DNA of 64,000 nt from a bacterium HR29 (lineage in GTDB: Bacteria > Chloroflexota > Dehalococcoidia > Tepidiformales > Tepidiformaceae): the NCBI GenBank assembly GCA_002898215.1, contig BEIF01000001.1, forward strand, positions 291,501 through 355,500, written 5' to 3'. The translations under genes were made by a program, and so were the position numbers. Below, one piece after another: positions 1-64,000 of the stretch; the stretch's first letter is position 1; each line of letters starts with the position of its first letter. The notes under the pieces are model-generated. The model made no database searches. It was not told where the DNA came from and worked only from the letters and a program-made list of their open reading frames with translations.

Positions 1-9
1 GGAGGAACC

Positions 10-321
10 CTATTCCCGGTCGCCGTCCGCACCAGCTATTATCGTCAGATACGGCGTCTCGACAAGGCCAGGCCCACCGAACCGCACGATAGCCAGCGCT
101 GCCTGCTTCGTGAGCCGGTAGATTCGGATGAGGTCCCCCTCGCACCACATGCGCCCGACTCGCTTCACCAGCTCCTCGTACTCGGAAGGTCGCAGGTCGC
201 ACTCGAACACGCTGCGCTGGACTCGGTCCCCGTAGCCGGCGAGGAGCCGTGCCAACTTCGCCCGACGACGGTCATCGGGAATGTCGTACGCTACCACGAC
301 GTAGCTTTCACCCGCTCGCAC
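10..321 (-). CDS. cas2: CRISPR-associated endoribonuclease/adaptation protein Cas2
   Basis: Cas2 forms the adaptation complex with Cas1 that inserts new spacers into the CRISPR array. The 103-residue product has the usual Cas2 length and begins with a beta strand ending in YDIPDD, whose first Asp (about residue 13) is the conserved acidic position of the ferredoxin-like fold. The start is GTG, with GGGAAGG very close upstream, and it overlaps the cas1 stop by 14 bases, so the two are translationally coupled. It is the last gene of the type III-A operon inside the window. Any array served by it would lie to the left of position 1. The assignment is secure; nuclease activity of this particular Cas2 cannot be judged from sequence. 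Confidence 0.95.
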   Translation of the reverse strand: MRAGESYVVVAYDIPDDRRRAKLARLLAGYGDRVQRSVFECDLRPSEYEELVKRVGRMWCEGDLIRIYRLTKQAALAIVRFGGPGLVETPYLTIIAGADGDRE

Positions 322-1303
322 GGCCTTCCCAACGCTCGGCGGTGGCGATGGGCCGGTACGCGCCCGGCTTCCCGGTGCGGATGGCCCGGGCCAGCGCCCC
401 GGCTTGACGCTCGATGATCTCGTCCCAGGGGAGGGAACGGCCGGCGGGGGCGTAGAAGGTGCGGCGCAAGAGCCGCTCCTCCAGGGCTTTCACCGCGGCC
501 GTTCGGGCTTCGCTCGAAAGACGGACACCGCCCTCGCCGACCTCCCACCAGCCGCTCGGTCCGAACGCTCGGAGGAGGCGAAGCACGAGGAAGTCGCAGA
601 AGGGTGCTCTGAGCTCCTCCAGAAGGTCGAGGACGAGGGATGGCCGGCCGCGTCCAGGCGTGTGGAGGAGCCCCAGGTAAGGGTCGAGGCCCGCCGTCGC
701 CGCCGCGCGCTGGACGACGGGCAACGCGACCATGTAGACGTACGAGAGCAGCGCGTTTACCGGGTCGGGAGGAGGCCGACGCCTCCGCGTCCAGTCACTC
801 CCGACGCCCAGCGCAGGGCGGAGCGCGGCGAAGTAGGCGCGAGAGGCTAGCCCCTCGCACCCGGCGACCTCGTTCGCGGAGGTCGCCACTCGCAGGGCCC
901 GAGCAGCTTTCACCCACTCGCGGGGCAAGGGAGTGCGCAGGGCCCGAAGGACCCGCATCTGTCCGTGGAGCTTGTTCCGTACGATGACGCGGGCGAAGGC
1001 GGCGCGCCGAGCAGGGTCGGCGACGGTGAGGGCCTGACGGAGCTTCAGTTCCACTGGAGTCGCAGCAGGGGTCTCGAGTCGGCCGCGGTACGCTCCTTTC
1101 GCCGAGAGGAACACCACGTCGGCGCCGCTGGTTAGGAGGCGTACTAGTGCGCCCGCCGAGATGTGAACGGCACCGTGGATCACCAGCCGGTCCAGCAAAG
1201 GGGGGCGGAGCTCTTGCACGATGACGCCGCCGGTCGCGACGACGAGGCGCTCCCCCTCGGCGCGGAGCTCGGCACCCTGTTCCCGAAGGTGGACGACTCG
1301 CAT
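308..1303 (-). CDS. cas1: CRISPR-associated integrase Cas1
   Basis: Cas1 is the metal-dependent integrase that, with Cas2, captures and inserts spacers. The 331-residue product has the normal family length. Catalytic positions are visible: Glu150 in GCEGLASRAYF, His214 in LLHTPGRGRPSL, and the acidic pair D226/E229 in LDLLEELR. The frame stays open far upstream of residue 1, but that extension is low-complexity and unlike Cas1; ATG at 1303 gives the family N-terminus, so I chose it. It lies 46 bases downstream of the CARF gene and overlaps cas2. All three catalytic positions are retained, so the locus looks able to acquire spacers by itself. Confidence 0.95.
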   Translation of the reverse strand: MRVVHLREQGAELRAEGERLVVATGGVIVQELRPPLLDRLVIHGAVHISAGALVRLLTSGADVVFLSAKGAYRGRLETPAATPVELKLRQALTVADPARRAAFARVIVRNKLHGQMRVLRALRTPLPREWVKAARALRVATSANEVAGCEGLASRAYFAALRPALGVGSDWTRRRRPPPDPVNALLSYVYMVALPVVQRAAATAGLDPYLGLLHTPGRGRPSLVLDLLEELRAPFCDFLVLRLLRAFGPSGWWEVGEGGVRLSSEARTAAVKALEERLLRRTFYAPAGRSLPWDEIIERQAGALARAIRTGKPGAYRPIATAERWEGRASG

Positions 1304-1339
1304 CGGTGGGAAAGCCCCCAGCTTCGATGTCCCCCGTCG

Positions 1340-1360
1340 GCTCGCCCCCCTAGGGCGAGC
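1340..1360 (-). other. Small inverted repeat at the CARF-gene stop codon
   Basis: An 8-bp inverted repeat (GCTCGCCC / GGGCGAGC, 5-nt loop) spans the TAG stop of the CARF-HEPN gene, just upstream of cas1. There is no U-run, so it is not a convincing terminator. It could modestly lower cas1-cas2 expression relative to the effector genes; that is inference only. Confidence 0.3.
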
Positions 1361-2711
1361 AAGCCTTGGGTAGCTCTTCGAGGCACCCGCGGAGCTTCGA
1401 GACGAACTTCCGCAGGCTGTCGGGGGCAGTGGGTGCCTGGTCCCATGCCTCCCAATCCCAGCATTCAAACACCTGGGTGAGCGCCTGGAGCGCCAGCCGA
1501 AGCACGCGTCGGGCTTCGTCGTGGTCGGTGGTGCCGGTGTGGACGAGCTGGTTGCGGAGCTCGGCGAGCCGTTCGAACGGCGCGAGGTCGCCCCGCTGCT
1601 GCAGCTGCGACGTGAACTGGTCGAGTTCGACGAGGGCGTGCCGTCGGTTCCGTTCGCCTTCGAGCCGCCACCGGTGGTCTTTCTCCACCTCGCGCAAGCG
1701 ACAGCGGAGGTCTTCCGGGAGGCGGTCGTAGTCGGCGCGCCGAACGTTGTCGGGGTCGAACCCGCACGCGGACTTGAGCCTGGCGCGGATGGCAACCTCC
1801 CAGGCCGTCACGCCGGCGACGAGGGCGCGCGTCAATCGCTCGCTTTCGAAGAGCCGTGCCGCGGCCGCGGCGAGTTCCGCCGGCAAGGTGGCCAGGTTCT
1901 TGCGGTCGGTCGAAGCGGCCTTCCCGAACCATTGCTTCAGGCGGTCGAGCTCTCCGCGGAGGGCCACGTTGGGTCCCGGGGTGGCCGCATCCCTCGCCCC
2001 TGGGAGGTCGAAGTCGTCGGCCTTGCCCATGGCCTCGGCCAGCTTCCGGGCAGCTTCGAGGATGGGGCGTGCACCGCCATCGAGGTACGCGCTGCGGACG
2101 GTGAGAACCTCACGGAGGATATCGGCTGCGACCGTCCAATTGAACCCCTCCAGCTCTCGGAGGGCTCGCTCGATATCGGTGCGGAGGCGGATGTTCCTGG
2201 GGTCAAAGGGCCGCAGCCGCTCTTCGTCGTTCGGAACGTGGCGGGGGTCGAGGGCCTGGACGAATTCGGCCTTCGGGAAAAGGACGGACGCGTCGGCGAT
2301 GAGTGCGAGGCCGAGCTGGGGTGTCCCGGAGCTCGGACACACGACGATGCGGGCACCGTCCGGGAGTTGGTGGCGCCGGTCGGTGAGCGCTTTCTCCACC
2401 ATCGCCAGGGCATCGTCGAAGAAGGCCGGATTCTGGTCGGGGAGCGGGACGATTTCGACCGAGGCTGTTGGAAGTTCCTTCCGGATCTCGTCACGCGTTC
2501 GCTGGGCCTGGGGTTCGACTCCCTTGGTGGCGAGCAAGAGGACAAGGGATGGCTTCTCCCGCAGCGTGGCGAGGAGAGGTCCGGTGGGGCGGGGCTCGCT
2601 GGGTGGCGATGGCTCGGGCGGTGGACCCGGAGGTCGCTGACCGTACGGGTCACGCTCGCCGATGGTGGCGATGAGAACCGTGGTCCGGGGTTGGCTTCCT
2701 GAGGCCTTCAA
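1350..2711 (-). CDS. CARF-HEPN ancillary RNase of the type III system (Csm6/Csx1/TIGR02710-like)
   Basis: This is probably the cyclic-oligoadenylate-activated RNase paired with Cas10. The N-terminal half has CARF/Rossmann features: a hydrophobic strand TVLIATIGERD near residues 10-20 and the nucleotide-loop signature VCPSSGTPQLGLAL near 130. The C-terminal half is helical and ends in a HEPN active-site motif R-x4-H (RNQLVH, R386 to H391). A Pro-rich stretch follows the first strand. The 453-residue length suits the TIGR02710/Csm6 class. The start is TTG at 2711 with GGAGG nine bases upstream, just after the cas6 stop. Known biology: Cas10 GGDD palms make cOA, which binds CARF dimers and activates HEPN RNase. 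The exact subfamily and the ring size sensed are not decidable here. Confidence 0.85.
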   Translation of the reverse strand: MKASGSQPRTTVLIATIGERDPYGQRPPGPPPEPSPPSEPRPTGPLLATLREKPSLVLLLATKGVEPQAQRTRDEIRKELPTASVEIVPLPDQNPAFFDDALAMVEKALTDRRHQLPDGARIVVCPSSGTPQLGLALIADASVLFPKAEFVQALDPRHVPNDEERLRPFDPRNIRLRTDIERALRELEGFNWTVAADILREVLTVRSAYLDGGARPILEAARKLAEAMGKADDFDLPGARDAATPGPNVALRGELDRLKQWFGKAASTDRKNLATLPAELAAAAARLFESERLTRALVAGVTAWEVAIRARLKSACGFDPDNVRRADYDRLPEDLRCRLREVEKDHRWRLEGERNRRHALVELDQFTSQLQQRGDLAPFERLAELRNQLVHTGTTDHDEARRVLRLALQALTQVFECWDWEAWDQAPTAPDSLRKFVSKLRGCLEELPKACSP

Positions 2712-2715
2712 TTCG

Positions 2716-3516
2716 TCATCCCTCCTGGTCGGGAGGTTCCTGGCGGTCGGCCGGTCTGGTGGGGCGAAGCGGCGCCGCGCGGACGCAACCGAATCCCATC
2801 GCCGTTTTCTGGCCGACGCCTGCGTATTCGGCGAAGGCGGCGAGAGCGCCCAGCAGCCCGTTGTAGATGGGCGGTGGGTTGACGAGCGTGAACTCCGCCG
2901 AGCCGATGAAGGCGGTGAACCGCCCTTCCATGCGGACGGAGAGGCTGCGGATACGAACTCTGCGGATGGCAGCGCAGTCCCGGACGACGTCGAAGGCGGC
3001 TTCGCCGAGGTCGTGGCCGCCGAAGGCCCGCCATCGTTCGAGGAGCGAACCGAAGACGAGGTCGGGGATGGGCAAGGGCATGGTCCGCCCGCGGGAGTGG
3101 AAGGCCGTCGGAGTGAGGAAATCGACCCGGACCGGGGTCGCCCGGTCGGCGCGCATCAAATGGCGACGGAGGAGGTCGGCGAAGGTATCCGTCTTCGCCT
3201 CGGCCACCCCTTCGACGAGGAGCCAGTGGCCATCGAGGAGGATGCGGCCGCTCCGCACGGTTCGGTCGGCGACGTCGGAGAGGAACGGCGCCACCCGGGG
3301 GCCTCCGGCGAGGACCAGGCGGAGGTCGTCGTGCTCCCCCACGAGTGCCGCGGAGAAGGGGCGCGGGCCGGGAGCGTCGTGGAGTTCGTCGGCCGCGCGC
3401 TGGTCGCAGCGGGCGACCTCGCCGTACAGCCAGGCGTTCAGTGCCCGGCCGAGGAATCGCTCCGGCGCCCGCTCCGCCCAATGGACGCGAAACTCGACGC
3501 GGGCGAGCTCGATCAT
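2716..3516 (-). CDS. cas6: CRISPR repeat endoribonuclease Cas6
   Basis: Cas6 cuts the CRISPR precursor transcript within repeats to give crRNAs. The 266-residue product shows the RAMP hallmark near the C-terminus, a Gly-rich loop GVGQKTAMGFGCV, preceded by a hydrophobic helix PIYNGLLGALAAFAEYA. An N-terminal ferredoxin-like segment begins MIELARVEFRVHW. The ATG overlaps the csm5 stop by four bases (ATGA), placing it in the csm operon. The catalytic His cannot be assigned without an alignment. A Csm/Cmr RAMP is the alternative, but those slots are filled by the neighbouring genes. Confidence 0.9.
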   Translation of the reverse strand: MIELARVEFRVHWAERAPERFLGRALNAWLYGEVARCDQRAADELHDAPGPRPFSAALVGEHDDLRLVLAGGPRVAPFLSDVADRTVRSGRILLDGHWLLVEGVAEAKTDTFADLLRRHLMRADRATPVRVDFLTPTAFHSRGRTMPLPIPDLVFGSLLERWRAFGGHDLGEAAFDVVRDCAAIRRVRIRSLSVRMEGRFTAFIGSAEFTLVNPPPIYNGLLGALAAFAEYAGVGQKTAMGFGCVRAAPLRPTRPADRQEPPDQEG

Positions 3517-4604
3517 GCGCGTCCCTTCCTACGGGTGGGCGCGAAGTCGACGGCCACGAGGCCGAGGGGCATCGGCCGGGAGCGCGTTTCGAACTGTGTG
3601 AGGACGAACTTGCCGGATTTTGGGAAGTCGGCTCCTATGGGTCCTCCACGACCGAGGTTATGCTTGCGTGCGAACTCGAGGCGGTCGCGCGGGTTCGTGA
3701 GCAGGGCTCCGACGGTGTGAGGGGCCCACCCGGTGCCCCAACCGAGGAAGGCGAGCGGCGGCGTGTTCGCGTTGATGGCTGTGAGCCACGCGCCGTACGG
3801 CCGAGTCCGATTCGGGCTGCCCTCCCAGCCGTCGAGGACGCGGAGCACCTCCAAGGTGTCCTCGCGGACGACGTCTGGGAGTGCTCGAAGGAGCCTCGCT
3901 ACGGCTCCGTCTGGCTCACCGCGCTCGAGGAGCGTCTCGTCGATGGCGATGCGCCCCCGGAAGGAGCCGTTGCGGGGGACCGTTTCGACCCATACGGAGA
4001 GAACGCCCCTACCCTTCTGGATGTCCCTGACCTCCACCTCGCTCAGTTCCGTAGCAGTCTCCCCTTCGGGGTAGAAATCGGAGACGCGGAGCGCGCGGAG
4101 GGCGTCGAGGTTGGCGGGGTCCGCCTTCCTCCCCTCGAAGCGGAGTCGCCGGAGGCGTTGTTCGAGAATCTCCGCGCGTGTCTCGGCGATGAGCGCGTCC
4201 GGTCGCGCCCCGCTCCGACGGAGGAGCGTCCGGAGGATGGCCGTGCGGAGCGCGCCTTTCACCGTGGAGCCGGGAAGATACAGCCGCCCGGTACCGTCCC
4301 GGATGAAGCGGAGCACCCATTCGCTCACATTGGATCCCCGCCGCATTGGCCGGATGCGGAGGGTCGCGACCGTGCACTCCCGACGGCGGCGTTCGCCGAG
4401 TCCCCTCGCGACCTGTCCGTTCGCAATACGCTGGAGTTCGACTTCGTCGACGAGTTCGAGCGCGCGGTCGACGTCGATGAGCGTGGCGCGCGGCGCGCCT
4501 CCGCCCGGCTGTTCGACGACGAAGTCGACATCGCGGTACCAGCGCTCTCCATCGCCGACGTGGAGTGCTGTCTGGACGGTGATGACGACGTCCCACTCCA
4601 TCAC
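3513..4604 (-). CDS. csm5: Type III-A effector subunit Csm5
   Basis: Csm5 is the RAMP subunit capping the 3' end of the crRNA in the Csm complex. The 363-residue protein has the family length. It carries the RAMP motif LYLPGSTVKGALRTAILR near residue 110 and an N-terminal strand ending in TALHVGDGE, the usual beta1-loop of Csm5. The C-terminus is basic (PTRRKGRA). It overlaps csm4 upstream and cas6 downstream by four bases each, indicating tight translational coupling. The order csm4-csm5-cas6 agrees with the assignment. Confidence 0.93.
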   Translation of the reverse strand: MMEWDVVITVQTALHVGDGERWYRDVDFVVEQPGGGAPRATLIDVDRALELVDEVELQRIANGQVARGLGERRRRECTVATLRIRPMRRGSNVSEWVLRFIRDGTGRLYLPGSTVKGALRTAILRTLLRRSGARPDALIAETRAEILEQRLRRLRFEGRKADPANLDALRALRVSDFYPEGETATELSEVEVRDIQKGRGVLSVWVETVPRNGSFRGRIAIDETLLERGEPDGAVARLLRALPDVVREDTLEVLRVLDGWEGSPNRTRPYGAWLTAINANTPPLAFLGWGTGWAPHTVGALLTNPRDRLEFARKHNLGRGGPIGADFPKSGKFVLTQFETRSRPMPLGLVAVDFAPTRRKGRA

Positions 4605-5671
4605 CTACCTCCACGAACTACTTCCGACTCGTCGAGGAAGAGCCCAAATCCCCAGCGATAGACGGGGTGTGGCTCGCGGCCGGAGTCCGGTGTCACGTCG
4701 ACGAGGGAGCCTACCGGGGCCGGAAGTTCGGGGTTCAGGTACGAGCCTTCGGCGAGCATGAGGAGGCGCTTGCTGCGTTCGCTGCCCCGCCATGGCGAGG
4801 CGATCCAGCCGAAGCGTTCGTCGGCGCGGTAGCCGAAGTCGGGGTCCGAGTGGAAGAGCCCCCGTTCGGTCTCGTCGCCGCGGGGTGCGACCCAGGAGAG
4901 GGAGAGCCCGCGGGGTCGTTCGGAGAGCGGGAGCAGAGAGGGTGTGCGGAGTTCGAAGGTGAAGCTGCCCCCGCCACGGGAGCGTCGCCCGCCGATCCCC
5001 GTGAGGGAGAGGAGGTGGAGCCACCGTTCGAGGAGGGAGAGCACGCTTCCGTCACGGGCGAGGATGTGGATGGCCCAGCGGAGGTGAGGGAGGCGTTCCG
5101 GGTGGCCGCGGCGCTGCGGCGCGGTGGCGACCGGACGCCCGTCGGCATAGGCGACCATCGCATGGTGGTAGAGCGCCGAGGCTCCCGACAGGCGGTCGAC
5201 GGTGACGCCGGGGATCGTGCCCGCCTCCCAGGGCGCTCCGGCGAGGCGGTGCTCGCCGGAGAGCATGAGGGGCCCCCAGATGGAGAACCGGGCCTCCTCT
5301 CCGCGGTACCAGGCGAGGAGGGGAAGCTCGACGTAGGCGACACGCTTCAGCTGCTTCCGTTCCACTTCGCCCGGCTCCTCGTCCGCGGCATCGACGGTGC
5401 GAAGCCGTTGCGGCCTCGGCACGAACGGGGCTCGTCCCTCGATGTGGGGCATGGCAGAGCTGAGGAGGAAGGGAGGGTCGCCGTCTGCGGACGCGGCGAG
5501 GAGGGAACGGATGTCGTCGCCCAGGAGCGCCCCGGCGGAGAGGAGCGCCCCGAAGAAGGTATCGCTGGCAGGGAGGGGGGCGACGTGTCCTGGGCTGGCG
5601 GGATGGACCCCGAAGCGGAACACCCCGCGTGGTTCGATGACGACGGTGGCGGAGACGCCGTAGGGCGGCAT
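4601..5671 (-). CDS. csm4: Type III-A effector subunit Csm4
   Basis: Csm4 binds the 5' repeat-derived tag of the crRNA and docks onto Cas10. The 356-residue product begins with a RAMP strand and contains the family motif LPASDTFFGALLSAGALLG near residues 33-51, plus a Gly/Arg-rich loop GIGGRRSRGGGSF near residue 227. It lies between csm3 (12-base gap) and csm5 (4-base overlap). No substitution of a conserved motif is obvious. Confidence 0.93.
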   Translation of the reverse strand: MPPYGVSATVVIEPRGVFRFGVHPASPGHVAPLPASDTFFGALLSAGALLGDDIRSLLAASADGDPPFLLSSAMPHIEGRAPFVPRPQRLRTVDAADEEPGEVERKQLKRVAYVELPLLAWYRGEEARFSIWGPLMLSGEHRLAGAPWEAGTIPGVTVDRLSGASALYHHAMVAYADGRPVATAPQRRGHPERLPHLRWAIHILARDGSVLSLLERWLHLLSLTGIGGRRSRGGGSFTFELRTPSLLPLSERPRGLSLSWVAPRGDETERGLFHSDPDFGYRADERFGWIASPWRGSERSKRLLMLAEGSYLNPELPAPVGSLVDVTPDSGREPHPVYRWGFGLFLDESEVVRGGR

Positions 5672-5683
5672 CGGGGTCCTCCG

Positions 5684-6490
5684 TCACGAGGGGAGGGCGA
5701 GGGAGGGGAAGGCCTGTACGAATTCGGCGCGGGTGGGGTACGGACCGCCCAGGAGGGAACGCTGTGGCAGCCCGCCGCCGGCGGGGAAGTCGAGCAGCTC
5801 CACGCGGATGTTGCGGAAAGAGACGCGGCCCGAACCCCGGGACCCCGAGCTCCCGAGGTAGTCGGCCTCCAGCAGCTCCATCGCCTCGAGGAGCAAGCCG
5901 AGATGGTCCGTGAGGGAGTCCCCCTCGTACTGGAAGAGGGTGAAGCGAGCCGGCCCGAATTCGGCGCCTGCCGGCACTCGCTCCATCGGTCGCGGCGTGG
6001 CTGCCGAGGTGAACCGGTCGATGGCGACCTCGGTCTTCACTTCCGTGTAGGGGAAGTCCGTGGGTTTCTCCCTGAGGGCGGCCCGGCTGGAATCGCTGAG
6101 GTGGACGTCGGCGACGCGGAGACGGGTGAGGCAGAACCAGCGGCCGCTCTTCGGAGCCGAAACGCCGAAGACGGTGCAGACGCGGCATTCGCGGTAGGGG
6201 CCCTCGGCCCGACAGACGTGGACGTGGACGCGGTCGCGGTCGATGGGCCAATCCTGGGAGAGGCCGTAGCGGCGCTCCAGCAGGGAGCGCATCTTTCCCT
6301 TGAGAGAGGAACCGGGGATGTACGGCTCGCCGCTGAGGGGGTTGCGGATGACCGGGTTGTCGAGTCCGCCGATGGCGATGGTGGATTCCGCCGCGCCGAT
6401 GCGGAGGCCGGTTTCGCAGCGGATGGTGGACTCGACGAGCGCGACGGCGGAGAGGCGAGGGGGCGTTCCGGAGTTGGCTGCGTTGCTCAC
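5684..6490 (-). CDS. csm3: Type III-A backbone RNase subunit Csm3
   Basis: Csm3 forms the repeated backbone of the Csm complex and cuts target RNA every six nucleotides. The signature IGGLDNPVIRNPLSGEP holds the catalytic Asp (the D33 equivalent), followed by YIPGSSLKGKMRSLLERR, the RAMP Gly-loop and helix. A Cys/His cluster HVCRAEGPYRECRVCTVFG is typical. The frame continues upstream, but GTG at 6490 overlaps the csm2 stop as GTGA and has GAGGAG about eight bases upstream, so I chose it; the product is then 268 residues, the normal Csm3 size. Target cleavage should be intact. Confidence 0.95.
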   Translation of the reverse strand: MSNAANSGTPPRLSAVALVESTIRCETGLRIGAAESTIAIGGLDNPVIRNPLSGEPYIPGSSLKGKMRSLLERRYGLSQDWPIDRDRVHVHVCRAEGPYRECRVCTVFGVSAPKSGRWFCLTRLRVADVHLSDSSRAALREKPTDFPYTEVKTEVAIDRFTSAATPRPMERVPAGAEFGPARFTLFQYEGDSLTDHLGLLLEAMELLEADYLGSSGSRGSGRVSFRNIRVELLDFPAGGGLPQRSLLGGPYPTRAEFVQAFPSLALPS

Positions 6491-6945
6491 GACCGGTCTC
6501 CTCTTCCTTCCTTCGGGGCGTAGGCGATGAGCGCCTCGTAGAATTCGACGAAGTTGGCGAAGTTCTCGCGGCTCTGGACCGCGAAGTGGAGGCACGGCTC
6601 CAACACGTTTTGCAGCGGCTTGACCTTTTGCATGCGTTGAACCTGGTAGTTGAGCCGAGGCCGGAGCAGGACGGCCCGCCTCTGCGCGCGAGCCTCCTGC
6701 CCCTCTTGGGACCAGAGCATCTCGATGCGCTTCACCTCACCGAAGAAGCGACGCAGCTGGCTGGGGTTGACGTCGAGGTGCCGGCCGATTTCCTGCGCCT
6801 TCCTGACCAGTAGCTCGGCGTTCCCTTCCTCGACGATCCGCCGGGCGTCCTCTGGGGTCAGGGTGGCGGAGGGAGATTGGGGCGGCTGGCTGCTCGGCCG
6901 TTGACCGCCGCGGTCCGGCCGCGGCTGCCCTCGCGGTTGCATCAT
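6487..6945 (-). CDS. csm2: Type III-A small subunit Csm2
   Basis: Csm2 is the helical small subunit lining the belly filament of the Csm complex. The 152-residue product has a disordered Pro/Gln/Arg-rich N-terminal 25 residues and then an all-helical domain with the family features LRRFFGEVKRIE and a basic RPRLNYQ segment, ending in FANFVEFYEALIAY. Its ATG overlaps the cas10 stop by four bases, and AAGGAGG stands five bases upstream inside the end of cas10. The long N-terminal tail is more extended than in most Csm2 proteins; ATG at 6942 is an equally possible start. Confidence 0.93.
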   Translation of the reverse strand: MMQPRGQPRPDRGGQRPSSQPPQSPSATLTPEDARRIVEEGNAELLVRKAQEIGRHLDVNPSQLRRFFGEVKRIEMLWSQEGQEARAQRRAVLLRPRLNYQVQRMQKVKPLQNVLEPCLHFAVQSRENFANFVEFYEALIAYAPKEGRGDRS

Positions 6946-9272
6946 CGGGACCTCCTTTCTTGGTTAGCGATGGGTTCCTCAATCCGCTCGCCTCTCCACG
7001 TTTGCCACTCGGCGAGGCGCGCGGCGGCGACGAGTCGTGCGGGCCCGCCCGCGCGTACGAGCTGTTGCTCGACGTCGGCCGCGAGCTGCTCCGCCTCCTT
7101 CCGCGTGCTCTCGCCGCGTGCGCGCCGGAGCCGGTGGGGAACCCGCCACATGGCGGGCCCGTACCGTGGTTTGCCGAGCGGGTCGAGTTCGTCGATGGCC
7201 TCCCGGGCGACCTGCAGGACCTGGAGGGCTCCCCGCGAGAGGTGCCCGTCCTGGACGAGCGTCGCGAGCCGGTCGGTCCAGCGCAGGACCTCCTCGACGT
7301 CGTCCCAACGGAAGGGGATCCCGAAGAGCGTGCAGCGGTCCTTGCCTGCCTCGGCCTTCGCGAGAGCGAGCGCGTCCTCGGCCTCCGCCAGGGCGAGGGC
7401 GACGGGTCGGTCCGGGGCTCCGAAGGAGATGCCTGCGGAGAAGTGGAGGTCGGGATTACCGGCAGCCCATCGTCGGAACTCCCGGCGGAGTTCGGCGACG
7501 AACTCGATCGTTCCCCGCCAGTGGCCGACGAGGGCGGCGTCGTCGCCGCCCGAGTAGATGAGGTAGATGTCCCCCGCTCCTCGCCTCTCGGCTGCGACAT
7601 CGATGTGCCCTTCGAAGAAGAGCGAGAGGAAGCGGGAGGCGGATGCGAACCGTGAGGGGGAGACGGAGCCGCGTGAACCGAGGCCGCGGATGAAGAACCC
7701 GAGGTCGTCCACGTCCAGCTTGGCGCAGGCGAGGAGCGACCTGCCGGGCCCTCGCTGGGCGAGCTCTTTGAACTCCACCACACCGCCGTCCCGTTTCCGG
7801 GGCACGTACCGTCCGCTCACGAAGAGGCGACCGTGCGGTGCTTCGCGCAACCGCTCGGCGTCGAGCACGAGGAGGGAGGCGGTGGCGTCGCCGTCGGGCA
7901 CCCGCTCGTGGAGCTCGACCTTCCAGCCGAGTCGGGCGAAGGCATCCCTCCAGCCGGGCTCCTGCGAGGCGCTGGCGGAGCTGAGGGTGAGGAAGTTCTT
8001 CGTCGGCAGGGCAGAACCGAGCTCGACGAGGCCTGCGCAGAAGGGACACAGCCGTTCGCTCTCCTCCTCGGCAGGGCGGGCGCCGTCGGCGCCGCATGCC
8101 CGGCAGGCCTCTGAGGCGCCGCCTGCGCCGCGGGGCGCGAAGAGCGCAGGTGCGGTGCGGCCATCGAGCCGGCGGAGCTTCCTCCGGTGGAGCTCGCTCC
8201 GCACGCGGCGAACGACCGCGCCGAACTGGCTCGCCTCGCTTCGCCTCATCTGGGTGGATGCGACGATGACGTCGAGGACGGGCCCGTGGACCGTTTGGAG
8301 CTCGGCGGTGATGTGACGTGCGATCTGCTCTGCCTTCGCATCGCATCCGGGGGGTGCGACGACGAGGAAGTTCCCGCCGGATGCGGTCACCACGTGAGCG
8401 GGGGTCACGCCCAGGTCCCGGGCGAACGTCCGGGCCACGACCAGGGAGAGCAGCGAGAGGTAGAAGGAGCGGGCTCGCAGCTGGCGGGCGGCGCGGGCAG
8501 TGGCGGCACGGTGGAGGAAGGCCTGGATGCCGGAGAGGTCGCCGGCGATGATCGTGGCGCAGGGGTCGGCTTCCGGGTCGTCGACCGCTGCGAGCGCTCC
8601 GGCGAAGGCGCCGGCGAGGTGCAGGTGCATCGCCAGGCTGATGTCCGGGCGCGTCCTCCAGAACGCCGAGGGGGCGAGCGAGCCGACGTTCTCGACCAGC
8701 CCGAGGACGCCGTCGACGAGCGCGTCGCCTTGCAGGCTGCGGAGTTTGGCGCCGCCGTCGCGAAATGCGCGGGCGAGGTCGTCGTACCACTGCTGGACCG
8801 GCATTGGGGTCGAGCTGTCGGCTTCCTCGACGGGTGGCCAGGAGCCCACCAACGGGCGCGGACGCACCCGCGCGCTGCTCGCCGAGCCGGCGAGCGGGGA
8901 GATGAGGAGTGGGAGGGGCGAGCCCGCCGCGCCCTCACCGGGGTCGTACTGGTCGTCCCGTTCGCCGGCGGAGAGGCGGTCGCCCTCCTGGACGCAGGCG
9001 ATGATGGGGATGGCGCGGGCGCTCGCGTTCGCGGCGTGGTGGAGCGCCACGGCTTCGGCGAAGGGCGACTCCTGGCCGAAAACCTCCGCGACCATGTGGC
9101 CTCCCATCGCCGCGTGGCTGTGTCCCCATTTCTGGCGGCACTGGCACTCCGGGCCACCCTCGCAGTCCCAGTGGGAGCGCTTCGGGTCCGGCCTCGAACC
9201 CTGAGCCCAAATCTTTCCGATGTCGTGGAGCAGGCCGCCGATGGTCGCGCGCAAAACGGTGTCTCCGGACAT
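6942..9272 (-). CDS. csm1: Cas10/Csm1, HD nuclease and cyclic-oligoadenylate synthetase
   Basis: Cas10 is the large subunit of the type III-A complex. An N-terminal HD domain has GLLHDIGK (H16-D17 from the chosen start) and, further on, the family element CVQEGDRLSAGERD. A zinc finger CRACG...CPFC sits mid-protein. The second palm domain carries the intact GGDD motif in YLIYSGGDDAALVG near residue 575, predicting conversion of ATP to cOA. The start is debatable: ATG at 9272 has GGAGG four bases upstream and gives the usual short lead into the HD motif, whereas GTG at 9296 would add eight residues and lies next to a -10-like box. First gene of the operon, 776 residues from 9272. Confidence 0.94.
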   Translation of the reverse strand: MSGDTVLRATIGGLLHDIGKIWAQGSRPDPKRSHWDCEGGPECQCRQKWGHSHAAMGGHMVAEVFGQESPFAEAVALHHAANASARAIPIIACVQEGDRLSAGERDDQYDPGEGAAGSPLPLLISPLAGSASSARVRPRPLVGSWPPVEEADSSTPMPVQQWYDDLARAFRDGGAKLRSLQGDALVDGVLGLVENVGSLAPSAFWRTRPDISLAMHLHLAGAFAGALAAVDDPEADPCATIIAGDLSGIQAFLHRAATARAARQLRARSFYLSLLSLVVARTFARDLGVTPAHVVTASGGNFLVVAPPGCDAKAEQIARHITAELQTVHGPVLDVIVASTQMRRSEASQFGAVVRRVRSELHRRKLRRLDGRTAPALFAPRGAGGASEACRACGADGARPAEEESERLCPFCAGLVELGSALPTKNFLTLSSASASQEPGWRDAFARLGWKVELHERVPDGDATASLLVLDAERLREAPHGRLFVSGRYVPRKRDGGVVEFKELAQRGPGRSLLACAKLDVDDLGFFIRGLGSRGSVSPSRFASASRFLSLFFEGHIDVAAERRGAGDIYLIYSGGDDAALVGHWRGTIEFVAELRREFRRWAAGNPDLHFSAGISFGAPDRPVALALAEAEDALALAKAEAGKDRCTLFGIPFRWDDVEEVLRWTDRLATLVQDGHLSRGALQVLQVAREAIDELDPLGKPRYGPAMWRVPHRLRRARGESTRKEAEQLAADVEQQLVRAGGPARLVAAARLAEWQTWRGERIEEPIANQERRSR

Positions 9273-9305
9273 GCCGCCTCCGAACGCCGTCGTCACGTGG
9301 GCAGC

Positions 9306-9311
9306 ATTGTA
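9306..9311 (-). promoter_or_regulatory. Candidate -10 box for the csm operon
   Basis: On the minus strand this reads TACAAT, five of six matches to TATAAT. Transcription would begin near 9299, giving either an almost leaderless GTG start (9296) or a leader of about 27 nt to the Shine-Dalgarno-preceded ATG at 9272. No good -35 hexamer is visible at 17 bases. Confidence 0.45.
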
Positions 9312-9855
9312 AGGCAGCGTCGCGTCAGCTGTTGACGTCTTTTCCGCCCGCCGCTCGGGAGACGGGGGCCTCTCCAGGAGGAGGCGATGGCGAAAGGGGC
9401 CTCGCCGACGGCTCGGGTGGGCGCCTCCGCGGGTGCGCCCCAGTCATCGGGAGCGGAAGGTCGGCATCCCTCGCGAAGGCTGGGGCGCCTTCGTCCCGTC
9501 ATCGTTCCGGAGGGGCCGGACACGCCGGCGGCCGCTGTGGCGGCCGGGAGGACGTGCGGACGTGCGCCGGATGCGAACGCCACGGGGTCGCGACGGGGCG
9601 TCGGGGTCGATGCGGTTCCGCGAGAGCTGAGCGGTGCGATGTCACGGTCGGGTGCCGGCCTCCGTGGTCCAGGCCTTCGAGGGTGCCGAAGATGGCGCTC
9701 GAGGGGGAGCGAGGTTCGCGATAGGCGGCTCATCGCACGGAGCGAGGCGGGGCGAGTCGTGGCCGTGTGGGAGGGGGCGGCGATGCGGACTCGGGCGGCT
9801 CGAACTAGGCGGCGCGGGAACCGGAGCCCGCGCCGCGCGTGGATTCGTCCTGGAC
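9312..9855. other. Intergenic stretch between the csm operon and tRNA-Gly
   Basis: About 540 bases without a recognisable gene. Open frames cross it on both strands, but their translations are Arg/Gly/Ala-rich, have no family likeness, and the longest simply runs on through the tRNA and the following genes in the wrong frame. I see no direct repeats of CRISPR size, no leader-like AT-rich sequence and no strong hairpin. Confidence 0.6.
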
Positions 9856-9929
9856 TGGAGCGGGCGGCGGGAATCGAACCCGCACTTCAACCTTGGGAAG
9901 GTCGCGTTCTGCCACTAAACCACGCCCGC
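9856..9929 (-). tRNA. tRNA-Gly (anticodon CCC)
   Basis: The minus strand folds into a full cloverleaf: acceptor GCGGGCG/CGCCCGC, T-arm with GGTTCGATTCC, and an anticodon loop TTCCCAA on a stem CGACC/GGTTG (one G-U pair). The anticodon is CCC, so it reads GGG. Discriminator U and an encoded CCA end are present. Confidence 0.97.
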
Positions 9930-9941
9930 TCGCACCTTCGT

Positions 9942-9950
9942 ATTCTACCA
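9942..9950 (-). promoter_or_regulatory. Extended -10 promoter of tRNA-Gly
   Basis: On the minus strand TGG-TAGAAT forms an extended -10 element (five of six in the hexamer) ending 12 bases before the first tRNA base, the spacing expected for a tRNA promoter. No clear -35 is visible. Confidence 0.6.
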
Positions 9951-9984
9951 GCGTCACCCCAACCGGCGAGAGGAGGTCTGGAGG

Positions 9985-10470
9985 ATGCCGATTCCCCGCG
10001 AGCTTGCCCTCACCCCCGAGGAGATCGACGAGCTGATGCTCTCGACGTGGAACATGCGCATCGCCACCGTCGGCCCCGGCTCCCGCATCAACCTCACCCC
10101 GCTCTGGTTCGGCTGGGCCGGCGGTCGCATCTACGCTTACTGTCGCGGCCAGAAGGTGGAAAACCTACGCCGCAATCCCACCGTCACGGTGCTCGTCGAC
10201 CGGAACGAGCGCTTCCCCGAACTGCAAGGGGTGATGTTCCAGGGAAGGGGACGCGTGCTGGAGACCGCGGAGGAGGAGGCCGCCGACCCCTACCTCGAAG
10301 AGGTGCGTTGGCAGATGGGGCGGAAGTACGCCGGCGGCCACGGCGAGCCGGCCGAGCCGCGGCGGAACGACGCTACCGCGCGCGGCCGCAACTGGCGCTG
10401 GATCGTCATCGAGCCCGAGCGGGTCATCTCCTGGGACAACCGGAAGCTCTCCCGCCTCCGCAAAAGCTGA
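9985..10470 (+). CDS. Pyridoxamine 5'-phosphate oxidase-fold (FMN/F420-binding split-barrel) protein
   Basis: A 161-residue protein with the PNPOx-like split beta-barrel pattern: a strand WNMRIATVGPGSRINLTPLWF that starts the FMN/F420-binding face, then IYAYCRGQKVENLRRNPTVTVLVD, the family's helix and following strand, and a C-terminal WRWIVIEPERVISWDNRKL. Members reduce or oxidise small substrates with FMN or F420; the substrate cannot be named. ATG at 9985 follows an AGGAGG/GGAGG run, so the start is firm. It is transcribed away from tRNA-Gly and stands 77 bases before the CBS-domain gene, which has its own promoter. It is too divergent to call PdxH. Confidence 0.85.
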   Translation: MPIPRELALTPEEIDELMLSTWNMRIATVGPGSRINLTPLWFGWAGGRIYAYCRGQKVENLRRNPTVTVLVDRNERFPELQGVMFQGRGRVLETAEEEAADPYLEEVRWQMGRKYAGGHGEPAEPRRNDATARGRNWRWIVIEPERVISWDNRKLSRLRKS

Positions 10471-10500
10471 GGGCGCGAGGCTCACCTGGGAGGTGGGCGG

Positions 10501-10530
10501 TTGACGCCAGTGATAGAGTATGTCTATCAG
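10501..10530 (+). promoter_or_regulatory. Promoter with a 19-bp palindromic operator candidate before the CBS gene
   Basis: TTGACG (10501-10506) and TATCAG (10525-10530, 18-base spacer) make a plausible promoter. A perfect inverted repeat TGATAGA-gtatg-TCTATCA occupies 10511-10529, covering the spacer and overlapping the -10 box. A regulator bound there would block RNA polymerase, so it is a candidate operator. Confidence 0.55.
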
Positions 10531-10547
10531 AAAGAGAGGAGGACTCG

Positions 10548-10991
10548 ATGTACGGCCTCGTCCGCGATGTCCTCGCCGACAAGGGGAGCCACGTCTACAC
10601 CATCGAGCCGCGGGCGACGGTCCGCCAGGCGGTCCAGCGCATGAACGAGCACGGCATCGGTGCCCTCCTCGTCCTCGAGGGCGAACGTCCGGTCGGCATC
10701 TTCACGGAGCGCGACGTCCTCCGCCGGGTGGTGGACGCCGGCCGTGACCCCGACACAACGCTGGTCCGGGACGTCATGTCGAGCCCGGTCGTGACCGTGC
10801 GCCCCGACACGCCGGTCCGGGATGCGATGGAAACCATCACCACCCTCCGGCATCGCCACCTCCCGGTGGTCGACGGTGGCAAGGTGGTGGGGATGGTGTC
10901 GATCGGCGACCTGCTCCGCTGGGTGACGTACTACCAGCAGCGCGAAATCGAGCACATGACCGACTACATCACGGGGCGGGCGCCGGCCTAG
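10548..10991 (+). CDS. Two-CBS-domain protein
   Basis: A stand-alone pair of CBS domains (147 residues), which normally form a Bateman module binding adenosine nucleotides and act as an energy sensor. CBS1 has TVRQAVQRMNEHGIGALLV followed by GERPVGIFTERDVLRRV; CBS2 has PVRDAMETITTLRHRHLPVV followed by VVGMVSIGDLLR. Both show the GIFTERD/GMVSIGD turn with an Asp suited to ribose binding. ATG at 10548 follows GAGGAGG. Its stop codon overlaps the stop of the convergent enoyl-CoA hydratase gene by two bases. No partner domain is present, so its target is unknown. Confidence 0.9.
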   Translation: MYGLVRDVLADKGSHVYTIEPRATVRQAVQRMNEHGIGALLVLEGERPVGIFTERDVLRRVVDAGRDPDTTLVRDVMSSPVVTVRPDTPVRDAMETITTLRHRHLPVVDGGKVVGMVSIGDLLRWVTYYQQREIEHMTDYITGRAPA

Positions 10992-11785
10992 CGGCCCCGG
11001 AACACAGGCTCGCGCTTCTCCACGAAGGCGCGTGCCCCCTCTTTGTGGTCCTCGGTGGTGAAGAGGTAGGCGAGCGCGTTGCCGATGAACTCCCCCATCT
11101 CGTCCATCCGCGCGTGCCGCGACCGGCGGAGCCCTTCCTTCATATAGCGCATGGCGATGGGAGGGTTGGCGGCGATCTTGCGTGCCAGGGTGCGAGCCTC
11201 TTCCATGAGCTGTTCCGGCGGGACGACCTTCGAGACGAGGCCGATCCGCTCGGCTTCGGCCGCGTCGATGATCTCCCCGGTGAAGAGCAGCTCGGCCGCC
11301 TTCGAAGGGCCGACGACGAGCGGCAGCCGCCAGAGGCCGCCCAAATCGGCCACGAGCCCCCGTTTGATGAAGAGCTCTCCGAACCGCGCGGCCGTCGAGG
11401 CGATGCGGATATCGCAGAGGAGGGCCAGGTCCATCCCCCAGCCGACCGCGGCTCCGTTCACCGCGGCGATGACGGGCTTGTCGCATTCGAGGACCGCGGC
11501 CGCTGCCGGCGTTGGACGGGGCCGGACCTCGCGCAGACGGGTGACCGTCTCGTCCCGCGCCTCGCCGAGCATGATCTCCCGCACGTCGTCGCCCGAACAG
11601 AAGGCGCGTCCTGCTCCGGTGAGGATGACGCAGCGCACGTCGGGGTCGGTGTGGGCGCGCCGGAAGGCCGCTTCGAGCTCGGCGTACGCTTGGCGGTTGA
11701 GGGCGTTCATCACCTCGGGGCGGTTCAGCGTCACCGTGGCGATGAAGTCGGATACCTCGTAGAGGACGGTCGTTCCCTCGGCCAT
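10988..11785 (-). CDS. Enoyl-CoA hydratase/isomerase (crotonase fold)
   Basis: A 265-residue crotonase-superfamily protein. Oxyanion-hole segments are visible at GRAFCSGDDVREI and AAVNGAAVGWGMDLALLCD, and the active-site region reads FIKRGLVADLGGLWRLP. The frame extends upstream, but ATG at 11785 with GGAGG upstream gives the normal N-terminus. It is the last gene of the acyl-CoA operon, 101 bases after the dehydrogenase. Asp rather than Glu near VADLGG suggests isomerase or another crotonase reaction instead of plain hydration, which I cannot settle. Confidence 0.88.
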   Translation of the reverse strand: MAEGTTVLYEVSDFIATVTLNRPEVMNALNRQAYAELEAAFRRAHTDPDVRCVILTGAGRAFCSGDDVREIMLGEARDETVTRLREVRPRPTPAAAAVLECDKPVIAAVNGAAVGWGMDLALLCDIRIASTAARFGELFIKRGLVADLGGLWRLPLVVGPSKAAELLFTGEIIDAAEAERIGLVSKVVPPEQLMEEARTLARKIAANPPIAMRYMKEGLRRSRHARMDEMGEFIGNALAYLFTTEDHKEGARAFVEKREPVFRGR

Positions 11786-11886
11786 GGGGCTCCTCCTTGC
11801 GTCGAAGGCGGAACGAACGTTGCCCGCGGCAGCTGTTCGCCCGCGGGCAACGTATAACACGAAGCGAACGAGTTCGGAAGCGGGGC

Positions 11887-13035
11887 CTAGGCCTCCAGCC
11901 CTTCGGTGCGCGTCAGCACGCGGAGCATCACCTCGTCGGCGCCGCCGCCGATGCCGAGGAGGCGGCTATCGCGGAAGTAGCGTGCCGTCCACATCTCCTC
12001 CATGTAGCCGAGGCCGCCGTGGAACTGGAGGCAGGTGTCGGCCACTCGGCGCACGAGCCGCCCGGCCTTGAACTTCGCCATCGTGGCCAGACGGGTCACG
12101 TCCTCGCCGGCCACCACGCCCTCGGCAGCGGCGTATGCGAGCTGCCGCAGCGACTCGATTTCGACGATGAGCTCGGCGAGCGTGTACTGGATGTACTGCA
12201 TGGAGAGGAGCGGGCCGCCGAACGCCTTCCGCTCTCGCAGGTAGGCGACGGTTCGTTCGATGGCCCGGCGCATCCCGCCGATGGCGGTGTAGACGGCGAT
12301 GAGCCGCTCCTTCTGGAACTGCTGCATCTGGAGGTAGAAGCCCTGCCCCTCCTCGCCGATCCGGTTCGTGACCGGGACGCGGACGTCTTCGAGCACGAGT
12401 TCGGCCGTATCGGACGAGTGGTTGCCGAGCTTACGGAGCTTGCGTGCCACCCGGAATCCGGGCCGGTCGGTCGGCACGATGATGAGCGACATGCCGCGGT
12501 ACCCGCCCTCCGGGGATGTCCGTGCCAGCAGGGTGAGGAAGTCCGCCTGGGTCCCGTTCGTGATGTAGATTTTCGACCCGTTGATGACGTACTCGTCCCC
12601 GTCGCGTCGGGCGAAGGTCTTGATGCTGGCGACATCGGAGCCGGCGTCGGGCTCGGTCACCGCGATGGAGGCCACCATCTCGCCCTTGAGGGCCGGCTCG
12701 AGGTACTGCTTCTTCAGCTCGTGGGAGCCCCACTTGGCGAGGGCAGGCGTTGCCATGTCGGTCTGGACGGTGATGGCCATGGGCACGCCGCCGCAGTCGG
12801 CCCGTCCCAGCTCCTCGCCGAGGATGACCGTGTACCAGTGGTCGGCGCCACCGCCACCGTAGGCCGGGTCGTACTCGACGCCGAGGAGGCCGAGCTTCGC
12901 TGCCTTCTTGAACAGCTCGTGGGCGGGGAAGGTCCCCGCTGCTTCCCACTCGTCGGCGTAGGGGTTGATCTCCTTCTCGACGAACTCGCGGACCGTGCGC
13001 CGGAAGATTTCGTGTTCAGCCGTGAACTTCACCAT
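11887..13035 (-). CDS. Acyl-CoA dehydrogenase, citronellyl/isovaleryl-like (AtuD-type)
   Basis: A flavin acyl-CoA dehydrogenase of 382 residues. FAD/substrate motifs include SIAVTEPDAGSDVAS near 123-137 and QFHGGLGYMEEM near the C-terminus. The usual catalytic Glu of medium-chain enzymes (in YEGT) is replaced by Gly in IGGGADEV, the form I recall in citronellyl-CoA dehydrogenase AtuD. A candidate base, E243 in QKERLIAV, sits where isovaleryl-CoA dehydrogenase has its Glu, so the enzyme need not be inactive. It lies 36 bases downstream of the AtuA-like gene. A branched or isoprenoid acyl-CoA substrate is inferred from this and from the neighbours. Confidence 0.88.
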   Translation of the reverse strand: MVKFTAEHEIFRRTVREFVEKEINPYADEWEAAGTFPAHELFKKAAKLGLLGVEYDPAYGGGGADHWYTVILGEELGRADCGGVPMAITVQTDMATPALAKWGSHELKKQYLEPALKGEMVASIAVTEPDAGSDVASIKTFARRDGDEYVINGSKIYITNGTQADFLTLLARTSPEGGYRGMSLIIVPTDRPGFRVARKLRKLGNHSSDTAELVLEDVRVPVTNRIGEEGQGFYLQMQQFQKERLIAVYTAIGGMRRAIERTVAYLRERKAFGGPLLSMQYIQYTLAELIVEIESLRQLAYAAAEGVVAGEDVTRLATMAKFKAGRLVRRVADTCLQFHGGLGYMEEMWTARYFRDSRLLGIGGGADEVMLRVLTRTEGLEA

Positions 13036-13071
13036 CGTTCGAATGCTCCTTCCGCAGGTGAGTGGACCCGA

Positions 13072-14862
13072 CTAGGCAGCGGGGACGGGGATGTCGGCCA
13101 GCAGGACCGCCGGCATCTCGACGTGCTTCGCCCGCAGGTATTCGCCCAGGCTCTTCGCTTGGGGGTCCTGGCGGGTCGACGCCGCGACGCCTTCGCCGAG
13201 GATTCCGTGCACGACGAAGTTCAGCGCGCGCAGGTTGGGTAGGTCGTAGCGGTCGACGCGGAGGTCGCGGGCTTCCGGGATGAGCTCCTTGAAGCGCTCG
13301 ACGGTGAGGAAGTGCGACAGCCACGCGTAGCCGAGGTCGCTCCGTGCCCACACGCCCACGTTGGCGTTGCCGCCTTTATCTCCCGAGCGCGCCCCGAAGA
13401 CGAGGCCGAGCGGCACGCGCACGGTCGGGCCTTTCGGCGGCGGGGGGAGCTCGGGGGCCGCCACGACGACCGGGCTCCCCGCTGCGGAGGGCCGTGGCCC
13501 GACCGGCAGACGGCGGCCGTCATCGGTCACCACCACCTCCTCGATCGCCTCCTGCGGCACGAGCGCCGGCCAGTAGACGCCGTACGCCTCTTCCGAGGTG
13601 GGGGGTGTGGTGAGGTAGAAGCCGGGGTAGTTGGCCAGGGCGAGCTCGACGGCGGCGTTCGAGAACGCGCGCCCTACCTTGGCCGGGTTGCGGTCCTTCA
13701 CGGTCACCCGCAGCATGGCGCTCGCGAGCTCGTTGGAAGGCGGGTCCTCCCTGTCGGTGCGGATGAGCTGGATGTCCACCGACTCGAACTGCTCGCGGCC
13801 GCCGAGCTTGGCGAAGAGCGCGTCGAGGGCCACCCGCGCCTTCTCCTCGATATCGAGCCCGGTGAGCACGAAGGTCATCGTGTTCCGGTAGCCACCGACG
13901 TAGTTGATGCATACCTTCGTGGTGGTAGGGGCCGGTTCGCCCCGGACCCCGGTCACGCGGACACGGTCGGGCCCTTCCTGTTCGAGGCGGATGGTGTCGA
14001 AGCGGGCGATGACGTCCGGATTGGCGTAGCGGACGTCGCCGATTTCGTAGAGGAGCTGCGCGGTCACGGTGCCCACGGAGACGAGGCCGCCCGTACCCGG
14101 GTGCTTCGTGATCACGCTCGAGCCATCCGGTTCGACTTCGGCGATGGGGAACCCCGGGTTCTCGAGGCCTGGCACTTCCTGGAAGAAGGAGTAGTTGCCG
14201 CCCGTCGTCTGCGCACCGCACTCGATGATGTGCCCGGCGACGACAGCCCCGGCCAGCTTGTCCCAGTCGTCCCGCTTCCAGCCGTACCACCAGGCTGCCG
14301 GGCCCACGACGAGCGAGGCATCGGTGACGCGCGGACAGATGACGATATCGGCCCCGCTTTCCAGGGCCTCGACGATGCCCCAGGCGCCCAGGTAGGCGTT
14401 CGCCGCCACCGGCTGGATGCCTGCCTCGCGGAAGTCGCGGCCGGTGTCCATGTGGGTGAGGCGCTCTCCCCGAGCGAGGAGCTCCGGAATCTTGGCGAGG
14501 ATGTCGTCCCCTTCGATGTGCGCCACGCGTGCCTGGAGGCCCAACTGGTCGCAGAGCTGCCGGACCTTCGCTGCTAGCCCGGCAGGGTTCAAGCCTCCGG
14601 CGTTCGTAACGATGCGGATACCCCGCTGGAGGCAGGTGGCGAGCACGTCCTCCAGCTGCCGGAGGAAGGTGACGGCGTAGCCGGCCGACGGGTCGCGCTG
14701 CTTCGCCTTCCACAGGATGAGGAGGGTGAGCTCCGCCAGGTAGTCGCCGGTGAGGAAGTCGATGGGCCCGCCCTCCACCATCTCCTTCGCGGCCGAAAGG
14801 CGGTCCCCGTAGAAGCCCGAACAGTTGGCGATGCGGACGGGAGTATCGCCGCGTGTGCGCAT
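13072..14862 (-). CDS. AtuA-family protein (DUF1446, acyclic terpene utilisation)
   Basis: A 596-residue protein of the AtuA/DUF1446 family, found in acyclic terpene degradation operons; its biochemical role is not established. Two parts are visible: an N-terminal domain starting RIANCSGFYGDRLSAAKEMV with IVTNAGGLNPAGLA and CPRVTDASLVVGPA, and a C-terminal domain with the family hallmark GARSGDKGGNANVGVW. A low-complexity linker VVAAPELPPPPKGP joins them. ATG at 14862 follows AGGAGGTGTGAG; the frame continues upstream but only as a shadow of the preceding gene. The length matches full two-domain members. Confidence 0.88.
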   Translation of the reverse strand: MRTRGDTPVRIANCSGFYGDRLSAAKEMVEGGPIDFLTGDYLAELTLLILWKAKQRDPSAGYAVTFLRQLEDVLATCLQRGIRIVTNAGGLNPAGLAAKVRQLCDQLGLQARVAHIEGDDILAKIPELLARGERLTHMDTGRDFREAGIQPVAANAYLGAWGIVEALESGADIVICPRVTDASLVVGPAAWWYGWKRDDWDKLAGAVVAGHIIECGAQTTGGNYSFFQEVPGLENPGFPIAEVEPDGSSVITKHPGTGGLVSVGTVTAQLLYEIGDVRYANPDVIARFDTIRLEQEGPDRVRVTGVRGEPAPTTTKVCINYVGGYRNTMTFVLTGLDIEEKARVALDALFAKLGGREQFESVDIQLIRTDREDPPSNELASAMLRVTVKDRNPAKVGRAFSNAAVELALANYPGFYLTTPPTSEEAYGVYWPALVPQEAIEEVVVTDDGRRLPVGPRPSAAGSPVVVAAPELPPPPKGPTVRVPLGLVFGARSGDKGGNANVGVWARSDLGYAWLSHFLTVERFKELIPEARDLRVDRYDLPNLRALNFVVHGILGEGVAASTRQDPQAKSLGEYLRAKHVEMPAVLLADIPVPAA

Positions 14863-14863
14863 C

Positions 14864-15643
14864 TCACACCTCCTGCCAGCGCGGCTTCCGCTTCTCGAGG
14901 AAGGCGGCCATGCCTTCCCGAGCGTCTTCCGAGGCGAACATCCGTGCCGAGAACTCCGCTGCCCAGGCGAGCGCCTGGTCGAAGGGGACACCCGGGAGCG
15001 TGCGGAGGAGCTCCTTGCAGGCGGCCAAGGCGCTCGGGCTGGCCAAGAGCAGGCCATCGAGGTATTCGCGGACGGTCGCATCGAGGTCGCCGGCGGGCAC
15101 CGCGCGGGTCACCAGCCCGATGGCGGCGGCCCGCCTCGCGTCGAACGTCTGGCCCGAGAGGAAGAGCTCCGCCACCGCCGTCCGCCCGACCTTCTCCATG
15201 ATGGGGACCGCGATGATGGCCGGAACGACCCCGACTCGGACCTCGCTGAAGGCGAAGGTGGCATCTTCCGGCGCTACGGCGATGTCGGCGGCCGCCACGA
15301 GGCCGATGCCGCCGGCCCGCGCGTGTCCGTTGACACGCGCCACGACCGGCTTCGGGCCGTTGCGGATGATGCGGAGCACGTCGGGGACGCCGCCGCCGGC
15401 GGGCCCTGCCGGGCCGCCGGCCTGGTTGGCCGCGAGCTGCTCCTTCAAGTCGGCCCCACTGCAGAAGGTGCTTCCCGTCCCCGTGAGCACGATCGCCCGC
15501 ACGTTCGGTGCTGCCATCGCCCGTTCGAGCGCCGCGCGGAGTTCGCTCACGAGCTGGCGGGACAGGGCGTTCCGGTTCTCGGGGGAGTCGAGGGTGACGA
15601 TGGCGACGCCGCGCTCTTCGGTGTAGTGAACCAGTTCGCTCAT
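14864..15643 (-). CDS. Enoyl-CoA hydratase/isomerase (AtuE/LiuC-like position)
   Basis: A 259-residue crotonase. Oxyanion-hole motifs are GSTFCSGADLKEQ and RVNGHARAGGIGLVAAADI, and the catalytic stretch FAFSEVRVGVVPAIIAV keeps a Glu (SEVRVG) equivalent to the first hydratase Glu. ATG at 15643 overlaps the stop of the preceding gene, and it ends one base before the AtuA-like start, so it is tightly coupled. Next to a biotin carboxylase, the expected reaction is hydration of a glutaconyl-CoA product, as AtuE or LiuC would do; this is inferred from context. Confidence 0.88.
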   Translation of the reverse strand: MSELVHYTEERGVAIVTLDSPENRNALSRQLVSELRAALERAMAAPNVRAIVLTGTGSTFCSGADLKEQLAANQAGGPAGPAGGGVPDVLRIIRNGPKPVVARVNGHARAGGIGLVAAADIAVAPEDATFAFSEVRVGVVPAIIAVPIMEKVGRTAVAELFLSGQTFDARRAAAIGLVTRAVPAGDLDATVREYLDGLLLASPSALAACKELLRTLPGVPFDQALAWAAEFSARMFASEDAREGMAAFLEKRKPRWQEV

Positions 15644-16449
15644 CGGCTGGACTCCTTGGCGAATTCGCCCGGCTTTCGGCCAGGGCCCGGCGGGCCCGCG
15701 AACGCTTGGGCGATCTGCATCCACTCTCGCGCCGCTTCGCCCTGCACCACGAGGTCCGTATCGAGCAGATGCCGCCGTTGCGTCACCACGCGACAGAAGT
15801 CGGTCGCCGTCCCGGCGATTCGGTTGGCGGCGTCCTCGGGTCCGAAGCACCAGATGGCGCCGGAGGGGGCCACCAGCTCGATGCGGATAGGCACGTCCGG
15901 AGGGGTCATCCCCCGAACCTGGTAGGAGTACGCCCTCGTCCTGACGCCCAGCTCGACGACGTGCCGCAGCCGGTCGGTGTCGGGGCGGTCGAAGGGCACG
16001 ACGTCCACCACGTCGAGGCCGTGCGACCACGTCTCCATCAGCCGCGCGGTCACGAACGAGGCGGCGCTCATGTTGGGGCCGAACCAGGGCAACCGCTCGC
16101 CGCCGCTCAGCCGCTGCGCTGCCGCTATCAAGGCCTTGCTGCTTTCTCGCCACCAGGCGAAGAGGGCCTCGGGAGACATCGCCCGCCCTCGCGCCAGGTA
16201 CTCTCCTTCCAACGCGAGGCCTTCCCGGAGCGCTCGTTCGCGTAGGGACTCGAAGGCGGCGGCGTCTTCGATGGCCAGACGGGCGGCGTCGTCGAAGAAG
16301 GCGAGGTGGGTCACCTGGTCCCGCACAGCCCACCCCGGAGCGTGGGTCGGCACCTCCCAATGCTCCGGTGCGAGCTGCCGGAGCACGGCCTCGAGCGCTT
16401 CCTGCTCGGCGGCAAGGTCGCGGACGAGGGCGGGGAAGTCGACGCTCAT
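15640..16449 (-). CDS. TIGR03084-type putative metal-binding protein (DinB/MDMPI fold)
   Basis: A 269-residue protein with the helical-bundle pattern of the mycothiol-dependent maleylpyruvate isomerase/DinB superfamily. Two likely metal-binding histidines lie in VTHLAFFDD (about residue 48) and ETWSHGLDV (about 140), with the typical PGWAVRDQV lead. From memory this matches the TIGR03084 group, often seen near AtuA-like genes, without a known reaction. It overlaps the alpha-carboxylase stop and the crotonase start by four bases each, so it is produced stoichiometrically with the pathway. Mycothiol use is not assumed. Confidence 0.75.
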   Translation of the reverse strand: MSVDFPALVRDLAAEQEALEAVLRQLAPEHWEVPTHAPGWAVRDQVTHLAFFDDAARLAIEDAAAFESLRERALREGLALEGEYLARGRAMSPEALFAWWRESSKALIAAAQRLSGGERLPWFGPNMSAASFVTARLMETWSHGLDVVDVVPFDRPDTDRLRHVVELGVRTRAYSYQVRGMTPPDVPIRIELVAPSGAIWCFGPEDAANRIAGTATDFCRVVTQRRHLLDTDLVVQGEAAREWMQIAQAFAGPPGPGRKPGEFAKESSR

Positions 16450-18437
16450 TCCTGGCCTCCGTCTTCCTCGACAACGGCGATGAGGTCGCCCACGTTGAGC
16501 TGGTCGCCTTCCCGTACGAGGACGTCGCGCACGATGCCGTCGACCCCCGCGTACACGCGGTGCTCCATCTTCATCGCCTCGAGAATGGCCACGACGTCGG
16601 TCGCCGCTACCCGCTGGCCCACGGTGACGCGCACGGCCACCACCTTCCCGGGCATCGGCGCCCGAAGACCTCCGGCGATGCTCTCCTCTTCCCGCCTCCG
16701 TGACGGGAACCGTGGCAGCTCATCGAGCCGGAAGGTGTACCCGCCGATTCGGAGCCACCAGGCCGAGGCTTCGTGGGCCCACCGCGCCCGCGTCAGGACG
16801 CCGTCGATGGTGGCCGATGCCCATCCGTCGTCGACGCGCAGCCCCTCGGCGCGGCGGTCGTTGCCCTCCCCCACGCGGACGATGAAGGTCCCGTCGCGCT
16901 GGCGTTCGTACTCTACGGTCGACGTCCGGTCGCCCATCCGGAAGCTCGTCCGCTGCCGTTGGGAGGGGTTGTTCCGCCAGCCGGAGGGGATGGTCCGCTG
17001 GACCTTCGCGGCGGCGCGCCGCTCCCACTGGCCGATGAGGGCGGCGAGGGCGAGCGCGCGCTCTTCGAGGTCGGCGGGCGGGCATGCCGGCGTGGGGGTG
17101 TGTCGCTCCAGGAATCGCGTCGTGGTATCGCCGGCGAGGAAAGCCGGATGTCTCAGGATTGCCGCCAAGTACTCCCGGTTCGTCGTCAGGCCGAAGAGGG
17201 TCGTGTGTTCAAGTGCTCGCGCCAGCTTGGCGGCGGCCTCCGCACGGGTGGGCGCGTGGGCGATGACCTTGGCGATCATCGGGTCGAAGTAGGGCGAGAT
17301 CTCGCTGCCGCTTGCCACGCCGGCGTCGACGCGGAGACCCGACTCCTCGGGCACCTCGAAGGCGAGGAGACGGCCGGTTTGGGGAAGGAAGCCGGCTGCG
17401 GGGTCCTCGGCGTACAGCCGTGCCTCGATGGCGTGCCCCCGAATGGCGAGGTCGTTCTGTTCGAAAGAGAGCGGAAGCCCCATGGCGATGCGCAGCTGCT
17501 CCCGCACGATATCGACGCCCGAGACCATCTCCGTCACCGGGTGCTCCACCTGTAGCCGGGTGTTCATCTCCATGAACGAGAAGCGGCCCTCGCCGCTCCA
17601 GAGGAATTCGATGGTGCCGGCGTTGACGTAACCGATGCTCCTCGCGGCGGCGACCGCGGCCTCGATCAGCCGCTCCCGGTCGCGCGGGCTGACCGCTGGG
17701 GAGGGCGCCTCTTCGATCACCTTTTGGTGTCGCCGCTGGATGGAGCACTCGCGCTCGAAGAGGGCGACGGTGTTCCCGTGCTGGTCCGCCAGGACCTGCA
17801 CTTCGATGTGCCGGGCGTCGAAGATGTACGGCTCGGCGAAGACGCGGGGGTCGCCGAAGGCGCCGAGCGCCTCGCGGCGGGCAGCGGCGACCGCTTCGGG
17901 GAGCTCGTCCGGCCCCTGGACGATGCGCATCCCCTTCCCCCCGCCGCCAGCCACTGCCTTCACCATGAGCGGGTAGCCCACCGACTCCGCCTCGCGCAGC
18001 AGCTCCTCCGGCGATTCGCCTCCGAAAACCACCCGCGGGAGCACGGGGACACCGGCACGCTCCATCCGTTCCAGGGCAGCCACCTTGTCCCCCATGGCGG
18101 CGATGGCCTCGGGTGACGGCCCCACCCAAACGAGCCCGGCATCGAGCACGGCCTGGGCGAAGGCCGCGTTCTCGGAGAGGAAGCCGTAGCCGGGATGGAT
18201 TGCGTCCGCCCCGACGCGCTTGGCGGCTTCGAGCACGAGCTCCACGTTCAGGTACGTCTCTGCGGGTGTCTTGCCGGGCAAGGCGACGGCGGTGTCGACA
18301 TCCCGAACGAAGGGGAGGTCCCGGTCGGGCTCGGCGAAGATGCCGGCGGTTTCGATGCCCATCGAACGGGCCGTCCGGGCGATGCGGCTGACGATCTCCC
18401 CGCGATTGGCGATGAGCAAGCGGCGAATGCTGTGCAT
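16446..18437 (-). CDS. Acyl-CoA carboxylase alpha subunit (biotin carboxylase plus BCCP)
   Basis: ATP-dependent biotin carboxylase subunit of an acyl-CoA carboxylase, 663 residues. In order: the biotin-carboxylase N domain starting RRLLIANRGEIVSRIARTA, the ATP-grasp loop VKAVAGGGGKGMRIV, the carboxylase signature FMEMNTRLQVEHPVTE, a linker region, and a C-terminal biotinyl domain with EAMKMEH, whose middle Lys carries biotin. It starts four bases after the beta-subunit stop and overlaps the next gene. The single-chain BC-BCCP layout is that of methylcrotonyl-, geranyl- and propionyl-CoA carboxylases. With the AtuA- and AtuD-like neighbours, a methylcrotonyl- or geranyl-CoA type is likeliest. 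Confidence 0.92.
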   Translation of the reverse strand: MHSIRRLLIANRGEIVSRIARTARSMGIETAGIFAEPDRDLPFVRDVDTAVALPGKTPAETYLNVELVLEAAKRVGADAIHPGYGFLSENAAFAQAVLDAGLVWVGPSPEAIAAMGDKVAALERMERAGVPVLPRVVFGGESPEELLREAESVGYPLMVKAVAGGGGKGMRIVQGPDELPEAVAAARREALGAFGDPRVFAEPYIFDARHIEVQVLADQHGNTVALFERECSIQRRHQKVIEEAPSPAVSPRDRERLIEAAVAAARSIGYVNAGTIEFLWSGEGRFSFMEMNTRLQVEHPVTEMVSGVDIVREQLRIAMGLPLSFEQNDLAIRGHAIEARLYAEDPAAGFLPQTGRLLAFEVPEESGLRVDAGVASGSEISPYFDPMIAKVIAHAPTRAEAAAKLARALEHTTLFGLTTNREYLAAILRHPAFLAGDTTTRFLERHTPTPACPPADLEERALALAALIGQWERRAAAKVQRTIPSGWRNNPSQRQRTSFRMGDRTSTVEYERQRDGTFIVRVGEGNDRRAEGLRVDDGWASATIDGVLTRARWAHEASAWWLRIGGYTFRLDELPRFPSRRREEESIAGGLRAPMPGKVVAVRVTVGQRVAATDVVAILEAMKMEHRVYAGVDGIVRDVLVREGDQLNVGDLIAVVEEDGGQE

Positions 18438-18441
18438 AGCC

Positions 18442-20037
18442 CTACATCCTGAAGACGCCGAAGCTGTCGGAGCCCTTGACGACGTTCGAATGCACCGCCG
18501 ACAGCGCGATGCCCAAGACGGTACGCGTGTCGCGCGGGTCGATGATGCCGTCGTCCCACACCTGGCCGGTGGCGAAGAGGGCCGTCGACTCGCGCTCGAT
18601 CTGGGCCTCGATGGCGGCGCGCATCGCAGCGTCCCGCTCCTCGTCGTACGGGATTCCGGCGGCCATGGCTGCCTGCCGTTGGACGATCGACATGACCCCC
18701 GCGAGCTGTTTCGGTCCCATCACGGCGATGCGGTGGTTCGGCCAGGTGAACACGAAGCGCGGGTCGTACGCGCGGCCGGCCATCCCGTAGTTCCCCGCGC
18801 CGTACGATGCGCCGATCATGAGCGTGATGTGGGGCACCTTGGAGTTCGTGACGGCGTTGATCATCTTGGCGCCATCTTTGATGATGCCGCGCTGTTCGTA
18901 CACGGTGCCGACAATGTAGCCGGTAATGTTCTGCATGAAGATAAGCGGGATATCGAGTTTGTTGCACAGCTGGATGAACTGCGCGGCCTTCTCCGACTCC
19001 TCAGAGAAGAGAACGCCATTGTTCGCCAGGATGCCGACCCGATACCCGTGGATCGACGCCCATCCGGTCACGAGGTTCTCGCCGTACAGCGGCTTGAATT
19101 CGTGGAAGCGCGAGCCGTCCACGACCCGGGCGATGACCTCGCGGCTGTCGAACGGCACCCGCAGGTCGACCGAGGCGATGCCGAGGAGCTCTTCGGGGTC
19201 GTAGAGCGGTTCGTCCGGGGGCTCGGTCGGGGGCGGGCCGAGCTTCCGCCAGTTCCAGCTCTCCACCAGGTCGCGGGTGATACGGATGGCGTCGAGTTCG
19301 TCCTCGGCGAGGAAGTCGGCCAGCCCGGAAACGCGGGCGTGCATTTCGGCGCCGCCGAGCTCCTCCTCGTCGGCGTCTTCGCCGGTGGCCATCTTCACCA
19401 ATGGCGGCCCGCCCAGGAAGGCGTGGGACTGCTTCTTGATGAACACCGTGTAGTCGGACATCCCCGGCACGTAGGCGCCGCCAGCGGTCGCGTTCCCGAA
19501 GACGATCGAGACCGTCGGCACCCGCTCCCCGGAGAGGCGGGTGATCTCGAAGAAGGTGCGGCCTCCCGGTACGAAAATCTCTGCTTGCCGCGGCAGGTCG
19601 GCGCCCCCGGACTCGGTGAGCTGGATCATCGGCAGGCGGTTGGCCCGCGCGATCTCGAACGAGCGGAGCGTCTTTCGCATCGTGTACGGATTCGTCGTTC
19701 CCCCGCGGACCGTCGGGTCGCTCGCCTGGATGACGCACTCGACCCCGGAGATGACACCGATGCCGGTGACGACGCTGGCACCGACCACGTATTCGGTTCC
19801 CCAGGCGGCGAGGGGCGAGAGCTCGAGGAAGGCCGAGTCGGGGTCGATGAGCAGCTCGATCCGCTCCCGCGGCAGCATGCGGCCACGGGCTCGGTGGCGG
19901 GCAACGTACTTCTCGCCGCCACCGGCTCTCGCGATGGCGAGCTGCTGGTTGATCTCCTCCAGCAGCTCCAGCATCCGCTCCCGGTTCTCCCGGAACTGGG
20001 GGCTCCGCGTGTCGACTCTCGTGGGCAAGACTTCCAT
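18442..20037 (-). CDS. Acyl-CoA carboxylase beta subunit (carboxyltransferase, MCC/GCC-like)
   Basis: Carboxyltransferase subunit of 531 residues that transfers CO2 from biotin to the acyl-CoA. The first crotonase-like half has [15 protein letters not shown] and [16 protein letters not shown]; the second has [10 protein letters not shown] and [18 protein letters not shown], patterns of the methylcrotonyl/geranyl-CoA carboxylase branch rather than the propionyl-CoA branch. First gene of the operon. No Shine-Dalgarno precedes its ATG; a -10 box ends nine bases upstream, so the mRNA is nearly leaderless. Whether the pocket takes methylcrotonyl- or geranyl-CoA needs a structural alignment. Confidence 0.9.
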
Positions 20038-20046
20038 GGCGTGCCG

Positions 20047-20075
20047 ATTCTACCGGGCGGTAAATTGAACGGCAA
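20047..20075 (-). promoter_or_regulatory. Promoter of the acyl-CoA carboxylase operon
   Basis: On the minus strand TTGCCG (20070-20075), a 17-base spacer and TAGAAT (20047-20052) form a good sigma-70-type promoter (four and five of six matches). The predicted transcript begins near 20040, only a few bases before the ATG at 20037, which lacks a ribosome-binding site. Confidence 0.7.
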
Positions 20076-20099
20076 TTCACTTTTGCCGAGGAGCGCCGG

Positions 20100-22293
<2,194 letters not shown>

Positions 22294-22294
<1 letters not shown>

Positions 22295-23208
22295 TACTCC
22301 ACCACCTCGAAGTGCGTGAGCTGTCGGAAGGCGCGGTACCGCTCCTCCACTTCCGCGCGGGTGAGTCGCAGGAGTCGCGAAGGGCCGAACCCTTCGACTT
22401 GGAACGAGGCTACCGTCGAGCCGTAGACGATCGCCCGGCGGATGGCCGACGGGGTGATTTCACCCGCGGCGTCGAGGAAGCCGAGGAAGGCTCCCGCGAA
22501 CGCGTCACCCGCGCCGGTCGGGTCCACCACCTCCTCCAAGGGGTACCCTGGCAGCACGAAGTAGTCGCCGTTGCTGGCGAAGGCCGCACCGTACTCTCCC
22601 AGCTTGACGATGACCCCCTTCGGCCCCAAGGAGAGGAGTGTGCGCGCCGCCCTGGCGATGCTCGGCGTTTCGGCGAGCTGGCGCGCCTCGCTCTCGTTGA
22701 TGGAGACGAAGTCGACGCCGCGGAACGTCGCCAGGAGCTCGTCCCGGGCGTTGTCGATGAAGAACTGGATGGTGTCTGCCATCACGAGCCGCTTTCCGGA
22801 CACCTGCTCCGAAATCCGCCGTTGGAGGTCGGGGGCGCCCGCCGCCAAGAAGAGGGTCTCGCTCCGCTCCCAGCCGTCGGGGATCCGGGGATTCCAATCG
22901 GCGTTCACCCCTACGACGGTGTAGAGCGTGTCGCGGCTGTTCATGTCGTAGCCGTAGCGGGCCCCCCAGCGGCTCGTCTGGGCTCCGGGCACGGTTGCCA
23001 ATCCGGTGAGGTCGATCCGGTCCCGGGCGAGCAGGCTGCGGAGCTCGTCCGGGAAGTCGTCGCCGACCGCCGCGAGGAGGCGGACGTCGGTGAAGAGCGA
23101 TGCGGCCAGCGCGGCGCAGGTTGCCGAGCCTCCGAGCTGGCCCGCGGCTTTCCCAAACGGCGTCTCGATTTCATCGATGGCGACCCAACCCGCGACGAGC
23201 ACGGTCAT
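22294..23208 (-). CDS. PfkB-family sugar/nucleoside kinase
   Basis: A ribokinase-like kinase of 304 residues. The N-terminal motif reads AAGQLGGSATCAALAAS (di-Gly hinge), and the C-terminal PfkB signature DPTGAGDAFAGAFLGFL contains the catalytic Asp and anion hole. ATG at 23208 overlaps the mtnP stop by four bases; the longer upstream frame is a shadow. Because ahcY and mtnP in the same operon release adenosine and methylthioribose-1-phosphate, nucleoside (adenosine-like) phosphorylation is a sensible guess, but sequence alone does not give the substrate. Confidence 0.88.
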
Positions 23209-24080
23209 CGGGTGCGCTCCCCAAGCCAGCGCCGAAGGATCGGCTCGAGGCGTTCCCGTGCCCCCGGCGGGATCGCCTCCGGCGCTGTGACGATGGCCGC
23301 ATCGAGGGCCCGCCCGCACTCGCAGTCCCGCGGGGGAAGGTGTTCGGCGAGCCAGCGGACGGCCGCCTGGCTGCGCTCGACGTTCTCCCGGAGGACGCGC
23401 AGGACGGTCGCGGCGTCGACGGGGCGCTCCTCCTGGTGCCAGGAGTCGTAATCGGTCACCGAGGCGAGCACGGCGTAGCAGAGCTCCGCCTCCCGCGCGA
23501 GCTTCGCTTCGGGAAGCGCGGTCATCCCGACGATGCTTGCGCCCCACGAGCGGTACAGGTGGCTCTCGGCGCGGGTGCCGAAGGCCGGCCCCTCGATGAC
23601 GACGTAGGTACCCCCGTCGTGGACCGTACCGCCGGCGGAGCGTCCCGCTTCGAGCGCCGCGGCCCGCATCCGGGCGCAGAACGGGTCGGCCATCGCCACG
23701 TGGGCCACGATCCCCTCTCCGAAGAAGGTGGAGGGCCGTGCTCCCAGCGTCCGGTCGATGAGCTGGTCCGGGACGACCATGTCACCCGGCCGATACTCCT
23801 CCCGGAGGCTGCCCACTGCCGAGACCGCCAACACTCGTTCCACCCCGAGTTGCTTCAAGGCCCAGAAGTTCGCCCGTTGAGGCAGCTCCGAAGGGAGCAG
23901 TCGATGGCCCGTGCCGTGGCGGGCGAGGAACGCCACCCGCTGGCCCCCGAGCCGCCCGATGCGGATCGGGTCACTGGTCGGGCCGAAGGGGGTCGAAATG
24001 GTCACCGTTTCGACCGCTTCCAACCCCGGCATCTCGTAGAAGCCGGAGCCGCCGATCACCGCCAGGGGAATGGGTGCCAA
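23205..24080 (-). CDS. mtnP: S-methyl-5'-thioadenosine phosphorylase
   Basis: Phosphorolyses methylthioadenosine to adenine and methylthioribose-1-phosphate. Motifs of the MTAP/PNP family are present: AVIGGSGFYEMPG at the N-terminus, STPFGPTSDPI, FLARHGTGHRLLPSE and VTDYDSWH, where the Asp supports 6-aminopurine specificity. The product is 291 residues, about family length. The start is TTG at 24080 with GGGAGG about seven bases upstream; no nearer ATG fits. It lies 31 bases after mtnA, whose reaction follows directly. Confidence 0.94.
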   Translation of the reverse strand: MAPIPLAVIGGSGFYEMPGLEAVETVTISTPFGPTSDPIRIGRLGGQRVAFLARHGTGHRLLPSELPQRANFWALKQLGVERVLAVSAVGSLREEYRPGDMVVPDQLIDRTLGARPSTFFGEGIVAHVAMADPFCARMRAAALEAGRSAGGTVHDGGTYVVIEGPAFGTRAESHLYRSWGASIVGMTALPEAKLAREAELCYAVLASVTDYDSWHQEERPVDAATVLRVLRENVERSQAAVRWLAEHLPPRDCECGRALDAAIVTAPEAIPPGARERLEPILRRWLGERTR

Positions 24081-24111
24081 GGGGGTGCCTCCCTGCGTGC
24101 AGGTCCGGCAG

Positions 24112-25161
24112 TCAGTGTATCCCGGCGTATTCGCCTGCGTCGCGCAGCAGCGCCTCTACTGCCTCGAAGGGCGGGCGGAGGACGCCGGCTTCGGTCACCC
24201 AGCCTGCGATGAGGTCCGAGGGCGTGACGTCGAAGGCAGGGTTGAACACCCTTGCGCCCTCGGGGGCGGTGCGAACGCCGGCGAAGGATGCGACCTCCTC
24301 GGCGCTCCGTTCCTCGATAGGGATGGCGGCGCCCGAGGGGCAGCGCAGGTCGAAGCTGGTGCTCGGTGCCACGACGTAGAACGGCACGCCGAAGCGGGCC
24401 GCGGCGGCAGCGAGCGCCAGCGTCCCGACTTTGTTGGCGGTATCGCCGTTGCGGGCGATGCGATCGGCCCCCACGAGCACTGCGTGTACCCTGCCCGAGG
24501 CGAGGAGACCCCCAGCTGCCCCGTCGGCGAGCAGCGTCGCGGGAATCCCTTCCTGCATCAGCTCCCACATGGTCAGCCGTGCCCCTTGCAAGAGCGGGCG
24601 AGTCTCCGTGGCGTAGCAGTGGGCGAGCTTCCCCTGACGATGCGCCTCGCGGACGACGCCCAAGGCGGTCCCGATGCCGCCCGTGGCGAGAGCTCCCGTG
24701 TTGCAATGGGTGAGCACCCTCGCACCAACGGGGAGGAGCGCGGCGCCGTGCCGGGCCATCGCCGCGTCCCGCTCCCGTTGGGCGCGGAGCAGCCGTTCGG
24801 CGAAATCCCACAGCGCCGCCCGGCGCGCCTCGGGGGAGGGTCCTGCCGCGGCGGCGGCCGCGCGGGCGGCTTCGGCGGCGCGATGAAGGTCGACCGCCGT
24901 CGGCCGCGTTGCCCGAACGGCGGTCGCGGCGTGGGCGAGGCTCTCGTCGTCGGCTCCCACCGTCTCACCCGCGATGGCCATGGCGCAGGCGGCTGCGACC
25001 CCGAGCAGCGGCGCGCCGCGGACCCGCAGCGAGCGGATGGCCTCGCACACGGCGTCGAGGGTGCGGAGCTCCAGTTCCACGAGTGCGTGGGGGAGCCGCG
25101 TCTGGTCGATGATGCGAACCCCGCGGCCGCGTTCGATGCGGAGGGGCACGACTTCAGGCAC
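24112..25161 (-). CDS. mtnA: Methylthioribose-1-phosphate isomerase
   Basis: Converts methylthioribose-1-phosphate to methylthioribulose-1-phosphate in methionine salvage. The 349-residue product shows the MtnA signatures SLRVRGAPLLGVAAA, VLTHCNTGALATGGIGTA (with the catalytic Cys) and VLVGADRIARNGDTANKVGT with its Asp. The start is GTG at 25161, overlapping the MarR-family gene by eight bases with no strong Shine-Dalgarno, so coupling is likely. Later enzymes of the classical pathway (mtnB, mtnC, mtnD) are not in the window. Confidence 0.95.
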   Translation of the reverse strand: MPEVVPLRIERGRGVRIIDQTRLPHALVELELRTLDAVCEAIRSLRVRGAPLLGVAAACAMAIAGETVGADDESLAHAATAVRATRPTAVDLHRAAEAARAAAAAAGPSPEARRAALWDFAERLLRAQRERDAAMARHGAALLPVGARVLTHCNTGALATGGIGTALGVVREAHRQGKLAHCYATETRPLLQGARLTMWELMQEGIPATLLADGAAGGLLASGRVHAVLVGADRIARNGDTANKVGTLALAAAAARFGVPFYVVAPSTSFDLRCPSGAAIPIEERSAEEVASFAGVRTAPEGARVFNPAFDVTPSDLIAGWVTEAGVLRPPFEAVEALLRDAGEYAGIH

Positions 25162-25657
25162 TCCGGCTCGCTCCGAGCTCCTCGCTCGCGGCAGCGGACG
25201 CCGCAGCCTTCACGCTCTTGTTCAACTGGTCGAGCAGCTCCCGTAGCTGCTGCCGAGCCCTCTGGGGAACGCCGCGGAACAGCTCTTCCATATAATCGCT
25301 CAGCTTCTCCCGAAGCGATTCGGCGAGGCGGGCGCCTGTGCCCGTGAGCTCGAGCCGGACGCCGCGGCGGTCGGCGAGGTCGCGGGAGCGTCTGATGTGT
25401 CCGGCCCGCTCCAAGCGGTCGAGCACGCCGGTGACCGTCTGGGACTGCTGCGAGAGAAACTCCGCCACGAGGCGGGGCTGGGGCTGGTCGAACGACTGGA
25501 TCGCGAGGAGCGTGAGGGCCTGCACGAACGTCACGTCGTAGTCACGGAGCAGGCGTCGGTCGAGCTCGCGGACGATGGCGTTCGTCGCTCGATAGATGGT
25601 CGTCACCAGATGGAGTTCCGGCATGCCGTCCATCGACGCCACTGTAGCATACGCCAT
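25154..25657 (-). CDS. MarR-family transcriptional regulator
   Basis: A winged-helix regulator of 167 residues: recognition region LVAEFLSQQSQTVTGVLDRLERAG followed by the wing IRRSRDLADRRGVRLELTG, both typical of MarR. A helical dimerisation tail ends in an Ala-rich segment. It is the first gene before mtnA and overlaps it, so it probably controls the mtnA-mtnP-pfkB-GNAT-ahcY run; ligand and operator are unknown. ATG at 25657 is the longest start; internal ATGs at 25633 and 25624 would also give a complete MarR fold. Confidence 0.85.
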   Translation of the reverse strand: MAYATVASMDGMPELHLVTTIYRATNAIVRELDRRLLRDYDVTFVQALTLLAIQSFDQPQPRLVAEFLSQQSQTVTGVLDRLERAGHIRRSRDLADRRGVRLELTGTGARLAESLREKLSDYMEELFRGVPQRARQQLRELLDQLNKSVKAAASAAASEELGASRSA

Positions 25658-25666
25658 AGGAGCCCA

Positions 25667-25693
25667 CCCGGGGACTGCCTGCGTGTCCCCGGG
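25667..25693 (-). terminator. Hairpin between apt and the MarR-family gene
   Basis: A perfect 9-bp stem (CCCGGGGAC/GTCCCCGGG) with a 9-nt loop lies between the apt stop and the regulator start. There is no U-tract. It may end the HACL-apt transcript or act as a leader hairpin for the salvage operon. Confidence 0.45.
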
Positions 25694-25737
25694 GTTCGCT
25701 CGTTCAATGCCCGAATCGGCCTGGCCTGCCGCCAGGT

Positions 25738-26253
25738 TCAGTCGAATTCGATGAGGGTGAAGACCGGGTAATCGGCCAGCTGGCGTCGGCCGCCCAGCGG
25801 GCGGAGCTCGATGACGAATCCGATACCGGCTACCACGGCCCCCAGGAGCTCCACCAGCTTCGCGGTCGCGCGGGCGGTGCCCCCGGTGGCCAGCAGGTCG
25901 TCCACGATGTACGCCCGGGTGCCGGGCTCCAGGGCATCGGCGTGGATGTCGAGGCGGCTCTCCCCGTACTCCAGGGCGTACTCGATGGTCATGCGGGCGG
26001 CAGGGAGCTTTCCCTCTTTCCGGACCGGCACGAACGGCAGCCCGAGCCGGTCCGCCAGCGGGCAGCCGAAGATGAACCCTCGGGACTCGATGCCCACGAT
26101 GGCCTCCGCCTCTTTCTCCCGTACGTCCTCGGCGAGCTGGGCGAGCACGTAGCGGAAGGCGTCGGGCGCCTTCAGCAGCGGGGTGATGTCGCGGAAGAGG
26201 ACCCCCGGCCGGGGGAAGTCGGGCACGTTGCGGATGTACGACTTCAGGTCCAC
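25738..26253 (-). CDS. apt: Adenine phosphoribosyltransferase
   Basis: Converts adenine and PRPP to AMP. The 171-residue product has the PRPP-binding loop AYIVDDLLATGGTARA and the N-terminal family segment VPDFPRPGVLFRDITPLL, plus VGIESRGFIFGCPLA. The start is GTG at 26253, 20 bases after the ThDP enzyme gene. It would recapture the adenine released by MtnP, encoded 1.7 kb further on in the same direction, though a hairpin separates it from that operon. Confidence 0.95.
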   Translation of the reverse strand: MDLKSYIRNVPDFPRPGVLFRDITPLLKAPDAFRYVLAQLAEDVREKEAEAIVGIESRGFIFGCPLADRLGLPFVPVRKEGKLPAARMTIEYALEYGESRLDIHADALEPGTRAYIVDDLLATGGTARATAKLVELLGAVVAGIGFVIELRPLGGRRQLADYPVFTLIEFD

Positions 26254-26273
26254 CGAACCCTCCGCCGAGCCCT

Positions 26274-27926
26274 TCAGCGGGTGAGCCAGGCGAACTGCTG
26301 CGGCTTCCTGCCCGCCCGGGTGTCGATCATGATGTTCACAATGCTGAACGTATCGGAGTTCAGCGCCGCTTCCAGCGCCGGCCGCAGCTCCTGGGGAGTA
26401 GTCACGAACCAGCCCTTGCCGCCGAAGGCTTCGGCGATCTTCTCGTAGTGAGCATTCGGCAGGTAGGCGTTGGGCGGGACTCGGTTGGGGTCGAGCTGGG
26501 TCGGCCCGCCGCTGATGCCGTTGTTGTTCACGATGATGACGGTGATGGGCAGCCGGTACCGCGCCATCACCTCCACTTCCATTCCGCTGAAGCCGAAGGC
26601 CGAGTCCCCTTCGATGGCCACCACCTTCTTATCGGGGTGCACGACCTGGGCGGCAATCGCCTGGGCGAGCCCCACGCCCATCGTCCCGAAGGTGCCGGCA
26701 TCGAGCCGGTGACGAGGGAAGTAGTTCGGGATGACCGTCCGGCTGATGTCCATCGTGTTCGCACCCTCGCTCGCGACGATGGCGTCCTTCGGCAGCAGCT
26801 CGCGGACCTCCCGCAGCACGCGGTAGTACCCCATGGGGACCGAGTCGTCGTTCTCCATCTGCCGGACCATCTCCTCGTTTTCGGCAGCCTTCTGCCGGAG
26901 CGCCGTCCACCAGGTGGTCTCGGACGGGTACTCCCACGGCTCACTGCGGAGGAGCGCGTTCAGTTGACCCACGATGGCCTTGCCGTCGCCCACGAGCGGG
27001 ACGGTGCAGGGCACGTTGTTGCCGATCTCCTCCGGCTCGATGTCGAGTTGGATCGTCTTCACGGTGGGCGAGAACCGCGGCGGCAGTCCGAAGTGGAGGA
27101 TCCAGTTCAGCCGCGCGCCCATGAGGAAGACGACGTCCGCGTTCTGCAGCGCGAAGGAGCGTGCCGGCGCTACCGAGAGCGGGTGGTCGTCGGGGATGAC
27201 CCCCTTACCCATCGGTGTGGGGAGGTACGGAAGCCGCGTCCGGTCGATGAACTCGCGCACTTCGTCCTCGGCGCGGGCGTACGCCATCCCTTTCCCGACA
27301 ATGACGAGCGGCCGTTCCGCCTGCTTGAGCAGTTCCAGGGCGGCGCGAACGTTCTCCTCCGGCGCGAGCGCCCGCGGCGGGTCCGGGCAGCGGGGCGGGA
27401 ATCGCACTTCCGACTCCTCCGCCGTACCGGTGATGATGTCGCCGGGTAAATCGACGTACACGGGGCCCGGGCGTCCGTAGATGGAGTGGCGGACGGCCTG
27501 CTCGATGAAGAACGGAATCCGCCTGGTGCTGTCGGGGCGTGCGCAGTACTTCGCGAACGGACGCGCCGCCTCGATTTGGGGTGCCTCCTGGAAGGCTCCC
27601 TGGCCGTTCTGGTACGAATCGTTGGCCCCGCCCAGGAGGATCATCGGCCATCCGTTCGCCCAGGCGTTGGCGAGGCCGGCGATGGCGTGCACCATTCCCG
27701 GGCCGCTCACGGCGAGGCAAGCGCCGGGACGCCCGGTGAGGTACCCCACGGCACCGGCGGCGTAGCTGGCCGCTTGCTCGTTCCGCATGCCGAAAAACTT
27801 CCCGCCCTCGCGCTGGAAAGCGATGGCGACTGGAACCACCGGGATGCCGACGATCCCGAACATGTAGTCGACGCCCTGCTGGCGCAGGCTTCGGGCGATG
27901 AGCGTTGCCCCGTCGAGCGTGGTCAT
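26274..27926 (-). CDS. Thiamine-diphosphate enzyme, 2-hydroxyacyl-CoA lyase/oxalyl-CoA decarboxylase-like
   Basis: A ThDP-dependent enzyme of 550 residues with the three-domain layout of the acetolactate synthase superfamily. The catalytic Glu is in MRNEQAASYAAGAVGYLTG; the ThDP/Mg motif runs from EGDSAFGFSGMEVEV to VIIVNNNGI. That GDSAFGFSGME form, and the C-terminus RAGRKPQQFAWLTR, resemble 2-hydroxyacyl-CoA lyase and oxalyl-CoA decarboxylase rather than acetolactate synthase. ATG at 27926 follows AGAGAGG; the upstream extension is short and unsupported. The next gene upstream is a crotonase, so a role in branched or 2-hydroxy acyl-CoA catabolism is plausible. Confidence 0.85.
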   Translation of the reverse strand: MTTLDGATLIARSLRQQGVDYMFGIVGIPVVPVAIAFQREGGKFFGMRNEQAASYAAGAVGYLTGRPGACLAVSGPGMVHAIAGLANAWANGWPMILLGGANDSYQNGQGAFQEAPQIEAARPFAKYCARPDSTRRIPFFIEQAVRHSIYGRPGPVYVDLPGDIITGTAEESEVRFPPRCPDPPRALAPEENVRAALELLKQAERPLVIVGKGMAYARAEDEVREFIDRTRLPYLPTPMGKGVIPDDHPLSVAPARSFALQNADVVFLMGARLNWILHFGLPPRFSPTVKTIQLDIEPEEIGNNVPCTVPLVGDGKAIVGQLNALLRSEPWEYPSETTWWTALRQKAAENEEMVRQMENDDSVPMGYYRVLREVRELLPKDAIVASEGANTMDISRTVIPNYFPRHRLDAGTFGTMGVGLAQAIAAQVVHPDKKVVAIEGDSAFGFSGMEVEVMARYRLPITVIIVNNNGISGGPTQLDPNRVPPNAYLPNAHYEKIAEAFGGKGWFVTTPQELRPALEAALNSDTFSIVNIMIDTRAGRKPQQFAWLTR

Positions 27927-27995
27927 GGCCGTAGAACCTCTCTCTGGGAAGTGGTGGTTCGGCATCATACGGCAGCGACGCCTACCGCGGCAGGA

Positions 27996-28802
27996 TCAGG
28001 CGTCGGCCCAGCGCGGCTCCCGGCGTTCGAGGAAAGCCGCCCGCGCCTCGGCAGCGTCGGCGGTCTGCGCCGCCAGCACTTGGTTCCGGTTCTCCAACTT
28101 GAGGGCCGTCTCCAGAGGCACCCCGGCGACGGTCTCGTTCAGCACTTCCTTCGAGAGCCGGAGGCCGAGCGGGCTCGAACGCCGGATCCATTCCTCTGCA
28201 ACCGCCCGGGCCCGGGCGAGCAACTCCTCGCGAGGAACGAGTTCGTTCACGAGGCCGATGCGAAGCGCTTCCGAGGCGTCGACGAGCCGTCCCGAGTAGA
28301 TCATGTCCGCTGCCCAGGCCGGGCCGACGAGCTTCGGGAGGAAGTAGCTGCTCCCCACGTCGCACCCGGAGAGGCCCAGGTTGACATAGGAACAAGCGAA
28401 GCGCGCCGTGTCCGTCGCAATCCTGTAATCGCAGGCGAGCGTGAGCGAGAGGCCGCCTCCGGCCGCCGGGCCGTTCACCGCCGCAATCAGCGGTTGCGGG
28501 CAGCGTCGCATGAGCACCATCAGCTCGGCGATGTCCTCTTGGAATGCGAAGAGGGTTTGGACGGGGCCCACCCCTTCGATCCAGGGGCCCTGCTCAGCGC
28601 CGGCCTTCAGGTCGAGGCCGGCGCAGAATCCGCGGCCTTCGCCGGTGATGACGATGACGCGGGTCGCGAAGTCGCGGTGGCGCGCTTCGAAGAAGCGGCG
28701 CAACTCCCGCACCATCTGGTAGTTCAGGGCGTTCAGCCGCTCCGGCCGAGCGAGCGTGAGGAACCCGACGGGCCCGTTCGATTCCCAGCGAATCGTTTCC
28801 AT
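27996..28802 (-). CDS. Enoyl-CoA hydratase/isomerase (crotonase fold)
   Basis: A 268-residue crotonase. Motifs: GRGFCAGLDLKAG and AAVNGPAAGGGLSLTLACDYR (CoA-binding oxyanion hole), then FACSYVNLGLSGCDVGSSYF at the active site, where the usual hydratase Glu pair is not obvious and an Asp (CDVG) stands instead. It may therefore be an isomerase or another crotonase rather than a hydratase. It precedes the ThDP enzyme by 69 bases on the same strand and is divergent from the liv transporter. Confidence 0.87.
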   Translation of the reverse strand: METIRWESNGPVGFLTLARPERLNALNYQMVRELRRFFEARHRDFATRVIVITGEGRGFCAGLDLKAGAEQGPWIEGVGPVQTLFAFQEDIAELMVLMRRCPQPLIAAVNGPAAGGGLSLTLACDYRIATDTARFACSYVNLGLSGCDVGSSYFLPKLVGPAWAADMIYSGRLVDASEALRIGLVNELVPREELLARARAVAEEWIRRSSPLGLRLSKEVLNETVAGVPLETALKLENRNQVLAAQTADAAEARAAFLERREPRWADA

Positions 28803-29042
28803 GGGGGAATTCTTACGGTGCTCCCGAACTTTCGTAAATGCCGGGCGCCCGGCCGAGAAAGACTCGCCAGCAATAGTGGTTCGGTTCCTCCTGACCGGTA
28901 GGTTCAGCCTTGCATTTGCCCAACTTCGCGCACCATACTACGGCGCGTTGCCGTACCTGCGTCCGGGGCGCAATGCCCCCAACACTTGCTGCGCGGAGGG
29001 AAGCTGGGTCAGCATGCACGCCGCCCGCGGGAAAGGTCAGCC

Positions 29043-29825
29043 ATGACGGTCGTCGCCGCTCCACCGCTCTTGCGCGTCCGAGACGTCACGATGCGTTTCG
29101 GTGGCCTTGTCGCTCTCGATTCGGTGTCGTTCGACGTGCCGGCGGGTTCGATCACCGGTCTCATTGGCCCGAACGGTGCCGGCAAGACCACCATGTTCAA
29201 CTGCATCACCGGTTTGTATCGGCCACAATCGGGCGAAGTGATTTATAAGGACCACGATCTGCTCCGCCTGCCGCCGCATCGGATCGCCCCGCTCGGCATC
29301 GCCCGGACGTTCCAGAACCTTGCGCTCTTTCCCACCATGTCGGTGCGGGACAACATCGCGGTGGGCATGCACAGCGTCACGCGCCAGGGGTTCATCAGCC
29401 ACGCGCTGAAGCTCCCGTGGGCCCTGCGCGAAGAGCGAGAGGTTGAACGCCGGGTCGACGAGGTCATCGACTTCCTCGGCCTGCGCGACGTCGCCAACCT
29501 CCCCTGTGCGGGCCTTCCCTTCGGAACGCTGAAGCGAATCGAGCTCGCCCGAGCATTGGTGTCGAGGCCGACGCTGCTCCTCCTGGACGAGCCGGCCGGC
29601 GGCCTCAACCACGAGGAGATCTCCGCTCTCGGTGACTTGATCAAGGAGATCCGCAGTCGCTTCGATGTCACGGTCCTCCTGGTCGAGCACCACATGGGCC
29701 TCGTCATGGGCATCTCCGACAAGGTCGTCGTCCTCGACTTCGGGAAGAAGATCGCGGACGGCACGCCCGACGAGGTGCGGCGCGACCCGGACGTCATCCA
29801 GGCGTACCTGGGGGTGGACGAATGA
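29043..29825 (+). CDS. livG: Branched-chain-type ABC transporter ATP-binding protein LivG
   Basis: ATPase of a LIV-type importer, 260 residues. Walker A GPNGAGKTT, a signature region LPFGTLKRIELARAL (LPFGTLKR in place of canonical LSGGQ), Walker B TLLLLDEPAGG and the switch His in VEHHMG are present; the LivG-specific ARTFQNLALFPTMSV element follows Walker A. ATG at 29043 is preceded by AAAGG. The stop overlaps livF by four bases. Confidence 0.93.
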   Translation: MTVVAAPPLLRVRDVTMRFGGLVALDSVSFDVPAGSITGLIGPNGAGKTTMFNCITGLYRPQSGEVIYKDHDLLRLPPHRIAPLGIARTFQNLALFPTMSVRDNIAVGMHSVTRQGFISHALKLPWALREEREVERRVDEVIDFLGLRDVANLPCAGLPFGTLKRIELARALVSRPTLLLLDEPAGGLNHEEISALGDLIKEIRSRFDVTVLLVEHHMGLVMGISDKVVVLDFGKKIADGTPDEVRRDPDVIQAYLGVDE

Positions 29826-30535
29826 CCCCGATCCTCGAGGCGAAAGGTCTCAGCGCGGCCTACGGCGAGCGTCCTGTCCTCTTCGGGATTGACTTCACCG
29901 TCCCCGAAGGGGGGATCGTCGCCGTCCTCGGCGCGAACGGCGCCGGCAAGACGACGACCCTGCGCGCCATCACGGGGCAGCTCCGGACATGGGGCAGCCT
30001 CGTCTACGCTGGCACGCCCCTCATCGGGAAGAGCACCGCGGAAATCGTCCGCCTCGGCATCGCCATGGTCCCGGAGGGGCGCGGCACCTTCACCGATTTC
30101 ACGGTCGAAGAGAACCTGCTGCTCGGCGCCTACACCCGGCGTGACAAGGACGGCATCCGGCGTGATATCGAGCGCATGTACGAGTACTTCCCCGTCCTCG
30201 GCCGTCGCCGGGACCAGCGGGCTGGCTCAATGAGCGGCGGCGAGCAGCAGATGCTCGCCATCGCCCGGGCGCTCATGTCGCGGCCGAGGCTCCTACTCCT
30301 CGACGAGCCCTCGCTCGGCCTCGCGCCCCTCATCGTGCAGGAGATCTTCCAGATCCTCGAGACGATCAACCGCGAGGAGAAGGTGAGCATGCTGCTCGTG
30401 GAGCAGGACGCGGTTCGCGCGCTGCGGCTCGCCGGCTACGCCTACCTGCTCGAAACGGGGCGGGTGGCGCTCCACGGCCCCGCAGAGCAGCTCCGAGCGA
30501 GTGAAGATGTCCGCCGAGCGTACCTCGGTTACTGA
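29822..30535 (+). CDS. livF: Branched-chain-type ABC transporter ATP-binding protein LivF
   Basis: Second ATPase of the importer, 237 residues. Walker A GANGAGKTTTLRAITG, signature SMSGGEQQMLAIARALMSRP, Walker B RLLLLDEPSLGLAP and the switch residue Gln in LLVEQDAVRALRLA (typical for LivF) are all visible. MVPEGRGTFTDFTVEENL is the LivF Q-loop region. It overlaps livG and is followed after 18 bases by livH. Confidence 0.94.
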   Translation: MTPILEAKGLSAAYGERPVLFGIDFTVPEGGIVAVLGANGAGKTTTLRAITGQLRTWGSLVYAGTPLIGKSTAEIVRLGIAMVPEGRGTFTDFTVEENLLLGAYTRRDKDGIRRDIERMYEYFPVLGRRRDQRAGSMSGGEQQMLAIARALMSRPRLLLLDEPSLGLAPLIVQEIFQILETINREEKVSMLLVEQDAVRALRLAGYAYLLETGRVALHGPAEQLRASEDVRRAYLGY

Positions 30536-30553
30536 CGCGGGGAGGGAGACGGC

Positions 30554-31441
30554 ATGACCGATTTCATCCAGCTCGTTCTCGCCGGCGCCGCCGACGGCGC
30601 GATCTACGGCCTGCTCGCTTTGGCGCTGGTGCTCATCTACCGGTCCACGCACATCGTCAACTTCGGCCAGGGGGAAATGGCGATGTTCGCCACGTATCTT
30701 TCCTGGTCGCTCCTCGATGCCGGTGTACCCTTCTGGGGTGCCTTCTTCGCCGCTATCGTCATCGCCTTCTTCATCGGCATCATCATTCACCGGGTGCTGA
30801 TTCACCCGCTGGAGGGGTCACCCGAACTCACGATCGTCATCGTCACCCTCGGCATCTACCTCTTCTTCAACTCCATCGCCCTCTGGATTTACTCGGGCGT
30901 GCCGAAGGTGTACCCCATCCCGGCGGGCGTTCCTCGCCAATCGTGGGAAGTGGGCGGGGTGTTCATCGTGCCCTACCACGTGACCATCTTCGCCATCCTC
31001 TTTGGCCTCATGATGCTCCTCTTCGCCTTCTTCCGCTTCACGAAGGTGGGGCTCGCGATGCGCGCCGCAGCAGCCCAGCCCCTCTCCAGCACGTTGGTGG
31101 GCATCAGCGTGCCGATGATGATGATGCTCGGGTGGGGTATCGCGGCGGCGGCAGGGGCCACGGCAGGCATGCTCTCCGCACCCATCGTCGTCCTCGAGCC
31201 GAACTTCATGGCGACCATCCTCATCTTCTCCTTCGCCTCGGCGGTGCTCGGCGGTCTCGATTCGCCCGTGGGCGCGGTGCTTGGCGGGTTCATCGTGGGA
31301 GAAGTCAGCGCGCTGGGAGGCAGGTACATCGAGTTCATCGGGAACGACCTCCAGATCGTGCTCGCTTTCGCGCTCATCGTGCTCGTCCTGCTCTTCCGGC
31401 CAGCGGGCCTCCTCGGCCGACCACAGGTGGTGAGGGTGTAA
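30554..31441 (+). CDS. livH: Branched-chain-type ABC transporter permease LivH
   Basis: Inner-membrane permease of 295 residues with about eight hydrophobic helices. The N-terminal signature LVLAGAADGAIYGLLALALV and STHIVNFGQGEMAMF mark LivH; AAAAQPLSSTLVGISV carries the coupling-helix (EAA-like) region. GGAGGGAG precedes the ATG. Three bases separate it from livM. Confidence 0.94.
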   Translation: MTDFIQLVLAGAADGAIYGLLALALVLIYRSTHIVNFGQGEMAMFATYLSWSLLDAGVPFWGAFFAAIVIAFFIGIIIHRVLIHPLEGSPELTIVIVTLGIYLFFNSIALWIYSGVPKVYPIPAGVPRQSWEVGGVFIVPYHVTIFAILFGLMMLLFAFFRFTKVGLAMRAAAAQPLSSTLVGISVPMMMMLGWGIAAAAGATAGMLSAPIVVLEPNFMATILIFSFASAVLGGLDSPVGAVLGGFIVGEVSALGGRYIEFIGNDLQIVLAFALIVLVLLFRPAGLLGRPQVVRV

Positions 31442-31444
31442 GCG

Positions 31445-32737
31445 ATGGAGATGGTTCGACGGATCGAATGGCGGCGGAACTGGTTCCTTATTGGCCTGGT
31501 GGTCGGCGTCCTGCTCTACGCCTTCTCCGGGCCTCTCGATGAGGTGAACGCCCGCACCGATGCCCCAGGGTCGGGGCTCCTCTCCCTGGCCGGGCCTATC
31601 GGCGTCGGTCTGCTCTTCTTCGGGGTCGTCGGGATCCTCACCCTCGTTGCCGCGCGCGTTCTCGGCCCCATCGCCGCGAAGAGCGCTACCAACCGGCGGC
31701 TCATGCAGGGGCTAGGAGCGGCCATTCTCCTCCTGGCCTTCGTCTTCCTCCCCTGGTACTACGACATCTTCCCCTACGCGACGCTGTACAAGCTCACCAT
31801 CGCCCTCCAGTGGGTGATGGTCATCATCGGCATCAACTTGCTTACGGGATACACGGGCCAGATCTCGCTGGGCCAGGGCGCCTTCTTCGCCATCGGCGGC
31901 TACACCCTGGGCATCGCATCGTTCCATGAGTGGAGCCTTCCCTGGGCCATCAGCTTGCTCATCGCGCCGGTCATCACCGGCATCCTCGGCTTTCTCGTCG
32001 GGATCCCGTCGCTACGGCTGAAGGGACCCTACCTCGCCCTGGCGACGCTCGCCTTCGCGGTGATCGTCATGCCCATCGCCAAGCGCTTCGAGGAGTTCAC
32101 GGGCGGCGTCCAGGGCATCGCCATGTTCGGGAAGATCAAGCTGTGGGACGTCTTCGCCGACCACTCGGATTACTTCTGGTACTACTTGTCGCTGGCGGCT
32201 GCCGTCCTCATGCTCGTTTTCGTCTGGAACATCATGCACGGGCGTATCGGCCGTGCCCTCATCGCCATCCGGGACAACGAGATCGCGGCTTCGGCGATGG
32301 GCGTGAACGTTGCCCTCTACAAGACCACGGTCTTCGGCATCGCTGCCGCGTTCGCCGGCTTCGCGGGGGCGGTGAACGCGGCTGTCATCCAGTTCGCCTC
32401 GCCCGACCAGTACTCCACGCTCGTCTCAATCCGGGTGTTCGTCGGCGCCGTCATCGGGGGCGTGGCCTCGGTGCCTGGCGCGGTGTTCGGCGGCCTCTTC
32501 ACCCAGTTCATCCCGGATATCGCTGCCGATGTAAGCAAGGCCGCCGCCGATGCAGTCCAAGCGGTCATCTTGATCGTATTCATGTATGCGATGCGGGGTG
32601 GGTTCGCCGGCTTCGTCGTCCAGACGTGGCACTACGGCCGCCGCGGCGTCCAGCTCCTGCGGCCTGCTGCGTCGCGCGAGCCGGCCACCGAGGCTTCCGC
32701 GGCTGCCTCCGCACCGTCGCCGAGCGGAAGCGAGTAA
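31445..32737 (+). CDS. livM: Branched-chain-type ABC transporter permease LivM
   Basis: Second permease, 430 residues. An extra N-terminal pair or more of membrane helices (about residues 15-35, 50-80 and 95-110) precedes the LivM core, which begins near QWVMVIIGINLLTGYTGQIS. The LivM motif GIPSLRLKGPYLALATLAFA and the coupling region LIAIRDNEIAASAMGVNV are clear. A hydrophilic Ala/Pro/Ser tail ends the protein. The N-terminal extension is larger than in standard LivM proteins of about 320 residues but is seen in some relatives. Confidence 0.93.
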   Translation: MEMVRRIEWRRNWFLIGLVVGVLLYAFSGPLDEVNARTDAPGSGLLSLAGPIGVGLLFFGVVGILTLVAARVLGPIAAKSATNRRLMQGLGAAILLLAFVFLPWYYDIFPYATLYKLTIALQWVMVIIGINLLTGYTGQISLGQGAFFAIGGYTLGIASFHEWSLPWAISLLIAPVITGILGFLVGIPSLRLKGPYLALATLAFAVIVMPIAKRFEEFTGGVQGIAMFGKIKLWDVFADHSDYFWYYLSLAAAVLMLVFVWNIMHGRIGRALIAIRDNEIAASAMGVNVALYKTTVFGIAAAFAGFAGAVNAAVIQFASPDQYSTLVSIRVFVGAVIGGVASVPGAVFGGLFTQFIPDIAADVSKAAADAVQAVILIVFMYAMRGGFAGFVVQTWHYGRRGVQLLRPAASREPATEASAAASAPSPSGSE

Positions 32738-32754
32738 CCTGCATTCGGGTTTCC

Positions 32755-32776
32755 CCGCCGCACTCCGGTGCGGCGG
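32755..32776 (+). other. Intercistronic hairpin between livM and the receptor gene
   Basis: A perfect 9-bp stem CCGCCGCAC/GTGCGGCGG with a four-base loop TCCG lies 18 bases after livM and 38 before the receptor ATG. It lacks a U-run. Such hairpins between permease and receptor genes can stabilise the receptor mRNA or attenuate read-through, allowing different subunit amounts. Confidence 0.5.
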
Positions 32777-32814
32777 TGAGCCAAATACCAACGACGGAGG
32801 GAGAGACCAGGCAG

Positions 32815-34155
32815 ATGAAACGGTCCAAGTTCACGTTCCTGCTTCTCCTCGTCGTCGCCATCGCCTCGTTGGCCTTGGTGGCGTGCGGTGGCGATGACGA
32901 GGAAGAGGAGACGCCGGCGCCTACCCAACCCGCCGGCCAGACGGCGACGGCGACGGCCGAAGCGTCGCCGACGACGGTGAAGGCCTATGACGAAGGGGCC
33001 AGCGACACGGAGATCAAGATCGGTGGCTGCTATCCGTTCTCCGGGCCCGCCGCTGCCTACGGCACCATCGGGAAGTCGGCCGAGGCGTACTTCAAGATGG
33101 TGAACGAGCAGGGCGGCGTGAACGGGCGGAAGATCACCTTCATCACCTACGACGACCAGTACTCGCCGGACAAGGCGGTGCAGTGCGCCCGGACGCTCGT
33201 CGAGCAGGACAAGGTGCTCTTCGTGTTCAACACGCTGGGCACCCCGTCGAACACAGCGATCTGGGACTATCTAAACCAGAAGAAGGTGCCGCACCTCTTC
33301 GTGGCAACGGGCGCGACGAAGTGGGGAGAGGACCCCGAGTCGCATCCGTGGACGATGGGCTGGCAGCCGTACTACCAGGCGGAGTCGGCCATCTACGTTG
33401 AATACCTGACGAAGGAGAAGCCGAACGCCAAGGTCGCCATCCTGTACCAGAACGACGACTACGGGAAGGACTACCTGGAAGGCTTCAAGAAGGCCCTCGG
33501 CGCCAAGTACAGCCAGGTGGTGGTGAAGGAAGCGACCTATGCCACGACCGATGCCAGCGTCGCGCCGCAGGTGGCCCAGCTGAAGGAGTCCGGCGCCGAC
33601 ACCTTCTACATCATCGCCACGCCGAAGTTCGCGACGCAGGCGCTCGTTGCCGCTGCTCAGATCGGCTGGAAGCCCTTCATCCTCCTCAACTCCGTCTCGA
33701 GCTCCATCCCGGCGGTGATGAAGCCGGCCATGGACCAGGCCGGTGCCGAAGCCGTGAGCAACGTCATCACGACCATCTACACGAAGGACCCGGCGGACCC
33801 GGAGTGGGCGAACGACCCGGGCATGAAGGAGTACCTCGACTTCATGAAGAAGTACTACCCCGATGGCAACCCGAACGACGGGTTCAACGTGTACGGGTAC
33901 TCCGTGGCCAAGACGTTGGTCGAGGGGGTCCTGAAGCGTGCGGGCGATAACCTCACCCGCGAGAACATCATGAAGATGGCCACGAGCATCAAGGACCTCC
34001 GCATCGACATGCTCCTGCCGGGCATCCTCATCAACACCGCGCCCGATGACTACTACCCCATCGAGGCCGAGCAGCTGGCGAAGTTCGACCCCGCCGCTGG
34101 TCGGTGGGTGCGCTTCGGCGAGGTGATCGACGTTTCGAAGAAGCGGGGCGGCTAG
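32815..34155 (+). CDS. ABC transporter substrate-binding lipoprotein, LivJ/LivK type
   Basis: Extracellular receptor of the Liv-type importer, 446 residues. A lipoprotein signal ends in LALVAC (Cys about residue 24), followed by an acidic run and an Ala/Thr/Pro linker. The mature domain begins with DTEIKIGGCYPFSGPAAAYG, the usual type-I periplasmic fold start, and contains FVFNTLGTPSNTAIWDYL. A good GGAGGGAG Shine-Dalgarno precedes the ATG. Length and fold fit amino-acid, amide or aromatic-acid receptors; the ligand cannot be read from sequence. A strong hairpin terminator follows. Confidence 0.93.
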   Translation: MKRSKFTFLLLLVVAIASLALVACGGDDEEEETPAPTQPAGQTATATAEASPTTVKAYDEGASDTEIKIGGCYPFSGPAAAYGTIGKSAEAYFKMVNEQGGVNGRKITFITYDDQYSPDKAVQCARTLVEQDKVLFVFNTLGTPSNTAIWDYLNQKKVPHLFVATGATKWGEDPESHPWTMGWQPYYQAESAIYVEYLTKEKPNAKVAILYQNDDYGKDYLEGFKKALGAKYSQVVVKEATYATTDASVAPQVAQLKESGADTFYIIATPKFATQALVAAAQIGWKPFILLNSVSSSIPAVMKPAMDQAGAEAVSNVITTIYTKDPADPEWANDPGMKEYLDFMKKYYPDGNPNDGFNVYGYSVAKTLVEGVLKRAGDNLTRENIMKMATSIKDLRIDMLLPGILINTAPDDYYPIEAEQLAKFDPAAGRWVRFGEVIDVSKKRGG

Positions 34156-34179
34156 CGAGCCGTCATCGCACGGAAGGGT

Positions 34180-34208
34180 GCGGGCCGGGGCTCTAAGCCC
34201 CGGCCCGC
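34180..34208 (+). terminator. Strong hairpin terminator of the liv operon
   Basis: A perfect 13-bp GC-rich stem (GCGGGCCGGGGCT/AGCCCCGGCCCGC) with a 3-nt loop, 24 bases after the receptor stop, followed by TTCGTGTTCG. The U-tract is poor but the stem is very stable. It also faces the 3' end of the convergent tRNA-Val. Confidence 0.8.
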
Positions 34209-34223
34209 TTCGTGTTCGCAACC

Positions 34224-34300
34224 TGGTGGGCGATAGTGGACTCGAACCACTGACCTCTGCGATGTCAACGCAGCGCTCTAACCGTCTGAGCTAATCGCCC
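34224..34300 (-). tRNA. tRNA-Val (anticodon GAC)
   Basis: The minus strand gives a full cloverleaf: acceptor GGGCGAT/ATCGCCC, anticodon stem CTGCG/CGCAG with loop TTGACAT (anticodon GAC, reading GUC and GUU), and T-loop GGTTCGAGTCC. Discriminator A and an encoded CCA are present. Confidence 0.97.
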
Positions 34301-34311
34301 CGGACACCCCA

Positions 34312-34341
34312 AGGATAGCGAAGGCCCCCGCCTGATGCCAT
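34312..34341 (-). promoter_or_regulatory. Promoter of tRNA-Val
   Basis: On the minus strand ATGGCA (34336-34341), 18 bases and TATCCT (34312-34317, four of six) precede the tRNA by 11 bases. The same TATCCT box and 18-base spacer occur before tRNA-Glu(CTC), which supports the call. Confidence 0.5.
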
Positions 34342-34421
34342 CGGCTGCCATGCCCGGAACGCCGCCGGCCCGTACACTCGCCTTCGAGACTGCCAGCCCA
34401 TCCGCGAGAGGAGGCCGCACC

Positions 34422-36203
34422 GTGCCCGAGCCCATCGACGAGCACGTCGACCTCGCGTCCCTTCCCAAAGAGGAGCGGCTCGCCCGCATGCGCCACTCCG
34501 CGGCGCACGTCCTCGCCGAGGCGATGCTCGACCTCATGCCCGAAGCCGAGCTGGGCATCGGCCCGCCCATCGAGACAGGGTTCTACTACGACTTCCGTCT
34601 CCCGCGGCCCCTCACCCAGGAGGACCTCGTTTGGCTGGAGGAGCGCATGCGGCGCTCCGTCGCCGCCTGTCACCCCTTCCGCATGGAGCGGATCACCCGC
34701 CAGGAGGCCCTCGAGCGCTGGAAGAACCAACCGTTCAAGCTCGACCTCCTGAAGGACCTCGCCGATGGCGAAATCACCCAGGTTACCCACAACGGTTTCA
34801 CCGACCTTTGCAAGGGCGGGCACGTCAACCACACCGGTGAAATCGGCCCCTTCAAGCTCACCTCCATCGCGGGAGCGTACTGGCGCGGCGACGAGAAGAA
34901 CCCCATGCTCCAGCGCGTCTACGGCATCCTCTTCGAAACCGAGGAAGAGCTCGCCGAATACGAACGCCAGCTGGAGGAAGCACGGCGCCGTGATCACCGG
35001 CGCATCGGTCGGGAGCTCGGGATCTTCGCCCTCTTCGACGAGGTCGGGCCCGGGCACGTCGTCTGGCTACCGGCCGGTGCGACCATCCGTCGCGAGCTCG
35101 AACGCTGGATCGTCGACCTGGAGGTGGAGCGGGGCTACCAGCACGTGGTCACGCCGCCCGTCGCGAAGCTCGAACTCTACCAGCGCTCCGGCCACTGGCA
35201 GCACTACCAGGACGCCATGTACCCGGTCATGGAGCGGGAGAACGAGCGGTACGTGCTCCGCCCCATGAACTGCCCCCACCACATCCTCATCTTCGCCTCA
35301 CAGCAGCGCTCCTACCGCGAACTCCCGCTCCGCATCGCGGAGCTGGGCACGATGCACCGCTGGGAGAAGTCGGGCGAGCTCACGGGCATGAGCCGCGTCC
35401 GAATCATGACCCTGAACGACGCCCACATCTTCTGCGCCGGCCCCGAACAGGTGGAGCAGGAGGCCGAGGGAGTCCTCCGCCTCATGGAGGAGGTGTACGC
35501 CACCCTCGGTCTCCGCGACTACTACTACCGGCTCTCGCTGGGAGAACGTGGCTCGCCGAAGTTCGTCGACAACCCCGCGATGTGGGACGCCGGAGAATCG
35601 CTCCTCCGCCGCGTCCTCGAGAAGCTCGGCCTCCCCTTCGTCGAGGCGCCGGGCGAGGCGGCTTTCTACGGGCCGAAGATCGACGTCCAGTTCAAGACGG
35701 CGGCGGGGAAGGACGAAACGCTCGTCACCATCCAGGTGGATTTCCACCTCCCCAACCAGTTCGAGCTGGAGTACATCGGGGAGGACGGCCAACCCCATCG
35801 CCCCATCATCGTCCATCGGGGCGTGCTCTCCACTATGGAGCGGATGGTGGCGCTGCTCATCGAGCAGTACGAAGGGAACTTCCCGCTCTGGCTCGCCCCC
35901 ACCCAGGCTGTGGTCGTGCCCATCGCCGACCGCCATGTGGAGTATGCCCGGCAGGTGGCGGCGAAGCTCCGCGCTGCTCGTCTGCGGGTCACCGTCGACG
36001 AACGGAACGAGCGCATGAACGCCAAGATCCGCGACGCGCAGCTCCAGAAGGTCCCGTACATCCTCGTCGTCGGCGATCGGGAAGTGCAGGCGGGGACGGC
36101 TGCCCTCCGGGTCCGTGGGGGCGGCGACCTCGGAGCGATGCCCGTCGACGCGATCGTGGAGCGGTTGCGGTCGGAACGGGATGCGCGGGCGCTGGTGCCG
36201 TGA
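34422..36203 (+). CDS. thrS: Threonyl-tRNA synthetase lacking the TGS domain
   Basis: Charges tRNA-Thr. Domains in order: an editing domain with HSAAHVLAEAM (HxxxH) and DLCKGGHVNHTG (CxxxH), a linker helix, the class II core with motif 2 LGTMHRWEKSGELTGMSRVR, the zinc-site region VLRPMNCPHHILIF and IVHRGVLSTMERM, and the anticodon-binding domain starting PLWLAPTQAVVVPIADRH. GTG at 34422 with GAGGAGG six bases upstream is the likely start, giving 593 residues. The usual TGS domain of about 60 residues is absent: the protein begins only about 30 residues before the HxxxH motif. Editing and catalysis look intact. Confidence 0.95.
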   Translation: MPEPIDEHVDLASLPKEERLARMRHSAAHVLAEAMLDLMPEAELGIGPPIETGFYYDFRLPRPLTQEDLVWLEERMRRSVAACHPFRMERITRQEALERWKNQPFKLDLLKDLADGEITQVTHNGFTDLCKGGHVNHTGEIGPFKLTSIAGAYWRGDEKNPMLQRVYGILFETEEELAEYERQLEEARRRDHRRIGRELGIFALFDEVGPGHVVWLPAGATIRRELERWIVDLEVERGYQHVVTPPVAKLELYQRSGHWQHYQDAMYPVMERENERYVLRPMNCPHHILIFASQQRSYRELPLRIAELGTMHRWEKSGELTGMSRVRIMTLNDAHIFCAGPEQVEQEAEGVLRLMEEVYATLGLRDYYYRLSLGERGSPKFVDNPAMWDAGESLLRRVLEKLGLPFVEAPGEAAFYGPKIDVQFKTAAGKDETLVTIQVDFHLPNQFELEYIGEDGQPHRPIIVHRGVLSTMERMVALLIEQYEGNFPLWLAPTQAVVVPIADRHVEYARQVAAKLRAARLRVTVDERNERMNAKIRDAQLQKVPYILVVGDREVQAGTAALRVRGGGDLGAMPVDAIVERLRSERDARALVP

Positions 36204-36204
36204 G

Positions 36205-37095
36205 CTAGCCTTCCCAGAGGGGGAGCTGCACCGCCTCCGGCCGCGCGCGGCTCGGCCGGTCGCAGGAGAGGCCGAACTCGGCTGCCAGGGCGGCAGCGCG
36301 CCGCACGATCGCCTCCGCCTGCGCGCGCGGGAGGTTCGCGCCTCGGTAGCGGTGCTCGTAGATCGAGGCGAGGGCGGGCCACTCCCCGGCAAGCTGGGAG
36401 AGGAAATACGGGCGCGTTCCTGGCGGCAGGCGAAGCGGGCTGGCCCAGACGAAGCTTGCCCCCGCCTCTTTAGCGGCCCGGAGCACGCTGGCAATGGAGC
36501 TCGGAGCGTCGCTCAGGCCCGGTAAGAGCGGGGCCAAGGCTACGCCAGCGTCGAGCCCTGCCGCCCGCAGCCGCTCGAGGGCGCGGAGCCGCTGCGTAGG
36601 GGGCGGTGTGTCCGGCTCCGTGGCCTTCCACAGCCGCTCGTCGAGCGTCGGAATAGAGAACGCGACGGATACACCGGCCGCGCGGTCCAGCTCCTGAAGG
36701 ACGTCGATGTCCCTCACGACCATCGGGCTACGCGTGACGAGGCTCGCGGGCGTTCGGGCGCGGGCGAGCACGGCCAGACACGCCCGCGTGAGGCGGTAGC
36801 GACCCTCGGCCGGCTGATACGGGTCGGTCGCCGTCCCGACCGCCACGAGTTCGCGCCGCCAACCGGGGCGCGAAAGCTCGGCTGCAAGCACCTGCGCGAC
36901 GTTCGTCTTCACGCGAATGGAGGCGCCGTATGCGGCTCCGCTTGGCCGCTCGGCGCGCGCTTCGAAGGAGCGGACGTAACAGAAGGTGCAGCGGTGCGCG
37001 CACCCCATGTACGGGTTGAGGGACCAACGGAACGGCATCCCCTCCACGCGGTTCAATGCCGTCTTGCACGGTTCTTCGCGGTAGACTGGCCGCAT
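36205..37095 (-). CDS. Radical SAM protein (SplB/Rv2578c-like)
   Basis: A 296-residue radical SAM protein with the cluster motif CAHRCTFC (C32, C36, C39), preceded by WSLNPYMGCAHRC, the typical NPYxGC form of the spore-photoproduct-lyase-related Rv2578c group. Later segments VAVGTATDPYQPAEGRYRLTR and LVTRSPMVVRDIDVL support this. No lyase-specific Cys can be assigned. The substrate is unknown; DNA repair has been proposed for relatives, but nothing here proves it. Its stop lies two bases from the convergent thrS stop. Confidence 0.88.
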   Translation of the reverse strand: MRPVYREEPCKTALNRVEGMPFRWSLNPYMGCAHRCTFCYVRSFEARAERPSGAAYGASIRVKTNVAQVLAAELSRPGWRRELVAVGTATDPYQPAEGRYRLTRACLAVLARARTPASLVTRSPMVVRDIDVLQELDRAAGVSVAFSIPTLDERLWKATEPDTPPPTQRLRALERLRAAGLDAGVALAPLLPGLSDAPSSIASVLRAAKEAGASFVWASPLRLPPGTRPYFLSQLAGEWPALASIYEHRYRGANLPRAQAEAIVRRAAALAAEFGLSCDRPSRARPEAVQLPLWEG

Positions 37096-37250
37096 GCGCC
37101 CAGGATGCCAGCTCGTCGCGCTGACCTCGGAGAGGTGGGTGGCACCACTGGGCTCGCGGTCACCGCTCGGTCACTCACCGGCGGGTTTCGCAGCTCCGCT
37201 TCGCGTCCGAAGTTTCTCTTCGACGGGGGGCGGACGGAGGGCGGAACGCC

Positions 37251-38378
37251 ATGAAGGTGTCCTCAGCGAATACGAGGCTTCGGACGGCAGCCGCGTTGCT
37301 CGCCATCCTCCTGGCGTTGTCGGCATGCACCGCCTCGCTGCGTCCGGGTGAGACGCTCATCGTCCGTTGCGAAGACGGCAGCCTCGCGGTTACGAAGAAG
37401 GGTGAAGGGGAGGCCCACCTGGCCTGCGTCGCCGTCTCGCCCACGCCGCACCCCTCACCGACCCCGACCGCAACGCCGGAGCCACCCGCATCCGGGGCGG
37501 TCGGGCGGTGCGGCGAGCCGATGGACCAGTGGCATCCGCCGGTCGTCATCGGGCCCGACGGGAAGCCATGCTACACGGGCCACGAACACGGCGACCCTCC
37601 ACCGGACTGGATCGCTGCGGCGGGGTACACCGTGCGCTTCTCCGGGCCGTTCAACACCTCACCGCAAGAGAACGTCGAGAAGCACGCCGGCATGAAGGGT
37701 TTCAGCACGCGCCTGAACGGCGTCGACCTCTACTTCCGCATCCACGCCGCCTCGAATCCGATGGACCGCATGAGCCGGTACCACTCGTACCAGGTGTGGG
37801 CTCGCGACCCGGCCGGCAACGTTTCGTTCTGGCAAGGCTGGTTCGACGCGGGTGACCCCCGGCCGGCGTCGGAAGGGGGCGCACGGGTCCCCCGCCGGCG
37901 GAACCCCTCTCCGGCCGAAGAGCAGCGCCCAATCATCGCCGTGTGCGATGCGACCTCCGTCGCTCAGGGGATCGGTTGTGAACAGTGGTACTCCGCTCCA
38001 GGGCAGCCCGACTGGAGTTGGGACTTCGGCTGGACCATCTGCGGAGCGACGACGCTCTACCAGCCAGGCGAGAACGCCACTGCCTACGACCGGAGCACCT
38101 GGATTCTCACCGGAGAAACGGGGGTCGAGCGCCGCCTCGAGGCCGCCTGGTACGCCTTCCGCAACCCTATCCGTGGGGCGTTCGTCGCCACGCAGTTCGG
38201 CGAAATCGTCTCGGGGCACGACGACCCCCGCTGCTCCGGCACTACCACGAAGTACGGCGTCACCTACCGGAACGTCTGTCTCGACCAGTACATCGCGCCG
38301 ACCATGCCGACGGTCGCCTTCCCGGGCAATTCCGACCAGAAACGGTACCCCGACCCTGGGGTGACGGTCCCGAACTGA
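37251..38378 (+). CDS. Uncharacterised lipoprotein with a GHEHGDPPP motif
   Basis: Secreted lipoprotein of 375 residues. The signal peptide ends in LALSAC (Cys about residue 26), followed by a small domain with a Cys pair and a Pro/Thr-rich linker. The main domain begins with WHPPVVIGPDGKPCYTGHEH and GDPPPDW, rich in His and Asp and suggestive of metal binding, and contains several further Cys (CDATSVAQGIGCEQW, TICGATT, CSGTTTKYG, VCLDQY) that may form disulfides outside the cell. I recognise no enzyme family. ATG at 37251 follows GGGCGGAACGCC, a weak ribosome site. A bidirectional terminator follows. Confidence 0.8.
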   Translation: MKVSSANTRLRTAAALLAILLALSACTASLRPGETLIVRCEDGSLAVTKKGEGEAHLACVAVSPTPHPSPTPTATPEPPASGAVGRCGEPMDQWHPPVVIGPDGKPCYTGHEHGDPPPDWIAAAGYTVRFSGPFNTSPQENVEKHAGMKGFSTRLNGVDLYFRIHAASNPMDRMSRYHSYQVWARDPAGNVSFWQGWFDAGDPRPASEGGARVPRRRNPSPAEEQRPIIAVCDATSVAQGIGCEQWYSAPGQPDWSWDFGWTICGATTLYQPGENATAYDRSTWILTGETGVERRLEAAWYAFRNPIRGAFVATQFGEIVSGHDDPRCSGTTTKYGVTYRNVCLDQYIAPTMPTVAFPGNSDQKRYPDPGVTVPN

Positions 38379-38407
38379 CCTCTCCGTGGAGCCAGCGGAT
38401 GCGCTTC

Positions 38408-38432
38408 GGGGGTCCGCGGTGAGCGGACCCCC
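38408..38432. terminator. Bidirectional hairpin between convergent genes
   Basis: A perfect 10-bp stem GGGGGTCCGC/GCGGACCCCC with a 5-nt loop sits between the lipoprotein stop (38378) and the thiolase stop (38452). There is no U-tract; position and stability suggest a two-way terminator. Confidence 0.65.
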
Positions 38433-38451
38433 GACCACTCCCGAGGGGACG

Positions 38452-39594
38452 CTACGGCTCTTCGTTCGTGAGGATGATGGTGGCCGAAGCGGCGAACATC
38501 CCCCCGACGCCGTGGCAGACGCTGATGCGGCAGTTCGGCACCTGAGCCGGCGCCGTTCCCCGCAGCTGGCGGACGCTCTCCTGGAGGGCGAACATCCCGT
38601 ACATCCCAGTATGGGTGTAGCTCAGCCCTCCGCCGTTCGTGTTCAGCGGCAGCTTCCCTCCTGGCCGCGTGTTCCCCTCGGCGATGAACGCCCCTGCCTC
38701 TCCCCGACCGACAAAGCCGAGGTCCTCCAGGCCGAAGATGGGCAGGTGCGCGAAGGCGTCGTAAATCATGAGGTGGTCGACGTCGTCATGGGTGATGCCG
38801 GCCTCTTCGAAGGCCTTCTTTCCGGAGACGCGGAACGCCTTCGAAGTGGTGAAATCCTCCATCTGGCTGATCATGGGGCTCTCGACGCTCTCCCCCGTGC
38901 CCAGGATGTACACCGGCTTGGTGGGGAAGTCCTTCGCCCGTTCGGCCGAGACGAGCACCAGCGCGCCCCCGCCGTCGGTCACCAGGCAGCATTCCAGCAG
39001 CCTGATGGGGTAGGCGATCATGCGGGAGTTGAGCACGTCCTCCACCGTGATGGGGTCCCGGAACATGGCCCGCGGATTCATCGACGCCCACTCCCGCTGG
39101 ACGACGGCCACCATCGCCAGCTGCTCCTCGGTGAGCCCGTACTCCTTCATGTACCGGAGCACGGGCAGGGTAAAGAGCGTCGGCGGGCCGAAGGGACCGT
39201 ATGGAGCCTCGAACTGGCCTTGGAGCGATTGCGGCGCGAAACCGAACCGCGCCCTGCCGATGCCCGATCGGCCGCTCTCCCCGTGGGTGATGAGCACGGT
39301 CGAGCAGAGGCCTTCGTTGATGGCGGCCGCGGCGTGGCGCACGTGCATCATGAAGGAGCAGCCGCCCACGGCCGTGCCGTCGACCCAGGTGGGCGTAATG
39401 CCGAGGTACCAGGCGACCTCGACCGGTGATGCGCCGGCGCAGGCCAGACCGTCGATATCCTTCGGTGTCAGGCCGCAATCCGCCAACGCGTTCAAGGCCG
39501 CGTCAGCGTGGAGCTGGATCTGCGACATGTGGGGGATGACGCCGAGCTCCGTCGTCTCCGCAGCACCGACGATCGCCACCGACTTCCGCTTCAT
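38452..39594 (-). CDS. Thiolase-fold protein (SCP-x/lipid-transfer type)
   Basis: A 380-residue thiolase-superfamily protein of the non-degradative SCP-x/Ltp2 branch. Recognisable segments: VAIVGAAETTELG at the N-terminus, VGGCSFMMHVRHAAAAI at the nucleophile position (a Cys is present), LPLNTNGGGLSYTHTGMYG with the active-site His, and CHGVGGMFAASATIIL at the C-terminus. It overlaps the upstream DUF35 gene by four bases, a pairing known from steroid side-chain aldolases (Ltp2-DUF35) and from acyl-CoA thiolases. It could be a retro-aldolase or a thiolase; the presence of the Cys does not settle this. Confidence 0.87.
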   Translation of the reverse strand: MKRKSVAIVGAAETTELGVIPHMSQIQLHADAALNALADCGLTPKDIDGLACAGASPVEVAWYLGITPTWVDGTAVGGCSFMMHVRHAAAAINEGLCSTVLITHGESGRSGIGRARFGFAPQSLQGQFEAPYGPFGPPTLFTLPVLRYMKEYGLTEEQLAMVAVVQREWASMNPRAMFRDPITVEDVLNSRMIAYPIRLLECCLVTDGGGALVLVSAERAKDFPTKPVYILGTGESVESPMISQMEDFTTSKAFRVSGKKAFEEAGITHDDVDHLMIYDAFAHLPIFGLEDLGFVGRGEAGAFIAEGNTRPGGKLPLNTNGGGLSYTHTGMYGMFALQESVRQLRGTAPAQVPNCRISVCHGVGGMFAASATIILTNEEP

Positions 39595-40016
39595 CGCGCA
39601 TCCACCGGCCGAAACTTCGGGAGTGAGATCTCATCCGTGATCGGCTCGAACGTCACCTCGAGCGGCATGTCGAGCTGGAGCGCCTCCGGCGTTTGGGGAC
39701 AGCCAACGATGTTCGTCATCATCCGCGGTCCTTCTTCGAGCTGCACCACCGCGATGGCGTAGGGGGCCTCCTGCTCGAAGCCGGGCGCCGGGCGGTGGTT
39801 GATGATGTAGCTGTAGAGCTTCGCCCGTCCCGAAGCCGTGAAGCTCTCGACGCTCCGGGCGGCGCACTTCGGGCAGTGCCCTCGCGGCGGGAAGAACACG
39901 TGCCCACAGACGGTGCACCGTTGGAGCCGCAGCTCGCCTCGCTTGCATCCCTCCCAGAAATCTCTGGTTTCGGGTGTCGGTTTCGGGATCGGCTTTCGGT
40001 ATTCGGTCAATTCCAC
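39591..40016 (-). CDS. DUF35 OB-fold protein with rubredoxin-like zinc ribbon
   Basis: A 141-residue partner protein for thiolase-like enzymes. An N-terminal helix ETRDFWEGCKRGELRLQRC leads into the zinc ribbon CTVCGHVFFPPRGHCPKC (two CxxC pairs), then an OB-fold acyl-CoA-binding domain ending SLPKFRPVDA. The stop overlaps the thiolase start (ATGA), implying a complex. GTG at 40016 is chosen because it gives the family N-terminus; TTG at 40010 with better Shine-Dalgarno spacing is possible. The longer upstream frame is unsupported. Confidence 0.88.
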   Translation of the reverse strand: MELTEYRKPIPKPTPETRDFWEGCKRGELRLQRCTVCGHVFFPPRGHCPKCAARSVESFTASGRAKLYSYIINHRPAPGFEQEAPYAIAVVQLEEGPRMMTNIVGCPQTPEALQLDMPLEVTFEPITDEISLPKFRPVDAR

Positions 40017-40118
40017 CCCTTCCTTCCCATGAGAGTCCGGTCCGGAACGCGGTACCCGGCTCGGCGCTCCCATATCTACCGTGAACGTCAAGGTTGGGCA
40101 AGGGACGGCTGGGTGTCC

Positions 40119-40685
40119 CTACGGTCGCGGGCCGGACGCCTGGAGATGCCAGCCGACGAACTCCTCCTCCGTCGGCACTTCCATCGCTCCCAGGAACTTC
40201 GCCGTCATGGCGTAGAACCCGCAGAGGAGGTTGATGCCCACGATGGCGGCCGGTGGGAAGTGCCGAGCCAGCTCGTCGTGCAGCGACTGCAGCGGGTGGT
40301 CCGTCTGGGCCATCGCGTCCACGTATGCCAGCAGCGCGCGTTCCGCCTCGCCGAAGAGCGGGCTTTCACGCCAGTGATGGAGCGCGAGGATCTTCTCGTC
40401 CGGGATTCCCGCCTCGCGTGCCAACCGCACGTGCTGGTGCCACTCGTACTTGCTCTGGTGGAGGATCGCAGTACGCAGGATGGCGAGCTCCCGGGTCGCG
40501 ACGTCGAGGCCGCAGTGGTTCCAGAGACCGTTCCCCAGGCGCAGGTAGGCCCGTAGGAGGTGCGGGTTGTTCCCCATGACCCGGAAGATGTTCGGTGGTT
40601 CGCCGCCGTCCCGGGCCACGGCATCCCACACGTACTGCAGCTCGGTGGGGATGTCCTCGCGTCGAACGAAGGGAAGGCGCGCCAT
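40119..40685 (-). CDS. Carboxymuconolactone decarboxylase/AhpD-fold protein
   Basis: A 188-residue all-helical CMD-family protein. The core LDVATRELAILRTAILHQSKYEWHQHVRLAREAG is the family signature, with EWHQH in the position where AhpD has its CxxC-H redox centre. No Cys pair is present, so a thiol peroxidase role is unlikely; these proteins often accompany aromatic or acyl catabolism with unknown activity. It begins with ATG at 40685 and lies 102 bases downstream of the DUF35 gene start, in the same direction. Confidence 0.87.
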   Translation of the reverse strand: MARLPFVRREDIPTELQYVWDAVARDGGEPPNIFRVMGNNPHLLRAYLRLGNGLWNHCGLDVATRELAILRTAILHQSKYEWHQHVRLAREAGIPDEKILALHHWRESPLFGEAERALLAYVDAMAQTDHPLQSLHDELARHFPPAAIVGINLLCGFYAMTAKFLGAMEVPTEEEFVGWHLQASGPRP

Positions 40686-40775
40686 CGTGGCCTCCTCGCA
40701 GGGCGTTCGCGGGCAGTCTACCGTGCGTTCGGCTTCCCTGGGGATGCCTCGGGCGGGCGGCGGGGGCGTCCAGGC

Positions 40776-41498
40776 TCATCGGCGCCGGGCTGCCTTCGGG
40801 GTCCCCTGCGGCTGGGCACGAGGCTCGGCCTGGCCGCCGTCGCGAACCCAGATCTTCTTGGCGACCTCCGTCCCCATCACGATGTCGCGGCCGTTCACCC
40901 GTGCCGTCACCGTCCCGCGATAAGGCGCGATCGAGGCGAGCGTGATCGTCTCTCCAGGGAGGATCCCCTCCTCGTAGAAGAACTTCAGCAGTTCCTCGTC
41001 CTCCTCGAAGACCCGTTCGATGGTCGCGCTCTCGCCCTCCTTCAGGTCGGCGAGCGTGGTTCGCGAGAGGTCGGCGTCCTCCCCGGCTCCTGGGATCGGA
41101 TAGCCGAAGGGACTCCGCGTGGGCCGATTGAGCGCCTCGTACAAGGCGGGCTCGGTAACGTCCGAAATCCCGTGCTCCAGGAGGTGCGCTTCCTCGTAGG
41201 CGCGCCACCACTCCACACCGAGCACTTGTGTCAGGAGACACTCGGCTAGCCTGTGGCGCCGGATCATCCGCTCGGCCCGGCGAAGCCCCTCGGAGGTGAG
41301 GTGGATGCGCTTCTTCGCGTCCTGGTAGACGAGGCCGTCGCGGATGAGGCGCTTCAGCATTCCCGCGACCGAAGGCGGCGTGACCCCGAGCCGGTCGGCG
41401 ATCCGCACGGCGATGACGTCCTGTCCTTCGTCGTGCGACATCCTGTAGATGGCCGTCAGGTAATCGTCGACCGCGGCGTTCTGAACTTGCTTCGGCAT
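40776..41498 (-). CDS. DtxR/MntR-family metal-dependent repressor
   Basis: Metal-responsive regulator of 240 residues. N-terminal winged helix with ADRLGVTPPSVAGMLKRLIRDGLV, a dimerisation/metal domain with MIRRHRLAECLLTQVLG and EEAHLLEHGISD (His/Glu ligands of the DtxR metal sites), and a C-terminal SH3-like FeoA domain (LKEGESATIERVFEEDEELL to GTEVAKKIWV). It should repress iron or manganese uptake genes when metal is plentiful; none is adjacent. Transcription appears leaderless: a TAGAAT box ends six bases before the ATG. A basic Gln/Pro tail ends the protein. Confidence 0.92.
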   Translation of the reverse strand: MPKQVQNAAVDDYLTAIYRMSHDEGQDVIAVRIADRLGVTPPSVAGMLKRLIRDGLVYQDAKKRIHLTSEGLRRAERMIRRHRLAECLLTQVLGVEWWRAYEEAHLLEHGISDVTEPALYEALNRPTRSPFGYPIPGAGEDADLSRTTLADLKEGESATIERVFEEDEELLKFFYEEGILPGETITLASIAPYRGTVTARVNGRDIVMGTEVAKKIWVRDGGQAEPRAQPQGTPKAARRR

Positions 41499-41504
41499 GG
41501 CAGC

Positions 41505-41510
41505 ATTCTA
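41505..41510 (-). promoter_or_regulatory. -10 box giving a leaderless DtxR-family transcript
   Basis: Minus-strand TAGAAT (five of six) lies six bases before the ATG of the DtxR-family gene, so transcription should start at or next to the A of ATG. TTGGCC lies 15 bases upstream as a possible short-spaced -35. Confidence 0.6.
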
Positions 41511-41582
41511 GCGCGCGCCCTGCGTGGCCAAGGAACGACGCGTACGATAGGAGGTGGCCGTGCTTTCGGCCTCGGACCTGCG

Positions 41583-42176
41583 ATGTCCCTCCGCTACGCA
41601 ATCCTCGGCCTTCTAGCGCGCGAAGAGCTTTCCGGCTACGAGATTACCAAGCGTTTCGACGAAAGCGTCGGCTACTTCTGGTTCGCCCACGCCCAACAGA
41701 TCTATCCGGAGCTTGCTCGCCTCGAACGGGAGGGGCTGGTTTCGAGTCGGCTGGTGCGGCAATCGGGTCGGCCCGATAAGCGGCTGTACCGGATCTCGCC
41801 CGAGGGGCTCGCGGCGTTGCGGCAGTGGGTCACGACGCCCTCGCCGCCGACTCTGGTGAAGGACGAATTCCTCGTGAAGGTCTACAACTACGGGTTCGCC
41901 GACCCGGCTGCCGCCCTCTCGGCGCTGCGCGAGCACCGCCAGCGGCACGAGGAGCGGCTGGCGACCTACCGCGCCATCGAAACGCTCTTCCAGGTGACCG
42001 ACCCGAACGAGCTCCCCGACGAGACCTACGGCGTCTACCTCACCCTCACGGCCGGTATCGCCATGGAGAGCGCGTTCCTGGAGTGGTGCCGTACGGTGGA
42101 GCAACTCCTGGCGGAGCGGGCGGCCCGACGGGCTCCCGGGAACGCCGGACGCAACCGTTCCAGCAGCGCGGGCTGA
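41583..42176 (+). CDS. PadR-family transcriptional regulator
   Basis: A 197-residue PadR regulator. Winged helix: MSLRYAILGLLAREELSGYEITKRF at the N-terminus, then HAQQIYPELARLEREGLVSS and the wing QSGRPDKRLYRISPEGLAAL. The C-terminal half is the AphA/Vir_act_alpha_C-like dimerisation domain (LREHRQRHEERLATYR). ATG at 41583 gives the family start. It is divergent from the DtxR-family gene and 21 bases before the tail-to-tail small Cys/His gene. Effector and targets are unknown. Confidence 0.92.
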   Translation: MSLRYAILGLLAREELSGYEITKRFDESVGYFWFAHAQQIYPELARLEREGLVSSRLVRQSGRPDKRLYRISPEGLAALRQWVTTPSPPTLVKDEFLVKVYNYGFADPAAALSALREHRQRHEERLATYRAIETLFQVTDPNELPDETYGVYLTLTAGIAMESAFLEWCRTVEQLLAERAARRAPGNAGRNRSSSAG

Positions 42177-42196
42177 CGGTCTCCCAGGGGGCCGGC

Positions 42197-42379
42197 CTAG
42201 GCGGCGCGCCTCCTCTCGGCGGCGCGCCGGGCCTGGAGCCTGCGCCGCTCCCAGCGCAGCTCGGTGAGCTGAGCGGCGAGCCACCCTCGTGCGCAGGGTG
42301 GGAGCGCGTGCTGAGCGCAGCAGTCCTTGCAGAGCTTCGGCCGGACCGCCGGTTCGTGCGGACAGGCATCCCGGGTCAT
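42197..42379 (-). CDS. Small Cys/His-rich protein, putative zinc binder
   Basis: A 60-residue product I do not recognise. It has a Cys/His-rich N-terminal half (C6, H8, C17, C20, C21, H24, C29; core LCKDCCAQH) and a strongly basic helical C-terminal half (ELRWERRRLQARRAAERRR). GGAGG stands seven bases before the ATG at 42379, which argues for a real gene despite the length. The spacing of Cys and His would suit one zinc site, and the basic tail could bind nucleic acid; both are inference. It is divergent from the di-iron gene, with 196 bases between them for shared control. Confidence 0.6.
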   Translation of the reverse strand: MTRDACPHEPAVRPKLCKDCCAQHALPPCARGWLAAQLTELRWERRRLQARRAAERRRAA

Positions 42380-42575
42380 CACTGCTCCTCCTCCGTCGCG
42401 GGGCTCGGTGCCCCTATCCGTATCATCGGCGGTGCCCAGGAGGGGGATGAGCGGTGACGGCAGGGAGGCGAATGCACGTTCGTTCACCTTTCCGCCCTTC
42501 GGGGACCTTTCCTCGCGCCGCACCATAGAGTACGCTTTGGCAGAGCGAAAAGATTCTCGATTGGGAGCAGCTGCG

Positions 42576-43625
42576 ATGGCCGTCAATCCCTCGACTGGGC
42601 AGGGTGAAGGGCTCGACCTTTCCTGGCTCGACCTGTACGACGACGCCGCCTCCGCCACCCCGAGCAAGAAGGGGATGACCCTCGCGGACATCAACCTCGG
42701 CCGGTACTCGGCCGAAGCCCGTGGCGCCGGCGACATGACCTTCCGCCTCCGCGGGGCGATTCCACGCCCCAACGCCCAGCGGTTCGGGCCGAACTACCAG
42801 TCGAAAGCGGACGTGTGGGCCGAGAACTGCCTCATGCTCTACGAGGAGGCGGTCCAACGACAGTGGTCCTCGGCCCGCGATATTCCCTGGGAGACGCTCG
42901 AACCGCTGCCCGATGACATCGAGCGGGCCATGTGCCAGCTCTGCACCATGCTCACGGAGGTCGAGTTCATCGCCGGCGACGTCCCCGGTCAGTGGCTCCC
43001 CTTCGTGAGCGCCCAGGATTACGAGGCCGGTCTCTTCCTCATGACCCAAATCATGGACGAGGCGCGCCACACCGACGTCTTCCGGAAGCGAGCCCTTGCC
43101 AACGGGGGCGGCCTCCTGGCCCAGGGTGCGGGGCTCGGCCTGCGAACGCTCATCGAGGCGCGGGACTTCACGGAGATGTCCGTCCTCATGCACATCCAGG
43201 CCGAAGGCTTCGTCCAGTCGATGTTCCGCATGGGCGAGCTGATCGGGAAGACGGAAGCCGACAAGCGGATCTTCCGCATGAGCGCACAGGATGAATCCCG
43301 GCATCTCGCCTTCGGCGTGATGCACCTGAAGTACGTCCTCGATACCGAGCCGGAGCGCCGCGAGGAGATCCACCACTACCTCGACAAGGCCGAGGGGGAT
43401 GCCGCCGGGGGCGGCTCGGGCGATGTCACCTTCCCGCCCGTCTTCGAAGCGCTCTGCATCCTCCTCGGAGGCGGCAAGGACAAGTTCGACGAGGGTGTGC
43501 AGAAGTTCCTCCTCCTTCGCAAGCGGCAGGTGAACGAGTACCTCCACCGCCTCGAGGTTGCCGGGCTCGGCGACCGCCGGCAGCGCGTGGGTCCGCTGCT
43601 CCGTCAGTTCGTCGAGGCTGCCTGA
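42576..43625 (+). CDS. Ferritin-like di-iron oxygenase/oxidase (R2-like)
   Basis: A 349-residue all-helical protein with a complete carboxylate-bridged di-iron site: E128 or E130 in LTEVEFIAG, E162-x-x-H165 in DEARHTDVF, E210 in HIQAEGFVQ and E240-x-x-H243 in DESRHLAFG. The 30-residue spacing between each Glu and the following ExxH is that of R2-like proteins. An O2-dependent oxidation is predicted, but no substrate is suggested by neighbours. No Tyr-radical or reductase partner is encoded nearby. ATG at 42576 follows GGGAG. It ends 13 bases before a paralogue that lacks most of these ligands. Confidence 0.85.
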   Translation: MAVNPSTGQGEGLDLSWLDLYDDAASATPSKKGMTLADINLGRYSAEARGAGDMTFRLRGAIPRPNAQRFGPNYQSKADVWAENCLMLYEEAVQRQWSSARDIPWETLEPLPDDIERAMCQLCTMLTEVEFIAGDVPGQWLPFVSAQDYEAGLFLMTQIMDEARHTDVFRKRALANGGGLLAQGAGLGLRTLIEARDFTEMSVLMHIQAEGFVQSMFRMGELIGKTEADKRIFRMSAQDESRHLAFGVMHLKYVLDTEPERREEIHHYLDKAEGDAAGGGSGDVTFPPVFEALCILLGGGKDKFDEGVQKFLLLRKRQVNEYLHRLEVAGLGDRRQRVGPLLRQFVEAA

Positions 43626-43638
43626 GGAGTCCGTCGCC

Positions 43639-44868
43639 ATGTCCGAAGCACCCTCCGCGCCCCGCACGGTCGAGGTCCCCCAGGAAGCGCGCGATCGCGC
43701 CCGTGAGCTCGGCTGGGAGGACGGGCTTATCGAGCTTGCCCTTCAGCAGGGACACACCCTCCAGGAGGTGTGGCAAGCGCTCCGCGCCGGGGTCACAGGC
43801 GAGCAGGCGAAGATGTACCTTGCCCGTGGCGCCCGGGTCGTCCGCCCCGACTTCTGGTGGATGCGGGTGCCGACCGAGTGGGGTATCCGCGTGCGCCCGA
43901 AAGACCCGGCCATGGGCCTGCAGCTCAGCGACCTCATGGTCGGCACCTACGGTGACGTCCCGGACGTGTGGACCAACCGCTCGGAGATCGCCCGCGGCTC
44001 CTGGCCGAACCCCGTCGTCGAGGACATGGGGTACACGATCTTCGAGAAGGCGATCGTTTGGGCCGATTGCGTCGTGCCCTTGTACGAGATCGCGATTCGG
44101 GACCGCTGGGCGGCCGCGACGGACCTTCCTTGGAGTACCCTCGAACCCTTACCCACCGACATCGAACGCGCCGTTTGCCAATTCCTCACCGAGCAGAGCG
44201 AGCGGGCCTACTTCGAGGCGACGATGTGGGCGGGCTGGCTCCCGGAGATCAGCTACGGCTTCCTCGAGCTGAAGCTGTTCCTTTCCACGGTGATCTTCGA
44301 CCTCGCCCGGCACTCCGAGGCCTTCCGGAAGCGCGCCCTTGCCAACGGCGGCGGCCTGGGCCTCCAGGCCCCTACCGACTACAACCGTATCGTGAAGGAG
44401 GCGCGGACGTTCCCCGAGCTCGCAGCGGTGCTCTTCGTGCAGGACAGCATGCTCCTCACCCTCTTCCGGCACGGTGAGCGCATCGCCCAGAACCAGCTCG
44501 AGCGTCAGCTCTACGCCCTCTGCGCTCGGGACCGCGAGCGCCTCGTGGAGTATCAGGTGGAGCGGCTGAAGCACTTCCTGTACAAGATGCCCGACCGGCG
44601 GGAGGAGCAGAACCTCTACTTCAGCAAGGCCGAGGGCCGCATCGCGAAGGAGTGGCGCGACCCCGCGGTTTGGGAACCGCTTGCCATCCTGCTCGGAGGC
44701 GGCACCGATCGCATCGAGGAGGGGCGGCGCATGCTGCTCGAGCTGCGGAAGGCCCAGGTCGACGACTACGTGGCCAACCTCCGCCGTGCCACCTTCGAGC
44801 GGAAGAGCCTGAACGGCCGCCTGGTGGCCATCTTCGAGGAGGCGACAGCGCCCACCGCTACCGCCTGA
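43639..44868 (+). CDS. Degenerate di-iron paralogue, putative non-catalytic partner subunit
   Basis: A 409-residue paralogue of the preceding protein; they share LPxDIERAxCQ, an RHxxxFRKRALANGGG block and similar C-termini. Aligned by eye, ligand E130 becomes A190, E162 becomes L222 (DLARH), E210 becomes D269 or S270, E240 becomes R299 and H243 becomes L302; only E188 and H225 remain. It should not hold a di-iron centre. An extra N-terminal helical domain of about 70 residues (ELGWEDGLIELALQQGHTLQ) precedes the core. It begins 13 bases after the first gene, so a heteromer like the alpha/beta subunits of bacterial multicomponent monooxygenases is inferred. Confidence 0.85.
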   Translation: MSEAPSAPRTVEVPQEARDRARELGWEDGLIELALQQGHTLQEVWQALRAGVTGEQAKMYLARGARVVRPDFWWMRVPTEWGIRVRPKDPAMGLQLSDLMVGTYGDVPDVWTNRSEIARGSWPNPVVEDMGYTIFEKAIVWADCVVPLYEIAIRDRWAAATDLPWSTLEPLPTDIERAVCQFLTEQSERAYFEATMWAGWLPEISYGFLELKLFLSTVIFDLARHSEAFRKRALANGGGLGLQAPTDYNRIVKEARTFPELAAVLFVQDSMLLTLFRHGERIAQNQLERQLYALCARDRERLVEYQVERLKHFLYKMPDRREEQNLYFSKAEGRIAKEWRDPAVWEPLAILLGGGTDRIEEGRRMLLELRKAQVDDYVANLRRATFERKSLNGRLVAIFEEATAPTATA

Positions 44869-44896
44869 CGCCTGCGGGGGCGACGAGTCCATTTGT

Positions 44897-44932
44897 GGCG
44901 GGAGCGCGATGGTAGGGGGGCGCGCTCCCGCC
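44897..44932 (+). terminator. Hairpin after the di-iron gene pair
   Basis: A perfect 12-bp stem GGCGGGAGCGCG/CGCGCTCCCGCC with a 12-nt loop begins 28 bases after the paralogue stop. No U-run follows, but stability and placement fit a terminator shared with the convergent small gene. Confidence 0.65.
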
Positions 44933-45049
44933 TCGCTCTCGCGCGCAGGTCTTTCGAAGCGGGCTGGCTCACCGGAACGGGAGGCGCTCCAGCCGGGTGC
45001 GGCACCGGGGCGGGAGCCTCTCCGGAGCACGTCTCCGGACCAGGCCGGC

Positions 45050-45283
45050 TCACGGGAACGGATTGCTACTGGCGTCCCCGTGGGGCTCGTCCGCGATCCC
45101 CAAGAGGCGCCGGCGAGCGCGCTCGTACCGCTCCTTCGCCCGGGCTTCGCGGTTGAGCAGCCCCTTCAGGGCCGGCGGCGCCAGCGGTTTGCCTTCCAAC
45201 AGCACGCTGTGTAGCCGTTCGAGCTGACTCATCCAGGCGGCGAAGGCTTCCCGGTACTCCCGCGCCGCTTCGTCGTCCCTCAT
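45050..45283 (-). CDS. Small hypothetical helical protein
   Basis: A 77-residue charged, helical product (EAAREYREAFAAWMSQLERL, then NREARAKERYERARRRLLG) without signal peptide or known domain. The composition is protein-like rather than shadow-like, and ATG at 45283 has GGGAG eight bases upstream. It faces the di-iron pair tail to tail. I do not recognise it; a coiled-coil or nucleoid-type role would be a guess. Confidence 0.55.
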   Translation of the reverse strand: MRDDEAAREYREAFAAWMSQLERLHSVLLEGKPLAPPALKGLLNREARAKERYERARRRLLGIADEPHGDASSNPFP

Positions 45284-45346
45284 CGGCCATGCTCCCTGTC
45301 GGAATTCGTTACCGTCCTCTCGCGGTAAAGGCCGAAACGCCGTTTC

Positions 45347-47029
45347 ATGGTGAACGTGGAGATGCGCATCGTCACCGAGCGGCCGGCGGCGCCCCCAGCC
45401 TCACGAGAAGATACCGGAACGGTCGTCAGGGCGGCCAGCAGGGAGACGGCTAGGCGCCGGGCCTGGGGCATCCTCTTGCTGGCGGCGCAGGCGCTCGGCG
45501 CGGCGACGGCGATGCGGCTGGCCTTCGTGCTGCCGAGCTCCTTCCCCCTCAACGATGGCGGGTTGTTCTACGCCATGGCTCGCGACCTTGAGGCCTCGGG
45601 TTTCCGGCTTCCAGCCGAGACGTCGTACAACGGCGGGCTGCCGTTCGCCTATCCACCGCTCGGCATCTACCTCGCTGCCGCCCTGGATCGCCTCGGCCCC
45701 TGGTCCCTCATCGACGTCATGCGCTTCCTTCCGATGTCCCTGAGCGTGCTCGCCGTGGGGGTCTTCGCGCTGCTCGCCGGCGAGCTGTTCAGGCCCCGGC
45801 ACCTGGCGTGGATTGCGGCACTCTGGTTCGCTCTCCTCCCCATGGCCTATGTCTGGGTGATCATGGGTGGCGGCGTTACGAGGGCTGTCGGACAGCTCTT
45901 CTCCCTCCTCGCCCTCTGGCAGGCGGTGCGGCTGGCCAGGACGGGGGGACGGAGGCCGGTCGTGGGCCTTGGTGCCTTCGCCGGGCTGACGCTGCTCTCT
46001 CACCCCGAAGCGGCGTGGTTCGTCGCCTACTCCGTTCCACTGGTGTGGCTCGCTTTCGACCGCAGCCGCGCCGGATTCTTCCGCTTCGCCATGGCGGGCG
46101 CGCTCGGCCTCGCCATCGCGGCCCCGTGGCTCGCCACGGTGGGAGCTCGGCACGGGGTCGACCTTCTCCGTCCTGCTGCCGATTCGGGTTGGCCGTGGTA
46201 CGCGGGATTGGTGCGCCTCGCCCACCTCGACGTTACCCGCGAGCCCTTCTTCCCTCTCATCGGCGCGTTGGCCTTGGTCGGTGCCTACCGGACCCTTCTC
46301 CGCGGCGAATGGTTCTTGGCCGCTTGGGTGGTGCTTGCCCACCTTGCACAGGCCCGCGCTGCAGACCAGCGGGCAGTGGTTCCCATCGCGCTCCTGGCGG
46401 CCGTGGGCGTCGCCGACCTCGCCGCGCTCGCGGCGACGGCACTCCGCGAGAGGCTCGTGGCGGACTGGGACCCTCGATCTCTCGCCCGTCCGGCAGGGGG
46501 AGCGGTGGCAGCCGCAGCGGTGCCCATCGCGCTGTTCACTGCCTTCACGACGCTCGAGGCGTATCGGCCCCTGCTGAGCGGGCTACCCGGGGCAGAGCGC
46601 ACCGCGATGGCGGTGGTCGCCGAACGCACCCCGCGCGACGCCTCCTTCGCCGTGGTTACGGGTGACCGCTGGTTCGGGAGCGACCGCACGACCGAGTGGT
46701 TTCCCGCGTTAACGGGACGGCAGGCGGTCAACGTCGTCCAGGGGTACGAATGGACGGGTGAGTTCGCCGAGCGCATTAGACGGCACGACGCCCTCCAAGC
46801 GTGTACCGTGCAGGGGTCGATGTGTCTTGAGCTCTGGGCGGCCGTCTTCGATGCGGACTTCGATTACGTGTACATCGCCAAGCGGCCCTTCTTCGCCGCC
46901 GGCGTGTTAGTCGACGGCACCGGAGCGCTCCAGGCGATCGTGCGGAACAGCCCGCGCTACTTGGTGCTGTATGACGGTCCTGGCGCCCTCATCGCCAAGC
47001 GGTTGAGCACGTCGCCGCAGCTCCCTTAG
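45347..47029 (+). CDS. Polytopic membrane protein, GT-C glycosyltransferase-like
   Basis: A 560-residue integral membrane protein with about ten hydrophobic helices and a soluble C-terminal domain of about 140 residues. The first luminal loop contains LNDGGLFYAMARDLEASG, the position and acidic character of the GT-C (GT39/GT83-type) catalytic loop. A charged, Pro-rich N-terminal stretch of about 38 residues precedes helix 1. Such enzymes move sugars from polyprenyl-phosphate donors to lipids or proteins; donor and acceptor are unknown. Its last 123 bases overlap the end of the convergent membrane-protein gene. Confidence 0.75.
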   Translation: MVNVEMRIVTERPAAPPASREDTGTVVRAASRETARRRAWGILLLAAQALGAATAMRLAFVLPSSFPLNDGGLFYAMARDLEASGFRLPAETSYNGGLPFAYPPLGIYLAAALDRLGPWSLIDVMRFLPMSLSVLAVGVFALLAGELFRPRHLAWIAALWFALLPMAYVWVIMGGGVTRAVGQLFSLLALWQAVRLARTGGRRPVVGLGAFAGLTLLSHPEAAWFVAYSVPLVWLAFDRSRAGFFRFAMAGALGLAIAAPWLATVGARHGVDLLRPAADSGWPWYAGLVRLAHLDVTREPFFPLIGALALVGAYRTLLRGEWFLAAWVVLAHLAQARAADQRAVVPIALLAAVGVADLAALAATALRERLVADWDPRSLARPAGGAVAAAAVPIALFTAFTTLEAYRPLLSGLPGAERTAMAVVAERTPRDASFAVVTGDRWFGSDRTTEWFPALTGRQAVNVVQGYEWTGEFAERIRRHDALQACTVQGSMCLELWAAVFDADFDYVYIAKRPFFAAGVLVDGTGALQAIVRNSPRYLVLYDGPGALIAKRLSTSPQLP

Positions 47030-48040
47030 GAGGAGCAGGGCGAGGGCCGGGAGGTAGATCCCCAGCACTACCCAGGGGCCGGCTGTTTCGGGCGATGTCC
47101 CCGCGCGGGTGTCTCCGTCGGGCAGCAGCCGCCACAGGGTGTAGCCGACCCAGCTCGATGCCACCAGGCTGAGGCTTTCGCCCCACCCCCTCACCACGAG
47201 CCACACGGGGAGCTGGTCGTAGAACCAGAGCCGCTGCGGCAGAAGGCAGAGCACCAGGAAGAGGCGGCCGTCGCGCTCCCTCCACAACCAGAAGGCCAAC
47301 AGCAGCAGCGGCCCCGGGAGCACCGCCAGCGGCATTCGGTACTGTGGGCCCGCCAGGCGCAGGTTCGCCATCCATTCGATGGGCCAGGAGGGCATCACCG
47401 CGAGACTGAGGAGCGCTGTTCCCGCAAGGAGCGCCAGTCCCAGGGGCGTTCGCCTGCGAAGCAGCGCTACCACGCCCACGTTCGGTTTGCAGAGCGCGAG
47501 CGGCGAGAGCAACGGCAGGAACGCCGCTGCCATCACCAGCGGCGACCATTGTGCGACGGTCGCTGCGACGTAGTACGGTGCGCTGATGAAGAGCGGCAGG
47601 AGGTACGGCGCCCGCCGGGCGACTCCGAACGCTAACAGGCCCGACCCCACAGCGAAGAAGAGCGCCCCGGCCAGCTCCCATGGCAGACCGACGAACGGCA
47701 GCGCGGCCAGCAGTGCGGGCAGCGGGTAGAAGAGCGGCGCGTCGAACGGGTAGGGGAGGTAGGGAGCGAGCGCGGGGTCGTCGTACGGGTTCTCCCCCGC
47801 GAGCAGGCGCTGCACCCCTCGGAGCGCCCAGGTGAAGTCGGCGGCCAGCTCTCCACGTGCCGCTAGGCTCTGGTAGCAGAGGGCGAACCCACCACAGGCG
47901 GCCAGCACTGCCACGGCCGCGGCCAGGGTTGTCGGCCACCCGCGGGCCTCCGCGTCGGGGTCCTCCGACGCGAGCCTGGGGAGGATCGCTCGGCGGCGGT
48001 CCCAGAGGGCCCGCACCTCTTCCAGAGCGCGCGGAACCAA
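46907..48040 (-). CDS. Polytopic membrane protein, DUF2029/GT87-like
   Basis: A 377-residue membrane protein with about nine hydrophobic helices. The loop RGVQRLLAGENPYDDPALAP with PYPFDAPLFYPLPALL resembles the first luminal loop of the GT87/DUF2029 mannosyltransferase-like family. TTG at 48040 is the longest start and has no Shine-Dalgarno; an internal GTG nine codons on is possible. The last 40 or so residues, after LLLLRELRRR, are read antisense to the neighbouring gene and look non-conserved, so they are probably a read-through tail. Lipid-linked sugar transfer is a family-level inference. Confidence 0.65.
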   Translation of the reverse strand: MVPRALEEVRALWDRRRAILPRLASEDPDAEARGWPTTLAAAVAVLAACGGFALCYQSLAARGELAADFTWALRGVQRLLAGENPYDDPALAPYLPYPFDAPLFYPLPALLAALPFVGLPWELAGALFFAVGSGLLAFGVARRAPYLLPLFISAPYYVAATVAQWSPLVMAAAFLPLLSPLALCKPNVGVVALLRRRTPLGLALLAGTALLSLAVMPSWPIEWMANLRLAGPQYRMPLAVLPGPLLLLAFWLWRERDGRLFLVLCLLPQRLWFYDQLPVWLVVRGWGESLSLVASSWVGYTLWRLLPDGDTRAGTSPETAGPWVVLGIYLPALALLLLRELRRRAQPLGDEGARTVIQHQVARAVPHDRLERSGAVD

Positions 48041-48883
48041 TCGACCGGCGATCCCGATCGAACGACGTTCGGACCAGGTGGTCAGGGCCGCCCCTCCGTC
48101 GCGTGCTCTGGCGACGGCCTGCCTCGCCGTTCGCCTCCTCGATCGGGACCCTACGGCTGGAGTCCCTTGTGCGCAATCGCGGGGTCAGGAACGGTTACCG
48201 AACCGACCCGTACCAGCGGCATCTGACGACCGCCCGAGGGGCCGATCGCTCGACGCGGGCGCTTGGAGCACCTACGCGCGCACTTCTCCGCGCCCGCACC
48301 AAGGGGAACTGGCGAAGAGCCGACCCGGTGTGCACGGGCCGGAAGTACGCCCCCGAGCCCGCTCCAGCCCTTCCGCTGCAAACTCGTGCGGCGCGTGCTC
48401 CCGGGTGTCGCGATGGGTCGGAAAGACGGAAGCCCGGCAGATTTCGCCGCCGCGGTCGACCGCACGAGTTGCGAACGGAGGGCGATAAGGAGACGACACT
48501 CGGACCACCTACGGGAGAGGTCTCCAGCCGACGTCTTCCAGGCGAGCAGGCGTGTCTTCCCGAGCGGCTGGCCCCGACCGACCGCGAGGTGCCTCGGTCC
48601 TCAGCCCGAGCACCGCTCGAATCACGTACCGCCCGCCAACGACTCGCGGAGGGGCGACCGGTCGGATACGACGTGCACCCTCCAGGAGCCGAGCGCCTCC
48701 GGACCATCCCCCTCTATCAGGAGCATCCAGGTCACAGGCCGGCCGACTTTGAACAAACGTTCGGCCGCGAGGGGCCATGGTGGCCGGCGCAGCCGCCGCC
48801 TAGAAGGCGATGGCGACAAAACGTCATCAGGTGTCGCGATAGCGTCCGACAATCACACCCTAGCTCCGCACGAGGTGACAGCG
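48041..48883. other. 843-base gap without recognisable genes
   Basis: All six frames contain open stretches, but translations are Arg/Ser/Pro-rich, lack hydrophobic cores and match no family; codon-position bias fades here compared with the flanks. No tRNA or CRISPR-type repeat is visible. The only structure I see is an 11-bp inverted repeat at 48381-48470. The stretch may be a decayed gene, a structured RNA or simple spacer. Confidence 0.5.
48381..48470. repeat. 11-bp inverted repeat inside the gene-poor gap
   Basis: AACTCGTGCGG at 48381-48391 and its exact complement CCGCACGAGTT at 48460-48470 are 68 bases apart. As RNA they could close a large stem-loop on either strand. Function unknown; chance occurrence cannot be excluded. 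Confidence 0.4.
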
Positions 48884-49519
48884 ATGGATCGATTGGCAGG
48901 GCTCTGGCGCTGGTACCGCGGCCGTCGGCGCCGCACACAGTGGCTCCTCGGCGTCGGGGCCGCGGTCGTCATCTTGGCCATCGTCAGTGCCGCGAGCGGC
49001 AGCGGGGGTGAGGAGTCATCCGCTCCGCCGGCCGCGCCGGCCGATGCCACGCCTATGGCGACGGCCACCGCCACGCCGACTCCCACTCCGACGAACACGC
49101 CGACACCGGCACCGTCGCCCACGCCGACGCCCGACGAGGGGGAGGCGGCCTATCGGGCGGCGCTGCTGCGCGAGCTCCCTCCCATCAGCGACGCCCTCAC
49201 CGAGCTCGGCCGGCTGATGAGCGAGGCGGGAGAGCAGCCCACGAGGATCCTGCAATCCGACTGGCGGTTCAACGTGGCCGCGCAGCTCGCCGTCATCCAG
49301 GTTGGCGCCGACCGCATCCGCGGGCTCACGCCGCCGCCTCGATTCGCCGATGCCCACGCCGACCTCGCGGCCGCGATGGACTTGCTCGACGAGGCGTCGA
49401 CCGAGCTCGCCCGCGGCATCGACACCCTCGACGCGGCGCGCATCACCCGCGCCGCGGACCTTCTCCGGCAGGCGACGGAGAAGATCCAATCCGCGACGGC
49501 GAAGCTCCCGCGGCAGTGA
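48884..49519 (+). CDS. Membrane-anchored protein with Pro/Thr linker and helical domain
   Basis: A 211-residue protein. A basic N-terminus (WRWYRGRRRRTQ) leads into one membrane helix (LLGVGAAVVILAIVSAAS, about residues 21-38), then a long Ala/Thr/Pro linker of about 45 residues and an external helical domain (ISDALTELGRLMSEAG, ADLAAAMDLLDEASTELARG). The signal-anchor topology puts the helices outside the cell. I recognise no family; similar TP-linker proteins are common in Chloroflexota. ATG at 48884 has GAGGTGACAGCG upstream. Confidence 0.75.
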   Translation: MDRLAGLWRWYRGRRRRTQWLLGVGAAVVILAIVSAASGSGGEESSAPPAAPADATPMATATATPTPTPTNTPTPAPSPTPTPDEGEAAYRAALLRELPPISDALTELGRLMSEAGEQPTRILQSDWRFNVAAQLAVIQVGADRIRGLTPPPRFADAHADLAAAMDLLDEASTELARGIDTLDAARITRAADLLRQATEKIQSATAKLPRQ

Positions 49520-49653
49520 GATGGGAGGCTCGGTTCGAGCGACGCAGTGAGCGGACGTGGCGCGAGTGGGGAGCTCGTGGGCGAACGATTGCCCACCGGT
49601 AGCCAAGACAGGCGAGAGCGGCCCTCGCGGAGGCCCGTCTTGGATTCGGTTCG

Positions 49654-49730
49654 TGGTAGCGCGTGCGGGATTCGAACCCGCGATCTCCGCCTTGAAAGGG
49701 CGGCGTCCTAGGCCTCTAGACGAACGCGCC
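49654..49730 (-). tRNA. tRNA-Glu (anticodon TTC)
   Basis: The minus strand folds as a tRNA with acceptor GGCGCGT/ACGCGCT (terminal G-U), anticodon stem CCGCC/GGCGG and loop CTTTCAA (anticodon TTC), T-loop GGTTCGAATCC, discriminator A and encoded CCA. It differs at only a few positions from the tRNA-Glu(CTC) at 51156-51232, which has the opposite orientation. Confidence 0.97.
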
Positions 49731-49769
49731 ACCCGCGAAGCCAGGGTAGCATGGGCCCGCTCTCACGAG

Positions 49770-51101
49770 CTATCGGGGAGCGATCGCCTCCAGCGCGGAC
49801 CGGGCAATGCCCGGCGCGTCGGCGATGGCGAGGAGCACCCTCCGCGCCTCACGGAGGAGGGCGAACTCGCGGCCGTCGGGCAATACCGCCACGGCCACGG
49901 CGCCCGCCTCGACCGTGCGGCCGCCGGAGCGTTCGAGCAGGAGCGACACGGCTGCGGCGGCCGCTTCGGCATCCCCTTGCTGCTCGAACCGGATCTCGAA
50001 GACGGCCAGGTGCGACGTCCCGTCGGTGTACACCGCGTAGGCGTCCCCCGACCACCCGGCCGCTGCCGCCCCGGCGTCGGCAGCGCCCAGTCGGAGCTGG
50101 AGGAAGTTCCGAAGGCTGAACTCGCCGAACTGGCCGCCCGACTCCCGGCGCCACGTGCTGGCCAGCGCGGCCCGGGGGTCGGGCTCTGGAACCGCTTCGG
50201 GTGCCCACGCACTCGCCACCAGGTCCGGGTGCAAGATCACGCTCGTGGCCAGAGGCGGCTCCCGAAGGTAGGAGTCGAGCTTCGCCCAGCCGTGGCCTTC
50301 GACAACGGCACGAGCCCAATCGGCGCCCGTCGTGTACGGGAAGTAGAGCTCCCGGAGGATGGATGGCGGCACATCCCCGGTCTGTCCCCGCTCGAGCTCG
50401 GCGCGTACGAGGGCGAAGGTCCGTCCTATCGGCAGCCAAGCGCCCCGGCGCCCCCGGTAGAGAACCGAAGTGTAGACGGCATCGCCCTCGACCGCGGCCG
50501 TCCAGGCCAGGTTCCGGTCGAGATTCTCCACCACACGGCGGTAGGTCTCGCCCAGGTCGAAGCGCGCGTCTTGAATCGCGTGGACGAACTCGTGGGCGAG
50601 CGTCTCCAGTTCGTCGGGCGTCAGGTCCGCCGGATCGGGAGCCTCGTATCCGTCGCGGACGATCCAGAGGGTGTCGTGGTCGGGGGAGTACAGCCCGAGC
50701 ACAGCGGTCGCGCCGAACGAGCGGTAGATGTCGAGGTAGTTCTGGTCGGTGCGGAGGTGGCCGAGCAGCCGGTACAGGGTCGTGGTTTCCGCAAACCAGC
50801 GGCGGTCTTCGTCGGTGAGGAGGTCGTCGAGCAGCGCCGGGAGGTCGGCTCGGGCCACGAAGCGGATGTAAAGGTCGGCCGGCGCAGGGAGCCCTCGCAG
50901 CCGCGCGACCTCGGCCAAGATCTCCCGGTAGGCGGTGTCCGTAGACGGTGTGGGGCTGGCGGTCGCGGTCGGTGCTGCCGTCGGCTCCGAGGTCGTCGGC
51001 GGTGCTCCCGTTGCAGCAGGCGGTGCGGGTGTCCGTGGGCCGCAAGCCGCGAGGGCGAGGATGAGGAGGAGGAAGAGGGCGAACGTACGGAGGACGGTCA
51101 C
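49770..51101 (-). CDS. Secreted lipoprotein with a zinc metalloprotease (HExxH) domain
   Basis: A 443-residue lipoprotein. GTG at 51101 begins a signal peptide ending in LALAAC (Cys about residue 18), followed by a Pro/Thr/Ala linker of about 35 residues. The catalytic domain has the gluzincin motif TLAHEFVHAIQD (HEFVH) and, about 35 residues on, AAVEGDAVYTS, whose Glu is a good third zinc ligand. The C-terminal part is mixed alpha/beta. The frame continues upstream, but only through the tRNA-Glu(CTC) gene, so that extension is false. Extracellular peptide hydrolysis is predicted; the substrate is unknown. Confidence 0.82.
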   Translation of the reverse strand: MTVLRTFALFLLLILALAACGPRTPAPPAATGAPPTTSEPTAAPTATASPTPSTDTAYREILAEVARLRGLPAPADLYIRFVARADLPALLDDLLTDEDRRWFAETTTLYRLLGHLRTDQNYLDIYRSFGATAVLGLYSPDHDTLWIVRDGYEAPDPADLTPDELETLAHEFVHAIQDARFDLGETYRRVVENLDRNLAWTAAVEGDAVYTSVLYRGRRGAWLPIGRTFALVRAELERGQTGDVPPSILRELYFPYTTGADWARAVVEGHGWAKLDSYLREPPLATSVILHPDLVASAWAPEAVPEPDPRAALASTWRRESGGQFGEFSLRNFLQLRLGAADAGAAAAGWSGDAYAVYTDGTSHLAVFEIRFEQQGDAEAAAAAVSLLLERSGGRTVEAGAVAVAVLPDGREFALLREARRVLLAIADAPGIARSALEAIAPR

Positions 51102-51113
51102 GATGGCTGCATT

Positions 51114-51143
51114 TTGCCGGTTCGAGGCGCCGTCGGGTATCCT
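51114..51143 (+). promoter_or_regulatory. Promoter of tRNA-Glu(CTC)
   Basis: TTGCCG (51114-51119), an 18-base spacer and TATCCT (51138-51143) lie 12 bases before the tRNA. TTGCCG also serves as -35 at 20070-20075 and TATCCT as -10 of tRNA-Val, so the elements recur in this genome. Confidence 0.65.
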
Positions 51144-51155
51144 GGAGGTCCACGG

Positions 51156-51232
51156 GGCGCATTCGTCTAGCGGCCTAGGACACCGCCCTCTCAAGGCGGA
51201 GATCGCGGGTTCGAATCCCGCATGCGCTACCA
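51156..51232 (+). tRNA. tRNA-Glu (anticodon CTC)
   Basis: Acceptor GGCGCAT/ATGCGCT with terminal G-U, anticodon stem CCGCC/GGCGG and loop CTCTCAA (anticodon CTC, reading GAG), T-loop GGTTCGAATCC, discriminator A and encoded CCA. Together with tRNA-Glu(TTC) it covers both Glu codons. Confidence 0.97.
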
Positions 51233-51246
51233 AAGGTGAGTCCGAG

Positions 51247-51268
51247 GGGGGCCCGGCGATGGGCCCCT
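51247..51268 (+). terminator. Hairpin after tRNA-Glu(CTC)
   Basis: GGGGCCC and GGGCCCC with a 6-nt loop form a stable stem about 15 bases after the tRNA; one mismatch allows extension outward (GAGG/CTCTC). No U-run. A likely tRNA terminator. Confidence 0.5.
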
Positions 51269-51333
51269 CTCGCGGCGTTCGAGCGCCCCTGCAACCTCAG
51301 GCCCCCTTCGAGGTCCGCTTGCATGCGTCGGCC

Positions 51334-52347
51334 TCAATGGGCGGTTTCCTCGCCCCTCAGCTTCTCGCGCGAAAATGTGAGGTAGAGCAGCAGCAACGAC
51401 GGCACCAGGATGAGCGCGCCAATCGGCAGCGCCACCAGGAACGCGCTCACCGTCGCCCGCGCCGCCGCGGCCTCCTCGTAGGTCAGCGCATCCGCCAGCA
51501 GGTACGGGTGCTGCGCGAGCCCCCACGTCGCCACTACCCCGGCCACCGTTGCGCCTGCCAGCAGCGGCGCAAGGCGGTACCGCCGCGCCCACAGCGCCCA
51601 CAGGCCGGTCAGCCCCAGCACTGCCGTCAACGCCATCGCGCCCACCGCCCGCACGTCATCCAGGCGCTCGGCGAACCTCCCGGCGTCGGCAGCCGCCACC
51701 GGGATCGCCAGCGTGGTCGCCGCGCCCAGCGCGAGCGAAGCGCCAATCGCCCGCCGGCGGAAGTCCTCCCGCAGCGCCCCTTCCGTCCGCGGCACCATGT
51801 AGGCCGCAGCCAGGAACGCGCAGATCAGCATCCCGATGAGCCCGCACATGAGCGCGAACGGCCGCAGCCACCCCTCGAACGGCCCCGAGAGCACTCGCGT
51901 GCCCTCCACCTCGAGGTGGCCGGCCGTCACCGCGCCGATCACCGTCCCGAAGAAGAACGGCGTGGCGAGGCTCGCCCACGAGAACCACCGTAGCGATTGT
52001 GCCGCCAGCCGCGAATCCCGCCGGCCGTAGTGCCGGAACGCAAACGCCGCTCCCCGGGCCACAATCCCAAGCAGCGCGATGAACAGCGGGAGATACAGCG
52101 CCTCGAAAATCACCGCATAAGCCGCCGGGAAGACCGTGAACAGCGTCACCACCAGCAGGATGAGCCACACGTGGTTGGTCTCCCATACCGGCCCGATCGC
52201 CCGCTCGAGCGCGAGCCGCTGCTCATCCTTCCGCGGTCCGCTCGCCAGCAGCGACCAGACCCCGCCGCCGAAGTCCGCCCCGCCGAACATCGCGTACAGC
52301 ATCACCGCCCCCAGCGCGACCCCGGCGGCCAGCAGTTCAGGCGACAC
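51334..52347 (-). CDS. cydB: Cytochrome bd ubiquinol oxidase subunit II
   Basis: Subunit II of the terminal quinol oxidase, 337 residues with about eight to nine membrane helices. Family segments: AMFGGADFGGGVWSLLA near the N-terminus, AIGPVWETNHVWLILLVVTLF (WETNHVW is the CydB hallmark) and FFFGTVIGAVTAGH. The start is GTG at 52347, overlapping the cydA stop by 11 bases. It works with CydA to reduce O2 to water without proton pumping, favouring low oxygen. Confidence 0.95.
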   Translation of the reverse strand: MSPELLAAGVALGAVMLYAMFGGADFGGGVWSLLASGPRKDEQRLALERAIGPVWETNHVWLILLVVTLFTVFPAAYAVIFEALYLPLFIALLGIVARGAAFAFRHYGRRDSRLAAQSLRWFSWASLATPFFFGTVIGAVTAGHLEVEGTRVLSGPFEGWLRPFALMCGLIGMLICAFLAAAYMVPRTEGALREDFRRRAIGASLALGAATTLAIPVAAADAGRFAERLDDVRAVGAMALTAVLGLTGLWALWARRYRLAPLLAGATVAGVVATWGLAQHPYLLADALTYEEAAAARATVSAFLVALPIGALILVPSLLLLYLTFSREKLRGEETAH

Positions 52348-53686
52348 CCGGCACCTCGCTTCCCGCTGGGCGCGCCGCCGGCTCGCGCTTCGGCCCGTTG
52401 TGCGGCCAGCGCAGCAGCGCCGTCACCAGCGCTATCGAAATCACGACGTAGAGTGCCGTGAACAGGATGAAGAACCCGAGGATGCCGTCCTGCTCCGTTA
52501 CCCCCTCCGAAGTGCGCAGGTAGCCGTACACCACCCACGGCTGCCGCCCGAATTCGGTCACGAACCACCCGGTCTGTAGCGCCGCAAACGAGACGAACCC
52601 GCCCGCCACCAGCGCCCAGGTCAGCGCCCGCCCCGGCAGCCACGCCTCCCGGCGTCGCCGCCACGACGCGACCCAGTACCACCCCGCCAGGAACAGCAGC
52701 GCAAACCCCCCGCCGACCATCACCTGGAAGGAAAGATGCGTCAGCAGCTCGTTCGGCCGCTCGTCCTCCGGCACGTCGTTGAGCCCCAGCACCTCGGCGT
52801 CGAAGTCGCGATAGCCCAGGTAGCTCAGGAGCCTCGGGATCTCGATGGCGAATCGTGTCTCCCCGTCCATCGGGATGCCGCCGATGCGCAGCGGCGCCCC
52901 GCGCTCCGTTCCGTACTGCCCTTCCATCGCCGCGAACTTCACCGGCTGCAGCTCCGCCACCCGCCGCGCGGCGAAGTCCCCCGCCACGATCTGCAACGGG
53001 ATCGAAACCGCCGCCATCGCCATCGCCACCTGCAGCCCCAGCTTCGGGTTCACCGCCGGCACCTTCCGCCAGATCAGCCAGGCATACACCGCGCCAACGG
53101 TGAAGCCGGTCACCACGTACGAAGCGAGCGTCCCATGGACCGCCTGGTGCAGCCACGCCGCATTGAACATCGCATCCCATGGGTCCACGTCCACAACCTC
53201 GCCGTTGACCACCCGGAAGCCATCCGGCGTGTTCATCCAGGCATTTGCCGAGATGACGAACACGGCCGACATCGCCGAACTCACCACCAGCGGGATGGTG
53301 GTGAGCCAGTGCGCCAGCGGCGACAGCCGGTTCCACCCGTAGATGTAGAGCGCCAGGAAGATGGCCTCGGTGAAGAAGGCGAAGCCCTCGAGCGAGAACG
53401 GCATCCCGATGATCCCGCCCGCGTATGCCATGAACCGCGGCCATAGCAGCCCGAGCTCGAACGACAGCACTGTCCCCGACACCGCCCCCACCGCGAACAG
53501 CAGCCCCACGATCGGCGTCCACGACCGCGCCAGCTCCCGGTAGCGCGGGTCCCCGGTCTTCAGCCCCAGCCCTTCCACGATGAACAGGAGCAGCGGCAGG
53601 CCGATCCCCAGCGGCGTAAAGAACATGTGGAACACCAGCGAAAGGCCCATCAGGGCCCGCGCCGAGAGCAGCGTATCCCACCCCAT
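52337..53686 (-). CDS. cydA: Cytochrome bd ubiquinol oxidase subunit I
   Basis: Haem-bearing subunit I, 449 residues. Haem ligands are visible: His in SLVFHMFFTPLGIG (b595), His in HQAVHGTLASYVV (b558) and a candidate Met in SFQVMVGGGFA; the quinol-side GRQPWVVYG motif is intact. The Q-loop is short, as in CIO-type and most non-enterobacterial enzymes. ATG at 53686 has GGAGA about seven bases upstream; the much longer open frame upstream is not supported. No cydCD genes are in the window. Confidence 0.95.
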   Translation of the reverse strand: MGWDTLLSARALMGLSLVFHMFFTPLGIGLPLLLFIVEGLGLKTGDPRYRELARSWTPIVGLLFAVGAVSGTVLSFELGLLWPRFMAYAGGIIGMPFSLEGFAFFTEAIFLALYIYGWNRLSPLAHWLTTIPLVVSSAMSAVFVISANAWMNTPDGFRVVNGEVVDVDPWDAMFNAAWLHQAVHGTLASYVVTGFTVGAVYAWLIWRKVPAVNPKLGLQVAMAMAAVSIPLQIVAGDFAARRVAELQPVKFAAMEGQYGTERGAPLRIGGIPMDGETRFAIEIPRLLSYLGYRDFDAEVLGLNDVPEDERPNELLTHLSFQVMVGGGFALLFLAGWYWVASWRRRREAWLPGRALTWALVAGGFVSFAALQTGWFVTEFGRQPWVVYGYLRTSEGVTEQDGILGFFILFTALYVVISIALVTALLRWPHNGPKREPAARPAGSEVPGVA

Positions 53687-54089
53687 CGAACTCTCCGCGG
53701 CTGGCGTGCATCGCCAGTATGGCCGAGCGCGATGGCTCACGTGACGGGCGTTCGTCGATGCAGGAACGATGCAGGAATCGAAACCGTCGATGCGGCGGGT
53801 GGGCCTCTGTAAGCCAGGGCGCCTCCTGTGCGGCTTCCAGCCCCGCCGGCGCGCGTGCAGTCGGGCCGGGTTCTGCTCCTGCCACCCCGAGGGCCGTCGA
53901 TACGGGGCGGCGCCCCGGCCGAGCATCCGTACTGCTCGCCTGTTCCTCGCGTTCGACGTGGGCGCTGCGAGCCTCGCGCGATGGCGCCCGCCCTCGAAGG
54001 CGGTCGACGTTTCGGCTGTGCCTCCCGCTGCTCCAGCCGGAAAACGCGGTACACTCCCCTTTCGGCTAGTTATTCCACGGGAGGCGTTC
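53687..54089. other. Divergent intergenic region cydA / LLM oxidoreductase
   Basis: About 400 bases with no convincing gene. Possible weak -10 boxes: CATACT on the minus strand before cydA and TACACT at 54050-54055 on the plus strand before the oxidoreductase. No operator-like palindrome stood out. Confidence 0.4.
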
Positions 54090-55130
54090 ATGAAGCTCGG
54101 GTTGAACCTCGGCTACTCCGGTGCCCGCCTCGAACTGCCCGTCGACCTCGTCCTCGAAGCCGAGCGCCTCGGCTGGGACTCCGTCTGGACGGCGGAAGCA
54201 TACGGGTCCGATGCCGTCACGCCGCTTGCCTACCTCGCTGCCCTCACCAAGCGGATTAAGCTTGCCACCGGCATCATGCAGATTCCGGCCCGCACGCCGG
54301 CAATGACGGCGATGACGGCCATGACTCTCGACGCCCTGAGCGGCGGGCGCGTCATCGTGGGGCTCGGGCTATCGGGTCCGCAAGTGGTCGAGGGTTGGCA
54401 CGGCGTGCCGTACGGGAACCCGAGCGCCCGCCTTCGCGAATACGTCACCATCCTCCGGCGTATCTGGGCGCGGGAGGCGCCGCTCGAGTTCCACGGAAAG
54501 GAGTACGACATCCCCTACACCGGCCCGGGCGCGACCGGCCTGGGCAAGCCTCTCAAGAGCATCCTCCACGGGCGGCCGCTGCCCATCTACCTCGCCACCC
54601 TTGGCCCCAAGAACATCCGCCTCACCGCCGAGATCGCGGACGGCTGGATTCCTGCCTTCTTCTCCCCCTACCGGATGGACGTATTCCGGGCCGACCTGGA
54701 GGCGGGGTTCGCCCGAGCGGGGAACGGCAAATCGTGGAAGGATTTCGACATCGTCGCCGGCTGCACGGTGATCCTCACCGACGATGTGAAGGCTGGCCTG
54801 GCGGCGGTGAAGCCCGCGATCGCGCTGTACGTCGGCGGCATGGGTGCTCGCCAGAAGAACTTCTACAACGAGCTGATGCACCGTTACGGCTATGGTGAGG
54901 CCGCGGAGCGCATCCAGGAGCTGTACCTGGCCGGCCGCAAGGCCGAAGCCGAAGCTGCCGTTCCGGACGAACTCGCCGACGAGCTCTCCCTCGTCGGCCC
55001 CGAGGCACGCATTCGGGAGCGCTTCCGGGCCTGGGAGGATGCCGGCGTCGGCACCCTCCTGGTCGGCACGCGGGACCCACGCGTCCTCGCGCTTCTCGCG
55101 GACCTCGCAGGCGCCCGGGCAGGCGGGTGA
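54090..55130 (+). CDS. LLM-class (luciferase-like) F420-dependent oxidoreductase
   Basis: A bacterial-luciferase-like TIM-barrel enzyme of 346 residues. Family features: [16 protein letters not shown] at the N-terminus, [41 protein letters not shown] and [23 protein letters not shown]. This pattern fits the F420-binding branch (methylene-H4MPT reductase/Rv3520c-like) better than flavin monooxygenases. GGGAGG precedes the ATG at 54090. The substrate is unknown. If F420 is used, the cell must make it, which suits Chloroflexota and Actinobacteria; no F420 genes are in the window. Confidence 0.88.
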
Positions 55131-55229
55131 CGGTTCGGACGGCGGAGTGGAGATTTCGCCGGCTTTTTACACAAGGGTTGCGGCGCGCGCCCGAGGACGG
55201 CCGAAGTTCCAGATGGAGGTGGTCGCCCA

Positions 55230-55435
55230 TGGCGCTCGTGCTCGATTCGAAGAACGCCGTCCACGTCCGCACCGGGCGATACGCCCAGCGAGAGCGGCCA
55301 GCGGCGACCATCCCCGGCCGCATGCGAGCTCTCCGCGCCCGGCCATCGTCCTCTCCTGCCCACCCGTCCCCCGTCGAGGCGCTGTCGTGGGCAGCGCTCC
55401 TGCTCCTCTGGCGGGCGCTCTGGCGTCCCACCTGA
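55230..55435 (+). CDS. Possible small protein with C-terminal membrane segment
   Basis: A 68-residue frame starting MALVLDSKNAVHVRTGRYAQ, with GGAGGTGG seven bases before the ATG and a hydrophobic C-terminus (ALSWAALLLLWRALWR) that could be a tail anchor. The middle is Arg/Pro-rich. It lies 100 bases after the LLM gene and just before a terminator shared with nuoG. The ribosome site favours a real gene, but composition alone does not prove it. Confidence 0.35.
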
Positions 55436-55478
55436 GCACTCCTCCCCTGTCCCCAGCGCGGGGCTCGCACGAACGCCG

Positions 55479-55505
55479 GAGGGGGCCCGAATTTCGGGCC
55501 CCCTC
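55479..55505. terminator. Bidirectional hairpin terminator before nuoG end
   Basis: A 12- to 13-bp perfect inverted repeat (GAGGGGGCCCGAA/TTCGGGCCCCCTC) lies between the plus-strand genes and the nuoG stop at 55538. The AATTT centre and GC-rich stem suit a two-way terminator. Confidence 0.7.
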
Positions 55506-55537
55506 ACCGGGCTCACGCCCCTTGAGGCCGTCCGGTG

Positions 55538-57982
55538 TCAGGCCGTGACGGGAGCTCCGATGCGAACGGTGGGCATCGGCGAGGCGGCGAAGAACGCCGC
55601 CGCGATACCCCCTGCCATGAGCGAGGATAGGTAGACGGCGCCTTCCGGGACTCGCTCGTCGGCCGCCACGGGGGCCGTCACCGTGAGCCGGCCGTCGGTC
55701 ACCTCGACGACGTCGCCTTCGCGCACTGCCAGGCGAGCCATGTCCGCCGGGGCGAGCCGCACCCGGTCGTAGCGGTGCAGCTTCTCCGCCTCCGGATGCC
55801 GAAGGGCGGCCGCATCGAGCGCGGTGTACAGGTCTCGGCTGCTGATGAGCCGGAGCGTCCCCGCGGCGGCAGCGGGAGGTTCGGCGAGCGGGACCACCGC
55901 CGCTTTCGGCGCCCGCGAGACGTCGAGCCGGATGCCCTCGCCCACGATGAGGTCGGCCGCGGGCATGTAGTCGGGACGTTCTGCGGCGATCTGCAGAAGC
56001 GCCTCCTCGGGCGTCGCCGGCACCGAGACGCCGAGTGCCTCCGCGAGGGCGCGGAGGGCTTCGAATCCGCGCACCGCCTCGCCCTCGGGTCGCACGGCTG
56101 GGGCGAGACGCTGGACGCGGAAATCTGCGGCCGTGTAGGTGCCCTCCGCCGCGTAGGCGCGGCCCTCGGCGATCACCACGGAGGCCGCCTTCGCGGTCTC
56201 GTGGAGCAGGCCGTCGATGACGACCACGGCGCACTCCGGCCGTAGTGCCGTGGCGGCAGCGGGCACGGTGAGCGTCGGGTCGTCGCGGAAGACGAGGAGT
56301 CCGGCGAGCCCTTCCCAATCGGGTTCGTTCGCCGCCAGGCCCAAGTCGAGCAGGCCGTGGGCGTTCGCCTCTGGCGGCAGGACGACGAGGTGCTCCGAGG
56401 CGCGTTCGCCGCACAAGGCGATGGCGAGGTTGGCGGCGCCGGCCGCCATCGCGGCCGCCTTCCCAGGGCTCACGGGGTTCGGGGCGACGAGCACCATCGT
56501 CGATTCGGGGTCGGCACCGCGGAGCGCCGCGAGCGCGTCGGCGAAGGCGGCCTCGTCGGCGCCGCCGAGCAGCAGCTCGGCGAGGCGGGCCGCGGCCCAC
56601 CCCTCCTCGTTCGGGGCGGGCCGTACCCAGGCGGCGGCGAAGTCGCAGAGCTCGCTGCGGAGCGCGCCGATGACCACGAGGCGCGCCCCGGCTACGGCCG
56701 CGTCCTTCACCCGCAAGCTGGCGATGTTGTGGCTCTCCTCGATGTCGTCGTGGACGACCACCACCGTCTTCGCCTTCGCGAGCGCTTCCAGGTTGCCCGC
56801 CATGCGGGCGGTGCCGAATCGTGCCTCGAGTGCTCCTGCGACCGCGCGGAGCACGGGAGCGAGCGCGGTCGTGGCCTCCGTCCCGAAGGCTTCCCGGGCG
56901 ACGATTCGCGCGAGCAGCGCCTCTTCGTTCGTGGCTGTCCCACCGACGAGCACAGCGACGCGCCCTCGTTCCCGGGCCTGCCGGAGGTGGCGGGCAGCTT
57001 CGGCCACGGCGTCCGCGTAGTTCGACGGAGCAAGGATCGTTCCCCGACGAACCAGGTGACGTCCGAGGCGCTCCCGTGGCTTGAGCGATGCGTAATGGAA
57101 CCGACCGCGGACGCAGATCTGGTTCCCGGAGACGGGGTTGCCCACCCCTGGCCGCACGATGACCCCCCGTCCCTCCTTGGTTCCCAGGCGGATGCTGCAG
57201 CCGATGGCGCAGGAGTCGCAGGTGGTCGTCGTCCAGCGGTCGGGCTTCGCCACCCACTTGTTGGGGTGCTCCATGAGCGCGGCGGTCGGGCACACGTCGA
57301 TGCAGGCCCCGCAGAAGTCGCAGTTGCTCTCGTGGATCGGGCCGCCGGCTCCGAAGGCGATGCGGGTATCCCACCCCTTTCCGCTCAGGGTGATGGCGCC
57401 GGTGTGTCGGATTTCGTTGCAGGCCCGCTGGCAGCGTGTGCAGATGATGCACATCTGCGGGTCGAATTCGAGGAAGGGGTTCGCGCGGTCGGCCTCGGGA
57501 TGCGCGGTGGCGTACCACGAGCGCTCTTCGCCCACCCACGGCTCGTAGCCCGCCATCTCCACCTTCTCGCACGTGGCCTGGAGCTCGCAGCGGTAGTTCT
57601 TCGAGCAGGTGAGGCAGCGATGCGTCACCACGTCGTCGCGAAGGCAGATGTCGCCCGGGTGACAGTGCTCCCGTCGGTGACACGTGAGGCAGCGGTCGGA
57701 ATGGTTCGCGAGGATGATCGACGTAACGGCCTTCCGCGCCGCCCGAATCTCCTCGGTGTCGGTGCGGACGACCATGCCGTCCTGGACTGTCGTGGTGCAG
57801 CTCAGCTGCAGACCAGGCGGCCCCTCCACGTCGACGAGACAGGTGCGGCAGCCGGCGTACGGCTTCAGCCCCGGTATGTAGCACAGGCTTGAGACATAAA
57901 AGCCGTTCTCCTTGAGAACCTCCAGGAGAACGGCGCCGTCGGGGGCTTCGATGACTCGACCGTTGACCGTGATCTTCGCCAT
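55538..57982 (-). CDS. NuoG-like iron-sulfur/molybdopterin-oxidoreductase-fold subunit
   Basis: An 814-residue electron-transfer protein with NuoG order: a [2Fe-2S] domain (CYIPGLKPYAGCRTC then LSC), a His/Cys cluster region (HSDRCLTCHRREHC), an unusual extra Cys block CLTCSKNYRCELQATC, two [4Fe-4S] sites (CIICTRCQRAC, CDFCGACIDVC), the molybdopterin Fe4S4 domain (CDSCAIGC, NQICVRG) and a C-terminal molydopterin-binding-like domain. I see no catalytic Cys/Sec-His as in formate dehydrogenase, so a complex I or hydrogenase/FDH electron-input subunit is likely. It follows the NuoI-like gene by four bases. No other nuo genes are in the window. Confidence 0.8.
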   Translation of the reverse strand: MAKITVNGRVIEAPDGAVLLEVLKENGFYVSSLCYIPGLKPYAGCRTCLVDVEGPPGLQLSCTTTVQDGMVVRTDTEEIRAARKAVTSIILANHSDRCLTCHRREHCHPGDICLRDDVVTHRCLTCSKNYRCELQATCEKVEMAGYEPWVGEERSWYATAHPEADRANPFLEFDPQMCIICTRCQRACNEIRHTGAITLSGKGWDTRIAFGAGGPIHESNCDFCGACIDVCPTAALMEHPNKWVAKPDRWTTTTCDSCAIGCSIRLGTKEGRGVIVRPGVGNPVSGNQICVRGRFHYASLKPRERLGRHLVRRGTILAPSNYADAVAEAARHLRQARERGRVAVLVGGTATNEEALLARIVAREAFGTEATTALAPVLRAVAGALEARFGTARMAGNLEALAKAKTVVVVHDDIEESHNIASLRVKDAAVAGARLVVIGALRSELCDFAAAWVRPAPNEEGWAAARLAELLLGGADEAAFADALAALRGADPESTMVLVAPNPVSPGKAAAMAAGAANLAIALCGERASEHLVVLPPEANAHGLLDLGLAANEPDWEGLAGLLVFRDDPTLTVPAAATALRPECAVVVIDGLLHETAKAASVVIAEGRAYAAEGTYTAADFRVQRLAPAVRPEGEAVRGFEALRALAEALGVSVPATPEEALLQIAAERPDYMPAADLIVGEGIRLDVSRAPKAAVVPLAEPPAAAAGTLRLISSRDLYTALDAAALRHPEAEKLHRYDRVRLAPADMARLAVREGDVVEVTDGRLTVTAPVAADERVPEGAVYLSSLMAGGIAAAFFAASPMPTVRIGAPVTA

Positions 57983-57986
57983 GTGC

Positions 57987-58460
57987 CTAGAGCCGGTGGA
58001 AGTCTGCGTTGGGGTCGGGAGCCTTCTTGCCGTTCGGGTAGGTGTTGTTGTTCCTGCGGAGAAACTCGCGTGCGATCTCGGTGAGCTTCTCCTTGTCGCG
58101 GTACATTTCGTCGAACTGGTAGACGGCGTCGTCGAGCGGGCCACCCGGCTGGATCGCCTCGTAGGGGCAGGCTTCCGTGCACAGCCCGCAGTACATGCAG
58201 ATGCGGAAATCGATCTCGTACCGGTCGATGTTCCGGCGCCCTTCGGCGTCCTGGCTGGTCGCGACGAGGATGCAGCCGTCCGGGCACGCCTGGGCGCAGG
58301 TGCTGCAGCCGGTGCAGCGCTCCTCGAACCACAGCAGGTTCGTGCGGGCGTAAACGGGGATGGGGCGCGTCTCCTCCGGGAACTGGATGGTCGCCGGGCG
58401 GCGGAACATCTGCCGCAGGGTGAGCGCCATCCCCTTCGCGATGCCGGTTCCGTAGGCCAT
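57987..58460 (-). CDS. NuoI-like 2[4Fe-4S] ferredoxin subunit
   Basis: A 157-residue ferredoxin-type subunit. Two cluster motifs CTGCSTCAQACPDGC and CMYCGLCTEACP are spaced as in NuoI, and the N-terminal amphipathic segment (GIAKGMALTLRQMFRRPAT) resembles the NuoI membrane-interface helix. RFAxExRPI-like text here reads FPEETRPIP. First gene of a pair with the NuoG-like subunit. The C-terminus (NNNTYPNGKKAPDPNADF) is polar. In complex I it would pass electrons from NuoG to NuoB; the partners are not seen here. Confidence 0.88.
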   Translation of the reverse strand: MAYGTGIAKGMALTLRQMFRRPATIQFPEETRPIPVYARTNLLWFEERCTGCSTCAQACPDGCILVATSQDAEGRRNIDRYEIDFRICMYCGLCTEACPYEAIQPGGPLDDAVYQFDEMYRDKEKLTEIAREFLRRNNNTYPNGKKAPDPNADFHRL

Positions 58461-58533
58461 GGCACCCCCGGGGGCCCGAACTTCGAGGCGAGTCTACCAG
58501 CCGCCAATTGTGATTACAAACACAAGCCCGCCA

Positions 58534-58929
58534 TCACCCATCGCGGCTCGACCGCCAGCGCCGGACGACGACCACTTCCGTGACCTCGAACGCGTCGTCC
58601 TCCCCGCGCAATCGGCGGCCTTCCGAAACCGGCTTGCGAACGGGCAGGAGCGCACGGGCGCGGCGCACCGCACGGTGGATCGCCCACGCCTTCCCGGCGA
58701 GCCCCAGCCCGATCTGGAGGGCTGCTCCTACCGCCACCGCTGCTGCTACCTGTCGCATCGGCGTGGCGGGGAGTCGATACCCGTTCGGGGCCGGCGCGGG
58801 CGTCCCCGTCTCCACGATCGCTGGAGGACGGCGGCTCCCCAAGAACCTCCCGCAGCTGCGGCAGAAGTTGTCGTCCGGCGCAGGCAACGCCCGGCATTCG
58901 GGGCAGCGAAGGGCGCTCGACCGCGTCAC
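58534..58929 (-). CDS. Zinc-ribbon protein with one membrane segment
   Basis: A 131-residue protein: an N-terminal zinc ribbon CPEC...CRSC (residues about 9-26), a Pro-rich linker, a hydrophobic helix (QVAAAVAVGAALQIGLGLAG) and a basic, charged tail ending VVVVRRWRSSRDG. The start is GTG at 58929. I do not recognise a named family; such zinc-ribbon plus membrane-helix proteins are common and uncharacterised. Confidence 0.7.
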   Translation of the reverse strand: MTRSSALRCPECRALPAPDDNFCRSCGRFLGSRRPPAIVETGTPAPAPNGYRLPATPMRQVAAAVAVGAALQIGLGLAGKAWAIHRAVRRARALLPVRKPVSEGRRLRGEDDAFEVTEVVVVRRWRSSRDG

Positions 58930-58951
58930 GGTAGGCGATTATAGAGGCGCC

Positions 58952-59731
58952 CTAGGGGCGGGGCGAACCCGCACGGACGGCCGCCTCCACCGCATCCGTC
59001 AGGTCCACCGGTTCCTCCGGAGGGACCGCCAGGCGGCCCTCGGCGATCGCCCTCAACGTCTCGGCGACGAAGGGCCGCTCCCGCAGGAGGCCGCGGGCCC
59101 GGATGTCCTGCCAGAGCGGGTCGTCAGTCCCCCTAGCGGGGTCGAAGGCCTGCCACAGCGGCTCGTTCGCTTCGTCGCGGATGGGATACCGGCAGTAGGC
59201 GATGACGGGACCTCGGTCGACATCGCCCGTCACCACGTGATACATGCAGCCGGACTCCGTCGCCCCCTGGCGGATGAGCTCGAGGATGACCTCCTCGTAC
59301 GGTCCCGTCGGCCCGTCAGGAAGCGCAGGGTGGTCGTTGATGAGGGTGAACCGTTCGTAGAGCTCCTCGGTGACGATGAGCATGTACCCGAAGAGCACGC
59401 CCAGGTCGAACCGGTACCGCCTAAGTCGCTCGGCGACTTCGCGGTCGAACTCGCGCCGCCAAGCCGGCAAGGGGAACCCCGGCCGCGACCGCTCCCCGCC
59501 GCGAGCCTTCCGGAACCGAACCGAGGAGAGCGTTTCCAGCGGGATGCCGCGCGCGCGCACCAGCTCCATGAGGCGGTCCGTGGGCTCCGCTTCCCCGGGC
59601 TCCCGATTGACGAAGACGACGGCGATCTCCACGGGGAGGCCTGCATCGATGGCCCGAAGGACGTACTCCAGGGCCCCGTACGAGCCCTGCCCGCGCCCCG
59701 TCGTCAGCCAGGCGACGCGGAGCGCACTCAC
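58952..59731 (-). CDS. Formyltransferase-family protein (PurN-like fold)
   Basis: A 259-residue protein with the GART/formyltransferase fold: N-terminal strand LRVAWLTTGRGQGSYGALEYV, the active-site loop TLINDHPALPDGPTG (N-x-H-P as in NIHPSLLP of PurN) and HVVTGDVDRGPVIAYCRYPI, whose Asp matches the catalytic Asp. The GRGQGS loop is not the usual GxGSN form, so the substrate may differ from GAR. The start is GTG, overlapping the xseB stop by four bases. Confidence 0.82.
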   Translation of the reverse strand: MSALRVAWLTTGRGQGSYGALEYVLRAIDAGLPVEIAVVFVNREPGEAEPTDRLMELVRARGIPLETLSSVRFRKARGGERSRPGFPLPAWRREFDREVAERLRRYRFDLGVLFGYMLIVTEELYERFTLINDHPALPDGPTGPYEEVILELIRQGATESGCMYHVVTGDVDRGPVIAYCRYPIRDEANEPLWQAFDPARGTDDPLWQDIRARGLLRERPFVAETLRAIAEGRLAVPPEEPVDLTDAVEAAVRAGSPRP

Positions 59732-59979
59732 GGCCCATCGGCCTCGTAGTCGAATTCCGCCTCACGAAGGACGGTCTCGTCCCCTGCGAGCCGGTCGTGC
59801 AGTTGGCGCACGCGGAGCTCTGCTTTCGACAGGATCGCGCGGAGCTGCGCGACGAGTGCGACGCCTTCCTCGTACAGCCTCAGCGCTTCCTCCAGCGTCA
59901 GGTTCCCCTGCTCCAGCTTGGCGGCGGTCTGCTCGAGGCGTGCGTACAGCTCTTCGAACGAGGTCTCGCCGGCGTTCAC
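59728..59979 (-). CDS. xseB: Exodeoxyribonuclease VII small subunit
   Basis: An 83-residue helical protein with the XseB signature SFEELYARLEQTAAKLEQGN and LTLEEALRLYEEGVAL. It assembles in several copies on XseA to form exonuclease VII, which degrades single-stranded DNA. The start is GTG at 59979, directly abutting the xseA stop, and the stop overlaps the formyltransferase start. Confidence 0.95.
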   Translation of the reverse strand: MNAGETSFEELYARLEQTAAKLEQGNLTLEEALRLYEEGVALVAQLRAILSKAELRVRQLHDRLAGDETVLREAEFDYEADGP

Positions 59980-61158
59980 CTATCGCACCTCGGCCCAGAA
60001 TGCGCCGTCGGAAACCGACACGGCCAGGCGGTCGCCGCCGCGAACGTGGCGCACGCTCGTCACCGGCCTCCGTCGGCCATCCTCCCTCTCCACGACCGCG
60101 TACCCGCGGCGGAGCACAGCGCGCGGGTCCATCGCCTCCAGGCGAGCTGCGGCGGCCTCCACTGCCGACCGTTCTCGAGCGCACCGTTCCTGGATCTGCT
60201 CTCGCAAGTCGCGGGCGCGGTGTGCCACCGCCGAGGCCAATGCCTCGAGTCGGGGCGCCCGCGCCCGCAGCCGGTCGGCGGCATGCCGGACTGCGCGGAG
60301 ATCGCGGGCGATGATCTGGGCCGCGTCCGAACGCATCGCCCGCTCGAGGCGGGCGATCGTTGCCCAGACCTCACGGACGTCGGGAGTGCACCGCTCGACG
60401 GCAGCGCTCGGCGTCGGGGCCGTCACGTCAGCCACGAGGTCGGCGATGGTCTGGTCACGCTCGTGGCCGAGGCCCGTCACCACCGGAACCGGGAACGCGT
60501 AGATGGCCCGGGCGATGCGCTCGTCGTTGAACGCGGCGAGGTCTTCCGTCGCGCCGCCTCCGCGCGCGACGATGGCAACGTCGAGTCCCTTTACGCGGGC
60601 GAGGTCCTGGAGGGCTGCCAGGAGGTTCGGCACCGCCCGGTCACCTTGCACGAACGCCGGTGCCAGAACCAGCTCCGCGAGCGGCCAGCGATGGCGGAGG
60701 ACACGCTCGATGTCCCGTATCGCCGCTCCGGTGGGGGAGGTAACGACGCCGATGCGCCGGGGGAAGCGCGGCGGACGCCGCTTCCGGCTCGCGTCGAAAA
60801 GCCCTTCCCGCTCCAACCGGCGGCGGAGCTCCTCGAGGCGCGCCGCCTCCAGGCCGACGCCTTCCGGCCGGACGAAATCGCAGATGAACTGGAGCTGGCC
60901 TCGCCCTTCGAACACGGTCACGCGGCCGTGGGCGAACACGCGCTCGCCGTTCCGCAGCTCGGCGTCGGGCATGTCGTTGCGAAAGAGAACGCAGGCGATG
61001 ACCGCGTTCTCGTCCTTTAGGGTGAAGTAGCGGTGCCCCAGCCGGGACCGGCTGTAGTTCGAGACCTCACCGACGATCCACAGGTCCCACAGGGCATCGT
61101 TCGCCTCGAGGACGCTCTTGACGAAGGCTACGAGCGCCGAGACCGGCAGGGCTTGCAT
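59980..61158 (-). CDS. xseA: Exodeoxyribonuclease VII large subunit
   Basis: Catalytic subunit of exonuclease VII, 392 residues. An N-terminal OB-fold (LWIVGEVSNYSRSRLGHRYF) is followed by the catalytic domain with RIGVVTSPTGAAIRDIERVL, VAIVARGGGATEDLAAFNDE and PVVTGLGHERDQTIADLVAD (the GHExD-type active-site region), then a coiled coil and a short C-terminal segment. ATG at 61158 overlaps the efp stop by one base. Confidence 0.95.
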   Translation of the reverse strand: MQALPVSALVAFVKSVLEANDALWDLWIVGEVSNYSRSRLGHRYFTLKDENAVIACVLFRNDMPDAELRNGERVFAHGRVTVFEGRGQLQFICDFVRPEGVGLEAARLEELRRRLEREGLFDASRKRRPPRFPRRIGVVTSPTGAAIRDIERVLRHRWPLAELVLAPAFVQGDRAVPNLLAALQDLARVKGLDVAIVARGGGATEDLAAFNDERIARAIYAFPVPVVTGLGHERDQTIADLVADVTAPTPSAAVERCTPDVREVWATIARLERAMRSDAAQIIARDLRAVRHAADRLRARAPRLEALASAVAHRARDLREQIQERCARERSAVEAAAARLEAMDPRAVLRRGYAVVEREDGRRRPVTSVRHVRGGDRLAVSVSDGAFWAEVR

Positions 61159-61718
61159 CAGCTCACCCGTTCGACGTACTCGCCCGTTTCCGTGTTCACC
61201 TTGATCCGCATCCCCGTGTCGATGAAGAGCGGTACCTGCACGACGAGGCCCGTCTCGAGGGTGGCCGGCTTGGTCGCACTGGTCGCAGTGTCCCCCTTCA
61301 CCCCGGGCTCGGTCTCCACCACGGTCAGCTCGACCGTGGGCGGGAGCTCCAGGCCGATGACCTCGTCGCCGTAGAGCACGACCTCCACCACGTCGTTCTC
61401 GCGGAGGAACTTGGCTGCGTCCGCGACCTTCTCAGCCGTGACGGCGACCTGCTCGAAGGTCTCGGTGTTCATGAAGTGATAGAACTCGCCGTCGTTGTAC
61501 AGGTACTGCATGGGCCGCCGCTCGACGCGCGCCCGGGGGAACTTCGAGCCGGCCTGGACCGTGTGCTCGATGATCGCCCCGCTGCGGATGTCGCGCAGCT
61601 TCATGCGCACCTGGGCCGAGCCGCGCCCCATCTTGATGTGCTGGTAGTCGAGCACCTGATACGGCTTGCCGTCGAGTTCGATGGCCACTCCCTTCTTCAG
61701 CTCTCCGGTAGAAATCAA
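61158..61718 (-). CDS. efp: Translation elongation factor P
   Basis: EF-P rescues ribosomes stalled at polyproline. The 186-residue product covers the KOW-like domain (ISTGELKKGVAIELDGKPYQ), OB domain II and a third domain ending FIDTGMRIKVNTETGEYVER. The domain I tip reads HIKMGRGSAQV, so Arg (residue 32) stands where E. coli EF-P has the modified Lys. The start is TTG at 61718 with GAGGAG seven bases upstream; the longer frame upstream is not EF-P-like. It stands between pepQ and xseA. Confidence 0.95.
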   Translation of the reverse strand: MISTGELKKGVAIELDGKPYQVLDYQHIKMGRGSAQVRMKLRDIRSGAIIEHTVQAGSKFPRARVERRPMQYLYNDGEFYHFMNTETFEQVAVTAEKVADAAKFLRENDVVEVVLYGDEVIGLELPPTVELTVVETEPGVKGDTATSATKPATLETGLVVQVPLFIDTGMRIKVNTETGEYVERVS

Positions 61719-61771
61719 GCGCGAACTCCTCTGCGAACGGTGATGCTCCCCCGGGGCGAGGCGGCTGGCGG

Positions 61772-62911
61772 TCAGACCCTTGCCGCGTGTGGGACCCCCT
61801 TCGGGCTCCCGGTCAGGACGCGGGCGCGGCCGCCCTCGAGCACAACCATGTCCTCGATGCGAACGCCTCCCCACGCGGGGATGTAGATGCCGGGTTCGAT
61901 GGTAAACACCATCCCGTCTTCTAGCCTATCCTCGGAGTTCGGGCCCAGGTACGGGTCCTCGTGGACGTCGAGCCCGACTCCGTGCCCGAGCCCATGGGTG
62001 AAGTACTCGCCGTAGCCGCGCCGTTCGATGACGTCGGCGGCGAGCCGGTACGCCTCCTCCCCCGTCATCCCGCTGCGGATGCCATCGATGGCGGCGAGCT
62101 GCGCCTCGAGGACGACCTCGTACACCGCGGCGAACTTCGGATTCCCACGCCCCGCCGCGAACGTCCGCGTGATGTCGCTGCAGTAGCCCTGCCACACGGC
62201 GCCCATGTCGATCACGACCGCGTCGCCTTCACGGAACGGCACGTCGCGCGGGTAGGCGTGGGGCAACGCCGCCCAGACGCCGCCGGCGACGATGGTGGCG
62301 AACGATGGCCCCTCGCCACCGTGCTTCCGGATGGCCGCTCCCACCGCTTCCGCCACCGCTGCCTCCGTGACCCCCGGATGTACAAGCTCCGCGGCCTCGC
62401 CGAGGGCAGCGTCGGCGATCGCTGCCGCGCGGGTGAGGGCTGCGATCTCGCCTTCGTCCTTCACCCGGCGGAGCCGCTCGACGAGAGGAGGAGCGACCAG
62501 GAGCTCCGGCCGCTCCCCCGGCGGCAGTGCTTCGTTCGCCTCGGTCAGCCGGCGCCAAACCGAGAGGGTGGTGTCGTTCGGGGAGCAACCGACCCGCTTC
62601 CCCACAATGCCGGCCTCCGCGACAAGCTCTCGCCACCACGCGCTGGAACGTCCGCGCAATCGGAAGATGCGAACTGCCTCCCGGTCGACTTGTTCCGCTG
62701 CTTGTTCCCAGTACCGGGCATCGACGGCGAGAAATGCGGCCTCCCCGGTCACCAACACCATCCCAGCCGAGCCGGTGAACCCCGTGAGGTACCGCCGGTT
62801 GGCCGAGTGACGACCCGAGACGTCGTCGACGGGAGCGGTGACGAGCAGGGCATCGAGCCCTTCGCGGGCCATCTCGGCGCGGAGGCGCTGAAGTCTGACG
62901 GCGATGCTCAC
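61772..62911 (-). CDS. pepQ: Xaa-Pro dipeptidase/aminopeptidase (M24 family)
   Basis: Metallopeptidase cleaving X-Pro bonds, 379 residues. An N-terminal creatinase-like domain (LQRLRAEMAREGLDALLVTA) precedes the pita-bread domain with all five metal ligands: VIDMGAVWQGYCSDITRTF (two Asp), GLGHGVGLDVHEDP (His), FTIEPGIYIP (Glu) and VRIEDMVVL (Glu). The start is GTG at 62911, overlapping aroQ as GTGA. The arrangement aroQ-pepQ-efp is typical of many bacteria. Confidence 0.93.
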   Translation of the reverse strand: MSIAVRLQRLRAEMAREGLDALLVTAPVDDVSGRHSANRRYLTGFTGSAGMVLVTGEAAFLAVDARYWEQAAEQVDREAVRIFRLRGRSSAWWRELVAEAGIVGKRVGCSPNDTTLSVWRRLTEANEALPPGERPELLVAPPLVERLRRVKDEGEIAALTRAAAIADAALGEAAELVHPGVTEAAVAEAVGAAIRKHGGEGPSFATIVAGGVWAALPHAYPRDVPFREGDAVVIDMGAVWQGYCSDITRTFAAGRGNPKFAAVYEVVLEAQLAAIDGIRSGMTGEEAYRLAADVIERRGYGEYFTHGLGHGVGLDVHEDPYLGPNSEDRLEDGMVFTIEPGIYIPAWGGVRIEDMVVLEGGRARVLTGSPKGVPHAARV

Positions 62912-63402
62912 GGGGTGCCCTCCTCCGTGGCGGCGGAAGCGGCTCGGCGGCGCTCCAGCCAGTCGAGGAGCAAGTCGACCGCGAGGCCGTACCCCTCCAC
63001 GCCGAAGCCGGCAACGTGGGCGATGCAGACTGCAGCCGTCAGCGAAGCGTGCCGGAAGCTCTCGCGGCGGTGCGTGTTCGAGACGTGCACCTCCACGGCA
63101 GGAAGGCCGCACGCCTCGATCGCATCGCGCAGCGCGACGGACGTATGGGTGAGCCCACCCGGATTGATGACGAGACCGCTCGCGGAGCGGCGCTGCTGGT
63201 GGAGGAAGTCGATGAGCGCCCCTTCGTGATTGCTCTGGAAGGAGAGCAGCGCTGCGCCGCGGGCGTTGGCCCTCGCCGCGGCCACCGCCTCCGCGTCGAG
63301 GAGGGTCGATCGGCCGTAGACGCGAGGGTTCCGCTCGCCGAGCAGATTCAAGTTCGGTCCGTTCACGAGGAGGATGACTCGCGGCCGCTCTGTCTGTGTC
63401 AC
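62908..63402 (-). CDS. aroQ: 3-dehydroquinate dehydratase, type II
   Basis: Third step of the shikimate pathway. The 164-residue product has VNGPNLNLLGERNPRVYG (catalytic Arg/Tyr loop), FQSNHEGALIDFLH, VINPGGLTHTSVALRDAI and VEVHVSNTHRRESFRH, all type II DHQase motifs. GTG at 63402 overlaps the recombinase stop; the slightly longer frame is possible but adds only an Arg-rich stretch. A C-terminal tail of about 15 residues is Ala-rich. Confidence 0.95.
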   Translation of the reverse strand: MTQTERPRVILLVNGPNLNLLGERNPRVYGRSTLLDAEAVAAARANARGAALLSFQSNHEGALIDFLHQQRRSASGLVINPGGLTHTSVALRDAIEACGLPAVEVHVSNTHRRESFRHASLTAAVCIAHVAGFGVEGYGLAVDLLLDWLERRRAASAATEEGTP

Positions 63403-64000
63403 TGCTGCCTCCTCCTCCGGGCGCGGTCGAGCACTTCGGCGCCGACGGCGCGCCACGCCTCCTCGGCGACCTCTGCGTGCCGTGCGCGGCTCACGTGGGT
63501 GTAGATCTCGGTGGTGGCGGGCGAAGCGTGCCCAAGGAGCTCCTGGACGATGCGGAGGTCGGCGCCGCCGTCCAGCAGGTGGGTGGCGAACGAGTGGCGC
63601 AGGAGGTGGGGGTGGAGGTCTTCGGCGATTCCGGCTGCGACCGCGTACCGCTTGATGGCCGTCTGCACGCTTCGCACGCTCAGCCGGTGGCCGAATCGGT
63701 TGACGAAGAGGGCCTTCTCCCCCGCGCGAGCGAGCTTGGGACGTCCCCCTGAGAGATACCGTTCGAGCGCGCGCATCGCCGGTCGGCCGAACAGCACGAC
63801 CCGTTCGCGGCGCCCCTTTCCCCGCACGATAGCGGTGCCGGCGATGAGGTCCACTTCGCCGATGTCCAGCGCCACCAGCTCGGAGATCCGAAGGCCGCCA
63901 CCATAGAGCAGCTCGAAGGCCGCGCGGTCGCGAAGACCTTGGGGGGTGTCCTCTGGCACGGCCTCGATGAGGGCCGCGATGACCGAAGGGTCTACCACTT
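63399..64000 (-). CDS. Tyrosine recombinase XerC/XerD-like, partial
   Basis: C-terminal catalytic domain of a tyrosine recombinase; the N-terminal part runs off the window at 64000. Catalytic residues are present: Arg in YGGGLRISELVALD, Lys in VRGKGRRERVVL, HLLRHSFATHLL (H-x-x-R), LLGHAS and the nucleophile Tyr in TTEIYTHV. Xer proteins resolve chromosome dimers, and this housekeeping context (aroQ, pepQ, efp) suggests a Xer role rather than a phage integrase. It overlaps aroQ by four bases. Confidence 0.9.
   Translation of the reverse strand, partial: VVDPSVIAALIEAVPEDTPQGLRDRAAFELLYGGGLRISELVALDIGEVDLIAGTAIVRGKGRRERVVLFGRPAMRALERYLSGGRPKLARAGEKALFVNRFGHRLSVRSVQTAIKRYAVAAGIAEDLHPHLLRHSFATHLLDGGADLRIVQELLGHASPATTEIYTHVSRARHAEVAEEAWRAVGAEVLDRARRRRQQ

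Follow-up and report, generated by a model that had tools for sequence, protein, structure and literature searches.

A putative di-metal oxygenase, its metal-less paralogue and an SCP2-fold companion in Dehalococcoidia

Introduction

A pair of adjacent genes in the window, the 64,000-nucleotide stretch of DNA analysed here, raises a question about the division of labour between related proteins. The first gene (A) encodes a ferritin-like di-metal protein, and the second (B) encodes a homologue in which the metal ligands are mostly replaced. What does an apparently catalytic protein do beside a sister that would not bind metals in the same way? The original prediction made from this DNA answered with a minimal catalytic/scaffold heteromer. 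Here we consider that answer in the light of the relatives, predicted structures and genomic surroundings of both genes, and of a third gene (C) that was not part of it.

Results

The features discussed are collected in Table 1. The gap between A and B is 13 bases; a GGAG motif abuts the stop codon of A and ends 9 nt 5' of the ATG of B. Such a junction is consistent with an operon and possibly with translational coupling. The two proteins align with 39% identity over 316 aa (E 7e-69), which bears out the claim that the gene lying 13 bases downstream is a homologue of the first. Among the members scanned, no convincing Pfam family was found for A or B, and some members give weak Ribonuc_red_sm matches. 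NCBIfam models of R2-like ligand-binding oxidases (R2lox) match A weakly (31.7 bits versus a cut-off of 194) and match B more weakly still.

Table 1. Features of the A-B locus and the single gene C of the same genome. Coordinates are window positions unless a contig is given.
Feature	Coordinates	Strand	Remarks
Thiolase-like, ChsH2-type OB-fold/zinc-ribbon and carboxymuconolactone decarboxylase family genes	38452-40685	-	Consecutive genes farther out than the DtxR gene
DtxR-family metal-dependent repressor with FeoA domain	40776..41498	-	Upstream of the pair, opposite strand
Gene A	42576..43625	+	Ferritin-like di-metal protein, 349 aa, ATG 42576 to TGA 43625
A/B junction	43623..43641	+	TGA-GGAG-9 nt-ATG; Shine-Dalgarno-like, directly 3' of the A stop; read from the sequence itself
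Gene B	43639..44868	+	Metal-less paralogue of A, 409 aa, ATG 43639 to TGA 44868
N-terminal helical module of B	43639..43839	+	Residues ~1-67; four helices in a close relative's model
Gene C of the window's genome	G000:C3:191235-191660 (L283:7221-7661)	-	Alone between unrelated genes; 47% identical to the query

A retains all six carboxylate and His ligands of a di-metal site (E130, E162, H165, E210, E240 and H243). The two E/ExxH sets originally read in this protein are thus present, and the six residues (EEHEEH) are invariant in 123 of 123 distinct A proteins. At the corresponding columns the B protein of the window has A190, L222, H225, D269, R299 and L302, so that five of the six are changed. 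The earlier list of replacements was right for A190, L222, D269, R299 and L302 and left out H225, which is retained at the H165 column; Asp269, at the E210 column, is a conservative change from Glu. The original prediction turned on whether such losses are shared across genomes or whether homologues of B mostly retain ExxH motifs. The pair co-occurs across genomes with the same losses, and none of 101 distinct B proteins keeps the ligand set. At the four carboxylate columns, 57 of these proteins have no Asp or Glu, 37 have one and 7 have two. Of the 101, 81 have Ala or Gly at the E130 column and 54 have Arg or Lys at the E240 column. Where Asp stands at the E210 column (43 proteins), Arg or Lys stands at the E240 column in all except one (42/43), a pairing that suggests that the metals have given way to a buried salt bridge. 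Ligand loss is a property of the whole B family, not of one protein.

In a close relative (L222), A and B lie in one frame with a single TAG between them; the proteins are 88% (A) and 69% (B) identical to those of the window. We modelled the read-through with AlphaFold as one linked A-B chain, using a 36-row alignment in which 13 rows were paired. The model has a mean pLDDT of 86.4 and a pTM of 0.86, with disorder at the join (residues 346-378). Since a clearly lower pTM would be expected if the two halves were not fixed relative to each other, a defined A-B arrangement is predicted. This confident model agrees with the heteromer proposed earlier and is consistent with a physical A-B complex, with an interface that could reflect a general dimer mode of the family. 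In searches of the PDB, the A half is most similar to VlmB (8wvr; Z 22.5, rmsd 2.6, 254 residues aligned, 19% identity) and to 6d9f (Z 22.2, 254 residues), followed by R2lox (Z ~20) and aldehyde-deformylating oxygenases (Z ~19-20). The A half fills the listing, the B half is absent among the PDB matches listed, and the fold of B is assigned from its homology to A. PDB profile matches that would make B a relative of a cytochrome b562 chimaera were rejected as helical noise.

The genome from which the window comes (2.34 Mb) has one A and one B. Of 331 confirmed relatives of A, the best 80 were examined; those with names belong to Chloroflexota, most under the label Dehalococcoidia or Chloroflexi and with Tepidiforma among them, and other phyla were covered by the same contig scan alone. 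An A-like match occurs in 117 of 393 sampled genomes of the class Dehalococcoidia, and 35 of 38 genomes of the window's family have a match to A or B. Presence of both genes is mixed in two distant families (f8 and f86). Plasmid records contain essentially no relatives, with one weak match in Xenorhabdus. The pair is often present in several copies per genome.

B follows on the same strand, at most 700 bases downstream, in 71 of the 107 distinct A genes with enough flanking sequence; about one third of A genes stand without an adjacent B. Genomes in which the two are unlinked usually have both (G270, G284, G432, G472, G508 and G512 are examples). Profile-confirmed B occurs in 29 of 38 genomes examined, and B fragments lie at contig ends in G503 and G434. 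Among close relatives the clear exception is G322 (86% complete, 270 contigs). The converse concern, that B might occur independently of A, was not borne out: an unlinked B usually has an A elsewhere in its genome. At one locus (L065; G441:C1, ~301900-302900) an intact B adjoins an A gene whose matches are spread over three separate frames, as if frameshifted; this could be real loss or a sequencing error.

The evolutionary distances of A and B are closely correlated across 39 linked pairs (r = 0.95, with at most 0.34 under permutation), in part through a shared species history. In genomes that have more than one pair, such as G210 and G218, cognate A and B types stay together. These patterns bear on a different reading, in which A forms a di-metal oxidase by itself, as a homodimer, with B as a transient regulator or assembly chaperone concerned with metal loading or stability, and with C partnering B in some other way. 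The solitary A genes would fit that arrangement, as would a locus (L111) where a ligand-intact relative of A sits beside C without B. However, nearly all A-bearing genomes examined encode B too, the divergence of A and B is matched even in multi-pair genomes, and the linked model is confident. We regard a self-sufficient A as unlikely, and a heteromer of A and B with metal in A only as likely.

A maximum-likelihood tree of 114 rows places 50 of 51 B proteins in one clade with support of 100/100; the sole B outside it (L022 of G122) is on a very long branch. Loss of metal by B following one ancient A/B duplication is the best explanation. For A, dN/dS ranges over 0.10-0.23, and for B over 0.21-0.41 (Nei-Gojobori, window genes versus four relatives), from which it follows that B is under purifying selection and is constrained less tightly than A. 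The added N-terminal helical domain noted earlier is present in this B, with four helices, and is not universal in the family. Specifically, the module is absent in L007 and L009, and is tandemly duplicated upstream of the B core in L005, L006, L126, L127 and L128.

Clustering of flanking ORFs identified C, a gene of ~145 aa, directly 3' of B in the distant lineages G270, G145, G122, G358 and G432. A profile search yielded 45 distinct matches to C. It is downstream of B in 27 of 74 distinct B loci flanked on both sides, and in 11 of the 14 cases where B has no neighbouring A. Solo-A loci rarely have it (2 of 35: one in an A-A-B-C array, and one where a divergent ligand-intact relative directly adjoins C), so C keeps company with B and not with A.

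Several loci depart from the usual layout. At L126:4819-9516, an A-A-B-C array has two genes of catalytic type, a single B and a single C. At L111:7365-9183 and at L089, the divergent ligand-intact relative of A is followed directly by C, with no B between; these are possibly survivals of the state before duplication, or else an independent branch. In G434 (L171:5970-8920, contig C68) two tandem A genes stand without B, and the B fragments of that genome adjoin C at contig ends (L286 and L287).

Sequence searches of C returned weak matches to SCP2; the Pfam SCP2 model matched 3 of 25 members, with a best E of 0.14, below the gathering score. The predicted structure of C (pLDDT 94, pTM 0.89) is most similar to SCP2 proteins, with Z 13.3 over 120 residues for Thermus 2cx7, Z 11.9 for 1wfr and lower scores for further SCP2 entries. 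Foldseek returned weak E-values, yet placed SCP2-type entries at high probability. On the strength of this model, C has an SCP2 fold. Binding of lipids and further hydrophobic compounds is established for SCP2 proteins, and C may bind such a ligand too.

Across the 393 genomes, 109 have both A and C, 8 have A only, 3 have C only and 273 have neither (phi 0.93, with both searches at fixed thresholds and counts that ignore kinship). C is thus in 112 genomes, and 109 of the 120 genomes with either gene have both. In the window's genome (Table 1) and in most of its family, C is unlinked to A-B. That separation, together with counts that take no account of kinship, would suit an explanation in which C lies outside the system, its co-occurrence being lineage history and its position after B incidental. 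This explanation is improbable given that C lies directly 3' of B in distant lineages (the five named above) and that so few genomes have A or C alone. SCP2-fold C probably belongs with A-B. The minimal two-protein heteromer of the original prediction therefore holds in part: the pairing of a catalytic with a metal-less protein passed the checks run, but C co-occurs, so that the system is probably more than a minimal pair. We think it somewhat probable that C is a carrier working with B.

The surroundings of the pair offer hints to its role. The DtxR-family repressor gene has matched homologues at 16 of 17 relatives' loci, with 68-74% identity among the matches listed, and its product may regulate A-B. 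In some relatives the thiolase and OB-fold genes stay close to the pair. Other lineages have SDR, CoA-transferase III, acyl-CoA dehydrogenase and LLM-type genes nearby, mostly named from the appearance of their sequences. Overall, the neighbourhood hints at metabolism of the acyl-CoA type and at metal control. No reductase or coupling/bridging subunit recurs beside the pair among the flanking ORF clusters listed. Large "conserved" ORF clusters that overlap A and B in other frames were rejected as shadow ORFs.

B has conserved features of its own. Y132, Y206, K212, Y305 and acidic residues at 116 and 338 are conserved in B and not in A, and the first three are kept in nearly all B members. Of the 101 B proteins, 58 have His at the H165 column and 52 have it at the H243 column. 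From these residues one could argue that B has a catalytic or binding activity of its own, with another cofactor or a mononuclear site on Y132, Y206, K212, Y305 and the retained His. We consider such an activity very unlikely. Comparison of residue conservation between B and A identified no B-specific conserved set of Asp, Glu or His able to substitute for the metal site, which also speaks against the possibility, raised earlier, that B might keep an equivalent site built from other residues. The retained His are not constant, and about half of B proteins have the charge-reversing Arg or Lys at the E240 column.

Metal-free partners are already known from other enzymes. In bacterial multicomponent monooxygenases (BMM) an iron-less beta subunit pairs with an iron-bearing alpha subunit, and there, as in PaaAC and A-B, a metal-bearing subunit is encoded together with a metal-less one of the same fold. 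In phenylacetyl-CoA epoxidase (PaaABCE) PaaC is described as structural, and all four non-cluster irons were assigned to the two PaaA (PMC4498308). PaaA-PaaC, a heterodimer in which a di-iron catalytic subunit is joined to a structural one of the same fold, is like the proposed A-B heteromer. However, PaaA and PaaC share 17% identity versus 39% for A and B, the Paa system has bridging (PaaB) and reductase (PaaE) subunits and no SCP2-like carrier, and PaaAC chains rank below R2lox and VlmB in the structure search with A.

R2lox has ligands of the E69, E102, H105, E167, E202, H205 type and a V72-Y162 crosslink (PMC6060897). A is like R2lox in fold, in the type of its six ligands and in its weak sequence signal, but the crosslinked pair has no counterpart in A. 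With offsets taken by sequence spacing, the V72 position (E69+3; A133 in A) is Ala in 123/123 and the Y162 position (E167-5; residue 205 in A) is Met, Leu or Val in 123/123. The literature checked describes no metal-less paralogue partner for R2lox. VlmB and 6d9f, the best structural matches of A, are also its best PDB profile match; to our knowledge neither the azoxy synthase VlmB nor the aldehyde-deformylating-type protein 6d9f has a metal-less partner. AibH1H2 is a two-subunit monooxygenase with a Mn/Fe site in one subunit (PMC10401708). It is like our proposal in placing such a site within one of two subunits, but AibH1 binds metal too. The fold of AibH1H2 is of the amidohydrolase type, unlike that of A-B.

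Yeast Rnr2 and Rnr4 are paralogues, both needed for viability, and Rnr4 is without residues needed for iron (PMC9431586). They are like A-B in being a paralogous pair with one metal-less member. Rnr2 uses a tyrosyl radical, whereas the radical-tyrosine position (His+4 in class Ia/Ib R2) is Phe in 123/123 A proteins, and a different role is expected. That the pair is a relative of the ribonucleotide reductase small subunit making deoxyribonucleotides as Rnr2-Rnr4 do is barely credible, for the common fold class, the metal-less sister and the weak Ribonuc_red_sm matches are set against that Phe, best structural matches to VlmB and R2lox instead of R2, several pairs per genome and a co-occurring C. 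Some R2 classes are without the radical Tyr.

A-B would work like PaaAC, Rnr2-Rnr4 and BMM but belongs to none of them, because its nearest folds are VlmB and R2lox, A and B are 39% identical and the pair has an SCP2-fold companion. The view that this family is not usually described as paired needs qualification. We found no literature description of the A-B family or of its carrier link, in a search with subscription journals mostly outside its coverage, and the Tepidiforma and SAR202 literature checked mentions no such protein; pairing of this kind is itself known, as in PaaA-PaaC and Rnr2-Rnr4. The A-B family and its link to a carrier appear undescribed.

Discussion

We propose that A and B form a heteromer of a di-metal oxygenase and a metal-free subunit, probably served by an SCP2-type carrier. 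As a whole this reading is, in our judgement, fairly probable; its heteromeric core is the best supported part, and the remainder is put forward conditionally. A would carry a di-metal site, either Fe/Fe or Mn/Fe, and activate O2. B, its metal lost, would be a structural and docking subunit for A. C would bring a hydrophobic, perhaps acyl-type, substrate to the A-B complex and would dock most likely on B. We infer the oxygenase chemistry, the carrier role, the class of substrate and the identity of the metals from these comparisons; for oxygenase-type chemistry on a hydrophobic substrate the balance tips slightly in favour. More tentatively, B could be a docking platform on which SCP2-type C hands a water-insoluble substrate to A, and one B-C might serve several A proteins where a genome has extra A genes. 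Since genomes with A-B almost always encode C, the pair and its almost constant companion have the look of a three-part oxidation system that appears not to have been described before.

The pair is found repeatedly in the class Dehalococcoidia although it is without Pfam coverage in the members scanned. If our reading is true, it would add a family to the few oxygenases known to have a metal-less sister subunit of their own, and would tie such an oxygenase to an SCP2-type carrier. Given that nearly all B proteins are of single origin (100/100), B would also be a clean case of a catalytic subunit turned structural. For uncultured Chloroflexota, the system would provide a testable route for the oxidation of hydrophobic organic matter.
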